Positions 1-64,000 of a stretch of DNA of 64,000 nucleotides are shown here, piece after piece (position 1 is the stretch's first letter; each line of letters opens with the position of its first letter). The stretch is from Niebla homalea. Lineage: Eukaryota > Ascomycota > Lecanoromycetes > Lecanorales > Ramalinaceae. The stretch is from NCBI GenBank assembly GCA_019925105.1, contig JAHGAU010000002.1, forward strand, positions 496,001-560,000. Reading direction: 5' to 3'. The notes under the pieces are model-generated. The model was not told the DNA's origin, did not search any database, and saw only the letters and a program-made list of their open reading frames with translations. A program made the position numbers and the translations under genes.

Positions 1-180
1 GTCCAGCATTTGAGATTCTTTCCCTCCCTTTCCCCGTTTCATGGTCGAATCTTGCCAACATGGGCGGAAGGGCTTCTGAGTCTAATCGTTCGGCCTACTT
101 TCAAGCAGCATCACTTTGCTTCTTCTGTGAGATTGTTCCCTTCACACTAGTGTAGTAGGTCAGGCCAAATTTATTCAATT

Positions 181-1098
181 CTATTCATCTCTCACCGTCA
201 CATGGCCCTCTACATCAGCTACTCGTACTACAACGCTTCCATCCTCCATCCCAAAGAAGGCCGCCGCTGGTTTCTGCCCGCCTGTACCATCCCCAATGCC
301 TGCAGCCTGCATCCCATTGATGCCGCTGAAAATACCGACCGACAACACCCCTTCCAGGGCTTTGATCGCCAGCGCCAGATTCACGACTTCCCACAGACCG
401 TCTTGCCCTCGCCCTTCCATCGCTTTGCCTTCTTCTTTGGCCGACGCGATGTCCGAGGGGAGCAGCAAGGTCGAGAAGGGCGCATCGATGATATAATTAT
501 CCTGATCCGTCTTGATGGGTCCGGCCTTTGAGATCGGTCCCCCTCGAATAGCCGGTTTCGTCGAGCCCAGTGTACGAAGCGTGGATAAGACCCGATTAGC
601 TGCCAGCGGCTCAACCTCGACGGGTATGGACGGCCATTTGCTCAGCAAGCGCTTCTGCAATTTCCGATGATCCGCCACGCAGACAAACTTCCTCGCCTGC
701 GTGGCCACCAGTTTTTCCTGATACAGACACGCCCCTCCCCCCTTGATACAGTTCAGATGCTCATCCACCTCGTCGGCGCCGTCGAAGGCCACATCGATCA
801 GCGCGCCCGTCGGTAAGCTGTCGAATTTGATGTCGCGGAGCCCCGCATCGGTGATGAGGCGGCGGGATTGATATCCCGTGGGCACGAAGGCGATTTGATT
901 GATATCGGGTAGGTTGAGGGATTTTATCGCGTCGACTACATAGACAATTGTGGAGCCGGAGCCTATGCCGATGTAGGTCGGGTTGGCGGGGAAGTGCTCC
1001 TTGACGGCGAGGGCGGCAGCGTTGCGTTTCGCGGATTCGATGTCGATGGACATTGCGGGGGAACAGGAGGCGGTTGTGTGAGTTCTCGTGTGGGTCAA
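181..1098 (-). CDS. RKI1: Ribose-5-phosphate isomerase A
   Basis: Interconverts ribose-5-phosphate and ribulose-5-phosphate in the non-oxidative pentose phosphate pathway (cytosol). It is a single uninterrupted frame of 305 codons. The RpiA signatures are visible in order: the phosphate-binding GIGSGSTIVYVVDAI near residue 45, the catalytic DGADEVD block near 106, the KGGGACLYQEKL loop (catalytic Lys region) near 118, and a C-terminal GIFSGINGMQAAGIGDG block. A second Met at residue 16 (genomic 1053) starts the sequence MSIDIESAKRNAAA, which resembles the usual fungal N-terminus. The first 15 residues (Thr/His-rich) may therefore be 5' UTR and 1053 is the likelier start. It is divergently arranged with ULA1, with about 600 bp between them. 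Family identity is very secure; only the start is uncertain. Confidence 0.95.
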   Translation of the reverse strand: MTHTRTHTTASCSPAMSIDIESAKRNAAALAVKEHFPANPTYIGIGSGSTIVYVVDAIKSLNLPDINQIAFVPTGYQSRRLITDAGLRDIKFDSLPTGALIDVAFDGADEVDEHLNCIKGGGACLYQEKLVATQARKFVCVADHRKLQKRLLSKWPSIPVEVEPLAANRVLSTLRTLGSTKPAIRGGPISKAGPIKTDQDNYIIDAPFSTLLLPSDIASAKEEGKAMEGRGQDGLWEVVNLALAIKALEGVLSVGIFSGINGMQAAGIGDGTGGQKPAAAFFGMEDGSVVVRVADVEGHVTVRDE

Positions 1099-1708
1099 TT
1101 GGTTTCTGGCAATCGAGATACTGGGGATTGAAGGCCGGGGTCTCTGTTGGATCTGAAGTCGAAGAGTCGGAGGTGGTGAGACAGGTATGGGTCTATGACA
1201 TGATGGACTGAAAGATCAGAGTGGCTGCATGACGAGTCTTCCTCTAGAGATGTCTGCGCATGATAGATTGGCCGTTACATACCTAGACAATGACTTGTAT
1301 TTGGATCCTGTGAGAAGTAGGCGCATCCGCGGGGTGCCGCGGGGGGGGCCTCTCAGCTAAGTGGAAGTTACGACAGGCTCCTCTGAGATCGTAAGCTGTC
1401 AAACCAGTTCAGTGGCTGCAGGCAGGAATCTCCAAATAGAATTTTGAATCCCTCGTATCCAAGGAATAGGGTACAGAAGGTGGAGGGCGCCTGGCTTGAG
1501 GGTGGGGGGCGAGGGGGGGGGGGGTGGAGTGGGGACCTTTTTCCTTTGTCCTTTTTCGTACCTGAATCCAAAGCCGATAGCTTAAAGCCGAGAAGATTGA
1601 TATTGAGGTCACCACCGTCACTGCACTTGGCTATCAATGACTACTTCACCCCGGCCTTCGAAACGCGTCTGCCACTCGAAACTGAATTCTGATGATTTGG
1701 AATCCACC
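1099..1708. promoter_or_regulatory. Divergent intergenic region between RKI1 and ULA1
   Basis: About 600 bp separate two divergently transcribed housekeeping genes, so both promoters should lie here. No coding exon is recognisable. Two G-rich runs stand out: a CCGC-GGGG tract near 1328-1347 and a long G homopolymer at about 1513-1523 on the plus strand. No TATA box can be assigned with confidence. A further in-frame ATG at 1637 precedes the preferred ULA1 start. Confidence 0.4.
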
Positions 1709-3644
1709 ATGGCAGCTTCAGCTACCACGCCTCCGCCTCTCCAGCCCCCAACACAGGCTCCTACAGCCAAAGAGCGAAAATATGACCGCCAGTTGCGCCT
1801 TTGGGCGGCCAGTGGCCAGCAAGCTCTGGAGAGCGCCAAGATCCTCTTGCTGAACTCTGGACCTGGTGTTGTCGGCGTGGAGACGCTGAAGAATCTGATA
1901 TTACCTGGTGTTGGTAGTTTCACCATCGTTGATGAAGCTGTAGTGGAGCAGGAAGATCTGGGTGTCAATTTCTTCTTGACCGAGGAAAGTTTGGGAAGAT
2001 CGAGAGCGGAGGAATGTGCAAATTTGTTGAAGGAACTGAATCCTGAGGTTGAAGGGAAGGCTATCCGGGCTGTAAGAGTATTCAGTCCAGCCATCTGTCG
2101 GAAGACTGATATCTGTCCAGTCAATCGAGGAATACACCAAAACTTTACAGAAAAGCCCATATACCCTTATTCTCCTCATCGGTCCTTCTCCACATGTACA
2201 GAGGCTTTCTATCCACTGCTCAGAAGCCTCAATACCCCTCTTCTACATCCACTCCCTAGGCTTCTACTCACACTTCTCCATCCAACTTCCCCACCAATTC
2301 CCCATCGTCGACACCCACCCAGACCCCGCCTCAACGCAGGACCTCCGCCTCCTCACCCCCTGGCCCGAACTTTCCGACTACGTCAAAAACAAGACCTCCA
2401 ACCTCGACTCCCTCTCCGACCATGACCACGGCCACATCCCCTACCTCCTCCTCCTACTCTACTACGTCGAAGAATGGAAATCCTCCCACAACGGGCACCC
2501 ACCACAAAACTACTCGGAAAAGAAAGAATTTAAAGACCTCGTCTCCGCTGGCGCTCGAACATCCAATCCCGAAGGGGGCGAGGAGAACTACGATGAAGCC
2601 GCCGCCGCAGTGCTCAAAACTCTCAACCCGCCCTTGATCTCCAGCGGTCTACGCGACGTTTTTGAATCCGAAGATTGCAAGAATCCCTTATCCTCCTCCA
2701 CGCCTTCCTCCTCTTCTTCCAACGACCCATCAAACTTCTGGCTTATCGCCAACGCCATCTCCCGCTTCCACAGCACTCACCACGTCCTTCCCCTCCCCGG
2801 CGCGCTGCCCGACATGAAAGCCCAATCGCGCGATTACATCCACCTGCAAAACATCTACAAGTCGAAAGCCCGACAGGACCTCGCAGAAGTGGTCGCTACG
2901 GTGCGGTATACGGAACAGAAGGCTCGGCAGAACCACCCTAACCCGCCCAACACCGACTCCATGATTGATGAAAAGGAGATCGAAGCATTTTGCAAGGGCG
3001 CCGCGTTCGTCAAACTAATCCACGGCCGTCCCCTCATGTCCTCCAACATTTTTGCCGGTCACACACCAGGCGGCGGGTACATGGAACCCAAGGAAGGAAA
3101 AGCAGCGGGGTGGAAACCCTCGGCTTCCAACCTGTCAATGGAGCTCCACATGCAAGAGGATTCGCTCCTGCCGATCTACCTCGCCTTCCGCGCCTACGAC
3201 TTCATCTACGCAGACGCGCGATCCGGCTCCAAGCCAACCTCGGCTGCCGAACAGGAACCGATGGAGGCACACGCGATAGCATATCTCCACGAAATCGCCA
3301 CTGCAGCCGGCATGCGGGAAGATCCCGCCGCCCCCAAAGGTATCGAAACCACCGACACCTCGGTGCTCGAACAGAAGATCAAAGACGTGGTGGCCGAGTT
3401 CGTGCGAGCGGATGGTGCGGAACTGCACAACATCTCCGCTCTGACGGGCGGGATGGTGGCCCAGGAGGTGATCAAGGTGGTGACGAAGCAGTATGTGCCG
3501 GTGGACAACGCGTAAGTAACCTTTTCTGAAAGAAGCAAATGCCTCAAGAGGTCTTGTATCGTATGAGACAATGCTGACTCCGCGATCTTGCTCAGATGCG
3601 TGTTCGATGGGGTGGCGAGTAAGAGCGGGGTGTTTAGGATGTAG
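1709..3644 (+). CDS. ULA1: NEDD8-activating enzyme E1 regulatory subunit (ULA1/APPBP1)
   Basis: Model: join(1709..2071, 2121..3511, 3596..3644), about 600 aa. It is the adenylation-fold regulatory partner of UBA3 and activates NEDD8/Rub1 for cullin neddylation. The N-terminus KYDRQLRLWAASGQ and the nucleotide-site remnant ILLLNSGPGVVGVETLKNL followed by GSFTIVDEAVV are the family hallmarks. The second exon carries SFWLIANAISRF, LQNIYKSKARQD and the GGMVAQEVIKVVTKQY block. The last small exon gives CVFDGVASKSGVFRM, the usual C-terminus. Both introns (49 and 84 bp) keep phase exactly and have GTAAG donors. The start at 1709 is chosen because it lies in an ideal ACCATGG context; an in-frame ATG at 1637 would add 24 residues. 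The protein is slightly long for the family owing to Ser-rich and Pro-rich insertions. Confidence 0.93.
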
Positions 3645-4140
3645 TGGGGGTTATGGAGCATTGGCGAAGCGCTCTGGCGATTCCCAAGGGGCAGGAGCAC
3701 ACGTCGGATGCTGGAGCGGAAGGGTCACGGATTGCTCCTTCAGCCGCTTTTAAGTCTCGGAATGCGAGCATGGGCTGGCTTAACGGGGAAACGCGGCCCT
3801 TGTCAGCGTGACGAGAAGAAGGTCAAGAGACTTAGAAAGCACACAATGACCATGAACGTGGTGTGTGTGTGTTGCGTGACGACCAGCATGTCTATGAAGA
3901 CCTTTATCGTACAAGTGCTAGGACAGCACAGAAGAGAGCATGGCGATGCAATCACCATGAATGATGGAATCGTAAGAAACATTAGCCGTCTTGGCGCGGT
4001 CCCAATCCCCGATCGCATGCGTGCCACAAAAAGGTCTCACCCGGAAGCCCAAGACCAACACCGACGCTATGCCCCTGTCTCCGCCATGTCCAATATCCCC
4101 CCATCGCGGCCCCCCCAAATCTTTCCCAGCCAACACTTGT
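3645..4140. other. Intergenic (convergent 3' ends)
   Basis: Roughly 500 bp between the convergent ends of ULA1 and the RING gene. Open frames here have no recognisable family motif. A short GTGTGTGT run occurs near 3861. It most likely contains the two 3' UTRs. Confidence 0.4.
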
Positions 4141-7100
4141 TCAGGGCACATAAAGCCTCGAATACCCAAAGACATCCCTTCGACAGCAAACACAAGCCGT
4201 ATAATTATTCATCGCCAGACTGACCCGACAATCCTCACAGGTTGTCAGGCACCGGCACGGCCAGACAAGCACGCTCCTCGGCGAGCAATGACAGACGACG
4301 CATGAAGCCATGCCTGCTCCTCCACTGGCCGAGCTATCTGAATCCTGTTGTATTCGGTCCTGGGTGGAAGAACGCGAAGACGAAGCTGCTTGCGAGCGCC
4401 GAGCGTCGATGATGGTTTCCAACAGCTCTGCCTCTTGTTCCTGCGCAAGGAAGCCAGATTTGGGGTTGCGAGTGGAGGTGAGGAGTTTCGTCCTGTCATG
4501 TTTGTTTGCTCGCTGATAGCGTGAGCGTGTCGTGATACCCGAGGCCGTTAGCGTGTGGGCGAGTATCTTGGCTTGCTGTCTGGCGTCCAGGTCCTTCGGA
4601 TTCAGCAACGAGGCAAGGTGAGCCACGTCAAGACCATGATCAAACATTGGGCTGGGGCTGCGGGAGTGTCGAGGGAACGATTTATCCTGAGTGGGAGTTG
4701 AACGGCCGCTATATGCATCCAATTCCCAGCTTGATTCCTCTTCCGCATCAGAGGTGTCTGTCATGGAAATCATGCTTGTGGTATCTTCTTCATCTTCTTG
4801 TGTAGACGTGGTATATCCTCCACTTTGATCCAGCTCGCCAAACCAGCCATTATGGACCCACCAATCATAGAGACGTTTGCTGAGTTGTTCTTCGGTTGGA
4901 GCCCTATGGTCTGGATTGGAAAGCTGCATGCGACGTCGGGTCTCCTTTTCGACATCAACGTCATTGCTTTTGGGAAGTGAAAGTATTCCATCATCTGAAA
5001 TCATCCAGAAGTCTAGATAATCCTTCTCCTTTGACTTATTGTCGTTAGGTTTTTGAGAACTTTGATCCGACTCTGGTCTCTTCAACCATCGAGGACGGAG
5101 TCTGAAACCGGCACCAGCCAAGATTCTGTTGACGAGAATCTTCAAACACTCGATGGAAAGCCAGAAAATGCTCTCAACATACTTGTAGGCCCTGATCTGG
5201 ACAAGTTGGAGTCAGTATACCTCTTTTATGACTATGTAAAGGGTCGTGGAACATGTTTCGAGACGTTGCTCTGGGTGAATTGTACCCTGGAATTCTGTGA
5301 CATTTCTAAAGGAAGGAATACTGTTTAGAAGATACGTACGTAGCGCCCTCCTCTCTGCAAATGACCAACGCCGTCCCCTCCATGGCCAGGTCCAGTCTCA
5401 CTGGGTAAAGGATTGGCAGGTGTCACACTATGCTCCTTTCCGTAGCCACTGACTCCAACGGATTGGGCGGTTTCAGCTGATCTCACACGAGGCTCCACAT
5501 GGATAGAACGTCGTCGCGTGGGATCGGTAGAGTGATTCAATGATTCAAGTTGCTTCACGCGCTCCTCCTCCAGCCAGGTCCATCGCGGTACGCCAATCGG
5601 CTTATACTCTAGTAGGTAGACCGCTTCACTCGCAGCCGTTAAGATAGCGAATCCTGTCCGCATGAGCGAAGAGAAGAAGTCCTGGCCCATGTCCAAGGGC
5701 ATGACATTTGAGAGTCGGTCGCTCACATGCATGTTATCTCGGGCCCAGCGGAATCGTACCCACAAGCCCAGTGGGGCTAAATCTTGCGGAGGGGATAGGA
5801 TACACATCATCAGCGCAAGACCGTAGATGACGGAGCAGACCAGTATGCCAGCTATGATAATGAGATGTGGTATAAAACCCACGATGCAGACTGTAGGAAA
5901 TCTGAGAAAGACTCGATCGGGGCCAGATTCTGGTCTAACACTGAATAGGCCCCACAGGAAAGACACCATGTAGCAGAGACCCCAGATGCCGGTGTTGATC
6001 AACCTGTATCTGCTTTGTAGATCAAACACACCCAGCAGGTGGCTACTTAGGCTGTTCAAGCTTGATATCACTCCGAGTAAGAGAAATTCTGGTGGAGCAT
6101 TCAATTGCTGAGAAAGAGCGCGCCCCAAGATAAAGGCGGCGTCCTTTTCGGATCGTCTTGCACCATTCCTATTGCCAGAGGAGGGTGGGACAAGACCTGA
6201 AAAACCAGACTCGGCTTCAGCAAAGGCCAAGGAGTGCTCGAAGATTGACATTCCAGTCTCAGTCATAGGCGCGTAGCCTTGTATTGCGCATGCCACAGTC
6301 TCCACAAACTGACCCAAACAAAGTGACTGGAACAGGGGCCACAGCAGCGATAGTGAACCGTGCTCGATCCATCCATTTCCCTCTATGGCAGGAGTCATGT
6401 CGACAGCACGGCAAGCGTCTGTATCATTCTCCCAGAAAAGTATCCTCGAGAGGTAGTACAAGCTGCCGCCATCTCCAGAGAAGTCAAGCTCTCCCTGTCG
6501 TTTTGTCCGCCCATAATTTATTTGACTGTAGTCTGGACTAGTCTGGCAACGCATAGCATGCAGAAGGCTCAAGGTATTCGATGTCAGGAAGTAGATAGGA
6601 GCGAGTCGGAGCAGTGTTCGAGGCAGCCAAGATAATTTGACGTTCCTCCGAGGGGATGCAAAGACTTGAGTGCGATTTAGGATGATGGCCTATAGCACAG
6701 GTCAGCAGGTTGCTAGACTGGAGCAACAACGGGCTCGGCTGCTTCAAGCCTTGCATACTGACCAGCGCGAAACATGACAATGCCCTAGGTAGAACGTTGA
6801 GTCAGCATTGCTTTTCCAGGTGAAATGTGAAGTCCGCGTTGCCTACTACGATAATGGACTTCCAAGACATCCACGAGATTGGATGGCATGTCTTTGAGAT
6901 TCACTGACCATTTGCTTGTCACGTATCTGAAGATACCGTCAAGACTCCGGGCCTGGCCAAAGGCGAGCAGGTTGAGCATCTTCCCCCCACTGGACGGTCC
7001 AGCATTCGTCTCTCCAAGACCAGGAACAGAGGAAGTGCTTCTGGTTGGCGTCGCCGCTGCCCCCTGCGACACGGCTGCTGATATGATACTGTTATTCCCC

Positions 7101-7309
7101 GTCCCCTCCGCTATTGTACTACCGCCTCCATGTAGGATGTTGTCTAATTTTTCCGGGATGGTGATGAAGGCAAAGGATGCAGCGTTGGCGATGAAATGAG
7201 GAATGAAAGGCGCAAGGTCGGAAGCGGATGGGGTGAAACGGTAGGTAACATTTGAAGTGTTAGATATGACTTGATTGACCACAGATGCAGGCACACCCGT
7301 GGTTGCCAT
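4141..7309 (-). CDS. Asi1/Asi3-like multi-span membrane RING ubiquitin ligase
   Basis: Model: complement join(4141..5196, 5340..6689, 6759..6784, 6847..7309), about 964 aa. The N-terminal part is soluble. The large third exon contains several hydrophobic spans (for example around FLLLGVISSLNSL, YRLINTGIWGLCYMVSFLWG and LIIIAGILVCSVIYGLALMM). The C-terminus is a C3HC4-type RING: CVVCHCSPRSVLVWPCRC, then TTCEDCRVSL, then ACVCCRRDVFGY. This layout (membrane domain plus extreme C-terminal RING) is that of the fungal Asi1/Asi3 family, which in yeast acts in inner-nuclear-membrane protein degradation; that localisation is inferred for this protein. All four exons join in phase, including a 26-nt exon. 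The 143-bp intron 5197..5339 has a CTGAC branch site. The short exon is the least certain part. Confidence 0.85.
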
Positions 7310-7935
7310 ACCGACTGAGCTGACTCAATTCACATCCATTGGAATCATGCGCTCATGATCAAAGCTTCATGATGCGCTTTGGTGCTGCAAAGCCTAGAGA
7401 GTACTGCCTGGCCTCTGCCCATTGAAGGAATATACACAGGAGAAATGAGAGCTTGTGTTGAGATTCAACGCCTAGAGTCCGAATGACGCACTGTCAAGGT
7501 TTCACAATTAGCGTACAGAACTAGCGTACTCATAATGGATATCAATTCCTTGGCATTTCAAGTCCGCCCAGACCCTAAATCAATGTAAAGGTATTTATGA
7601 TCATACCCTCATATCAGTTATATTGGAAAAAAGCGAGAACAAGGGCTTACCCCACCGATGTGATTTTACAAACTTTATATACAGAATATTGAAGGAGAAT
7701 TAATCTTGAATCCCCCCGAATTTGGGGGTAGTTCTGGAAGAATCTGGCTAAATTTTGGTGGACGCAGTGGGGTCGGGTTGGAGTCGAAATGCCAAGGAAT
7801 TGACATCGAATGAGTACGCTAATATGGGTCTGAATATCACAGTTACATTGATTTTATTCATAATTCATGTGCCTTGGCCGAGGAGTGACTCTTCAACCCG
7901 TGTAAACCCGCATATCAAGAAGTCCTCAGAGTTCA
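7310..7935. other. Intergenic, no gene recognised
   Basis: About 620 bp, fairly AT-rich (7600-7700), upstream of both the RING gene (minus) and the GNAT gene (plus). No coding exon, RNA gene or repeat family is recognisable. Confidence 0.35.
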
Positions 7936-8939
7936 ATGGCCGGATACGAGATTCATGTGGCATCCAAATCCGACTCAAGCGATTTTGCTGAGCTTACTAA
8001 CGCGGCCTTTGACACCGATCCTTGCGTTAGATATATGAAGGGGACGCCCTCAGCAGAGGCAATTCAGGCCTATCAGACACGTCAATGTATGTAAATCCCT
8101 AGCACTCTTGCCTTCTTTTAGCATTGTCGTATAGATTGGATGTATAGAGTGGAAAATGTTCTCCATGACTCTTGAAATACTGACTCCGGCATGATTTTCC
8201 AGACCAGCGTGACTTTGCGAGAGCTTGTTACGAAAGTACGCATTATTATAAAGCTGTAGAGGGTAAGAGCGGGTACGTATGTTCTCAATACCAAGAGCCA
8301 TTGAACATAGAACGAACATCACTTTTGCTAATGTGACAATTGAATAAACTAGAAAGATTCTGGCCTTTGCTAAATGGCAATACCCACATACAACATCGCC
8401 CGAGCTGGAGGCTGAAAAGGAGAAGTTTGAGAAGCAGGTTCACGAAGAGCATCCACCCGGGTACAACGGCAAATTGTACGATCATTTTTTCGAGGCCATA
8501 AAGCAAAAAGCAAAAATCTGCTCAGTGGGTAGACACAGAGAAAGATTTTAGTAGGTCAACTTCAATTTTCGGCCATAGCTGCTTTCTACTTTCACGATGT
8601 TCCTCCTGAAGCCTGTTCCTTTCGTCAGACCCGTACAGGGTTCGACTTTACACGCGTGATCTTGAGGCGTCTGCCAATATGTTTACAGCTCTCCTTTTAC
8701 TTTGTGTCTCGCCAGCTCATCAACGCCGTGGCCTTGGATCGATGCTCATTCAGCATGGCCTGGATTTTGCGGACGCAGTGTCAGCTCGTACATACATCGA
8801 GGCCAATCCGAAGGGGCTGGAGCTCTACAAACGTTTTGGCTGGAAAGAAGTCGATGAGATTGTGATCAACATGGACGATTATGGTGGAGTGGGCATTGCG
8901 AGTGAGAAAATAATGATCAGAGAACCTCGCAAAAAGTGA
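7936..8939 (+). pseudogene. GNAT-family N-acetyltransferase with a single-base frameshift
   Basis: Model: join(7936..8086, 8203..8272, 8353..8550, 8689..8939). Exon 1 encodes MAGYEIHVASKSD, exon 2 QRDFARACYESTHYY, exon 3 KILAFAKWQYP, and exon 4 the acetyl-CoA-binding motif A, LLLLCVSPAHQRRGLGSML, followed by ANPKGLELYKRFGW. All four introns boundaries have good consensus (donors GTATGT, GTACGT, GTAGGT). Within exon 3 the frame breaks between HFFEAIKQK and QWVDTEKDF. Removing one A from either of two A5 runs (8505-8509 or 8512-8516) restores the whole reading frame and the phase of the last intron. The gene is therefore either recently disabled or carries an assembly or sequencing error. Substrate unknown; the architecture resembles fungal aminoglycoside/polyamine-type GNAT proteins of secondary metabolism or detoxification. 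Confidence 0.7.
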
Positions 8940-9306
8940 CAAGTGATGAATTTCTCAGAGACATCGCGGATCAATTGGTCCAACACCTGCCTCGGACCCA
9001 TGGTCGCCTGCAACTGGGGTCAGGGAGAAGGGCTTAGCATCATACGAAGTGATTGCGGGAAGGACTCGCGCCGAGTTGTCTAGCTGATGAATGTTTCTGT
9101 TTGTGGTTAAAATCGCGAGCTACCTGCTCACGAGAACTGTTGCTGCACGATAATACTACGATAATGGCATTCTCGATGTGCTATATAGATATAGCTGATA
9201 CCCAGTTACTCTTCTGTAAGCCAATGCAGCTTCTAATCTATCTAAAATCATTTTGCCATCACATCAAACCCAAAATAATCAACAGCAGCATTACACTCAC
9301 TCCACA

Positions 9307-9938
9307 ATGGCTTTCAGAGCTATGCTCATCATCTATCGCAAACCGGACATGTCACCAGAAGCATTTAAAGACCACTACGAAAACGTCCATATTCCTTTGC
9401 TCAAATTCCTTACTGGTGACCATTTCCCCAAGCACATTCGGAACTACGTCCAACGCTTGTCAAACACCCACGAGACTGGTTCGCAAGGTCTGCTCTATCC
9501 TGCTTCGGTCATCTCTGGCACCCAAAATGACTTTCTTTATGATTGCCTTACGATATGCGAGTGGCCATCGTGAGTAAATCCCCAGAGGCGTTTTGTCAAA
9601 CATCAACGATGTTTCGCGAGTCTCAAGCCATATCAGACAATATTTTGCCCCCTTTACATCTGATTTTTGCTGGTATCTCGGGAATTTCACGTACAAAGCA
9701 ACACTGACTCCGCGTGATACCTGTGTTTGTCATTGTCGCGGTATCTTCGTATATGCAGGCGCAATGCTGACTCTGCGTTCTAATTAGGCATGCCATTTTC
9801 CAGGCTTTCAGAGCGAAGATCCTAGAAAAACGTGCTGCTGACAGGATTACGGCGGATGAGCGGAAATTCCTGGACAGATCAAAGCCTCAGCAAATTGTTT
9901 TGATGAATGAAACGATGGTATCCGGACCGGGTGCTTGA
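9307..9938 (+). CDS. EthD-domain (dimeric alpha/beta-barrel) protein
   Basis: Model: join(9307..9569, 9788..9938), 137 aa. The N-terminus AFRAMLIIYRKPDMSPEAFKDHYENVH is the EthD pattern (short beta strand, then a helix ending in H-x-P). The second exon gives HAIFQAFRAKILEK and ADERKFLDRSK, then a final strand IVLMNETMV. The EthD family includes polyketide-modifying proteins and proteins linked to ether degradation; no specific reaction can be assigned here. The 218-bp intron is unusually long for this window. It contains two copies of an ACTGACTC/GCTGACTC branch block, one of which is close to the chosen acceptor. The coding frame is intact. It lies between two damaged genes. Confidence 0.85.
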
Positions 9939-10144
9939 GCCCAAGAGCGAGCATAGATGGCATAGGTCCTGAATCGTCATTGAATTATTGAGCACGGATT
10001 ATCATAGGAATTTTACAATTAGAGGTAGAGACTTCCAATGAAGAAGACAAGAATGACCTCGTCGTCTCCCACGTGGCCTCTATCTACAGTGATTAGAGGC
10101 CATCTGTGTGTCGAATCTTCAATTCAAGATTGAAGTATACACCA

Positions 10145-10788
10145 TTATCCCTTTCCAAGCATCACCTCCCCAATGACCATGAACCGGTCTTTGTAACCCT
10201 TGCGCTGTATCACAAAGACCCGATCGATCAGCCACTCAAGTCCAGCTCTGCCCACCGCAGTTGCCTCCGAGGGTTCCCCATCTGCAGCCTCACCATCTGT
10301 TCTTGATCCTGAATTCACACCCCCCAGGAAATCTGCCAGCACCATCTCAACCTCCCGCCCCAAAGCATCCGTCCCTGCCGGGCCCCTCGCCTGCCGGACG
10401 CTCAGGTGCGGGCTGAAGGGCCGCGCGTCTGCATCGCACTCTGCAAACTCCGCTTGCAGATCCGCTTGCAGGCTTTGCATCGTAGAGACCGCCCCCTCCG
10501 AAATATTAGACTCGACAAGGCCAAGCCAGACCGTGGCGCTTCGTCGGTTACGGCTGAAATTCCCCGGGAGATGCACACAGAATGCTTTCGTATCCGCGAC
10601 GGCCTTTGCTATACGCCCTGCTACTTCATCCTTCAGGGGCCCCCCATCGCCGCCCACGGTGGCGGAAACATCGCTCTCGACATCCGCAAGAAAGAGATAG
10701 ATCAGATTGAGGTGCGGTGGCTAGCGGTGGAAGTTCTTGTCGTGTCGCTGGCGGAGAAGCTCGATCGGTTGGTGGTGACGACCAACAT
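10145..10788 (-). pseudogene. 2H phosphoesterase (2'-5' RNA ligase-like) with premature stop
   Basis: Read on the minus strand, the family pattern is LLRQRHDKNFHR-stop-PPHLNLIYLF, then DEVAGRIAKAVADTKAF, PFSPHLSVRQ and a final WLIDRVFVIQRKGYKD-RF block. Two HxT/S-type motifs (HLNL and HLSV) identify the 2H superfamily, whose members act on 2',3'-cyclic or 2'-5' phosphodiester RNA ends. In the family the residue before PPH is Trp; here the codon is TAG (10721-10723). TGG to TAG corresponds to CpA to TpA on the other strand. The frame upstream of the helix also shifts (the start-like ATG at 10786-10788 leads into LVVTTN in another frame). The downstream part alone remains open for 170 codons. 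It is best read as a recently inactivated gene. Confidence 0.7.
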
Positions 10789-11411
10789 TTCCTCCCAAAA
10801 GCAGACTGCTCCGCTCTGGATTTTGGCCAAAGATCATGCTTTTTGACGACGCAGCATAAGCGAGGTTCCTGGAATGTATCGTCCCAATGGTCATTAGCCC
10901 ACCCGAGCAAAAGAGTCATAAGGTGACTGGACCTGCAGAACCACCCACGTAAGACCTCTCATCGTTCGCCCAGAGATTCATGAATGACGGCACTCGTATC
11001 CAGATCAATCACATAAAGAGATCTCCAATCGCTGCAGGTCCGATTGGATCGCTCCACCTTAACAATTCCAGAGATAGAACGCGAAGACAGAATCGCCGTA
11101 TCGGTCTCAATGCTCCCAGAATATTGATTAGTACTTGGGCACGAGTGTAACTCGATTAAAGAGAGGTGGATCACAAAGTTTTCAATATATATATCCAACG
11201 CCCAATCTTCAATAAAATTTGTCACCAGTGTGAAAATTATTCACTAGTCATGCTTCGCCATCATAAGAAAGTAAAAATATAGTTCATCTCAGACTGTTTC
11301 TTTTCACATCAGAATGACGATATCCACGACTCTAATTGTTCTGAGAATACAAGCATAATCATGGTTGTCCGTGCCGTAAAAAGGTTATGGTACAGTGTGT
11401 ATCTCTAAGTA
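10789..11411. other. Intergenic, AT-rich
   Basis: About 620 bp with an increasingly AT-rich composition from 11060 to 11400. No recognisable gene, RNA or repeat. Confidence 0.3.
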
Positions 11412-11741
11412 TTAGTATGACCTGACCGAATCTTGATTAGCTCTGCGAGAGATGTTAGAGCCTGCAGATGCTGAAAGAAGACATAGCTCACTTGACATAC
11501 CTGCCATGATCAGCTTTAGTATCTTGGTCCTTACGTCACGAACGTTCGTGTGATCTTGCAGGGCCACTGGATCACGTTTGGCTTGCTGCAAGAGGCTTTG
11601 CATGACTAGTTCTTGCAATATAACCTTAACCTCAGGATGTTTCTGTCTCAGCTCTATTTTCTGCTCCTCATCAGGCCCGCACGGTGCTCTGCTGCTATTG
11701 TTCGATCTGGCAATCCGCGCCGGAGATGACAGCGAAAGCAA
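11412..11741 (-). pseudogene. STI1/HOP co-chaperone C-terminal fragment
   Basis: The minus strand encodes KHPEVKVILQELVMQSLLQQ, then AKRDPVALQDH and VRTKILKLIMAG. This matches the DP2 (STI1) domain at the extreme C-terminus of the Hsp70/Hsp90 organising protein. Even a GTATGT donor after ATGGCAG and a downstream LIKIR-coding stretch are present, as in the last intron and exon of the intact gene. No TPR domains are detectable upstream, so this is a fragment of a duplicated STI1, not a functional gene. Substitutions at normally invariant places (ELVMQ for DPVMQ) support relaxed constraint. Identification rests on about 55 residues. Confidence 0.6.
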
Positions 11742-12792
11742 GATACGCCCCGGTAACTATTGGCAAGACTTCATTCAAATATAAAAATCGGATGGTCCTT
11801 CCAAGTATGTAAGGAAAAGGAAAAGGAAAAGGGAAAGTAATGACAAAGACTTGTACAGTCTGATAAGGTTTCGTCCTTGGAAGTCAATTTGTACCACTGC
11901 CATGACTTGGATGGGAGAAGGCAATGCTGGAGTGCAAGCTGAAGGTGATTGGTAAGACACAGAGAGTGGTGATGCAGTCGTGCATGGGAAGATGATCAGA
12001 TTGATTACTATGGAGAGGGTGACTGACGAGGCGTGGGCGTAAGGGACACCATTGCTAGGAGAAGCCAGTATATCAGTATCTTAGCAAGATCATAGCTCCT
12101 TATAGTGCTCTCCACATGTGGGTATATGTCTTGCCAACTTCTTGGCTCGACTGGAATCGGTACACTGGACCTTTGCCTCGCCTCGGATCAATTAACTTGT
12201 AATGATGTCGTGCTATGGTCCACTCCTAATCATTTCAGCAGTAAGGATGCTATGCCACCGTGCGTGGACGGCGCTAACGCTAAGATATGCCGGGCAAATC
12301 TCGGGGAGGCTTATCACACTGTCCCAATTCAAGCTTTTGCGCCTCGGGTGCCTTTCGTCGCTTGTGGTTGGGCAAACTGTCTGTAACTGTGCGTCAAGTC
12401 ATTGAAGTCCAGGAGTCCGGCGTCAGGCTTTGAGATGGTGAAGTGACGGAGGACTGTATTACCTCATGAAACCGCTCTACAGAGTACAGACGTTGCCCTG
12501 AGCTCTTTGATAAAAATTGGTACTCGAAGTTCTGGACTTGCGATCCGAATCTGTTTGGGCTAAGGAAATCGGTGCAAACATGGCTGATCTGGGAATATGA
12601 TATCTGCGACCTATTCACTCGACTATCAGCCTTGTCTTTGGAACGCAAAAGGAGCATGGGGAGAAACATGCCTTATGTAATTACGCTAGTTTGCATCAGG
12701 CTGAAGGTCCACTTTTGCACAGCCTCGACTACGAACCTTAACTTTCTTTCGATCATCCCCTTTTTCCACGCGCGACTTCTGATAGTAGTAAA
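11742..12792. other. Gene-poor stretch
   Basis: About 1 kb without a recognisable gene. Short open frames on both strands show no family motif. A polypurine stretch (AAGGAAAAGG repeats) occurs at about 11812-11840. Confidence 0.3.
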
Positions 12793-14880
12793 ATGACCTT
12801 CTATGGGGACGTCCCCACCCGGCGTGTTGAGAGCTCGACCTCCAGCGAGGACCTTCCACCATTTTCCTACCAACCTCTTGATAAGCATCAAATTCGGCTG
12901 TTGCAAATAGATTCAATCTCCGAGGGTGTCGTAAAATGCACAATCATCAATGTGTGCTTGGAGGACTCCCCGAAATACTATGCTTTATCCTACTGCTGGG
13001 GCTCTGGTATCAGGAACGAGAACTTCCCAATAAGCGAACACTTGTTCAAAATTACGCCTAATCTTCTTGAAGCACTACGGGAGGTACATGGTGTTTTGAA
13101 GAAATGTGACATTCACAAATTCTGCATTTGGGTCGATGCGATCTGCATCGATCAGGACAACGCAGACGAGAAATCAGTACAAGTCCAACAGATGGATCGG
13201 GTCTACTATGACGCTGAAAATGTTTTTATATGGCTTGGGAGGGAAGCTGATCAGAGTGGGAAGATAATGTTGGTACTGTCATGGCTTAATTCAGGTTCGT
13301 ACTACCAGCAATTGGTTGAGAAAGGCCCTGAGTCAAACGCAGACTTGGACCTTGCCGCGTTCAGGGCCGCCATTGACAAATCTGCGGCCCATCTGGCACT
13401 TGAGACCAGAGAACTCAAGGAAAATTATAACATTGAAGAAAAGAATCTGAAAGCACTGCAGTCTATTGAAGAATTTAGGAAGCGCTAGCCCCATTCATGC
13501 CAGCAGCGAGAACCGATGGAAAAAGTCCTTCAAAGTGACAGACTTCGTAATTGTCTGTTCAAGAGGGATGATGCGTTTTGGCAAGAATTCGTCATATTCG
13601 TCAACAGGCCTTGGTTTTCTAGAGTGTGGACGTACCAGGAATTGATGCTTTCCCGTGAAGCTACAGTCATATGTGGCGATGTTTCACTTAACTGGCATGC
13701 TGTGGGCAATCCCCGGTGGTGGCTCTTCAATAGTGATTGCTATGAGACGGTGTACTCCATGAGGCAGATGGGACTAGACCATACAGAGCTGTATCGGCAA
13801 ATGAACAGCTTCATATTGAGTATTCCGCCACTTGCGGGCGAGGCTAAATTCACAGGCTTTTACTGGAGATGAGAGCTCGCCAGGCCAAAGGACCGCGAGA
13901 CTTCATCTTCGGGCTGCTTGGTCTCGTGGGTGACGAGATCCGTTCCATGATCCCCATCGACTAGAATTTGCCTGAAGCATCTGTCTTCACAAATGCTGTG
14001 AAGGTCGCTTGTGCACTCCCTAATGGTGCTCTGTTCTTCTGCAAGATGTTGGAAGACTATGTGCATACTCCGAAAGCTCGGGTCAAAGATCTCCCCAGCT
14101 GGTGCCCTGACTTTAGCAACGGAGAATGGGATGTGGGGGCAAGCTCCGTCATAGCTCCCTTGATCTCCGATTCGGCTCTAAAAGGTTTCAAAAAGTTCGC
14201 GAGCGTAAGCTGTGGGCAAGACAACAACATCATAAATGTTGTGGGCATGCAGATGGATCGAGTCGGACAGTCTGCAAATGTCAAAGCTCCTAATTTTCGT
14301 CGTGAGTTCGAATCACTAGATTCAAATACCCCACAGAAAGTTGTCATTGCCACTTGCTGTCAGGGAACAACACGGGGAGCAACGCAGAAATGGCTGAAGG
14401 GTATAAGCGAGCTTTTCGTATCGAAGAATAACCATGCCTCACAAACTTGGCTTGAAAAGTACTTCTTCCACGAGTCCCAAGAGCCTGTCGACAACTTGCA
14501 TGAGAGATCAACGAGATATTATGGTTCTGCGAACAAATCCAAGCACAGGGCATTAAAACGTTCAAAGAGGCAAGGGACAAGCTCAATATCTCATTCAATC
14601 AAGTACTGCGTATCATAATGGACATCCTCCACAGTATAAGCGGCCATGGCAGCCAGATTTTCTTCCTCACAGCCTCCGGTCGCGTTGGCTCTTCGTCAGC
14701 ACTAACATGACCTGGAGATAATATCTGCCTTTTCCCTGGAGGTGAATACTTGCAAGTACTTTCATCGGACTGTAGGAGACACATCACTTGCGCCTCGGTG
14801 GAAGGTCTCATGGAAGATTCCTTGTTGAGCCGCTACCAAGATTGGGGGAATCAATGCGAAACATCTCATCTGGAGATATT
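12793..14880 (+). pseudogene. HET-domain (heterokaryon incompatibility) gene, multiply disrupted
   Basis: The N-terminal frame contains YYALSYCWGSG, FCIWVDAICIDQDN, QVQQMDRVYYDAENVFIWLG and later FSRVWTYQELMLS, the ordered blocks of a HET domain (about 240 residues). HET proteins mediate non-self recognition and cell death in fungi. The frame is broken at least four times: TAG at 13486-13488 with the same frame resuming directly, a frameshift near 13855-13870 before LEMRARQAK-PRDFIFGLLG, TAG at 13962-13964, and TGA at 14708-14710 before PGDNICLFPGG. The C-terminal region after the HET domain is still recognisable to about 14880 (LMEDSLLSRYQDWG). No intron consensus explains the breaks. Two of the stops could come from CAG by C-to-T change. 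Confidence 0.75.
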
Positions 14881-15695
14881 ACAAACTTTGGTCATGATTT
14901 GCAAGCTGTAGGTTCTATCACTTGACGCATCCCTCCATGCTGCCAATTGATTCCGGATGCGGGAAACATCCTAAGCGTTTACATCGTCAATGGCGTGGCA
15001 AATCAGAAGAAGAAGATCAAGATGGATAACATCCAACGGCAAATGATGTGGGATAGGTATTCATTACTCAAAATTGTATATTCTAACAATAATACAACAG
15101 ACCCTCGGGCTTATCACATCTCATCCGTAGCCATGCAGCATCGAAGTTACTGAAGGCTTGATCTCAATCACATGGAGATTGCAGGTGTCACAAGCAAATT
15201 GGTATCATTCAACTAGACATCCCAAATCGAATTTCTCGAAAGAAAAACCTGGGAGAGAAAATCACGGGCTGCAAGTGGACGAATCCCTCTGCTGAATTCA
15301 CGAAGAGGGGAGCCGGCATCGACCTCACGCGCCCATTGTGACCGACGTGGTCGTAAGTACTAACGCTTCATACACCCAATGGCCCGTATCTTTTGCGTTG
15401 CCAAACGAGTTGGAAAGCTTCGGTCACAGACATGGAAGTAATGCCATTTGAGTGTGAATGTGCTTAGCAGAAATACGATTCCGATCACCTCCCCTCCAAC
15501 GGCGTATCCGATGTCCAATTCAAGCGCGTGTTCACAAACAAAAAGTAGGATCTCTCATCGATTGGGCGGCACAGACCATCACTCTACCTAACGTACTAAA
15601 ACCTAGAAACCTGAAATCGATTCGACTTTTCAGAAATTGGAGACCGTCGTTTATGCCTCGACTTGTGTCGCTCCTCAAGGTTCCCAGGGAGGTAC
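14881..15695. other. Gene-poor stretch
   Basis: About 800 bp with no open frame showing a recognisable family. It may include more decayed sequence from the HET locus, but nothing can be assigned. Confidence 0.3.
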
Positions 15696-16989
15696 TCAGT
15701 TGCCTCCTTGCGGTGGTAGTCCGTCAGTATGGATGATCTCGATGTGACTTGCACACTTGTCCGTCTTGAAGGGCCGCTGACCGCCCACCTTGCCGCCATT
15801 CGCGCATTTGTCTGATACATCATAAGCGTAGAGTGCGACGTCGCCCAGAGTAGCATCGCAGCTGTCATCCCAGTCGGTTTCATAGTAGATCGCAATGGCG
15901 CACGTGTTCACGTACTACGCGTCAGCGGTCAGACAAGAGATCAACCAAAACGGCCAAGGGCAATGAAGGAGAGCTTGAGAAGAGATGACTTACAGCCGCC
16001 CACCAGGTTCCATCTTTCTTGCCATGCAGAACACCCTGGCCCGGAAATTGCAATAGTGTGTCGAACGCGTGCGTACAGTCATCCATCGCAGGTGAGGCGT
16101 CCGAAGTCTCGCACTTGACATCATCCGAGGACGCAGAAACACTGTCAGTGTCCGCCCAAACATTGGCCCAAGCCTCTGCGGTCCCGCGATCGAGAGGTAC
16201 ACCTGGTTTCTGATATGCAGGGTCCTGCTTGGAAGGATCAAGGGGCATGCGGGTGCCGCAGTCCGTCCTGACAAAGACGGTGTCGCCGTCACTTTTGCCG
16301 TCGCCGTTGCGCTTGAGTTGATCGGCGCAAAAGTTGCCGGTCAGTTGAGCATCACCATCACAGTCCAAAGCACCGCCAGGTACCGTTACGACGTTCTGTG
16401 TTGACATTGTGCCGCTGTCAAGGAATGCGTAAGCGAAGGGTTCTTGAAAATTTATAGGGGGAAGGGAGGCAATAGAACTTTCGTCTTACCAAGCAGTCTT
16501 TGTGATTGGAATGAACGTGAAGTATCCGCATTCACCAGTCTCCAGCTTGACCGAGAATGCACGCGCGATAGCATCGGCTGTGTTTTCATTGTATCCCCCA
16601 GATGTACCGATTTTGATGCCCTCAAGGAATTTGGGGGTGATGTTGATGCTCCATGAAACGGTCCTTGTATGTGTGGAGGTGATAGTACATGTCAAAGGTC
16701 CATGACAGTACGTATTTGCGAAAGGCTGCTCCTGCCCGTATTGAAATTGGGTGCGTATCTCGCAGAAGGCGGCACAATCATTCACGATATGGTTCATATA
16801 GGGACAGCTGCCATCTTCTTTGAGGGAATATTTGGGAGCGCAGACATCGGTGCCGTACTGGTGATACAAAATTGGTTCGGAATTGACACCATCGCAGGGA
16901 TTTCTCGGAACGAGCTTTGTGCTTTCTAGAGGCTTCGATGTGACAACAGACCTGAAGCCAAAGAGCGCAACAAAGACATAGGACAGCAT
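15696..16989 (-). CDS. Secreted cysteine-rich protein of unknown function
   Basis: Model: complement join(15696..15914, 15994..16414, 16490..16989), 379 aa. The start at 16989 gives a hydrophobic N-terminus (MLSYVFVALFGFRSVVTS) typical of a signal peptide. A longer in-frame extension exists but would bury this signal. The mature part has many cysteines in blocks such as NPCDGVNSEP, DGSCPYMNHIVNDCAAFCEI, ANTYCHGPLTCTITST and GECGYFTFIPITKTACGT. The second half has FVRTDCGTRMPLDP and an acidic, low-complexity segment. It resembles a family of secreted fungal proteins that carry the DCAAFCE and CHGPLTC signatures, but no activity is known to me. The intron junctions keep phase (TG|C and GCT|TAC). 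It is intact although its neighbours are decayed. Confidence 0.75.
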
Positions 16990-18186
16990 TCTGGGAGACG
17001 TGATGGAGATTATGGTGCGAAGAATCTGATGGAGTTCTGCTGCCATTCCTGGGCATAGGTTGAGACTAAATACTAAGACCAGCGTCCCTGGGGTGCCAAT
17101 GTCCAACAGTACCAAGCTTGTTCCATAGCGCTCGAATCCTCCTGAAATCGAGGCTGAAGATTGCTTAGAGCTAGTAGACGCACCATTGACAGACATAGAA
17201 AAGATGTTGGTAAGAGATCCATCACACTGGACTGAGTGCATCGCCGCTTATAGGCTCCTTGAGCAAAGGAAATGAGATAGACTGGTGGAAACAGACAAGG
17301 GTAATGAAGGCGCGACAGACAACGCCGCTCGCTACTCGTAGAGAAAATAAGTGTCTCATATCGATAGCTTGAGGTTTGGAGCTGGGAACGATTGCGACTT
17401 GCCCAGAAACCTCTCTGGCTTTTGCCGGATACTAAAAGCAGCAACCTTAGGAGCTTTTCGAATGGAAGTTACACGATGATCTGGCAGAAAGTTCGTTGGA
17501 AGTGTCTCATATAGCGACGGCGGTGGAAAAAGGGGAGAGAATGAAGCATAGATTTCTTGAAGCGAAGCAATAGTCTTGGTCTTAGATGTTGGAACAACCT
17601 AAACTTCTCATTCTTATGCCACTATCATAGTAGAGAACGGCACAGAGAGATACGATGAAATTTGAGGCTGATGGGAAAGGCGTGGTGTTTTAGCTCCTTG
17701 GCGCGCGCCTAGCTGGCAGCTTCGCCCTCGGGTAGCTCACCAAAAGTTGGGCGGGATTAAGGCCAAATTCCGGTGTAACTTTCTTCAGCCTTCGGTAGAA
17801 GTTTCAATTCCTTGGATTAGCGGTCTTGGCACTCCAAAAGCATGGTTCTATATTTGTTTTGTGCCTTACCGACCACACTACTGCAGTCACATGGCGTAGA
17901 AGACATGTTTCATCTTGTCAATTTGCTAAGACCTCTTGCCAATGGTTTCCGACTTTAATGTGACAATTGCAACCCTTTCGAGGCTGAGCATGAAGTGGCT
18001 TCAAGGGCGCAATATGTCCGTAGTAGTAACTGCCGGACCGCAGTCCACCGTTCTTTTCTGATGTCTTTCTTTCTTCCATGGTGCCGGCTACCACTGGTAT
18101 CTCTGACCTTGACTGTAAGACAACATTGCTCTCTTACCGTCAAACTTAGTGTAGACTTTCTCCACTGCTTTCGTCTCAACTTCACT
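16990..18186. other. Intergenic, no gene recognised
   Basis: About 1.2 kb between the secreted-protein gene and the His-rich gene. The minus-strand frame of the secreted protein remains open up to 17241 but shows no motif. A perfect palindrome GGCGCGCGCC occurs near 17699-17710. No RNA gene is seen. Confidence 0.3.
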
Positions 18187-18651
18187 ATGGCAGATCACTC
18201 TTCTCATGCTGCTCCAAGCCATCATACCACTGCCCATACCAATACCGTCCACGATACCCTTTTAGATCAGCATCATCATCATCATCAAGAACCTGACTAC
18301 CATCACCACCATCATCATCATCAAGAAGAACCTAACTACCATCACCACCATCGTCACGACCCTCATGACCCTCCGCCTTACACAGAAGACCCAGCTGCAA
18401 TAGAGGACCAGTCCCTCAATGCCTCCCATGTTAGATTATACCACACCTTCGAAGACGATGCCGTACGCAGGCGGAGGCCTCCTCAAGGCGAGAACCTATG
18501 CGTGACTTTACTGGGGGTTTTCATTATGATCGTTTTCTTTGTCTGCCTCGTAAGTCTGGCGCTCTCGAGGCGGACCGAATTGAGCAACGATCCGACAGAC
18601 CCAGATGGCACGAGGCATGGGCGAGGAGGGTATGGAATATTTTCCGAGTGA
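18187..18651 (+). CDS. Histidine-rich single-span membrane protein
   Basis: A 154-aa protein starting at 18187 (CACTATGG context). Residues 8-60 contain three histidine clusters (H5, H7 and H4 runs separated by Q/E-P-x-Y spacers) followed by DPPPYTEDP, a PPxY motif that could recruit a WW-domain ubiquitin ligase. One transmembrane segment follows, ENLCVTLLGVFIMIVFFVCL, and a short Arg/Asp-rich tail. No signal peptide precedes the His region, so it is either type II or tail-anchored-like in topology. Poly-His tracts can bind Zn, Ni or Cu; a metal-buffering or metal-sensing role is only inference. The frame extends upstream to 17995, but that part looks like untranslated sequence. No homologue is recognised. 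Confidence 0.6.
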   Translation: MADHSSHAAPSHHTTAHTNTVHDTLLDQHHHHHQEPDYHHHHHHHQEEPNYHHHHRHDPHDPPPYTEDPAAIEDQSLNASHVRLYHTFEDDAVRRRRPPQGENLCVTLLGVFIMIVFFVCLVSLALSRRTELSNDPTDPDGTRHGRGGYGIFSE

Positions 18652-18763
18652 AAGAATTGCGCCAGTAGAACCTGTCACCTAAAGGAAACGCACCCAGTGT
18701 TGAAAAGTGTGAATTCTCCACAGACTTAAATAAGGCGTCCTATTTCAACCTGGCCGAACATCA

Positions 18764-19096
18764 TCACAGCCTACAATTCACCTCTCTTTCCCAAGTCCGA
18801 CCCCAACCCTTTGCCTCGCTATCCAATCGCCTGAATTTCCCCGGTCGTTTCATACTCATGTCTCCAGGTACATGCAGCGCCTGGTCCTCCCTCCGCTCTT
18901 TCCCCCTGTCATCATGCGGGTCGTGCGCACACTGTCGATCGACATCTCCATCCCTCCAAGCCTGAAAGTTCGACTTTGGTGTGGTTTTCAGATTGACGCA
19001 CACAACCAGACGTGCCCCGTGGGACGCAAAAGCGAGGGCCATAGCTCGATTAAGTCGGGACGAGGAGCCTGTGACGATGCATACCTTATCCTGCAA
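18764..19096 (-). pseudogene. Short-chain dehydrogenase N-terminal remnant
   Basis: The minus strand begins QDKVCIVTGSSSRLNRAMAL and continues AFASHGARLVVCVNLK and QALHVPGDM. This is the first Rossmann beta-alpha-beta of a classical SDR. The dinucleotide motif should read TGxxxGxG; here it is SSSRLNRA, so both key glycines are lost. Only about 90 residues of a 250-290 residue family are present and the YxxxK active site is absent. It is a truncated and mutated fragment. Confidence 0.55.
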
Positions 19097-19404
19097 TCGC
19101 TGCCCATGCGAAAGGAGGGGGCGAAGGACGAAACCGCTCTTTCATTGTGACAGGTTTCTTACGTACAAGAGAACAGACATTGGGCGTGTAGTGGGCGAGA
19201 AGGAAGAGTTTTCGAACAGAGGGTCAGGTCAGCTGTATTAAGTCTCAATGCAACCCTCATTGTTGCTTGAAAATGCCAGAGAAGAGCAGCTTCAAGCTCG
19301 CTCCCTTGTAGGGGGCGGCTGGTCATGTGTGCCCTCCCTGTAGTGAGAGCTATAGGCACATCAATCAATCTTGAGACCTGCGCGATATTCAAACCTCGAG
19401 CGAT

Positions 19405-21585
19405 TCACGTTGCAATCCCAGACTTCTCATCCCACACGCGCTGCCAGATGCGCTCGTCAGCTTCCAGAGGTCTGTTCCATGTCCCTAAGCGTAAGGGCTT
19501 CTGCGTTCCTGGTTCAGGGAGACACATCCATTGTCGGACAACCCCGGGAACCTCTTCTTTTAGATGGCTGACACAAATCAATGCTTGATGGCGTGATAGA
19601 CCGCTGATGGGCTGCTGATAGCTTCTGAGATGCTGTGGCGTCGGGAGTACAGCTCTTGCTTCTATATCGTACCGCCCCCCAATTCTGAACGATCGTTCCT
19701 CACCCCAGGTTAAGAACAACATACACTTATCTCGGACATAGTCATCCATGCCGCTGAAGGCTTCATCAAGAACCACAAGGTCTGACTTCTTGATGATAGC
19801 CCGCAGGAAGAGAGCGACTCGCTGTGCACAAAACGATGCTTCACCAAATCGAATATCATCAGCCCAGTCGGTGCTTCTAGGTAATGCTTCATCCATTATG
19901 TAATGAGAACGTCGTCTAACAGTCTGAGTGGTTGAGGGATCAAACACAGGGTTTAGCTCGGCCTCGAACCAGCGAAGGCACGCATCAACTGTGTCATCAA
20001 TCTCTGTCGTAAGATTTGGCGAGCCAAGGAAAGTATCGGCCCAAGCGTTTTCGAGTGTCTGGCGCAGCGAGAGATTTCTGGGAAAGAAAGCGTGTATTTC
20101 CGGTGATGACTGGCCTATTCTAGACTGGAGATCGAATACTGAAATCCCCGGTCGGCCAGGCTGAGGCAAACGTGAGCGGCCAAACACCTCGAGTGGCTGA
20201 GAATAGGACTGAGGGTGATCGGAACATATTAGAGATATCAGTGTAGTCTTGCCGGTACCATTGGAGCCAAAAACGCCCCAGCGTTCTCCCCTGAGAACAT
20301 TCCACCACAAACCTGGCGATAAGTATTTGTGTTTGCGGCTGGCGAGGGGAGACGCTTCTTGTTTCCAGTCTCCGAGAATTGTTTTTTCACCATACGCGAT
20401 TCGAACGCCTTTCATTTTCACAAGAGCTTCCGAGGATGTAACTTCCTTTTCCGGTGACTTGAAAGGACTTAAGGGGAGTCCATCACGACTTTTGGACTTG
20501 AATATTTTGCTTGTAGTAGCCCACACAGGGAGACCTCTTTGATTTGGGTAGCCTGGCTTGACAGCCTTTGGTCTGCCCTCGATGGGCTTGATTAAGTCAT
20601 TGGTCCCATGCATAGGATGAGCTTGTCTTTCGCCCTGCGATTCAACGTGTGAAGCGGAGGCAAGGCGTACAATATGAGTAATCCACTCTGGCAGGGGATC
20701 CTGAGGGCGCAATCCTAGCACTAGCCGGGGAGACCTCGCTTCTGAGATCCGAAATAGCAATGCTGACAGATGTGTGACAGTTGCTGGATCCAGACCCATG
20801 AACGGTTCATCTAAAAGCAGTACGAGGGGTTTTCCTAACAATGCTCGCGCGATCCGAGCCCTTCTAGTCTGACCATTACTTAGATTGCTCATTGGCATAG
20901 GTATTAAAGCTTTGAGATTGAGATCATCGATGACTTGGCCAAGGTTTTTGCTATCCACCTTTTTCTCGCTTTCCTGTTGGAAAGGATTGAGTTCCGTGTT
21001 GCCTTCGAGGAAATCTAGCAGCGAAAAGTCTGTCTCTTCTCTTCTGCTCTCATAACGCGCACTCATGTAAGCTCCTCGTGTACCCAATCTCCCAACACCG
21101 CCTTTCTCCACATCAAAGCCAACATATTGAACTGCGCGTGCTGGGCTCTGGTAGCGCTGCTCCAGCCCATCCAAAGAGAGAAATGGATACGAGCGAGCGG
21201 TCGGCGGAATGCAAATGTGCTTTCCTTGTAATACGTCAAAGAACCAAGTCTTTCCCGCATTGGATGGAGCTATGACGGCCCAGTGCTGTGGTGGATCAGA
21301 GATGGAGGGTAGCTGAAATCTCAAGTTGGGAAATATGGGCGAATTGCCAGAGTCCACATTTTCCGACGCTGAAGGATACCGCCTGTAAAATGTAGCATCT
21401 TCGATCTTGATAATGGGTGCTTCGTGCTTCGTGGTGCCGAAGGACCGAATATTGAAGCCATGGAGAGCACGGCGTTGCAGGAGCCCTCCGCGCATTACCA
21501 GCCGAACCCTCGAACAATTTGTTCCTTCAAGATGCAAAAAAGCACGCGGCGGCTGTGTTTCCGCACATATTGTGGCACCAGTCAC
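19405..21585 (-). CDS. Two-cassette soluble ABC ATPase (yeast YDR061W-like)
   Basis: A single 726-codon frame with two nucleotide-binding domains and no transmembrane domain. NBD1: Walker A APSNAGKTW (106-114), signature LSNGQTRRARIARAL (about 235-249), Walker B VLLLDEPFMGLD (255-266). NBD2: Walker A GSNGTGKTT (440-448), a degenerate signature region (FGEASFCAQRVAL, about 580), Walker B LVVLDEAFSGMD (603-614). The order and the lack of membrane spans match the ModF-like fungal family represented by yeast YDR061W. The N-terminus contains an Arg-rich segment after an internal Met at residue 31 (MRGGLLQRRALHGFNIRSFG) that would suit a mitochondrial presequence; the real start may be there. Substrate unknown. 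No intron is needed. Confidence 0.9.
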   Translation of the reverse strand: MTGATICAETQPPRAFLHLEGTNCSRVRLVMRGGLLQRRALHGFNIRSFGTTKHEAPIIKIEDATFYRRYPSASENVDSGNSPIFPNLRFQLPSISDPPQHWAVIAPSNAGKTWFFDVLQGKHICIPPTARSYPFLSLDGLEQRYQSPARAVQYVGFDVEKGGVGRLGTRGAYMSARYESRREETDFSLLDFLEGNTELNPFQQESEKKVDSKNLGQVIDDLNLKALIPMPMSNLSNGQTRRARIARALLGKPLVLLLDEPFMGLDPATVTHLSALLFRISEARSPRLVLGLRPQDPLPEWITHIVRLASASHVESQGERQAHPMHGTNDLIKPIEGRPKAVKPGYPNQRGLPVWATTSKIFKSKSRDGLPLSPFKSPEKEVTSSEALVKMKGVRIAYGEKTILGDWKQEASPLASRKHKYLSPGLWWNVLRGERWGVFGSNGTGKTTLISLICSDHPQSYSQPLEVFGRSRLPQPGRPGISVFDLQSRIGQSSPEIHAFFPRNLSLRQTLENAWADTFLGSPNLTTEIDDTVDACLRWFEAELNPVFDPSTTQTVRRRSHYIMDEALPRSTDWADDIRFGEASFCAQRVALFLRAIIKKSDLVVLDEAFSGMDDYVRDKCMLFLTWGEERSFRIGGRYDIEARAVLPTPQHLRSYQQPISGLSRHQALICVSHLKEEVPGVVRQWMCLPEPGTQKPLRLGTWNRPLEADERIWQRVWDEKSGIAT

Positions 21586-21854
21586 CAGTGGTTGCCGCAG
21601 AGGATACTGCGGCTTTACGAAATATCTCCGAAGATGCGAGGCTGGTGAGGCTTCCCTCGAGATCAGCTGCCCCCCTCAATGCAGTATTTAGATGATAAAG
21701 TGACAAGTTGCAAGCTTGGGAGGCTATTTAGATGAAATATGGCCTGCGGCGAATACATATCAGCTTTAAGACGGGGAAGATACAACAAAGAAAGGCTACA
21801 AATGTGTGATATCTCGAACCTTTTAAGGCACTAAAGATCACCAAATGACCATAC

Positions 21855-21880
21855 CTACTCACCTAAATAGGTGGCCGCTC
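21855..21880 (+). repeat. 26-bp direct repeat, left copy
   Basis: A 26-bp word containing CACCTAAATAGGTGG (a near-palindrome) is identical at 21855-21880 and 23065-23090. Both copies are followed by GCAATAATT, directly on the right and after about 21 bp on the left. The pair brackets the AT-rich inverted-repeat element. Confidence 0.85.
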
Positions 21881-21913
21881 CCGGAGCAAGCTTTGCAGGT
21901 TGCAATAATTATA

Positions 21914-22856
21914 GGGATCATATACACGTACACCCCCAGGATATACATATACGCCCCCAGCTCCCCTGCATATACACCCTTAAATTCCCTGTATATACAC
22001 CCTTTTTTAACGGGTATATTTAGTAATTCCGGTAGTATTTCTTAATATTATTAAAGTACTTAAGAGCATTTTATATATTATTATGTATATTACCACGGTA
22101 ATAACGGGTATATTAATTAAATATTATAGGTAGTTCCGGTAATAATACGTAAATAAATAATACGTTAAAAACCGCGATAAGAATAAAAGGACGTTTAATT
22201 ATTAAGAAATAAATATATATTAAGGTTCCCTATATAAGTTTACTTACTTTTATTATTTTACTTATATTATAAGTAAACCGAATTAAAAGGGCTTAATTGC
22301 GACGGTTTCCGGGTTTATTATTAAATAATTAATTTTTCCCTTTTAAGTTTAAGTTTATTTCTAATAGCTTATTAATAATAACTTACGTTTAATAGTTAAT
22401 TCTTAAATAACGGGGTAATTAACTTAACAATTTATTACCTTATATTTACGTTTTAATAAAGTCGATCTTATTTTATTTTTATACACTTATTTCCTAGGCC
22501 TTAATTATAACGTTTTTCCCGTTACGGGTAACCTAAAAAACTATAATAGTAAGCCTTAAAGTTACTCCGCCGGTAATTTTATTATGCGAGGTTGTTAACT
22601 TACTTATTTAACCCCGTTATCCGCTTCACTTATAACGAATACTATTAAATAAGGGTACGAAGTCTATAATAATAATAAGTAATAGGCTTACCGAATTAAG
22701 GGGCGCGTTATTTAAACTTTATCAATAAAAAAAGTCTTCCGTAATATTAAGAAATATTACCGGAATTACTGAATATACCCGCTAAAAAAAGGGTGTACAT
22801 ATAGGGGATTTGGGGGCGTATATGTATATCGCGGGGGTGTACGTGTATATAATCCC
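21914..22856. mobile_element. AT-rich non-autonomous element with terminal inverted repeats (RIP-like)
   Basis: The left end (21914-22050) and the reverse complement of the right end (22741-22856) align over about 115 bp. Both begin GGGAT-ATATACACGTACACCCCC and continue with ATATACATATACGCCCCC, CGGGTATATT-AGTAATTCCGG and TATTTCTTAATATTA. The left arm has an extra duplicated segment with TATACACCCTT. The interior (22050-22740) is extremely rich in TpA, ApT and homopolymer A/T with stops in all frames, as expected after repeat-induced point mutation. No transposase is visible. No clear target-site duplication is seen directly outside the inverted repeats (ATTATA on the left, AAAACT on the right). 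It is best called a MITE-like or deletion-derivative DNA transposon. Confidence 0.75.
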
Positions 22857-23064
22857 AAAACTTAAGGTTTAAAACGAGCAATTAAGGGGATGTTTATTTA
22901 CTTTTAGCGAGAGAGATATTTAGGTAGGTTAATAGTTTTAAAGTCTATTTAAATCGGTATTTTATGATTAAACCAATCCACCAATCACTCAGCTTCCAGA
23001 GCGTCCCTTTTTAACGCTTCCCTGTAGGTGGCATTTTGGCTTTTACCCCGTTTGTTTGCCCACT

Positions 23065-23090
23065 CTACTCACCTAAATAGGTGGCCGCTC
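23065..23090 (+). repeat. 26-bp direct repeat, right copy
   Basis: Identical to 21855-21880. The stretch between the inverted-repeat element and this copy (22857-23064) is also AT-rich but ends in more normal composition. Confidence 0.85.
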
Positions 23091-23120
23091 GCAATAATTT
23101 TATGATTTCGTAGGGTCTTC

Positions 23121-23167
23121 GCCAAGACATTGCCAAGACATTGCCAAGATATGCCAAGACATTGCCC
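23121..23167 (+). repeat. Short tandem repeat of GCCAAGACATT
   Basis: Four imperfect copies of an 11-12 bp unit (GCCAAGACATT) lie just upstream of tRNA-Ile. Too few copies for a functional claim. Confidence 0.7.
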
Positions 23168-23250
23168 CTTTCCACAATGACTCCCGAAACCGACTCCCAC
23201 AATCCTCAAGAGACAACAAAATGCACTTTGAACTGAAAGAAAACACAACC

Positions 23251-23324
23251 GGTTCTATAGATCAGTTGGTTAGATCGTCGTACTAATAATGCGGATGTCC
23301 TGGGTTCAAGCCCCAGTAGAACCA
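23251..23324 (+). tRNA. tRNA-Ile (AAT)
   Basis: The acceptor stem GGTTCTA pairs with TAGAACC. The D-arm is GATC-AGTTGGTTA-GATC, the anticodon stem TCGTA/TGCGG with loop CTAATAA (anticodon AAT), the T-arm CTGGG-TTCAAGC-CCCAG, and the discriminator base is A. There is no intron. A run of T follows at 23328-23332 and may terminate Pol III. The D stem is GATC/GATC instead of the usual GCTC/GAGC, a paired change. Confidence 0.92.
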
Positions 23325-23679
23325 AGCATTTTTGGTCTTCTTCTGCTGGTGATTTACACCATGAAGTATGAAGGCCGATCCTACGGTACCACTTGAGTGT
23401 ACAGATTACAGAGCGGCAGGATCGGGGTTTATAGTACTAGGACTCCTAAGATCTAAGAATGTTCATTGCTTTATCGTTGTGGGGTGGGGTGTCCAATACA
23501 TAGTATTTTGAAGGCATTGCTCTTCATCGTGCGCGGTACATCTTCGGCTTTTTTTTTTGTGGATATCTTGGCATTCGAGAAATTTCCTCGCAAGCTTGCA
23601 TCTTTCACCCGCGATCAAACCACCAGTCATCCATTACAGCTCTAGATCCTTTCCGAACTTCCCAACCCCCAAATCCAAG
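23325..23679. other. Upstream region of HSP10
   Basis: About 350 bp between the tRNA and HSP10. It contains a T10 run near 23550 and presumably the HSP10 promoter. No heat-shock element could be assigned with confidence. Confidence 0.3.
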
Positions 23680-24193
23680 ATGGTAAGAAGAAAGTCCCTG
23701 CGGTTGAACGGACACAACCCCCCCGGACTCATGCTTTACAGACTACCTCCCTCAAATCCATAAGATCTCTAGCGCCTCTCCTCGACCGCATCCTCGTGCA
23801 GCGCGTCAAGGCCGAATCCAAGACTGCTTCCGGCATCTTCCTGCCAGAGAGCTCCGTGAAGGAGCTGAATGAGGCCAACGTGCTCGCCGTGGGCCCGGGT
23901 GCTGTGGACAAGGAGGGCAAGAGAATCCCGATGAGCGTGGGTGTGGGCGACAAGGTCCTGATACCGCAGGTATGATTGAGAGATGTGAGGAAGTTGAAAG
24001 CGGGGAAGGAAGCTGATCCAAATATCTTACAGTATGGAGGCAGTCCATTGAAGGTCGGCGAGGAGGAGTATTCGCTGTTCCGGGACCATGAGTACGTTCA
24101 TCTTCTGATCTCCCCCCGTGCTTTGCCCAGGGGATCTTAAGCCAGATGCTGATTCTTCTCTCTCTCAGGCTGCTTGCGAAGATCAATGAATGA
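23680..24193 (+). CDS. HSP10: Mitochondrial chaperonin HSP10 (GroES family)
   Basis: Model: join(23680..23682, 23742..23969, 24033..24091, 24169..24193), 104 aa, the standard length. It is the co-chaperonin cap of HSP60 in the mitochondrial matrix. The core LAPLLDRILVQRVKAESKT, SGIFLPESS (mobile loop), VLAVGPGAVDKEG and the final KVLIPQYGG and EEEYSLFRDHELLAKINE follow the family closely. The first exon consists only of the ATG codon followed by GTAAGA; splicing joins it to ACT-ACC-TCC (MTTSLKSIRSL). All junctions keep phase. The N-terminus has the basic, uncleaved character usual for Hsp10. Confidence 0.95.
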
Positions 24194-24496
24194 AGAATGG
24201 GCTGGATAGGATGCCTCATGTACCTTATACAATTCGACTACTAAAGCGGTGGAGTTGTCCTGTACCTGCATATTGGGGAGCTTTGCATTTACAATTCTGC
24301 CTTGTCACATAATCCAATCAATCTCCTCTCTCTACTCAGAAACCGTGACGATGATTGGACGAAGTGTCTGATTTGAATAATGATATGTGAACTCGCTAAA
24401 CAAAGACCAACTCAATGCATCTCTCACAATCCCATCCCCACTTGTTGGACGCATTCAACGCGCGACTGAACACATATCACTCTCTCTTTCCCCCCC
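24194..24496. other. Short convergent intergenic region
   Basis: About 300 bp between the 3' ends of HSP10 and the SNARE gene. No further gene is seen. Confidence 0.35.
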
Positions 24497-25369
24497 TTAC
24501 TTCGACGATCCAACGCATTTTGACCAGCCTGTGTCCTTTCATCAGCATATCCCGTGCTTGAGCAATCATGAGAAAGAACCCCAACTCACCAGGCAACCCG
24601 CATCCGAAGCCGACAAACAGATAGATCAAGAACACCACCACCACCGCCAAGAGCACCATCAATTTCACATTCTTCCACCACATCCGCCTCTTCAACCCCC
24701 GACTCCGCACCCGGAAATCGTGCGCCCCGACCCCCAACCGATCCGTCTTGTCCACCAGCAGATCGATCCGCTCCCCCCTCTCCAGCACCCTCTCGATGTT
24801 CTCCGTCATGATCCCCCTCACGTTGTCGATCTCCTGCTGCGTGTTCGTGATCGCGTCGTGCTTGCCCCCCTCCGTGGTCCCATACCCCACCATCAGTTTC
24901 TTGAGCGAGCCGTTGAAATCGGCGGCGCCGTAGGCGGGCATGGATGAGAAATCCGTGGATTCGGGGTGGTGGCGCGAGAGGAATTGTTTCTTGATCTCGA
25001 CGAGGTAGCCGAAGGGGATGCGGCGGCCAAAGCTGCTGGAGGCGATGACGAGGAAGGTGAGACCGCCGGCGGAGGAGGAATGGGGAGGGTATTCCGAGGG
25101 GGCATCGGCGATGTAGTGGATGAAGTTTTGGTTGTGGGTGTAGGTGAGTTTTTGCGGCGAGGAGTGGTTGATTTTGGGGAGGATGAGGGAGGCGAGGGAG
25201 GAGGTCTGGGAGGATGCTGAAGCGGTGTGTTCACTGAGGATGGTGGTATGGTAGGCTATGCAGGAGCTGTTGAGGATGACTGTTCAGTATATTTTTCGTA
25301 CTACTGGGGCCAAGGGATGCTATCATCGACGTACTAGAGGAGAGGAGTAGCACTGGAGGAGGAAGCCAT
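24497..25369 (-). CDS. NYV1: Vacuolar R-SNARE of the Nyv1/VAMP7 type
   Basis: Model: complement join(24497..24528, 24590..25266, 25335..25369), 247 aa. It has an N-terminal longin domain (LLYSCIAYHTTILSEHT to FGYLVEIKKQFL), an R-SNARE motif (EIDNVRGIMTENIERVLERG, then ERIDLLVDKTDRL, with the zero-layer Arg in ERVLERGE), and a C-terminal anchor (VKLMVLLAVVVVFLIYLFVG). The last 32-nt exon supplies GWSKCVGSSK after GCGLPG; without it the reading frame would run into non-homologous sequence. Splices keep phase. The family acts in homotypic vacuole fusion and late endosomal traffic. The SNARE layers are intact. Confidence 0.92.
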
Positions 25370-25742
25370 AATGACCAGCTGGCCGACCAGAGAGAATGAA
25401 GACTGAATTGAGATTAGTTTGAGGAAATGGTTATTTGTGGACTGAGCATGTTCATGGATGGTGCAACTTCAAAGAGCAATACTAGGCTTGTTGGTTGCGA
25501 CTGCGCAAAACTAGTCACGTGATGATGTCAAGTGGCATAAAGATCGTCTCCCGGGGGTATTCGCCCACGTTCATGGTCTAGAATCTTGTGCTACACTAAG
25601 CATTATGTTCAGACACTCGCTGTCAAACAATCTGAAATCATGACTTCAAGGCTCGTCGCCTTCAGTTGCTGGCATCTACTAGGATTTACTGGTCAAAAGC
25701 ATCGAGAATAAGACCTGGACATCTTTTGATGCATCAACCTAT
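25370..25742. other. Intergenic
   Basis: About 370 bp between the SNARE 5' end and the NOS 3' end (both minus strand). It holds the SNARE promoter and NOS terminator. No other gene is visible. Confidence 0.35.
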
Positions 25743-28700
25743 CTAGAAAACTTCCTCAATATACCTCTCGTTCATGATATGCTCCAAGTCTACGCCAAGG
25801 ATTCTCCCAATGACTACCTTGATCGACTTTGCTGCTTCACTGTTGGCGCAAACGAATATAGAGGCCCCCCCCTTGACTTTCGTCTCAATGTGACTGGCAA
25901 CATAACCTTGCTGAAGCTTATCTTGGATGCGATGCTTCTTCTCATTGCTTTGCACTATTTCCAGCATGTCAATCATATCGAAAGATCTAGCTTCGCTCAA
26001 GGTGGTTTCCGTTAATGGGACATCTGAAGGGTGCAGCCCAAGAAAGATGGAAAATTGCCTAGCGACTGGCTCTTTTTGGTCCTCGATCCGGCTCGACTCA
26101 AGAGTGTCAAAGATGCGAGACTCCAGTAAACAGCGTACAGGGCCGAATCCGGCACCTGTTGCCACAATGATCCAAGAATGTAGACGGCGCTGGCGCATTG
26201 TCGGTCCTGCGAGTGAATCTACGATGCGATATTTCATTGCAGTAGCCTCCCTGAGAAAAACGTCACTCAACCTGCCACTTGATAGCTTCTTGATCATGAT
26301 CACGATGCGATTCGTATTGGCGTCGATTTTGTCCCCCACAACTCTATGCTGGTATTGGTGTGAAGAGGCAATCGAGTACGTCCGAGTATGCAAAAGAGGT
26401 ATGTCCATAAGTAACTTTACAATCTGTTCTTCTGAATAGCAAAGACCAGAAAGTAGTCTCATTTTGTCGAGTAGTTCAAGCGTATCGAAAGCACTCATGT
26501 GGGTCAACATATCGATTGCAAATTTGGATGACGCTTCCCCATGTGTGGCCAGAAGCCAGTCCAATTGGCTGAACGGCAATTCCAGATCAACGAAGTCAGT
26601 GAGAAATTGCTTGTATGTGGGCATTAGGCTAGCGGAAAGCTCGATTCTGGCTTTCTCGTCCTTGCCAATCAATCGAAGCATCCGATTGACCTTTCGTTCG
26701 GAATTCGAAGGAAGTATTTGAACGCAGGCCATATCATCGTGATGGAAGATGTCGACATCCATATAGGCATATATTGATCTTGATGGCGCATCTATTGCTT
26801 CGTTCAGTACAACGGCACCCGGCTTAAAGAGGCCCAACTTTGTTGCATGGTCTGAGAAAAGCATATGACTCTTCCCAAATGTGTGTAGATCGTTTTGAAG
26901 TCCATCCATACCACAAATCAACGAGGTAATCTTAAGCTCGACGCTTGACACACTTGATATCGCTGCCACCAAAGCATTCCACCAGTCATTCAGGGCGTTA
27001 AAAGGAATGCTTTGTGTTGCTATGTCTCCTGAGAAGTAATTACCGAGAATAGAAATGCAGCCAAGTTCCTCCAATTTCCTCTGCACTTTGGAAGCAGCCC
27101 CATTGTACGTGCCCGAGTATCGAGTGTCTCCATTGCCGAAAATGGCGAATTGTGTTCCTTTCATCTCAGGGAGCAGCGGTAATTGGAGGACATCTTGTCC
27201 ATTTTCTGGCACTGTTCCTTTCCCCGTCGAACTTATGATGATAAGAATGATTTTGTTGCGGGTCATGTCGGAAGCTCCGAGTTGATTCAATGCTTTGATG
27301 GAGCCATCAAAGGTCAGAGCCAGAAGTGATGGAGTGCTCACAAATTGGTCAATCTGCCTGGACAGTCTTTTTGCCAGCTTTTCGGCCGTCGTACCCGCGC
27401 TGCAGAAGTAGATCCTGATGACTTTCGAATCTTGGAATACCATAGGTCGCCCACCCAACTTTAGAGGGTTAGCGGCTGGAAATGGGGCTCTCAACCTTGC
27501 CTCTTTGAGCTTGACAACGTTAGAAATAACAGCCTTCTCAGGCATGTCATGATGCGTCTGGCCAACGATGAATGCTTTGCTACACTTTTCTCTTCGCCAG
27601 ACCTTGATCGGATCTTGAACGTGCCGAGCAATCATCGGTCTTGGTTGATAATTGGGAGCACCCCCGCGGTGCCATACTGGGAGGATTGATCCTTGAGGAA
27701 GGGCTATCCAAAAAGGATCTGCGGGCAAGCGATAGCCATTCTTCTTTCGAAAATTGTCATCAAATTTGCACCACTGCTTGGATGCGGACAGTGAATCAAG
27801 CATAATGATACTAGCCTGCCGATATGACCATTGTACCGCAAAGTTCAACTCAGTCTGCGCTTGAGACTATATTGCATCGTCCTGTTAGCTCGTGATGTAA
27901 CTAAGATCGATTTGGAAGACTGACCAAGATGGCAAATTGCTCATATTCTTCCAGCTCCTCGAATGAGCAATGATCTGTTGTAGTTCGTTTCTTTGCTAGC
28001 TGCAAAGCTTCCGCAACTTTTGGCAGTTCATTGTATCGAAAGACGTCCGCAAGGTTACGTACTCCAATCTCTGCATCCACGAACCTAGCTCAAAATCATA
28101 AGCACAGGTCTTTGGAGAAACGTGTGGAGACCTACCATCCCATGAAAGGGGCTGCAGTGTATTGAACACCACCTATGTCAAAGCCGAGTCGTGTAAGGAT
28201 AGGCGCCACCTTCCACTTGAGATCCAGCCTTTGGAATGCTTCGAGATGATCGGGGTGACGAATAGGAACGTGACTGGAGAGGGGCGCGGGGATTGTCATC
28301 ATCGCGGGCTTGTCCCCCACAGCCATCGCAACAAGCGGAAGAAGGTCCCATCGACCTCTTTTGCTCGGTGGTATCCAGCCCATCTCTATCATGGCCTTGG
28401 TCAAGGCGACATTAGACGGGTCACCAAGAACGGATCCGTCCTTCATCTCATAGCCCGCATAGTCCAGCAATCTAAGTACAACGTGGAGTCAGCATTGCTC
28501 TATACGACTCGAAACTCTCGAAACGCGGATGAAAGTCGAGGAAACGCGTCAGGAGATTTCTTACTGATGATTCATAATCATGGGACCTCTGCTACCGGTA
28601 GTCCTGGGTGCAAATACAAATACGGTCGGCTTAATCCTGCCGTCATTGAAAGCCAAGATTGAACTAGCGATCAACTTCTGCGCCATCGCCTCACTCGAGG

Positions 28701-29172
28701 TGACATGTCGAAGATCGCAAAGCTCCAGCTCTTGGTAATGATTGCGGCCAATACACTTCCGGGCGTTCCTCCATGCTCGCTTAACACCAAATTCGAGTTC
28801 ACCTGTTGTCTGGTACCAAGTACCTCCAAGGCGGCCTTCAGTATTTTGATCCCAGAGAACGCCTTCAGCACTGTCCGATATTTCGGAACGAACAGTCTGC
28901 AGCCTCGCATTGTAAGTTTCTTCATCTTTGAAGAACCCGTCCTCGTATAGATCTTGCAAGAAGTCGATGGCTTCCTTCTGTACACGATCCAGAGTCCGAT
29001 TCACTCCCACGCGAGGCTCGTCGGTATGCACGGCTCTCCCTGCTTGGCAGAAGTCTTTAGTGCAGCCAGTTGACGCGAGGTTGCGATGTTTTCGTCGTAT
29101 GAGTTCGAGCTCAGCCTTGCCGGCAGGACATACTGCAAGATTATCAGGAGCAGTGCTTGCATTGTGATGCAT
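25743..29172 (-). CDS. Nitric oxide synthase (full-length fungal NOS: oxygenase plus reductase)
   Basis: Model: complement join(25743..27866, 27925..28084, 28136..28471, 28565..29172), 1075 aa. Oxygenase domain: a Zn-type C-x4-C (Cys37/Cys42), heme-ligand motif AWRNARKCIGR (Cys140), VFVFAPRTTGSRGPMIMNHQ, LLDYAGYEMKDGSVLGDP, GWIPPSKRGRWDLLPL, and FMGWFVDAEIGVR with the substrate-binding Glu at about 320, then ELNFAVQWSYRQASIIMLD. Reductase: flavodoxin-like FMN site YFCSAGTTAEKLAKRL (about 521), ISSTGKGTVPENG and FAIFGNGDTRYSG; FAD motif RTYSIASS (about 863); NADPH motif VATGAGFGPVR (about 936) and FVCANSEAAKSIKVVI; C-terminal aromatic end ERYIEEVF. Expected product is NO plus citrulline from arginine, using NADPH. 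There is no long autoinhibitory insert in the FMN domain and no clear calmodulin helix, so Ca2+ independence is inferred. All junctions keep phase and no frame lesion is seen. NOS is patchy in fungi. Confidence 0.93.
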
Positions 29173-32034
29173 TTTAGACAGCCAGTTATATTAGGCCTCC
29201 GCTGAATGCATTAGATATGGGAACAGAGTTACAAGACCTTGCTTATGATCCGCCGGTTCCTATTGAATATGGACTTGGACGATCTTAAGAGGTGAATTGC
29301 TACCTCTCTGTATATTACCGCTGCCACGATCTTACTCAGGTGCGAGTCAAATGTTCGGCTCATACAGCAAACGCGCGAAAACTCCTCCTTGAAATGTTAG
29401 ATTCCGCTTGGTCTGCTAGAACGGAGTCATTGGACAAAAATTGTCAAAACCATATAGAGTACCGAAATACTCGGCCAGAGTCGCTGATACTTCTGAAGGA
29501 GCTTCGGGAAAGATCTGTGAGAGGCCCCTGACGGGCAGGCGTGCTCACATATCTTAATGATATCGCAACGAGAATATCAATCTAATCGAGCGCAATATCG
29601 CAACGCTTATATCTGATATACTCGATGCCGGATGCCGTCTGAACAATCTTTATCGATATGTGGAATCAGGTTGCAAGATGACTATTCAAGGGTACAATGC
29701 CCCAAATCGCTATGCTGCATTGTAGGAATAGTGGACAATGGGCTCTAGTGGCTGGTCCACGAAATGAGGAGAAGGAAGAGAGCACCTTTTACCATCCAAT
29801 GTGAAAAGGGGTGAACACCGGGCTCACCAAAAGGAGTGAAGCAGAGGCCATCCTTCATATCATATGATTGCGATGGTCGTCATTGCCAATGCCAAAAATC
29901 GGGGTCAAAACCGTAACTTGCCCCTGATGGCCCGTGATGTTTAACTAGCTTTGGTAAAGTCGAGACTAAATCACGGCGAATACGTAAAACATTTCCTCGC
30001 TCACGATCAAGCTGGGTCAAGCAAAGGATTGTACTCGTACAATGTCAACAACTGCGACAGGAAATGCGGAATATCACTCTACCCATTGAATCATTCACAC
30101 GTTCATAAGTAAAGGCGACCTGGTTGGATAATTCTCCGATGGTGGGGTCCGAGGGACTGATCTGGTCAAGGTTGAAGGTTGACTAAAGTTTTCGCACTAA
30201 CTTGTAAAGCAGCCGTCCTCGACAGAGGCAATTGGGAGAGAACCAAATGTCCATACAATACCTTTACGGCAGCATTGCCGGAGCCAGGTAGGAAGTTGTG
30301 GACCATACCTGGTCAAGAGCGTTTGATTGATGTCGACGCTTGTTTCGATCTCGATGTGTCTGGTGATTTGGGGAAGACGTATTGACGAGCTGTAGATAGC
30401 CTGACCATGGCATGGTGCAGGATTCAAATGTTAGATGCGGAATAGCACTGTGCTCCTCTTGCCTCCATTGTGCCGTGATCCATCTTTAGGTAATAATGTT
30501 TGCGAGGGCTCAGCAAGCAGCCAGACGCAACTCCCCAATGCTTGAGATCAAAATCGTCCTTTGGTCTGGGTAGCAAAAGGACAAAGCAGAAATCAGTGAT
30601 GAGCCGCGCGCGATGAGGCTCTCAAACAGGCATGAAACATCCTTGGCCGTCCACGGGGTCCAGCGGAAGATAGCTTATCTTTGCGGGTCCATCTTTGCGG
30701 GTCCACTGAAAGGCCAGGATCAGCGAACGCTAACGGGACAATAATAATTGCCCCACTCACTCCCCAATCCAATCAGGGGCAAGTTTTAGAGTAAGACAAC
30801 GATACCTATATAATGCTCGCCATCGGCTTGCGTCATCAAATAGCAAGATCCACAATTGGACCAAAGCAGCTGCTAACTGTGGTACAGCGGTAACTAGAGG
30901 CCATGTTGATGCTGCAATAGATTAGATCCGGTTGCGAACTTGCGATAGAAAGTGAAACGCAAAGCCTCCTCCTCCTTTCGCCTGCGGCAAGCGCCAAGGT
31001 CTAACAGACTCGTGAAACAGCGATCAAACTACTGACGCGTTCGACTCTTAGACTGCATCTGCATTGCATCATGCCCAAAGCTCCCACCAAATCCCGATTG
31101 CTCAAGAGCCAGTCGCGAATAGTAATTGAGGATACAGGCCTAGGGTCTGATAGACTGATATAGATCACCCTATGATAAGGTGCACCAAAGTCTGCATCCC
31201 TTTCCATCCCCGTCCATCCCCACCAGTGGAACGAATCCTTCAAACAGAGGGTTTGGCTCCCCAGCCAATCCCCTTCAGATCTTCAAAGCCCGAAGAGCGG
31301 TAGCCAATGCGGCTCTCCCCATTTATCGTACATAAAGTGTCTCAAGATAAGCCTCCAATTGTTTGCTAGAGAGGTTACGCACACGCTATCACTCCATACT
31401 TTTGTTGAAAGTGAATGAATGCCCACTCTTGCGCCAGCACTTCACTTCGTGCTCTCTTCGACATCTATAATTGGATACATCTTCCTTATTTTACCATTAC
31501 AGTCTACAACCCGTTAATATATTCAACCCACCAGCTCAAGATTAGCCCGCCCACCCATGAATCTCTTGGCGGCGCCGGAGCGGAACACAGAAGAATAAAG
31601 TCGTGAAAACTCCGTGACCAAGAGATGGCACCGCAACTCGCCAGCCTCCATATTCCCCAGATCAAGGTATCTGAGTTCGCCAACGACTGGGATCTGGACG
31701 TTGTGGGCAGGACCTTCAGCGATAAAGTCCCCGGTTACCGTTCGACAACTAGTGGGTTTCCCTATCACTTCCTTGATCGACAGCCTCTCCCGCAAAAGTC
31801 ATTACTCAAATCCCAATTCATCACTGACATTCTCCTTCTTCTTCTGCAGCATTCCTCACAACCCTCCGCTCAAACCTCCAACTCTCTGCTGCAGGTGGCA
31901 TTTCGCCATCACTTCCTCCCTCCGCGATATCCACACCCACAGCGTCCGCCTTCACATTCAACCACTCCAATCCTCCACTCCTCTCCATCAGCGCCTCGGG
32001 CATGCCCCTGCTTGCCGCATCCGCCGCAACAATG
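29173..32034. other. Gene-poor 2.9-kb stretch upstream of NOS
   Basis: No recognisable protein or RNA gene in nearly 3 kb. Short repeats occur: a GATATCGCAACG/AATATCGCAACG pair near 29560-29610, and a 15-bp direct duplication (ATCTTTGCGGGTCC) at about 30676-30705. An open frame begins at 31625 (MAPQLASLHIPQIKVSEF) upstream of the GNAT gene, but it has no recognised motif and is probably 5' UTR. The stretch could hold long regulatory sequence for NOS and the GNAT gene. Confidence 0.35.
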
Positions 32035-32739
32035 ACAACGACCGCCCCAGTGCCCCCACAAGACGACATCCCTGAACTCAGCTACAAAGTCGCACCCGCG
32101 GACCCCTCCGAAGACCGCATTGAAGCGCTAAAGCTAATCGCCGACTCCGTGGCTCAGCAGCGCCAGACCGCTTCCCGAGCCGTGATCCTGCACCCAGCCA
32201 CTCTCGCCATCACAGCCGTGGTCTTGGGCGTGATGTCGCAATTGCTGGAATTTTCCATGCTCATCACCAGCGCGGCGGGGGTGATCATGGCGGGGCTGTT
32301 GGCGGTGCGGATGTATACCGCCGGCTACATCGCGCTGGCCGAGAAGATCAATTTCAAGTGGTTGGAGGAGAAGAGTAATGGCAATGGAAGTCCCAATGGT
32401 AATCGGGATCCCATCGTTCTCGTTGCGAAGTGGGGCGATGAGGTTATTGGCGCGCTGGTCATGCGGGTGGTGAAGCGTGAGAGGCGCGGATATGTGAGGG
32501 CCTGGACGGTGAAGCTGAAGTATAGGAATAAGGGCATCGGGCGTGGCTTGTTGGAGGAGGCCGCGAAGGTGGTATGGGGGAGAGGGTCGAGGATGATGGA
32601 GTTTGAACATGATCATGCGAATGCGAATCGTGTGTTGCCGGACTTCTTCAACGGTGGATTTGACAAGAATGAGGCCAAGGGGCGCGCTATGTTGGTAGAG
32701 GTGGTGGCGGAGACGAAGAGGGAGAGGAGCAGTCGCTGA
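32035..32739 (+). CDS. Membrane-associated GNAT-fold acetyltransferase
   Basis: A 234-aa protein. It begins MTTTAPVPPQDDIPELSYKV, then RIEALKLIADSVAQQRQTAS. A hydrophobic hairpin follows (LAITAVVLGVMSQLLEFSML and ITSAAGVIMAGLLAVRM). The GNAT core is IVLVAKWGDEVIGALVMRVV, with motif A around VKLKYRNKGIGRGLLEEAAK (R/Q-x-x-G-x-G/A type, RNKGIG). The frame extends upstream to 32002 (MPLLAASAA), but the 32035 Met fits the fungal family better. Members with this hairpin plus GNAT arrangement are common in Pezizomycotina and uncharacterised. The substrate is unknown. No intron is required in the coding part. Confidence 0.8.
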   Translation, partial: TTTAPVPPQDDIPELSYKVAPADPSEDRIEALKLIADSVAQQRQTASRAVILHPATLAITAVVLGVMSQLLEFSMLITSAAGVIMAGLLAVRMYTAGYIALAEKINFKWLEEKSNGNGSPNGNRDPIVLVAKWGDEVIGALVMRVVKRERRGYVRAWTVKLKYRNKGIGRGLLEEAAKVVWGRGSRMMEFEHDHANANRVLPDFFNGGFDKNEAKGRAMLVEVVAETKRERSSR

Positions 32740-33143
32740 TTTGCCGATGCTGATGTTGAACATGACCATGATATCGACATGACCATATACCCGATACGAA
32801 TTTCTTTTACAATGGATGAGATTACCTCCTGAAGATACTTTCAAGGAGCCACAGGCAATGAAGAATTGAGTGAGATCTGCAAGGCATCACCAATATGAGA
32901 TAATTGGCTTCGTTTAGTTTCCTTTGATGATATGTGCTTTGATCCGTTGTCTGGTCCCCCTCTATACCCCGTGATCAATACCAAATGCTATGTTAACACG
33001 ATGCTTCATCAACTCAAGTGGGTATACATGCTCGCTTCTGTGCACGCCTCAATATCAAATACAAGCCTAGATTCGCCGTCGCTCCGTGGGGAAATCGCAG
33101 CTCCGTAGACAGGGTCGAGATTGATGGGAATCTATCCCTCGCC
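32740..33143. other. Intergenic
   Basis: About 400 bp between the convergent GNAT and H4-variant genes. No gene recognised. Confidence 0.35.
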
Positions 33144-34342
33144 TCAATGGAACATGTTTCTTCTCTCACCGAAGCCTGCACCTTTCAGCATAAACCATCA
33201 ATCAGCATATGCCAAGGAAGCTTACCGTAAATTGGACGCCCAATCTTGAATCAAGAAACGTTCATTAGCACGGCGGATGCGAGCCTGAATCGTGCAACTT
33301 ACCCGTTGCAGAGCAAATATGACCTGGGAACGTTAATCTCCGGACCGCGCCAGCATGGGGTAGCAGGACTTACGTCAGACACAGTGATCGTTCTCGCATT
33401 TCGATGTTCGACATAGCAGATGCAGTCCTTGAGGATCTACGCCCACCGTATCAGCCAGAAGATCAAATCGGCATCACCAGGGGAAATCCCACATACGAGA
33501 GATAATCGGTCCTTGATAGCTTCTCGAGTATCGTGGTAGATGGGCGCCGACAATCGCTTGACGCCTCCGCGGCGAGCGAGCCGTCTATGACTGATCGTCA
33601 ACCAAAGCCTGGATAATCCTCTTTCCCCCCCCCAAAAGACTCATGCACTCACCTTATATCCCCTTTTGCTAACAGACCCCCCCACCATCGAATCAGTCAC
33701 ACATCCCTCCTTTTTATCGTACCAGGCATGACCAATACTCACTAATGCCATTCACCGTATCCTTCATTATTTTCCTAATCAAGACACCCCCCCCCAAAAG
33801 AGAATCAGCCTTCCCTTCCTTGCCTCAGCCCGTATCCCCAGGAAACCTCCAACTTTCCCCCCTCTCCACCCACAACCAAAAATCATAAAACCAACATACC
33901 TATGTCTCTTAAACCCCCCTTTCCCCTTCCCCAACCCCGCACCCAACCCCAACCCTTTCCCCCCGATCCCCACTTTGCCCCCCGTACTCCTCCCAATGAC
34001 ACCCTTGCCACCAATCTGCGGCCTCGGACCGTGCAGCGGTGAACTCGCCCCCGCCCCCGCCCCCGCTGCAGCCGAACTCCTCGGCGCCCCCAACAAGAAC
34101 GACCGCCCGAGCGGCTGGTCTTTCGAACCGGGTGGTTTCCGCGCATTCGTCTGGTTTGCAGAGGAGGATGGGTTTGGGCTCGCCGGCTGCGCTTGTGCCT
34201 GTGCCTGTGCCTGTGCTTGTGCTTGTGCTTGTGCTTGGGAGGAGGAGGAGGAGGTGGGGGGTTTTGGTGGTGGGGAGGAGGAGGAGGCAGGAGGGGTGGG
34301 GTTGGATTTGCCCCAGCCGGGGAAGTTGACGCTGCGGAACAT
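33144..34342 (-). CDS. Divergent histone H4 variant with long N-terminal extension
   Basis: Model: complement join(33144..33175, 33226..33244, 33303..33323, 33374..33436, 33497..33584, 33653..33668, 33743..33774, 33900..34342), 237 aa. The C-terminal part aligns without gaps to canonical H4 from Lys16 to Gly101: GKGKGGFKRHR, KIMKDTVNGITKGDI, RRLARRGGVKRLSAPIYHD, TREAIKDRLSLILKDCICYV, EHRNARTITVSDVIFALQR and IGRPIYGFG, then a six-residue extra tail ERRNMFH-like end. Canonical fungal H4 is nearly invariant (103 aa), so this is a variant, comparable in kind to the hH4v reported in Neurospora. The N-terminal 130 residues are new: Pro/Ser-rich, then eight QA dipeptides coded by a hexanucleotide repeat (about 34186-34235), then Gly/Lys-rich sequence. 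Seven introns of 50-125 bp and a 16-nt exon all keep phase. A nucleosomal or specialised chromatin role is inferred. Confidence 0.85.
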
Positions 34343-34801
34343 GGTGGTGGTTGGTGGTGGTGGAGGGAAAGCTTCCAGGCTGGGACGAGGTGCGCGGTGA
34401 TCTGTTCGGTGTGCGTGGTGGTTTGTGGGGGCGTTTCGAAGATGGGCGCTTGGAATCCAGATTGATGTATTTTGGGTGGAGGGGTAGGCTAACCCGTTTG
34501 GGGAGAGAAATAAACATGAATGATTTGATTTGAATTATGCAAGGCTTCAATCCTCAGAATCACGACGCCAGATCGAGCAAGTATGGTAATGTGGAGCACA
34601 TCATATGGTACAGGCTCGACGGCAATGGCAATTGAACCATCGAGATCTTTGTATAGAGTGCCAGCTCCTTTGTACGCCATCGCTAAAAATCTCCTTCTGA
34701 AAAAACACCCTCCTTATTGCGAAAGATTTGACGCTCTCCTGTTCAATGCCATAAATCATTCAATGTCGTTGGTGCTCAGTGATGTATGATAGACCGTGTC
34801 C
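34343..34801. other. Intergenic
   Basis: About 460 bp between the H4-variant start and the LPMO stop (both minus). It holds the H4-variant promoter. No other gene is seen. Confidence 0.35.
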
Positions 34802-36429
34802 CTAGAAATACAGAGACCTCCTTCGCATGACATGACTATGCCTCCGAATGTGACGGTGACCACGCTTCCGCTTGGATGCAGCGCAAGTGCCGAATTGGGG
34901 CTGGCAGCCATTTCCGCAGTATTCATCTACTGTCCCGCAATATCTGGTACAATGTCAGCGATCGTCGACTCAGATGGCGTTTATTGGTAGAGACACACCC
35001 ATGAGACGAACAGCACATGCCCGCCTTACAAATCTGACCGCCATTACTACCACAAGTATCGATAGAATCAGTAGATGAATCGTTGGCCCCGGCAGTCACT
35101 GCACCGGACCCGGAAGGCACTGGTACCGCCAGCGTGGGCGCAGGCTCAAAATCTGACGGAGACGCTGAGACAGAGCCCGATTCAGACGCGGGGACAGGAC
35201 TTGCAGTAGGCACGGACCCTTCCATGGGTGCAGTCATAGCCACGACGCCGCCGGAGAGTGCAGGTAGTTGGGCGGGCATCTCATCATCTGCAGATGGCGG
35301 ACCGTTGTAATTACCAGCCGCGCATTGGCTCTGCAGTTGCTTGCAGTAGTTCTCCCAGTTGTGGCAGTTCTTGCCTCCGGTCGGGCCAGCCGATTTGTAG
35401 CAGGCTGTGTTTTGGGTCCAGCAATTCTTGGAGGACTGTGCAAGGTCAGTGTTCTTGGCTGTGATAGGCTTCTAAGGGGATATTTACATCCCAGCAACCG
35501 TTCTGGTCAGAGTAAGTAGGTGGCATGACGGCGCACCAGTTGCCATTCTCCATGACACAGTCCGAGGGCTTGAGGCCGATCGTTTGGGTCATGGCACGCT
35601 CTACAAGAGACCGCTTGGAGCTACTAGGATTGTAAAGAGGCGGTCCGAAATCCGGGAACGGCAGCTTGAGAGGAGTCGCATAGATGTTGTAGGTCATTGC
35701 TGGCGTCTGCATATTCACATATCCTGGAATCGAGACGTGATCTTTGGGGACTGCTGAGCCATCAGACGTCAAGAAGACCTGTGCACATCCCACATAGAAT
35801 TGCGGATCTGGAGGTGTTACTTGGGTAGCATGCAGCGCAAGTAATTCAGGACGCATCAGATAGTAGCCTGGTGCCAAATCCTTGGGGATAGTAGCCTGCA
35901 AGTGGCCACTGTTAGGGATCAATTTCTCAGTGCACCATTTTTCGGCGGTGCTATCGTAGCCATCCTCCATGATCTTGAACCAGCCATCTCCTGCAGCGTT
36001 GTTGCTGGCCGAGGAGTCGCCGACTTTCTTCATGTACACTGCACAGGGGCCCTTGTGGCTCGGGTCGATGGAGCCGGCTTTGGTGCCATCGGGCCAGTCT
36101 CGCCATTCGAATGTGATCTTGGAGTCTGCCTTGACTCCTGCAACGCGTGAGACCCCAGTCTCGCCGTTCACCCCTATCATGTTCATCAGCGAGATGGGGT
36201 CAAACCAAGAGTGGAAATTTGAGACTCAAGATCAAGACCTACCGCATGCCATGTCCTTGCTTGTGACACTCGAGATAGGGAAGGTGGCTTGCGCCATGTT
36301 GTTGCTCATGCGAACTGCGACGCCATCGCCTTGATCGACCCCATCAACAAAGAAATTCGTAAAGGCGGTATGAGCTTTGACGATCTGAGCAGTACCAGCT
36401 GCTGTGAGAGCGACCTGGAAGAAATGCAT
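34802..36429 (-). CDS. AA9 lytic polysaccharide monooxygenase with C-terminal CBM18-like module
   Basis: Model: complement join(34802..34943, 34999..35435, 35488..36173, 36243..36429), 483 aa, secreted. The signal peptide (residues 1-19, MHFFQVALTAAGTAQIVKA) ends directly before His20, which becomes the N-terminal copper-brace His. Other AA9 marks: DMACGVNGETGVSRVAGVKA, DPSHKGPCAVYMKKV (second copper His), GYYLMRPELLALH and QFYVGCAQVF (axial Tyr). A Cys-rich middle segment (KNCWTQNTACYKSAGPTGG, NCHNWENYCKQLQSQC) and a Ser/Pro/Glu linker lead to a chitin-binding type-1 (CBM18) pattern: CGSNGGQICKAGMCCSSHG, then YCGTVDEYCGNGCQ and FGTC. The last about 28 residues are Arg/Lys/His-rich. AA9 enzymes oxidatively cleave cellulose or hemicellulose; a CBM18 instead of the usual CBM1 suggests targeting to chitin-containing material. 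The ATG lies 10 bp after AGT-ATG context and splice phases agree. Confidence 0.92.
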
Positions 36430-37377
36430 ACTGTCCCGTAGTGAATGCGGTTTTTGGAACACTTGATAAACGCGTCAGGAGATGAATTGATAGCACCTCA
36501 GATGGGAAGTTAATGAAAGTGATGGGAAGCCTGCTTCAGGGTGTGCTGATAAGATGACATCAAGAGAGTTCGAGCCAATGTGAGAGATCAATGGGAAAGA
36601 GAATTAGGACGACACAGGCTGTTGTGGTGGCAACATAAACACGCTATCGAGAAATCAACGTCGTTAAAGGATGGTGGTGATGGAGCAGAAACTCGAAGAT
36701 TGCGCCGCACTTTTCAATCTACATGTGCAGCTATTCAAGCCCATCTTATTGCAGGTTAAGACAAATTTGAAATGTGATCAAATAGTTTCATGAACCTGCC
36801 TCTAACCTCGTGGTCAATTAATCTTGCATCTTGGCCATATTATGGATCATCAACAACGAACGAATCTTACAGCCTGAAATGAACTTGCTGCAAGGAGACC
36901 AAAGGCCAAACTAAGGTGACCTGTTCAGCTAAGATGCAAGATGTTTGGCCAAACGTGTGAAACGACATCAGCGTCAAATTGGCCAATCCCGTGCGCCCGC
37001 TGGAGTCACCCCCGAGAGCTCTCACACATCGCAAAATCAAAGATACCCCCCGTTCTATTCATATTTCATAGCTTGGAGCTTTCTTGTAGTATGATTGAGA
37101 TAGCCATGAAGATATAATACAAGGAAATTGTATAGATTACCTCATCGTGAGTTTGCAGAATTCTTGAATGAGACGCGGAGATCTCAACGCCCCTGAATTC
37201 CATTTGTGCCACCCATATGTGAGCATTCGATTTTAGCATCTGACATCTGCCCGTACTTCAAGGTGTCCAATTGACGTTCTGGGATCGGTATACTAGGAAG
37301 AATTCATGCTTAGGTCATAGCACCGAGACGAAGATGGCGACTGGGTGTCAGATGCCGATTGAAAATTGCCAGAAAAA
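36430..37377. other. Intergenic upstream of the LPMO
   Basis: About 950 bp with the LPMO promoter and the 3' end of the TilS gene. A 16-bp word AAACGCGTCAGGAGAT (about 36468-36483) recurs in NOS intron 1. CT/GA-type stretches are present but no binding site can be assigned. Confidence 0.35.
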
Positions 37378-39426
37378 TTACTCAGTATCCCACGAAGTTA
37401 TGACATTGCTGTCAAACTGGATGTTTGAAAATTTGTCCATGCTACGTGGCCTCGAACCAGCTCCCGTGAACGCTAGCTGGGAGAATTTGCTTGATTTTAA
37501 TGAATAATTTTTGTACCTGACTTCCCAATCCAGCCCTTCCGATCCGCTAGACGAGCCCAGATAAATCCGGCCAATATCTCCTAACGAAGGTAGAGCAAGA
37601 ACATGGTCGTTGTATTGCTTCCGAGGATGCCCATGCGTTTGTGTGATGGCGGGAAGCGTCCACCTGATCTTTCCTGGGGCTGCGAGACCTATTCGCTCAT
37701 CGAAAATGCGCCATCTATGCAGTGGCATCACTTTCTTTAGGAAGATGGCATCTCTCTCCTGATAGAAACGAACTCGAAGGCAGTGTCCAGTATTGTTCTT
37801 CACCCGTATCCAGTACCGCCCGTCCCAGAGCTTCCAGGGCGACCACCCTTCGTATCCATACCTGTCATTCTCTCTGGAAGCAGGATTATTACTCGCCCCT
37901 TTCGTCCTTGTCTCCTGATAGAGTGGCGGAATCACCAAGCAGATCGAATCGGTAGCACTTGGCTGCCGACTGAGCCGCCATACAAAATCTGGGTTGAGCC
38001 TCATATGTCGAAATTGTTCTGGGAAGCAGGCAGAACCTGGTATGAGGGCAGATCTGTCGATTGGGTCGTAGACTTGTTCAAATTGGACGCCACTCGCCGT
38101 CAAATTGATCCTATTGTCCTTGGACCCATCCCAATGGGCACGGAAGTCTTCAAAGATTGTCTCTGCTACGTGTTGTAAGCTTTGCAGTTTCACCGTCTCG
38201 AGAGGCGATACAAGGGAGACAAAGCTTTCCAGTACACAAGCAGCAAGCCTCTGTGTTCTTCCCACAGCCCACAAGTTGCTTTGGGTCGGATCCAAGGCAT
38301 CAGGAGCAGTCACTCTATTCACAAAACGTACCAGCAGAGTTCCTGAGCGAATGTCAAGGCGAATCACCTTGCAACAATACTCGATCCCGTGGAATTCCCG
38401 ATTGCAATGTATTTGTCTCCCCTCCAAACGATCCATTAGACGCAGAAGAGAGGTGGTCCTCAACGCTTGTGGGAGTTGATCATGACTCAAGAGATGCCGG
38501 ACAACATTTCGAGGGGTTAGGCTTAAATCTTGGTTGCTCTTGTCCTCCTCCCAGTTGACGTGCTCTGCCTGACAGAAGTTGATCAAGTCCTGCTTCGTCC
38601 AGCCCAAAAAGGGTCTGACAAGCTCAATTCCTCCGCGCTCTATGGTAGGTTTGGACTCCACGGAGAGTTGTAGCTGTTCAGTATCAAAGGTGTAGCCAGA
38701 TAGATCTTTACCAGAGGCTGTAATGTTAGCAAGCACCTTCACACTTTTTTCAAAATTACCACTACGATGCACTCCATGCATTCCGAAGCATTCCGGGACA
38801 GGTGATCGACTTTTCATTGCAGCCAATTCCAATCCTTTACTCCCATTTGCAAGCCTCATAAGAAGAGTCTCTGCAGTATCATCCCCATGATGAGCCGTCA
38901 GGAGGAATCTGTTCAAATGCTGTAAGCAGGCGTGGCCTAGAGACTGATATCTCAATCTCCGAGCTCGTGTTTCGAATCCTGGACGTTGATGAAGTGACAC
39001 AGAAGTTGGCCATTGTAATCGTAGGATGAATGCCTTTAGACCTTTGGACAGTCAGCACAACGTAATACACATGGTCAGAGCCTATTAACCAAGGGATTCC
39101 AGCCTCAATTTTGTGATAAGCGCCTCCTTCGCGCTCTCGCTACGACTCTGGTGATCGACAATGTAGGCAAAGAATTTCAATTGAGAATCCTGGCGTTGAA
39201 GTTTGGCACATAATATTGCCAATGCGGTCGAATCGACCCCCCCGCTGACGGCAAGACCTTTGGTCGTCAGCTGGAATCGATTGTGCTAATCCCTCAACGG
39301 CGTACCTGCCCTGATGCCGTGTATCTTGCCATCAGACTGAACAGCACCTCTGAAGTTGTATAAAAGTACGTCTCGAAAAGCTGAAAGCGTGAGAGGGACC
39401 CTGGCAGCTTCATTCAAGCCTGCCAT
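37378..39426 (-). CDS. tRNA(Ile)-lysidine synthase, TilS/MesJ family (PP-loop ATPase)
   Basis: Model: complement join(37378..39041, 39090..39257, 39306..39426), about 650 aa. The ATP-pyrophosphatase P-loop is GLAVSGGVDSTALAIL (SGGVDS at about residues 45-50, assembled across intron 1). The third exon has TAHHGDDTAETLLMRLANGS, the second TilS motif, then LVRPFLGWTKQDLINFC and WEEDKSNQD-LTPRNVVRH, which bind tRNA/lysidine in the bacterial enzyme. The long fungal C-terminal extension is not conserved with bacteria. TilS converts the CAU anticodon wobble C of a tRNA-Ile to lysidine; in a fungus the plausible substrate is mitochondrial tRNA. The intron at 39042-39089 has a weaker GTTAAT donor. The true 3' end is uncertain because a possible intron lies near 37500. 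Confidence 0.85.
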
Positions 39427-39680
39427 TAGGCTTTCTACCCCTCCCCATTAAGGTAGAATCGCCACCGGCGATTGCACCAACAGGACAATCATAAGCATGA
39501 GTAAATGCACAGCATCACCAAAATCAAAGAGCGTTCGACGCGCTGCAAATCAATCACGTGATGATGACGTCATTTAGACGTGTATCTCGTTAGCAACCAT
39601 TAAGTCGAACATGCAATGTGTTTTAGCATCGAGGGAATCAAACCATGCAGTTCAGTATGTTGGTGGGGAAGTCCAGTCTC

Positions 39681-39698
39681 ATGGTCGTCGAGCCATGA
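39681..39698 (+). promoter_or_regulatory. Upstream ORF overlapping the SAM-carrier start
   Basis: ATG at 39681 opens a five-codon frame (MVVEP) whose TGA (39696-39698) overlaps the main start codon at 39695 in an ATGA arrangement. Such a layout can tune initiation by termination-reinitiation. It matters only if the transcript starts upstream of 39681. Confidence 0.4.
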
Positions 39699-40770
39699 CC
39701 AACTCCCCGCCTCGCGGTGACCCGAATCCTTCACCAAATCCTCGACTTAATTCCCGCTTCACACGCGCCCTCCTGGTAAGTCAAATGAACATCATCTTTC
39801 ACTTCTTAGCCCCTTTCCTTTACTCTCTTCACCCTCCGCCTGCTTAACCTTCAAACGCCCCTCACTCTTCCCGGCTGCTTCAACCATACTAATATCCTTC
39901 CTCCCCACCTCACAGGCCGGCGCCCTCGCCGGCACCACAGTCGACCTCTCCCTCCACCCCCTCGATACCCTAAAAACCCGCCTTCAGTCCCCCCACGGCT
40001 TCTCCCGCTCCGGCGGCTTCCGCGGCATCTACTCGGGCGTCGGCTCCGCCCTCATCGGCTCCGCCCCCGGCGCCGCCCTCTTCTTCGTCAGCTACGAGGG
40101 CGTGAAATCATGGCTCCACAATCTTCGCTCGCCGCGCAACAGCAAAGACTGGGAAAGGGGAAAGGGAAAAAAGAAGGAAGATGACGACTGGACCGACCCG
40201 TTCTCCCACATGGCCGCCGCGAGTGTCGGAGAAGTGGCCGCCTGCGCGGTGCGCGTGCCCACCGAAGTGGTGAAGCAGCGGGCGCAGGCCATGCAGGGGA
40301 CCTCCTCGCTGTCGGTGCTCCGGCAGATCCTCGACCGCCGGAAAATCGTCGGGGTGGGGTTGGTGGGGGTGTGGCGGGAACTGTACACGGGGTGGTCGGT
40401 CACGGTGATGCGGGAGGTGCCCTTCACGGTGATCCAGTTTCCGATCTGGGAAGCGCTCAAGGAGTCTCGGAGGCGGGAGACGGGGCGGGAGCGGATTCCT
40501 GCGTGGGAGAGTGGGCTGTTCGGCAGTCTGGCGGGAGCGATTGCGGCGGGGGCGACGACCCCGTTGGATGTGTTGAAGACGAGGATGATGTTGAGTAGGG
40601 AGAGGGAAAGTGCGTGGGTGATAGGGAGGGAGATCTTGAGGACGAGCGGCGCTAGGACGTTTTTCAGTGGGCTGGGGCCGAGGGTGCTGTGGATTAGTGG
40701 CGGGGGGGCGATCTTCTTGGGGAGCTATGAGTGGGCCTATAATGAGCTTGGAGGTGGCATGGAGGATTGA
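39695..40770 (+). CDS. PET8: Mitochondrial S-adenosylmethionine carrier (PET8/SAMC)
   Basis: Model: join(39695..39775, 39916..40770), 311 aa. It imports SAM into the mitochondrial matrix in exchange for SAH. There are three Mito_carr repeats with the P-x-D/E-x-x-K/R motifs: HPLDTLKTRLQS in repeat 1, VPTEVVKQRAQAM in repeat 2, and TPLDVLKTRMML in repeat 3. SAMC features include SGGFRGIYSGVGSALIGSAP, and WRELYTGWSVTVMREVPFTV with IQFPIWEALK. A hydrophilic insertion rich in Lys and Asp (residues about 105-125) separates repeats 1 and 2. The 140-bp intron is pyrimidine-rich. GC content is high compared with the flanks. Confidence 0.93.
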
Positions 40771-40940
40771 AAGTGGCTGGATGGAATTACAGTGAACGAT
40801 GCATGTAGATGTGCCGTTATTGTAAAAGCTCACAAGAGCAGAGAGATAAACAGCATCCACTTATCCCAAGGCGGATGCTAACAATGTAAATACAAGAAGA
40901 AAACATCGGCATCATGGCAGCATGCCAACAACATCTAATA

Positions 40941-43900
40941 TCAGGCATGGATACTTGGTCCTACCTTGCCAGAAGTTTCAGCCGCAGACATTGACGCCGC
41001 CCTGTCGGCCATGATCTTCTCTATCTCAGGCCTTCTACCATTCGACTTATAATACATCACCACGTCTCCACCAGTCTTCCATATATGAGCGCGTATCGTA
41101 GCAAGTGTTGTGTTGTGCTCCACAAGCTGCGACGTTGTTTAGAAGGACGATATGACATGGGGATGCTGGGGCAGCTTACCTGGTTTTGGCAATATAATTC
41201 TAAATATTGTTCGCCTTTCAGAGCATCTGGGTCTGGTTCAGAAGGTGGTGTCTCTATCCTCTCGGCAACGTAGGCCAAGATCTTCTTCGCCCGTAGCATA
41301 CGGTTCGCAGTCAACCTCGTGTTCCTGCTGATAGTCACAACGTGTCCATCAAAGTCTAGACTGAAGGCAACTCACCCGTCCTGACTGGCAATGCCAGGCA
41401 GTAGATCCTGGTATGGAAGAAGGATAAAGGAAACCCTCGGCATCTCCTTTTCGGGTAATTTGTTCTACATCATCAGTAAGAAAGTACATGGAGAGGGCAT
41501 CTCTTCCACTCACCCTGAGTAACAACTCGCCGAGCCACCTGGGCGCGGCTTTCTCTATCAAGTCTGCGTCATCACCGACGGAGGTGACCTTCCCACGGTA
41601 GAGATCGGCAGCGCCTCCAGCATCAGGCCTCTCTTCTTGAATGATGACTATAGTATGTGGTGGATGGTGCAGTGGGGGTGTCTCGGTCTTCGAACTTGGG
41701 TGCATTAGTGGGTATAAAGGCCGCGATCGCGCACTTTGGAGCATTTCCTCGTAATCATATCTCATTTGCTGTATGGTGCCGAAAAATTTGTCCTCTTCGA
41801 TGTTCCGCTCTTCCTTGTCGTCCGATTTGTCTGACTCTTCAGACTTTTCGTCCACAGTGGTGGGTTTGACTTCTGCTGAGGATCTACCAAGCTTCTTGGG
41901 AAAATTCATACGGAATTTCTTGCCAAAGAGAGAACTTCCAGCCTTCTCATCCTTGTCGCCATCCGTTGGCGACGTGGTTGCTGAAGCATCAGGACCAGTC
42001 TCGCCAGGGGTTGCCGGCCCTTTGATCTGTCCTTCCGCCGTTGGTCTTGCCTGTGGATTGTTGGAGAAATAGTCCGGTGACTTGTCAGTGGAAGTCCTTG
42101 CTGCGCTTTGTTGCGATACATTTTTCTCAAGGGTTGTATTCTCGTCAATTGTAGCAGGTATTTGGTTTGCGGCTTGTGGGTTCGGGCTGTGGTGAACGCC
42201 ATTGGTTATCGGAGTTGCAACGCCAATTCCCAGACCAGGCGTGCCAGAAATGCCGTTGACAGCTTTAGGGGTGACAATGTCATCTTGGATGTCCTCATTG
42301 CCGAGTGGAGGAAGATCAGACGGTATTTGTATGGTGGGTGGTGCATTCGTCCGGTGAATGCTACTCGGTTTTGACGATTTAGCACTCAGCTCGTCGCGGT
42401 ATATCTTGTCCCGATCAAGCTCCTCGTCAATGAGCCTCCCAAAGAGATATCTGAGTACCCATTTGCCCAGGTTTACTGGTCAAAGAGAAACTTGTTAGTA
42501 GATCTAGACGCCAACGTTGGCTAAATACATGCTCACTTCGTTGGTCTTCTCTGAAGTCCGAAGGACTCTCCAGCCCCATCTCGTCAGCGTATACCTCAGC
42601 ATCAAAGCAATAATTCTCCTCTAGGATCACGGCGAGTCTACCGGTTCTAGTATCGACACTGCACCAGTTTGCGACGCTTTCTACTGTATCAACCTCTGGT
42701 CTCACATCATCAAGATGTCGTTTTCCGAACGATTTGATGGGCAGGCACTAGAGCCAGTGTCAGTCAAGTGGTCATAAGGAGATCAAAAGGAGACTACCTT
42801 GAGCAAATCCCATAGAGTGACTTCGCCTTCGGTATCAAGCGTCAAAACCCGCCTTCGATCAGCGAGCATGACATACTTGATGAGACCATGTTGGCCCTCG
42901 ATGGTCTCCATAGGAAGATCATGGTATGGATACACAATACCGATTTCTGGATCCAGTATGGCTTCTGACATCTTCCTTCTGATGCCAGATTGTACGGTCG
43001 CAGCTTCCACGTCTCGGAGGCTGTGACTGGGTAGAGGAGCGTTGTTAGAGATCCTGAGCACACAAGTCAAGGGAATCTTCGATTCATCCACGCCATCTGT
43101 CGTCGCTGGAGTCTGGCTTGCAGGAGGTGAGGGGACTTTCGGTCGAGATGATATTCTCTGATTCGGCGACGCTTCTGGAAGAGAGATCTCATTTTGCGAG
43201 TTCACATCTCGCCATCTATTGATGCTTGAACTTGAGGTCGCCGTCCAGAAGTAGTCGCCTGCAACCACAATCTTATTGACACCCTCATGCTCTTGTGCCA
43301 AGGCTAGAGATAGCCCGTCGTCCATGTCTTCACAATTCCTCACATCAGTCTTTGCCACTAAGCCTGACCTATCACTAGAATAAAAGAGCGAAAGCTGTGG
43401 ATGATCGGAATATAATGACCATACGCTGTCATTGTGCATGGTCAAAGTGTACATGCACCTTCCTGCGGTGATTGACCACACTTTTACTGTCTGATCTGAG
43501 GAGGCGGTCATGACAGTGTCACCATTCTTATTTATCAGGACATCACGAATATTGTCCGTGTGTCCAACGAAGTTGGTAATCTTTTTCCCCGTCCGAGGGT
43601 CCCATAGCCGGACGATGCTCTCCGGGCCTCCACTCGCCATAATGCTCTGGTTGACACTCAAGGCATAGACCGAGCCTTTCGCGCTCCCCTCACTCTCTCC
43701 GACGTCGATCTTTAGCTTCTCGCCTCCACCATCAAGATCCCAAAGCCGAATCTTGTGGTCCAAGCCTCCGCTTGCAACCCAATCTGAATGTCTCCCTGGC
43801 GAGGCCAGACATTTTACGTAGTCGTCGTGAAGCCCAATCGTTGTTGGAAGAAGTCCGTCCTTGGAGTGCGGTCGCCATACCTTGACGGTAATGTCCGAAG

Positions 43901-44318
43901 AGGCTGAAACCAGAGCCTCGTTTGACTGAGTGAGAAGGATATCATTCACCCAATGCGTGTGGGCTTGTACTTGTTGACGAAAAGCCGACGTTTTGAGTGG
44001 CCTGTCTTCAGGGGAGGCAAAGGGATTTTGGTTCGAACCCTTTTGCTGGAGTTCAAGATCCAAACCCCATGCACATATCAGACCGTCCCTTCCTCCAGAG
44101 TATCTAGCTGATATGTCAGTATGACAGTCCAGACAACAATGGTACTGCCACGTACAAGACCGATAGCTCTGGGTCTACCGCAAGCCCGTTGACCCCAAGA
44201 CGATGTCCTCCAGGGGAATTGGCAAGCGGAAGCACTATGGTGATTCTGAGTAATGGCTCAGGTGACATTAACAGGGTTACTGACCGTAGCTGATCCGCTG
44301 TCTCGCTTTACGGGCCAT
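40941..44318 (-). CDS. WDR48/UAF1-like WD40 protein (deubiquitinase cofactor)
   Basis: Model: complement join(40941..41126, 41180..41324, 41376..41464, 41514..42475, 42537..42747, 42798..44103, 44156..44245, 44281..44318), 1008 aa. The N-terminus [12 protein letters not shown] leads into seven WD40 blades (for example [52 protein letters not shown] and [13 protein letters not shown]). The C-terminal DUF3337 half contains [19 protein letters not shown], a long disordered segment, [16 protein letters not shown] and [20 protein letters not shown]. This is the layout of human WDR48/UAF1, yeast Duf1 and fission yeast Bun107, which activate USP-type deubiquitinases. All seven introns keep phase. 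The partner USP is not in the window. Confidence 0.9.
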
Positions 44319-44764
44319 GGTGGAGCACTGGGTCGAGGACTATGACATGGCTTCATCGAATGAAAGCTGTCCAAGATCGAAAGCTCCATGAGTGCCGCAA
44401 AAGCTAACTTATAACATTGGAACAAGCATCGACTTGCCCCGCCGCGGCACGTCCGAGGGTTCCCCATGCGAGCTATGATTATACGCCTGTCCGTCATAAG
44501 GGGCGGTAAAATTTCGGCAATGTATTGTTTCTACCTACTGTACACTCAGAGGTATGTATACAAGCTCGTGTGTGATTTTTCCATTGGAGTATATTTGGGA
44601 GATATGTACATCAACAGTTCATTGGTCGCCAAAGAATGTGCGAGCAAATAAGCCATGAAAGACGTTAATGCGTTAAGCCCAGCGCTCCATACTAATGAAC
44701 ACCACCCTTCTCGTACACGCGAGACTGTCCATGCCATAGGTACCTCTCGAGGCATTCGGGTCCC
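44319..44764. other. Intergenic
   Basis: About 450 bp between two minus-strand genes: the WDR48 promoter and the kinase 3' end. No gene is recognised. Confidence 0.35.
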
Positions 44765-47239
44765 TCATACCTTCGCAGATGCTGCCGGCGTCGCTGCACC
44801 AGGTTCCAAAATGTGAGTGTGACTACCCGCTCGAAGTATCTTTCCATGCTCTAGCTGCTGACAGACCGGGGATCCACTGACCCACGGATCTGACATAAGC
44901 TGAGCCATGGTGGCTCGCTTCTTCGGATCGATCTTGAGCATTGCATCAATGATCGGCCGTGTTTCCCTTGGCAAGAGGCGGAGCAATCGCCAGGGTCCCC
45001 GGATCACGTCGCCTTTGGGAGCATCGATACGGCCACCTGGAGGTGGACCGCTGTTGTTCCTAGCTGCCTCATCTGCTTTGGCTTGCACTCCTCCCTCGCT
45101 CCTTTCCGAATGATGATGGTGGTGATGATGCTTATGTTCGCGGGCCTGAGACGCTTCAGAATCGCGCTTGTCGTCTGTCGGTGTATGTGAGGCCTCAGAC
45201 GTGGATTTGGTTCTTGCCTCGTCAGGGCTGGTATGCGGCTCTGCAATGAAAAGCTTATATGAATTGTCCGTGACCCTTGGAGCCTTCCATGGAAACCTTC
45301 GCAAAGTCATACATGCAAAGATGATTGCAAGTGACCATATATCCGCCGGCTGTGGATCGTATTTCCGCTCGTCGTACACTTCTGGCGCAAGATATGGATC
45401 CGAGCCGACGACACCTGTCCACGCATTAGTCCCCATGTTCGATTCAGTACTTGTCTCGCCTACCAGATGCCATGATGATATCATTTTCGAATGGATATTT
45501 GAAGACACTTGCACTTCCAAAGTCAATGATTTTCATAATGCCAAATTCATTGACCACCACATTGTCCAATTTCAGATCCCGATGCGCGAGACCCGACCCA
45601 TGTAAGAACGCCACTCCATTGACAATTTGCAGGAAACAGCATGTAATCTCTTCTCGGGTCATTTTCCCTGTCATGACTATGGCGAACAGATCGAAAGGGG
45701 CATATTCCATAACTTCGAACCAGTGGCCCTGTTCCTGTACAATGTCCAAAGTCTCAATGATGTTGCCATGGTGCAACGTCGAGCCAATGCAGAATTCCGC
45801 TGTGACTTTTTTGTTGTAGTCGCGGGAAGATTCATAGCTGTGTCTGTCTCGAAATTGCTTAACGGCAAAAGTCCTGTTGTCGCTCGCTCTTTTCAGAATC
45901 CGGACGGAGCCTCCGGCGCCAGAGCCCAAGATCTTGCCAAACTTACCATACTTTTTCTCAAGGCCATGATCGTCCGAGAACGGGGCACTTGCTGACGTGG
46001 GCGGCCGAGGCGGTGTTCTCGTCCCGGTTTTGTCACTTGAGCCTCTTATGGAAGCTGCTGGCGACTGGTTTCTCTTACTTTTATGGTGGGAGCCTAAGCC
46101 AAAGAAACGCTTCAGATCTGACATGGACCCATGCGCGTGTTTCTCGTGCTTATCATGTTTCTCGTCATGAGCATGGTCTTTTCCTCCGAGCAGCGAGAAG
46201 GTCGACTTTCTGTGCTCAACTTTAAGATCCTTTCCACTACTTGAACGCGGTAGCGCACCTGAAGAACCTGCCGAGGCTCCGATGTTGATTCCTGAACGCC
46301 GCCTGGGGTCGTTGGCACCGAATTTGAATCTGGGATCTATTGTATCGAGGTTTTTGGATTGCGGAAGTCTTTTACTCCTGGCATACGGATCATCCTTGTC
46401 CCCGATTGGAGTAAGAGGTCTGATGGGCGGGGTGGATGTGCCACCCTTGTTCTCAGCGAGTGCAGCTGACGGACTTGGGTCTCTGGAACGCGAGGCCGAC
46501 GAGTCGCTCGCACTTGTTGCAAGCGCAAAGCTTTTTTCTCTCTTGATTCGGACATCTTCCGTGCTCGACTCCTGTGAAAGGGTCGTGGGGCGAGTTGAAC
46601 TTTGGTCAGCAGTTGAGGGTCTCGAGGTTTCTATGGTGGTCGACGATTCCTCCCCGGCTGCTGAGGACAATGCTTTTGGTCGTGGTGTAACCTCAGTGGG
46701 CTGTTGCGCTGCAGCCAGCACAGATTGTGATGCATCGTCTTTCTTCAGGTCTCCAGCAGAAGACCTATTGGGTGAAAGCGGGGGTGTAGTCATTGCCGAT
46801 GCGGGAGGCGAGGCTCTGGGTGATGGACCTTCGGACCTGGTGGGCTCCCTCGTGGAGTGATTAGGCGTTGATTCATTGGATTGAACGCGGGAGGCCGGTA
46901 GGGAACATGGCTCGAATGCGAAATTACTCATTCGCCTTTGTTGTATATGGGAACTGTGTAGACCCAAGGCGAGAGACCGAATGTCATCTTCCTGTTGAGC
47001 GCCTTGTTTTTGGCTCGTAGTAGGATGCTCGGACGCTTGAGAGGCGGATTGAATGCTGTGTGAGGGTTCGATTTCCTGATTGACTGATGAAAACCGTACC
47101 GTCTGAGGCAGAGGATTATTCTCCAAGGCCGCTGGAAAGAAAGACTGCGCCTCTTGGGCTGGGAAGCATGTGGTGTAAGCTTACAGACAGACCAGGGTAG
47201 AGGGAGGTTTTGCAGACCTGATGAGTTGGAATCTGCCAT
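44765..47239 (-). CDS. HAL4/SAT4-type NPR1-family Ser/Thr protein kinase
   Basis: Model: complement join(44765..45414, 45464..47131, 47185..47239), 790 aa. The first 400 residues are disordered (Ser/Thr/Pro-rich, then a His/Lys-rich HDEKHDKHEKHAHG block and SDLKRFFGLGSHH). The kinase domain begins YGKFGKILGSGAGGSVRI (Gly loop), with TFAVKQF (catalytic Lys), HRDLKLDNVVV (catalytic loop), IIDFGSASVF (DFG) and SDPYLAPEVY (APE). A variable insert after subdomain IX holds a seven-His run. The family (yeast Hal4/Hal5) regulates K+ uptake and plasma-membrane transporter stability. The 49-bp intron inside the activation segment joins ASG to VVGSDP in phase. The GTATGA after the last AAG could be another donor, so a short extra 3' exon is possible. 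Confidence 0.88.
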
Positions 47240-47902
47240 GCCGGGATGCTGAGGATACAGATATCAGAGAGTCTAGGTGGTTGAGAATTGTGCTGTTAGA
47301 TCCTCACACATCAAGCAGAATGCGGCCAGTAAATAATGCATAAACAATCCCGGTGTGTTGAAATATTGATCGACGTTGGAGTTGGTGAGAGGGAGGGCGG
47401 ACAGAAATTGAAAGCATCCCGCCAATTCGGCTCTATTTGGAGGGTCCCCAAGAAAAGGTGGTACGATCGTTATCTCCTACAGCTACCGTTGTACAGCTGT
47501 ACTCTAACCCTCTAAGCCCGTAGGCTGCCGGCACAATGAGCCTACTAGGTAGGTATGGAAGAAAACCACCAAAAAGCTTAAACGGTAAACGGGCCGAGGA
47601 GCCCGGAGCTTTCAAAGTCCAAGGTGCATACCTACTAAAAATCCATATAATTACATCAGGGCTGTAAGATGCTACTAGTATCCCAAGGGAAATTCGCTTG
47701 AAACGTGGAGTAGTCTCTTGAACTTTCATTGGATTCGAAGCTTGCGTGCTGCATGACAACCGTTGCAGCGTCTGCGGGTGATCAAGGGTTCTGCTGGTGA
47801 TCGCAAAGGCAATCCATGACTTGCCCTGCCTTCTCTTCAAGACGTCCATTGGTATGGTGACTAACAACCCAACGTCATCAAGAAGACCAGGTCAGAGTCA
47901 CA
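47240..47902. other. Divergent intergenic region
   Basis: About 660 bp between the kinase (minus) and the 2EXR-like gene (plus). Long open frames here on the minus strand have no recognisable motif. Presumed promoters of both genes. Confidence 0.35.
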
Positions 47903-49114
47903 ATGCCGAGTCATTTTCATGTCTCGTTTGGACTGGGCAAGTATTTGGGCTTCAATATCAAACTAGGCTCTCGCGAAAGTAGCGGCAGTCGAGCTGGTCC
48001 TCGCCCTGGAGCCGTCGATGCAGAAATGGCAAAGGTGTGTGATGATGTCTTCAATTTTCTGCTGTCATTGTAACCATTCGTACGTCATCAGAAAAGCGGT
48101 GTCATCGTCTACATGGACCCAGATCCAGCACCCAAGCCCAAACCTCAGTCTGGATGCCCGCTTTTCACCGCAATCCCCGTCGAGATACGGCACTTAATCT
48201 ACCGTGAGCTCCTGACCACATCTGAGGTCATTGATCAGGCACACAAGCAACTTGGCAACAGGGAGTCTGCAATGCTCGAGCATTACAAGCCAATACCTGG
48301 CATCGACTCCCCCATCCTCCGCACCTGTCGTTTGGTAAGTGAAACTCCACGGAGTCAATTATGTCACATCAGTATTCTGAGCTTGCTGCCATTTTCCTCA
48401 AGTCGGAAGGATATCAACGGCATTGCTTCAGTCCATCCCCAGCTCTGACCTCATACTCTAGATTTATGTTGAGGCGCTGCCCATCTTATATGGATTAAAC
48501 ACCTTTCACTTTTCGTCAGCTCAATGCATTCGTCATTTTCAAAACCACGGCCTCAGCACCTTCCCGCTAGGTAGGTTAGATGGCTTCCTGGTGATGGCAT
48601 GGATCAAAGCGATCATCCTAGATCAAGAGGTTGATAATGTACTAGCCTTCAATTTCAAGATCAATCCAACAGGCCGCCTGCAGATGATTCGGGTTTTGGT
48701 GTTGGAGCTGAAGTCAGACTATAGAGCCTATCCTCGAAATACCACTGTTGGCCTTACCCGGGACACCATCTGGCGAGAATGGTCAATTTCCCTTTTTAGC
48801 GACGATCGCGATACGATCTACGGGTGGGGTGGCCATAGCTTAAGTTTTCCTCAATTAGAGAAGCTTACTCTGGACTTTACGGAATGGCAATTGACTGAAA
48901 ATGATGGGGTTCTGGTATTTCGTTTCGACTTCTCATTCAGATTTTTTGGAATACTTACCCTTGCCAGGTCAAACCCTTCATAAAAAAGCTCAGGCCAAGG
49001 GACGGTCTACACGAGCTAATACTCAAAGGCTACAAGCATCAACAGACGATCGAGCAATTTCGCAATGGGTTGGTCCGGGAAGGTGGAATTTTCTCTTTGG
49101 TCAACCCACCATGA
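47903..49114 (+). CDS. 2EXR/F-box-like fungal protein
   Basis: Model: join(47903..48034, 48092..48334, 48462..48914, 48968..49114), 324 aa. After a short basic N-terminus comes CPLFTAIPVEIRHLIYREL, the F-box-like/2EXR motif (L-P-x-E-I-R-x-x-I-Y) common in large lineage-specific families of Pezizomycotina. It is followed by ILRTCRLIYVEALPILYGLN-TFHFSS, the usual continuation (tests for collapsed structure in these families), and a charged C-terminal half. F-box proteins link substrates to SCF ubiquitin ligases, but for 2EXR proteins no function is established. All junctions keep phase. The start at 47903 is less sure than 48113, an internal Met that begins exactly at the conserved part. Confidence 0.75.
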
Positions 49115-49292
49115 GATATGGCAGTCTTGTACGTCAGTACGGTTTTGTAATTTATTTTTCGACACTTTCGAGATCAGCACGAAGCGGGTGTAGATGAGAC
49201 CTCAGCGTGGAGTTCACGAGCATCGCTCATGAAGGGACGTGCAGGATATATTCACAACGAAGTAAGATACGTGTAAGACACGTTTCGCTTCC

Positions 49293-49814
49293 TTAAGGAA
49301 CCACAGAGACGCCGATACTCTTCGCCTGTGCAATCACGCTCCGGCATAGTCCCTCCAGGCTCAACCCACTCAGTCTCAGCTCGCTCTTCTTTATCCTCGC
49401 AATATCATACACATGCTTTAGGCTGACCTCTCCAACGGTCTCCTTACCGGGATTCATCGCACCCCGCACTCTCCCCTTCCTCTCCTTGACATTAGCGGCT
49501 TGTAATAGGAGATAAGATGTCGTTGGTGTGCGGAGCTCAAATGTGAAGGATCGGTCGGGCCGGACGGTGACGCGAGCGGGGATGGGGGTGCCGGTGTTGA
49601 TCTGGGCGGTGCGAGCGTTGAATTCCTGTGATAGAATGTAGTCAGCAAGAGGATGTTGTAAGTCAGATGTAGAACAATGCCCAACCTTGCAAAAGTCCAT
49701 GCTCTTCACACCTTTGCTACCAAGTGCCGGACCGACAGGAGGCGACGGTGAAGCTTGCCCAGCGCCGACAATGAGCTTCACTACTTGATCCTTTTGGATC
49801 GCCTTTCGCGCCAT
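49293..49814 (-). CDS. MRPL19: Mitochondrial large-subunit ribosomal protein uL11m
   Basis: Model: complement join(49293..49625, 49686..49814), 153 aa. The N-terminal domain has [26 protein letters not shown], the classic L11 segment, and the C-terminal domain has [20 protein letters not shown] and [12 protein letters not shown]. The Pro-Pro-Val-Gly turn that contacts the GTPase-associated rRNA is intact. The 60-bp intron has a GTTGGG donor and CTATCACAG acceptor. It is a multiple of three and contains no stop, so retention would add 20 residues rather than truncate the protein. Protein length fits the mitochondrial family. Confidence 0.92.
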
Positions 49815-50147
49815 ATCCTTGCTTGCTCTCCACGCTTTTCGCTCCTAAAGAGGGCGGTGTTGGAAACGCTTATGAGCTCATACAGGGATGAAAAAAGGGC
49901 CAACGCCCTCTCAAGAACTTCTGATCATCTGTTGTGGGTTTAATCAGAATTTGTTCATGTTTTGGGGGTGATGTCAGATGTGAGCTTGAAGTGACCGAAA
50001 AGTTGTGGCGCTTGAAGCCGGCGAGGGCGCCGCGGCCGGGTTTTGCCTGTTCCGCGCTTCCTCCGTCATCATCAGAGGGAGCAAGTTGTGGGAACGATTC
50101 GAGATCCTCAGAAGACATCTATCACCAACAACCTAAAATACAGCGAT
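49815..50147. promoter_or_regulatory. Divergent promoter region between uL11m and SVF1
   Basis: About 330 bp separate the two divergent starts. No further gene or RNA is recognised. Confidence 0.4.
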
Positions 50148-51440
50148 ATGAATTGGATCAAACAACAGTATGCTATGCTTGAGCTCTTGGTAAACGGTCG
50201 AAGCTTGCAAGGCTAAACGTCTAGGGTAGCAAATGTTGCCGGGACGCAAGAGCCCATCTACGGACCATCCGCAATACAACCTGTGTCAAAGCAAGCGGAG
50301 ACAACACCATGGACGGAACTGGAGAAGAAGGATCTGAAATGGAAGGCCATGACCTCCACTTGCGTAGAGAGCCAGCAATTCTACTTGACGGCGGATAACG
50401 GGCACATCGGGATGGTGCAAATCATCTACAGCAATGTCGCGTGAGTGCAATCCATTCGACCTTTCGCTGCTTGACCTGAGGTTGCTCAGCGGCCTCCACA
50501 CTACCTGTCAATTCAACACCAAAATCTTCTATCCTGATGGAAGAACACCTCTCTGGTCTTCAGATCCCCTCGACCAATCCGACTTTGACGCAGAGAAACT
50601 CTCCTTCCATGCGGACGGATGCGCCTTTACCTTGAACGATGCTGGGGACTCATATGCTGTCAAATCCGTCGTCAGTGAAGAGAGCATCGTCAATCTGACC
50701 GTGACAAGAATCGCTCCAGGATTTCAGGCGGGCAAGGATGGGAAGACCTTCTTCGGCACTGATCCAGCAAAGCCGTGGGGCAGCATGCGGCATGCTTTCT
50801 GGCCAAGATGTAAGGTCGAAGGAAGCATAATTACAAAGGCTGGCGAAATAGATTTCACAGGAAGAGGATTCTTCAGCCATGCTCTGCAGGGGATGAAACC
50901 ACATCACGCTGGTAGATCTTGCATTTTCCCCTTTCGTGATGCTCCGACTGACCACTAGTTGTAGCTGCTAAGTGGAATTTTGTGGACTTTCAGACTCCCA
51001 CCTATTCCGCAGTCATGATGGAATACACCACTCCACCCTCATATGGGTCTTCCGTTGTCAACGTGGGGGGTATAGCTATTGACGGAAAGATTCTCTGTGC
51101 TGGCTCCAGGAATTCGGCGACTCACACCAAAACACAACCGGACGTCGAAAACGAGTGGCCAGAACCAGAAGAAGTTAGGTTCCTATGGAAAGGTAGGACC
51201 AAGGCCAACGAAGACGTCGAAGCAGTACTTGAAGGTAGTCTGGGACGGCGTCTGGACAGGGTAGATGTGCTAGCCAAAGTGCCAGGGTTCATCAAAGCAT
51301 TGGTAGGAGGGACCGTTGGAACCAAACCCTACATCTACCAGTATTCCCCGCAACCAAAATTGTCATTGAAGATCAATATTAATGGTAAGGAGACTGTGGA
51401 AGAAGGTACCCTGTTCTCGGAAGCGACTTTTATATCTTGA
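50148..51440 (+). CDS. SVF1: Survival factor 1 (SVF1, oxidative and cold stress, sphingolipid related)
   Basis: Model: join(50148..50167, 50225..50440, 50490..50911, 50965..51440), 377 aa. Exon 1 encodes only MNWIKQ plus part of a codon, the amphipathic start expected for SVF1. Further marks: [92 protein letters not shown], and the C-terminal [16 protein letters not shown] and [10 protein letters not shown]. Svf1 is a lipocalin-like ceramide-transfer protein that protects against oxidative and diauxic stress in yeast. All three introns keep phase. The protein is complete and the length is that of the family. Confidence 0.95.
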
Positions 51441-51850
51441 TACTGGTAAGGTCCTCATGCAATAATTGGCTGATGACAAGTGGTCAATTTGGATACATGG
51501 AGCTTTAATGATGACAAGATCAGGCATGCGTACTTTGTGCATCGATTTCATGCGCGTTTCGCAGATCTTCCATATATTCTAACAACATTCACGGATGGAA
51601 CACATCCCAATCAAACCTGATCTGCTTTCCTTTAAAGTTTTGGAGTTGGAATCGCAAGTTTACAAACCGCCCTCCAAGTCTTCAGCTTGTTTATCGATCC
51701 AGTCGGAGACCTTTCACTTGAACCGTGCCGCTTCAACCTTCCCAAACGAGATGCCCTTGGAAACTATGGCATGACAGCTTGAAATTCGTCAGCCATCAAA
51801 TGCAGCTTGTCAGAGTATAACCCAACTCCGCCTTGCAATTCTCCAAGTTA
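51441..51850. other. Intergenic
   Basis: About 400 bp downstream of SVF1. No gene recognised. Confidence 0.3.
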
Positions 51851-52606
51851 CTATGCTTGTTGGTCAATTGTATTTTCATCGAGCCCGTATTGCTGAAGAG
51901 CTCTTACCACTGAGGTTAGATCGCGACTGACGCTCGTTGATTGTAACCCCACAGCTATGAGGTATGGGGTCTTGATGTTGTCTGACGCAGCGAGCAAGTT
52001 ATTCAAGGACTGCTGCAAGACGATAATCATCGTGATACCGTCCTTTAAGCGCCTAACGACATCGTTAACGTAGCTTTTCATCAGTTCCATAGCGTTTAAA
52101 GCGGATTGCTGTAACACATTCTACTAAAAGGGCTGTGAACCCTTAGGTAAATATACCGTACCAAAAAGTACTAAGCACTTCCATACTCCAGGCTAAGGGA
52201 CCGTTCACGTAAGTTATGACATTGTCCAAGGGACCCTCTGAAGCTTTTGCAGCAACCATCGAGTGTCGGGTGTATAATGGTTAATAATACCCATTTATAT
52301 GAGCATAGAATCTGTGGGCGTTACTTATTGCACGCACGCTCTGCTCCATGTACTCCGAAATTTCCTCGTGAAACTGTTCTTGCGCTCTCAAGGGGTACTC
52401 TGACTCAACCACCGAAGCCCGAAAGGAGCGGATCGCCTGCTCCCACCTACTCAGAGGATGTGGGATTTTGTAGGACAAGGTCCCGTCTTCGTCTTCAAGG
52501 TATCGGGCGTAGGGTATCCACGCAAGGTATGCAAAGACTTTATAGGAGGCAGCGTAAGCTCTTCACCACATCTTCCCTTTCCATCAACTCCTCAGACATT
52601 TTATGA
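51851..52606 (-). pseudogene. Degenerate coiled-coil protein, copy B of a tandem pair
   Basis: Two minus-strand segments are recognisable: VFAYLAWIPYARYLEDEDGT, then RSFRASVVESEYPLRAQEQF and EEISEYMEQSVRAISNA (52535-52281), and NAMELMKSYVNDVVRRLKDG with MIIVLQQSLNNLLAASDNI (52117-51851). Both have counterparts in the same order at 53.4-54.4 kb (copy A). The parts are separated by stops and no consistent splice join was found. The family is not recognised. It is alpha-helical in composition. Confidence 0.5.
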
Positions 52607-52917
52607 GCTCCTTCTTTATCAATAACGCGATATTTAGTAAAATATAGGCTGTAGAGCATATTTAGCGAAGAGGGTAAGGATGTTCCGGAGCATTGTGGTG
52701 TTCATTGTCTAATACAGGTAAGGCTTATTGTGTCTCTCACACTTGCTATACTCTAACATTAATTTAGCACACAGCATTAACGACAAAGGAGGCATACTGC
52801 ATTCAATTTGCTGTCTTACGTGATGCGCGTGGCTTGGAGCAAAAGGCATTTCCGAGACCACGGCGGCATCCTTATTCATTATTTGCGATGTAGCCTCCGT
52901 GCACATTCTCTGCAGTC

Positions 52918-53233
52918 ATGATTGATCCCATGGACATATCCCGCGAGCCTCCGGAGAGCCTCAAGAAAAGAGGTAAACCTGACCTCTTCTGCGCCTTTTG
53001 CAATCGAATCAAGTCCTTCGCGAGTATCGCTGGTCTCTGGGGCCATCTGGTCAACAAGCACGATGGTCTTGATACGGAAGATCGTCTGGCAGAGATCTGT
53101 CGGACGGCTGCTTTCTGGCGGTCATTTAGGAGTCAACCTAGCGATCCAGGGGCATGCAACGAAGAAGCGGTTGGAGCAAGTGGAGGCAGAGGGTTTCGAT
53201 TGGAACGTCGTTTTGAGCTGGGAATTACGCTGA
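52918..53233 (+). pseudogene. C2H2 zinc-finger protein C-terminal fragment with frameshift
   Basis: The frame from 52918 encodes DLFCAFCNRIKSFASIAGLW-GHLVNKH, a C-x2-C...H-x-H-type finger (C-x2-C and H-x4-H spacing), followed by EDRLAEICRTAAFWRSF. The continuation expected in this fungal family, ATKKRLEQVEAEGFDWNVV-LSWEL, lies in another frame that ends at 53233. One base change between about 53135 and 53160 would join them. The upstream part of the protein is missing. It is either a recent pseudogene or an assembly error. Confidence 0.55.
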
Positions 53234-53438
53234 TGAGATGTCACTACACAAGGCACTGAATGCAGCAAGCTCTGACCCACCTGTAAGCATGTGATGACGG
53301 GTGAGCTATATACTGAATGTCGCCATCGTCGGGTGAGATCGGGAAGGATAGCATGACCTCTCTCCGTCTCGATACATCATTTTTCGAGAAATGATTGATA
53401 GACACCCAGCTTGAAAACACAATGGCCTTGTAGTGGAT

Positions 53439-54361
53439 TTAAATCTTCGACCCTGATGTAGCCAACGATCTATTATTTGATTCGATATCATAGTCCTCAT
53501 CATCAAGGTCTGCGTATCTCACTCGGGGTCTGGACACGTCTCGAGTATTTGCATAGGCGTTGGGGACCGTAGGAGCCCTTTTCTGCTCTGGGAACACTTG
53601 CCGATTGAAAAGATCGTCCCGGAATCGAAGCTCTTTCGTATCATAGAGTGTGAATTCGGATTCAAGGTCGGTTACGCTCCTCTCCAGCCTTCCAGCGTAC
53701 TCTTTAACCCATTCTGATATAGGCCTTCCATACTTCAAAGCCTTCCCTTCGAGGATTAATGTCTCTTTCAAATTTTGCATGTATTTAGAGCCGACCCGAA
53801 TTAATGTTTGACCCTTAGTATAGAAGACCTTAGTAGCCTCAAGAGCTGGCTTCATCCCTTTCAACGATTTCCTACGCTCTTTCAGCTTATACATCTCAAG
53901 ATCAGGGGGAAGAGATGTTGACGAAGATGGTTCAAATATCCTTTTTGTTCGTTCCACTGCTTGTTATTATCTGACATACGCTTTGATATAGCTTTCTGAA
54001 TGAGCTCGGACGCATCTTCAGTACTTCTGAGAGAGCTTTGTAGGATAAAGATGTTGTCTTGGTCTTCTTCCAGTCGGTCGATCATCATCGTCGAGTGTCT
54101 CTCCAAATGATCAAGCATGAGAGGAGGACTGATCGACGTAGGATTTTTGACTGGGTCCGTGTTTTCCGCAAAGAGGTTGATGAGCCACCTGGTCTAGATG
54201 GATTCCTTTACAGTGCGTTTCATATGAAGGCAAAATCGTTGTGAATATTCCATCGTGTTCTCGCTCTGTTCAACATACGCCGTAAAGAGACGATGGAAAA
54301 GATCTTGATCCGCTGGCGAATACTCAGACTCAAGCAATTCTGCGCGAAATGAGCGTACCTC
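53439..54361 (-). pseudogene. Coiled-coil protein, copy A of a tandem pair (possibly partly intact)
   Basis: Segments in order on the minus strand: RSFRAELLESEYSPADQDLF-HRLFTAYVEQ (54361-54200, ending in a stop), LDHLERHSTMMIDRLEEDQD and ILQSSLRSTEDASELIQK (54118-53970), then a 165-residue helical frame ending at 53439 (RIFEPSSSTSLPPDLEMYKL, KALKYGRPISEWVKEYAGRL, RVRYADLDDEDYDIES). A possible intron (donor near GTACTGAAG at about 54030, acceptor CAAGCAG at about 53961) could connect the last two. The upstream stop suggests damage. Family not recognised. Confidence 0.45.
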
Positions 54362-54503
54362 ACTTCCTCAGCGTGAAAGTTGATGAGAAAGCCCGTAGGT
54401 CACAAGGCTCAATTCGTGCTTGAGGACGTTTTCCAAAGGATCGCTAAGGCTTAAATTTGACCCTGCCAGATCATTGTGGTAGAGTTGTACCTCGTCCCAA
54501 GAG

Positions 54504-55155
54504 CTACACCTCCAATCCCGCGCCATTGGCAATCTGTACTGACAAAAGCGTGACATATGGGAGTGGCGTACGTAGATAGGTATAGAAGAATGCCGTGGTT
54601 TGGAGACAAACTGGGAAGACTGCAAGCAAGGTGAATGGGACAAGCACAATGATGACTAGTGTGGTTTTGGACCATCTGCCAAACCCAATGTAAGATTTGA
54701 AAAGCGATGTGAAACCCTTCACCCAAGTTTCTTTTACATATCCTCACTGATTCTGAAACAGTTACCCAGATGCTTCGCTAATGCTGACCAGGCAAGGTGA
54801 TATTAGAGGACACCGCTGATCTCGACTTCTCGAGCAAGCTTACGGACATTAAACGAAGCTTATGGTACATCCAGACAACCTTGACACGGACAATATCTGT
54901 TGAACAGCCGAGTCGTGCTGCGCGATGAGCTAGAAGATCCATCACGGCATCCTTGACTGGTCTTGATGCTCGGTGTTGTTTGAAAGAAGGTACTGGTGAT
55001 GTGTCCAGGAACCATGGGAGAACTGTCTGATGATGCGTGGCAGATGTGCCTCTAATGAGCCGTGGATAGGGAACAGACATCCCGTATTCGATCTCAAGTC
55101 GGTCTTCAAGTTCGTCGACATCACTCAGAGAACGTCTTCCCCTCTTCTCTGGCAT
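54504..55155 (-). other. Possible two-part gene with one membrane segment, unassigned
   Basis: A 125-codon frame starting at 55155 (MPEKRGRRSLSDVDELEDRL, with VKDAVMDLLAHRAARLGC) is followed, in another frame, by a segment with a hydrophobic span (TTLVIIVLVPFTLLAVFPV) ending at 54504. An intron between them is conceivable (acceptor GTAAAAG near 54735), but no donor is convincing. No family is recognised. Confidence 0.3.
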
Positions 55156-55462
55156 CTATCCCGCCGGGAGGTCTTGATCCTTCGTGATGTACGGGATCAG
55201 CATAGCCGGGTGCCGTGGATGCCTTGGCGCCATCACCCGTGAAGCAGAAGGTGAATTTCGGGGTCGAGCTTTGAGGGCTACGTCGGATTCAATGTTGTGA
55301 TGTTTCTTTTCAAACTAATATGTACGTCGTCTGCGATCGAGTCTTCGATCAGGCTGATCGTTTGATGGGTTGATATGGTGGATTGACAAGCAGACAGTGT
55401 TCTCACCTATAGCAGTGCTTCTTACCGAACGACTTCTGCTGTCTTATAAACAACGCCTCTGC

Positions 55463-56641
55463 TCAAGCGAGTGAGAATGAGTGTGTTGAATGCAGTAACC
55501 TTGATCGCCGATCCTCTATCCTGACGCTTTCGACATGCCTAGAGCGGGATGATTCAGGAGAAGGAGTCACCAACTTTTGGATGTAAGATGGGATGGATTT
55601 GCCAATACCAGAGCAAACTCCGGCTATAGCAAGAACTAAAATGTTAGACAGGCACGCCGGCTCACAGCCGGCGGGACTAGTCAAAGGGATTTGGAAGACG
55701 TGAAGTGTATTTGGATATCTAACAAGTAGATTGGATAGTAGACTAATTCTCAAGGAACATGAAAAAGACTGGGTACAGGACTCTACCATGTACTGGCTCA
55801 GAGGGGGATTCTCTTGTCCTCCCTGGCCGCCCCTGTAGTACGTACGCTCCCTGAACGGAAGGCCATACTCCGTGAGTCCTTCGTTCCCAAACAGCCGTGC
55901 AGCTGGCGTGCGCCACTTGGAATAACGCTCTGGTGAGCGGTAGGCGCTAACACTGCCTCCCACTTTGTGCTCTGGTCCCCAGAGCTAGAGAAGATGTAGT
56001 TGAGACGTTGGCGTGAAGCCGGCGTGTGCGTGAGGCTCATCAAAACTCCATCATTATTCCTCGATGGATAGGACTTATAGTATACTGACCTGTACCACGA
56101 CTTTGCATATATTCCACTATGCTAGTCTTATCCATCAGTGACTGACGGCAAATCTCGCAACAGAGAAGATTACGGCTTAGAATAATTACTTGAGTTAGTT
56201 TCAACCTTGAGTCAAAAATAAAGGTACTCTTGCAACTTGGATCGAACAATAGTATCGTGTTTGTTGATAGCCTCTGTTTACTTTAAAGGAAACATCATTT
56301 TGCTGGATCGTAGATGATGCTTCCTTCGGGACAATCAACGAATTTTCGCTCATAACCCAATAATTACTTGGACGATATACAAGCGCTATTTGTTTGTTTT
56401 TTGCGGTAGCGGTGAAGTAAGACCCATCTTTAGGTCCTTCAAAGCACGGGTTAAGAGTCATATCGGAGACAGTGAGGATAAGAAGAAGACAAGAGAAGAA
56501 GCAAATATACCATAAACAAAGATACCTCGAAGTCGAGCTTGAATACCGTGTACTATAAGTGTCGATCTCTCCTTTTGTTAAGCCGTAAACGCGGATGTCG
56601 AATATGTGAATATCGCTCCCATCAAACATGGAAGCCATCAA
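55463..56641 (-). other. Unassigned open frames in a degenerate region
   Basis: Open minus-strand frames at 55463-55963 (with RSPERYSKWRTPAARLFGNE) and 56201-56641 show no family motif. A mildly AT-rich composition and isolated frames fit decayed sequence. Nothing can be named. Confidence 0.25.
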
Positions 56642-56674
56642 AGCACAGATAACACTTTTCAGCTGTGATACGGT

Positions 56675-57045
56675 ACTTTTGGGCCTGTAGCAATAGGACC
56701 ATACAGGAACTTGACGCCAGCTTGTGCGGATGGGTCTCTTGCTCGGCTATTAGGTTCCTCAGCCAACATGCGGCCTTTTGGGGGCTGTTGCGGAAAGGAC
56801 ATAGAAGGACCGGGCTCCGCGTCAGCTGCACGGAGCCCTTGCTCAGCTCTCAGGGTCTCTATCCTAATCACGGTGTTTTTGGGCCTATTGCGGGGGGGCC
56901 ATATCGGGTATCAGGCGGCTCTTCAGGTGCAGGGAGGCCTTAACGGTGTTTTTGGGCCTGTTGCGGTAGGGCATGCGGACATCGGGCGTCGCATCATAAC
57001 TAAAGGCTTGCTGAAGGGCTTGCTCAGCTCTTAAGTTCTCAAGCT
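56675..57045 (+). repeat. Minisatellite-like degenerate tandem repeat
   Basis: A block with the core TTTTTGGGCCTGTTGCGG followed by a purine-rich GGnCAT segment occurs four times (near 56684, 56775, 56875 and 56949). A second recurring block, GCTTGCTCAGCTCT-AGG/AGT-TCTC, occurs three times (near 56738, 56838 and 57018). Spacing is about 75-100 bp. The units are imperfect, so it is an old tandem array or overlapping dispersed repeats. Confidence 0.65.
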
Positions 57046-57297
57046 TATTTGTAGTGATTTTAGATGGTGACTAGCTGGGGCATAGAGGTGTTAAGCGTGG
57101 CTTTATGCTAAAGGGTGGGAGTGAGAGTACTTAAATGATATTAGTTGACGGTCTATAAAGAATTGAGTGCTAAGAGATAAGAATATCCGAACCGGGCCTA
57201 GCGTATCCAGCTGGGGCTTGTCCTCGAATGTTTGATAAGGTTCTAAGTCACAATATATCTTTATACTGCGCCGTTACGATATCGGCAAAGTTCTCAC

Positions 57298-57379
57298 GGC
57301 TGGATAGTTCAGAGGCAGAATTCTTGCTTTGGGTATTACCGTTTGTAAGAGGTCCTGGGTTCAAATCCCAGTTCAGCCC
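57298..57379 (+). tRNA. tRNA-Pro (TGG) with a 10-nt intron
   Basis: Acceptor GGCTGGA pairs with TTCAGCC. The D-arm is GTTC-AGAGGCA-GAAT. The anticodon stem CTTGC/GTAAG encloses TTTGGG-TATTACCGTT-T, which is a 7-nt loop with anticodon TGG and a 10-nt intron (TATTACCGTT) after position 37. The T-arm is CTGGG-TTCAAAT-CCCAG, discriminator C. A T8 run follows at about 57391 and may terminate Pol III. Confidence 0.85.
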
Positions 57380-57769
57380 ATCATGTTGTATTTTTTTTGG
57401 AATATCTTTCTTTCCGGGACTACAAGACTCCCCAAAGCTGATAAACAATCAAGCTTTGTTTTCAAACAAGATTTTGCAACCTAGACATCTTTATGGGGTA
57501 GCCCAATTCCGTTTGCAGGTAGCAGGTCGTTGAATTCGTAGTAATAAGGAGCAGCTGCGCTCGGCTAACGTCGTAATTGCCAAGCATTTTGACGCGGACC
57601 AGGAGTGGAAATCGCGTGTTGGAGGGCATTCGACTCTTGATGCGCTTCTCTCACCACAGACCACATCTCTTTTTTTCTTTGGCGTCAGATTGAGGCAGGC
57701 AACATATTCCGGTTGCACTGCTACGCCATCACTCCATGTATCCACAAAGGTAGCAAATGCCCGTCCATC
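57380..57769. promoter_or_regulatory. Upstream region of dynein heavy chain
   Basis: About 390 bp between tRNA-Pro and the dynein start. No gene recognised; it should contain the dynein promoter. Confidence 0.35.
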
Positions 57770-60700
57770 ATGGAGGTAGCATCTCCTGGCCAAAGGGCAA
57801 ATGGGCACCCCCCACCAACATCCACCTCCACAATAGATCCAGACTTGGTCGTCCAGCACCTTGTTGATCTCCTCGAAATCACACTGGGCGCATCGAATGA
57901 GGATCTAGAGTGTGATGGGAGCCTACTGTCTCAAGCCAAAAGACAGGACACCCTCCAGCGATGTACAAGGTTTGCCTCTGAGTCGCAGGTCGCCTTGTAT
58001 GTTCAAAAAGACATTGTGAATATCGATGTGCCAAAAAGCTTGACGAACGGCAACGCTCAAAAAGGTGAGGGAATTCATGATGTCAATCTGTCCTCTATTA
58101 AAAGAAGAAAACAGACCCTTCGCCTCGCTGCACATACTCGCTTTCTACCGAAATCTCATTCTCCTCGAACACCATCTCTTCTGTCGCTCTCCTCAAACGT
58201 CCTCAGCCTATAAACCCACGAAGACCCCTTCCCACTCAGATACAAGTCATCAACCTTCCGGGTGCTGCTACGCTCAACGAGACCAATACAACAGAGGGCA
58301 GCCCAGGCTCTCCGTATGAGGTCCTTCACTCTATCATCCATCTTGCTCTTTCGCCATATTTCAATGCCTATGCTCAGGGTCAAAAGCAACTAGCGGGCGG
58401 TAGCAACAAGTCAGATCTCGACGCGAAGGCCGGAGTATCCGGAGCAAAAAAGAAATTGGCTGAACTGGAACTCAGCCTGCTCCATCTACAGCAGAATGTT
58501 GAGATACCAGATCTCGTACTTGCTTTCCCAGATGTTATCCAAGACGCCCTCGATTCTGCTGCGGTCGACCGGAGGAAACCTTCCCTTGATCTCATACCTG
58601 CGGAACTTTCTACTGACTCGAGATTCCTCAACGATTTACAAGGCGCGGTCAATGTTTGGATAAAGTCGATACAGGCAATAACGAAGATGTCGAGAGATCC
58701 TAACAGCGGAAGTGCCACCCAAGAAATCAAATTCTGGCTTTCATTAGAAGACAGACTTAAAGACATTGATGCTCAGACAAGGAATGATGGGGTCCAGCTA
58801 ACGCTAGACGTTTTACAACATGCCAAGAGATATCAGGTCAAGGTAAGCTTCTATGCGGACACAGGCCTGAAGGAAGCATTGGAGCTTGTCCAAAAACACA
58901 ATATCTTGATGGAAAAGTTTCCCATGGATGATCTTCTCTCTGCAACGACGTTGGAAAGGATTCAAGAAGCTCTTGACTCAATATTCGGCCATCTCAACAA
59001 GAAATTGCGCCTCACTCTCTACCCTATCAGTCGCGCATTACCTCTTGTCCACGCCATCTCTGGTGACTTAGACATTCAGCTTCATACTCTTCTACATGGC
59101 CGAACATTGATGCACCTCGACTTCCAGGAATTTCAAGCAGTGATGAACAGAGCTGAGATGATATGGCACGCGTGGGACGAACACGCCAAAGACTTCACCA
59201 ACGTTGCCCGTGAGCTAATGAGAAAACGAGCGGAGAAATTCATGCCCATCAAAGTGGTAGGCAGGCATACGAGCACACAGGATCGCATGAAATATATCAA
59301 GACTTTTCGTTTTAACCACGAGCAACTCCAGAAGACCATTGTCACTGTTCTCGGCAACAAAACAACGAATGAAACCGCTGCTGACGAAGGTGCTGAAGAT
59401 CAAGTTGTGCTGGTGGAGGAGATTGGAGATGTTGACGCTGTACAAGAAGTAGCTCAAGCTTATGCCGCCCTTAAAGACGTCAATGTGCTTGATGTCTCAC
59501 CAGAGGGCACGCAAATTTGGGCTCAAGCAGAGGCAACGTACAATGAGCGGACCTCTAGGGTAGAGAACTCCATCATTGCTCGCTTAAGAGATCGCTTGGC
59601 GGTTGCGAAAACGGCAAATGAGATGTTCCGTGTGTTTTCAAAATTCAATGCTCTCCTCGTACGGCCCAAGGTTCGAGGAGCCATAACTGAGTACCAAACG
59701 CAGCTCATTGATAATGTCAAACATGATATTACGGCCTTGCACGAACGCTTCAAAGAACAGTATGGAAACTCTGAAGCACATGTGATGGCGCAACTTCGTG
59801 ATCTACCGCCTATTGCAGGCGCCATTATCTGGGTCCGCCAAATTGAAAGGCAACTCGACGGCTACATGAAAAAGGTTGAGAGCGTTTTGGGGCAGGAATG
59901 GACCTTGCACTCAGAGGGGCAAAAGCTCGAGGCCGAAAGCACCTTATTTCGCAAGAAACTTGATACGAGACCCATTTTCGAATCGTGGCTGAAAGAAGTG
60001 CAACGGCGACGGATACAGATTGAAGGACGCCTGTTTGGCATCACCAAAAATCGGACGATGGGAAATACGTTAGAGCTAACCATCAATTTCGACCCACAGG
60101 TGATCGCTCTCTTCAAAGAAGTCAGGAATCTCCTCTGGCTCAACTACCAGATACCCCATGCCATCAGCAGCGTTTCGAAGGAGGCGCGGAGAGTGTATCC
60201 GTTCGCAGTCAGTTTGATGGAGAGTGTGAGATCACTCTCACAAACTGCGAGGGTCATTGATACCATGCCGAAGATGACCACGCTCCTTAGTGGACACCAG
60301 AAAGAATTGCATGATCTCATACTTACGGGAATAAAGTTGAAATGGGAGTCCTTCGTACACTCGTATGATCTTCATGTCAAACAAAACCCGGTCATTACTA
60401 CCCAAAATACACGAGCGTTACCTGCGGGTCGTGGAGAAAGTAAGCATGTCCAGTTCGTACGTGACTTCGCAGCTGCCGCATCAAACCTACAGAACAAGAC
60501 CTCAATTCTTCAAGTGGTCAACGAGACCTTGCAAAATACTCTAGGGGAGCTGCAATCATGTCACTACTCTTCACCAGCTCTTGCTTCTCGTCTAGAGATA
60601 TTGCAGACAGCTGTAGACCAATTGAATCTTGAGGGCTTTTCGAACCTCGGTATTTGGGTTTCCGAATTGAACAGGTCGATAGAAATCATCCTTCTGCAAC

Positions 60701-63700
60701 GCCTTCAAACAGCCATTACAAGTTGGTCGGAGGCATTCGTTGACTCACGGAACGATGAAGGATCCTCCCGGTGGACAGAAAAGACAATTCCCAAGGAGTC
60801 TGACGGCGACAAGCCCATGCTTGAACGCCTTGTTCTCGAAGTTATAATGCGCAATCAAGTCGTCTATCTGGACCCACCCATTGAACATGCTCGCTCTAGC
60901 TGGCTTATGCAGCTGCATGATTATCTGGGCGTCGCTTGCAACCTGCCCTTGATCAAATCCTCCAGATACGAATTGAGGATGGAGTCCAAATCTCTCTCCT
61001 CATATTCAACGTTTCAACACCTGCCAGAAAAATGCAATCTGGAGCTTTCAGCAGTCTATGAGAGGGTCGAAAGGAGGCTTGCTGAAATCGTGGCCTACGT
61101 TGACAAATGGTTTCAATTTCAGTCCTTGTGGGATCTTGAAGCCGACATGGTTTACAATGCCCTTGGGGAAGATTTGGGCCGGTGGCTGCAGCTTCTGCAA
61201 GAGATCAGGAAGACAAGAGAGACGTTTGACACCTCGGAATCAAGTCGAAGATTTGGAGCCCTGACAATAGACTATGAGCAGGTGCAGACAAAGGTCACTG
61301 CGCGATATGACCAGTGGCAGCATGAGGTACGACTAAAGTTTGCAGGGCGCCTTGGGGTCCGAATGCACGAGCTCCATGCCGAAATCGAAAAGGCTCGTCG
61401 GGATCTCGAAGGGCAATCTCTCGAAGCCTCGTCAACCGCTCAGGCAGTGTCTTTCATTACAGTTGTTCAGCAGTGCAAACGGCAGGTTGCGGTATGGGAA
61501 CCCGAAGTAGAAATCTTTCGCCAGGGTCAGACCCTGCTTACTCGGCAGCGATATCAATTCCCAGCTGAATGGCTATTCGTGGACCAAGTCGAACACGAGT
61601 GGACAGCGTTGAATGAGATACTGGAGCGCAAATTGAAAGTCATAAGCGATCAAACCGATGCGCTGCGAGCCAACATTGTTGCTGAAGACAGAGTCGTGAG
61701 TGGCAAAGTGGCAGAGGTCATTGCAGATTGGGAAGAGCAGAAACCAATTTCAGGAAACATACCACCATCAGAAGCAATCTCTGCCTTGACCCATTTCGAA
61801 GGTCGTTTGACACGCTTGAGAACAGAGTCCGAAATGGTCTCCAAGGCGAAAGAAGCTCTAGATCTTTCAAGTGGTGCCGCAAATGCCTTGGGTCCAATTC
61901 TCGAGGAGGTTCAAGACTTCTCGTCGGTGTGGGCGGCGCTTTCGACGATTTGGAAGAGTCTGGATGACTTGCGTGAGGCTTTGTGGTCAAGTGTGCAGCC
62001 ACGGAAGTTGCGACAGTCGATAGATGGCCTCATCACGATGACGAAGGAGATGCCCGCCCGAATGCGACAATATGCTGCGTTTGAGCATATCCAATCCGTG
62101 CTCAAGCAGTTACTGAAGGTCAATCCTCTCCTCTCCGACATGAAATCTGAAGCAGTCCGCGAACGACATTGGATCAAGATCTACAAAGCGCTCAAGCCCG
62201 GCAAGAGGTATTCTTCTGTGTCCATGAACCTTGGTGATGTCTGGGATCTTCAGCTTGCCTCAAGTGAGGCCACTATTCGGGACATTGTAGCCCAAGCTCA
62301 AGGCGAGATGGCCCTAGAAGAATTTTTGAAGCAAGTTCGTGACACCTGGCAGAACTACTCTCTCGACCTGGTGAATTATCAAAATAAGTGCCGTCTGATT
62401 AGAGGCTGGGATGACCTATTCGCTAAATGCAGTGAGAATCTGAACTCCTTACAAGCGATGAGGCACTCCCCGTACTACAAAGAGTTCGAGGAGGAGGCTT
62501 CCGCATGGGAGGACAAATTGAACCGTGTGCATGTCCTCTTCGATGTCTGGATAGACGTCCAAAGACAATGGGTCTACCTCGAAGGCGTCTTCACCGGCAA
62601 TGCTGACATCAAGCACCTGCTTCCTGTCGAGTCGTCCCGATTTCAAAACATCAATTCAGAGTTCTTCGCGGTACTGAGGAAGGTCCACAAGTCACCATTT
62701 GTACTAGATGTACTGAATATATCTGGTGTGCAAAAATCTTTGGAGCGCCTGGCTGAGCTGCTCAACAAGATCCAGAAAGCTTTGGGTGAATATCTAGAAA
62801 GGGAACGAATGTCCTTCCCAAGATTCTATTTTGTGGGAGACGAAGATCTGCTCGAAATCATTGGGAATAGCAACGACACCATGAGGATAGCAAAACACCT
62901 GAGAAAGATGTTTGCCGGCTTATCTGGCCTACAGATGGAAGAGGAAGCTACCATCACCGGTTTCGGGTCCAAAGAGGGCGAGCAAGTTTCACTCCGAAAA
63001 CCTATCAGTCTTGTCAGGACACCCAAGATCAACGATTGGCTTGCATTGTTGGAAAGCAACATGAAAGCCACGCTTGCTGAATTGCTTAGTGAGGCAGAGC
63101 AATCATTTGAGAAATTGGCTCAAGCGGAGAACCTTGATGTGCCAGCCTTCTCTAATTTTATCGACTCGTTTCCTGCCCAGATAGTCGTGCTTGCAACGCA
63201 GGTCGTCTGGACTAGTCGAGTGGAAGGTGCCCTGAGCTCAGGAGGAGATGGTTTACACACGCTCTTCGAGACGTCAGTTGGCTTTCTTGAGCTTCTAGCC
63301 AGCATAGTTCTTGGAGAACTTGATGCAATAAAAAGAAAGAAATGTGAGCATCTCATCACCGAATTTGTACATCAGCGGGATGTTATCAGCAATTTATTGA
63401 AGGCCAATGCTCGGAGTACAACGTACTACCTGTGGCTATTACAAATGCGGTACGTCTATGATCGTGACGGAGAGGCAGTTGATCGTCTTCGAATCAGAAT
63501 GGCAAATGCAGACCTTGCCTATGGCTTCGAGTATCTTGGGGTTCCTGAGAGACTTGTTCGAACTCCACTTACGGATCGATGCTTCCTGACTTGCACTCAG
63601 GCAATGGCTCAGCGCCTTGGAGGGTCACCATACGGTCCTGCAGGGACAGGTAAAACAGAGTCTGTCAAAGCTCTAGGGGTACAATTAGGCAGATTTACCT

Positions 63701-64000
63701 TGGTCTTCAATTGTGATGATACCTTTGATTTCCAAGCCATGGGACGTATCTTCCTAGGCATATGTCAAGTCGGAGCATGGGGCTGCTTTGATGAATTCAA
63801 TCGGTTAGAGGAGCGTATTCTATCGGCGGTCTCTCAGCAAATACAAAATATCCAGCTGGGTCTGAAGAAAGGCTCAGAGACTGGCGACTCTCAAATAGAT
63901 CTGGCCGGCCGTCAGTTCTCTGTCAGTGCCAACACTGGAATATTCATCACTATGAATCCGGGATATGCTGGACGATCGAATCTGCCCGACAATCTCAAAA
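57770..64000 (+). CDS. DYN1: Cytoplasmic dynein 1 heavy chain, 5' part (truncated by window edge)
   Basis: Model: join(57770..58064, 58115..>64000), about 2060 residues of a family of about 4300. It is the force-producing subunit of the minus-end-directed microtubule motor (nudA/ro-1 in filamentous fungi), needed for nuclear migration and vesicle transport. The N-terminal tail region contains [20 protein letters not shown] and QVINLPG after a 50-bp intron that joins NAQK to DPSPRC. The DHC_N1 tail follows ([37 protein letters not shown]) and the linker region ([40 protein letters not shown]). The window ends inside AAA1: [20 protein letters not shown], Walker [10 protein letters not shown], Walker B-type GCFDEFNRL and [20 protein letters not shown]. 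No further intron is needed up to the edge. Confidence 0.95.

Follow-up and report, generated by a model that had tools for sequence, protein, structure and literature searches.

The NOS gene and its neighborhood

The window, a stretch of 64,000 nucleotides from the genome of Niebla homalea, contains a nitric oxide synthase (NOS) gene on the minus strand between positions 29172 and 25743, which comprises four exons and encodes 1075 amino acids plus a stop codon. The gene and the open frames flanking it are arranged as follows:

19405..21675, minus strand: ABC ATPase open frame
24477..25283, minus strand: open frame for a longin/synaptobrevin (VAMP7-type) SNARE, which also adjoins the NOS gene of Ramalina farinacea
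25743..27866, minus strand: NOS exon 4 including the stop codon; end of the oxygenase with the pterin-side residues W421, W433 and H434, linker, FMN module, FAD/NADPH module and the C-terminus ERYIEEVF
27867..27924, minus strand: NOS intron 3, 58 nt, GTCAGT...ATATAG, phase 0
27925..28084, minus strand: NOS exon 3; the catalytic glutamate E320 within DAEIGVRN, and a SFEELEEYE stretch, which is absent from nNOS
28085..28135, minus strand: NOS intron 2, 51 nt, GTAGGT...AGCTAG, phase 2
28136..28471, minus strand: NOS exon 2; haem-pocket residues L295 (nNOS Val567 site) and R297 (Asn569 site)
28472..28564, minus strand: NOS intron 1, 93 nt, GTAAGA...ACTTAG, phase 2
28565..29172, minus strand: NOS exon 1 with the start codon (29172), the Cys pair C37/C42 of the Zn type, the haem residue C140 within RAWRNARKCIGR and the beginning of the substrate pocket (P189)
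31828..32739, plus strand: GNAT acetyltransferase open frame on the other flank of the NOS gene

The original prediction had described a complete four-exon NOS gene with oxygenase, FMN, FAD and NADPH parts in this order, consistently spliced and without a lesion. The splice model together with the domain, profile and fold matches given below bears out the first part of this description, and the second is confirmed by the GT...AG borders of all three introns and by a coding sequence of 3228 nt, which is in frame and free of stops and frameshifts. The motifs quoted at that time are all present in the translation. Exon 4 forms a single stop-free frame of 707 amino acids; when the same stretch was resampled 200 times with a first-order Markov model, the longest run without a stop averaged 144 and reached at most 273 amino acids. 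The acceptor of intron 3 is indirectly supported by the frames of two metagenomic relatives, which start with MQSQAQTELNF. A PF02898 search of the whole genome (50.6 Mb, 52 contigs), in which the best candidates were scored, revealed a single NOS locus consisting of the exons of this gene and no second copy.

The SNARE frame has its upstream edge 460 bases away from the NOS stop codon. In R. farinacea the NOS (OHK93_005728) and a synaptobrevin (OHK93_005729) carry consecutive tags and are both located on a contig of 1,794,806, and in two metagenomic relatives the NOS exon and the ABC ATPase are on equal-sized contigs (1,822,727 and 28,227); shared contigs in the relatives were deduced from equal lengths and tags. 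In Candelina mexicana the tags of the ABC and SNARE proteins are consecutive and their contigs equal in size, with the NOS on a different contig, and in Candelaria and Pyrenodesmia separate contigs carry ABC and NOS. Judged from these positions, the NOS gene seems to have taken up its present locus in the Ramalina lineage, since it lies elsewhere in Candelina, Candelaria and Pyrenodesmia.

Within the segment 19405-25283 the ABC ATPase and the VAMP7-type SNARE occur together with a Cpn10-like open frame (23646-23975, recognized by eye). Databases hold fused models of such neighbors, one of SNARE and ABC (P0239) and one of SNARE and Cpn10 (P0265), so the order ABC/Cpn10/SNARE looks old in lichen fungi and the NOS gene like a later arrival. 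Elsewhere in the window we observed an open frame for an AA9 lytic polysaccharide monooxygenase (35446-36225, minus strand; 2.3e-45), after which comes a frame rich in Ser and Pro that contains Cys (34923-35471), and the beginning of a gene for a dynein heavy chain (58102-63999, plus strand), whose 1966-aa frame runs past the window end. The nine window frames that were scanned contain ABC ATPase, SNARE, GNAT, AA9, PP-loop, DUF3337, WD40, kinase and dynein domains, and no biosynthetic gene cluster around NOS was seen among them.

Domains, predicted reductase fold and regulatory elements

Two of the four Pfam domains named in the original prediction were recovered. NO_synthase (PF02898) covers residues 62-438 with an E-value of 4.4e-90 (302.7 bits, cut-off 22.7), so that the oxygenase is certain and a match to P450 reductase without NO_synthase did not arise, and Flavodoxin_1 was detected at 3.7e-11 (43.8 bits, cut-off 25). 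In contrast, FAD_binding_1 remained below its cut-off of 32.3 (16.4 bits, E 0.007), and NAD_binding_1 was not listed for the 1075-aa protein. In the PDB the oxygenase halves of nNOS scored best (8.4e-63), closely followed by bacterial NOS, and overall values range from about 1e-59 to 1e-63. A profile built from 24 family members matches the cyanobacterial NOS (SyNOS, PDB 9q05) at positions 96-436 and 510-1064, the latter match spanning the FMN, FAD and NADPH modules.

The structure predicted for exon 4 has a mean pLDDT of 80.3 and a pTM of 0.70. Confidence is mostly high for the FMN and FAD/NADPH blocks and low for the linker and the oxygenase tail, with pLDDT values below 50 at exon residues 48-82, 102-144 and 309-329. 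Using this model as query, Foldseek yielded 295 matches at E <=0.001, with P450-BM3, CYPOR and syNOS as top PDB entries (about 640 columns, best E 3.6e-27). The whole-query TM-scores of about 0.4 and the rmsd values of mostly 12-28 would be expected for domains set at a different angle, and the comparison thus supports the folds and not the domain arrangement. The predicted structure and the family profile show that the protein carries a complete diflavin reductase despite the weak Pfam scores. These scores hint at a degenerate FAD/NADPH half, a reading that we rejected in view of the profile and fold matches and of the unchanged family-conserved columns outside the oxygenase.

The NADPH site, in which the Tyr of animal enzymes has a role, reads SN..K.R (N1009, R1014) compared with SR..K.Y in animals. 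The position equivalent to Arg597 (CYPOR numbering) is Asn, and the Tyr two residues past the Lys is Arg, both in 109 of 109 matches listed; the Ser is kept in 107 and the Lys in 90 of these. Binding of NADPH is reported to start with Arg597 and Lys602 (PMC12472590). A charge shifted by a few residues would presumably preserve it. The FMN loop begins with C in 112, S in 7 and G in 1 of the 120 homologues listed. The loop is therefore atypical, as had been noticed, but it represents the norm of the fungal family and is not an oddity peculiar to N. homalea. The family-wide FMN loop says nothing special about this gene. The suggested difference in electron donor coupling is plausible on a ground not named in the original prediction, the swap at the NADPH site.

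The absence of the FMN autoinhibitory insert, also claimed before, is supported by an alignment of an Aspergillus relative with nNOS, in which residues 826-870 of the human enzyme have no counterpart; in the N. homalea protein just 20 residues lie between PENG and FAIFG. The protein terminates with F1075, which we take to be the equivalent of nNOS Phe1395, the FAD-shielding aromatic, and has no C-terminal regulatory tail. Among 80 full-length homologues, 52 end at the same column and the remainder are 2-11 residues longer. Since both insert and tail are missing, self-inhibition would be expected to be weaker than in nNOS and eNOS, and control would be exerted mainly via expression and via substrate or pterin supply. 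A scan of the linker revealed one basic 1-8-14 pattern, a weak motif, which lies where the first FMN strand borders. The pattern occurs in 11 of the 80 full-length homologues as well, and independence of calmodulin was dropped as a firm claim.

Relatives and NO-related genes

The protein search gave 221 matches at E <=0.001 among 7985 scored candidates, of which 120 were listed. The named genera in this list include Ramalina, Cladonia, Lecanora, Candelaria, Teloschistaceae and others, which we take to be lichen-forming, the further ascomycetes Aspergillus, Colletotrichum, Cercospora, Ophiocordyceps and Apiospora, and the basidiomycete Collybia. Many of the listed homologues already bear the name nitric oxide synthase in the database, so the fungal NOS family is not new. 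The closest named relative among the matches listed is R. farinacea OHK93_005728 with an aligned identity of 71%; the other 22 homologues that were aligned reach 36-50%.

A quick tree was built from the N. homalea protein, 49 of the 120 homologues listed and two oxygenases as outgroup. In this tree the protein groups with Ramalina and two metagenomic rows with a support of 100, and this clade is placed beside the Cladonia group. A tree of 28 homologues agrees. The stem of the N. homalea/Ramalina clade is long (0.69 and 0.85 changes per column in the two trees), and the relatives within the clade likewise retain long open frames. In the database model of R. farinacea OHK93_005728 (P0001), about 85 residues are missing around the junction of exons 3 and 4. 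This gap is probably a fault of the gene model, a mispredicted intron, because the metagenomic relatives, like N. homalea, possess these residues.

Three Collybia proteins (P0028, P0036 and P0051) are located among lichen-fungus sequences in the quick tree, as are the two of them included in the 28-homologue tree. This placement suggests transfer between phyla or contamination. Horizontal transfer into Collybia was not retained as a firm claim, as an AU test does not reject a Lecanoromycetes clade without Collybia (p 0.186; p 0.384 with Thelocarpon added).

For cofactor and other NO-related genes the genome was searched in six frames without splicing, with prokaryotic genomes as controls, and zeros from this search are therefore weak. 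GTP cyclohydrolase I is present. Under these conditions no PTPS domain of pterin synthesis, no aromatic amino-acid hydroxylase, no globin domain of the NO dioxygenase type and no HNOB NO sensor were detected. If the absence of the globin is real, removal of NO needs some other route, and in the case of a true absence of PTPS a folate may serve as the pterin. The oxygenase domain in the SyNOS paper is reported to bind BH4 or THF (PMC6104048); the reported occurrence of tetrahydrobiopterin in some ascomycetes (PMC4778047) speaks against the folate idea. Nitrate reductase is represented in the genome by a frame of 773 aa in which Mo-co, cyt b5, FAD and NAD domains were recognized, and a second Mo-co dimer match lies elsewhere.

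Catalytic residues, probable function and known systems

Residue counts refer to the 120 listed homologues in one MAFFT alignment, with gap rows excluded and with exon-4-only rows misplaced near their start. The haem Cys C140 (W...CxGR motif), which aligns with the Cys of nNOS and SyNOS, is kept in 90 of 90 matches listed, and the Zn-type Cys pair in 86/87 and 87/87. Glu is found at E320, the guanidinium residue (nNOS Glu592), in 115 of 116 listed matches, with one Lys. On the pterin side, where Trp678 and Arg596 have their roles in nNOS, W421 is Trp in 115/115 and R324 is Arg in 116/116, and the FNR Cys is kept in 109/109.

The pocket around the substrate differs from that of nNOS by changes that, like those in the NADPH site, were not named in the original prediction. 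In the matches listed, the Val567 site is always Leu (116/116; L295 here) and the Thr591 site always Ala (116/116; A319 here). The Asn569 site is Arg in 109 and Gln in 7 of 116 (R297 here), and the Gly590 site Asp in 114 and Glu in 2 of 116 (D318 here). Gln478, which holds the alpha-carboxylate of the substrate in nNOS, is replaced by Pro in 87 of 97 listed matches, by Ala in 7 and by Arg in 3 (P189 here), and at the Tyr588 site Phe predominates (106 of 116 listed; Tyr 8, Leu 1, Trp 1; F316 here), the eight Tyr rows being those of Aspergillus. The nNOS-type carboxylate holders Tyr588 and Gln478 are thus not kept. As SyNOS also lacks the Gln, they are a trait of animal NOS and not a general requirement of the family. 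Val567 is reported to be conserved in mammalian and eukaryotic NOS and to be Ile in most bacterial NOS, and NO is reported to dissociate much more slowly with Ile (PMC6120233); Leu in the fungal proteins would be a third state.

The gene is a real member of the NOS family, and taken together the data argue that it probably encodes a functional full-length NOS of the fungal family in a lichen-type ascomycete of the Ramalina lineage. In such an enzyme two chains would pair via their oxygenase halves, and electrons would pass from NADPH over FAD and FMN to the Cys140-ligated haem, which with O2 and reduced pterin would convert L-arginine to NO and citrulline. The neighborhood was counted in favor of a working NOS, as the position beside the SNARE is kept in R. 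farinacea and NOS and ABC are on equal-sized contigs in two relatives. Counted against it were the sub-cut-off FAD_binding_1 and unlisted NAD_binding_1, the changed pocket residues (Tyr588, Gln478, Val567 and Asn569 sites), the failure to find PTPS and globin in a search that reads introns poorly, the long stem branch, and the published inhibitor (PMC6681199) and deletion (PMC4929157) results described below.

The altered alpha-carboxylate holders throughout the fungal family raise the alternative, which we consider unlikely, that the protein is a guanidine oxygenase with NOS fold whose true substrate is not free L-arginine but, for example, agmatine, arginine amide or another guanidine. The prevalence of Phe, Pro, Arg and Asp at the Tyr588, Gln478, Asn569 and Gly590 sites of the listed matches would fit such a substrate, all the more as the hydroxyl group of Tyr588 is reported to bind the substrate carboxylate and mutations of this residue to alter binding and oxidation strongly (PMC6120233). 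However, SyNOS, which has Pro at the Gln478 site too, is described as an active arginine-oxidizing NOS (PMC6104048), the Aspergillus proteins in the list retain the Tyr, and Arg at the Asn569 site could itself bind the carboxylate. In addition, 116 of 116 listed matches have Asp or Asn at the Asp597 site, the situation reported for nNOS and eNOS (PMC10343299).

Even less probable is a decaying or non-functional gene that is intact in appearance. The N. homalea protein differs from the other members at 7 of 162 conserved columns (identical in at least 95% of the other rows), namely R131K, P188A, F207Y, M317V, Y420F, P424L and K444R, which are all located in the oxygenase and none of which is catalytic. 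Family-unusual residues such as P188A, M317V and P424L would fit decay, as would the long stem and a locus that differs from that of NOS in Candelina, Candelaria and Pyrenodesmia, but none of the 34 conserved columns outside the oxygenase is changed, 3228 coding bases contain neither stop nor frameshift, and relatives of the same clade have kept long frames as well. Ranking 77th of 81 full-length rows, which show 0-13 such deviations, the protein is among the more diverged members by this alignment, yet inside the family range. Highly improbable is a NOS whose role would be nitration or some other oxidation in secondary metabolism, like that of bacterial TxtD, and not signaling. Bacterial NOS reportedly can take such a role (Kers et al. 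2004), but the nine scanned window frames show no biosynthetic cluster.

The reading as a functional NOS has to be compared with published work on fungal and lichen NO. NOS-like sequences were reported from Aspergillus and Glomerella, and from Macrophomina with motifs in separate frames (PMC4778047). NOS genes are described as rare in fungi, with structure and substrate specificity that may differ (PMC10889981). According to one review, fungal genomes are without NOS orthologues, and deletion of NOS-like genes in M. oryzae and (unpublished) A. nidulans left NO synthesis unaffected (PMC4929157), although these genes are not necessarily members of the present family. For thalli of R. farinacea it was reported that tungstate suppressed NO and the NOS inhibitor L-NAME did not, and that NADPH-diaphorase staining occurs in hyphae and algae. 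The authors considered nitrate reductase to be involved and NOS-like activity possible; they called NO a keystone of lichen stress tolerance, whose synthesis mechanism was without data and needed genetic studies (PMC6681199). The conclusion on R. farinacea is repeated in PMC8073698. These inhibitor data favor nitrate reductase as the main source of NO and argue against a NOS that is sensitive to L-NAME and of major importance, but are compatible with an L-NAME-insensitive one. Among the papers listed by searches for lichen or fungal NOS genes, no title or beginning of an abstract reported a NOS gene in a lichen fungus.

We tentatively put forward, as a possibility that we ourselves rather doubt, that fungal NOS constitutes a third enzymatic branch. 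It would have its own Leu gate at the haem pocket (Val in animals, Ile in most bacteria), an Arg replacing the Tyr/Gln carboxylate contacts, a relocated Arg for the NADPH 2'-phosphate, a folate-type pterin and poor inhibition by L-NAME, and it would be an unrecognized source of thallus NO in the Ramalina lineage. If true, this would account for the finding that NO in R. farinacea did not decrease under an inhibitor of the arginine-analogue type. The fungal family was known already; what the N. homalea gene adds is a concrete candidate for one NO source of lichens, probably functional and in a group of organisms in which its presence matters. As a complete gene at a locus shared with R. farinacea, it makes the question of the lichen NO source testable, and with nitrate reductase in the same genome a single organism allows a comparison of the two proposed sources. 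Specific predictions for substrate, inhibitor and cofactor preference follow from the family-wide changes in pocket and NADPH site.

Among known systems, Bacillus subtilis NOS (PDB 2an2) shares the oxygenase domain (E 8e-61), but with 360 aa consists of oxygenase only. SyNOS, like the N. homalea protein, combines oxygenase and reductase in one chain and shares Pro at the Gln478 site and Trp at the Phe691 site; it differs by Ile at the Val567 site, a canonical SR plus Tyr in the NADPH site and an additional N-terminal globin domain (PMC6104048). Animal nNOS, iNOS and eNOS have in common with it the Zn-type CxxxxC, the haem Cys, the substrate Glu, the pterin-side Trp and the C-terminal diflavin reductase. 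In contrast to these enzymes the N. homalea protein lacks both the FMN insert and the C-terminal tail, carries Leu/Phe/Arg/Asp in the pocket for Val/Tyr/Asn/Gly and SN..K.R for SR..K.Y in the NADPH site, and contains a short insertion ahead of the ELNFAV helix. The fungal NOS of R. farinacea, Cladonia borealis, Lecanora, Teloschistaceae, Aspergillus and Colletotrichum show the same domain order and the signature residues L295, D318/A319, N1009 and R1014. Within this family N. homalea and Ramalina are set apart by CIGR, where 77 of 90 listed homologues have CIMR, and by FAPR in place of FPPR.
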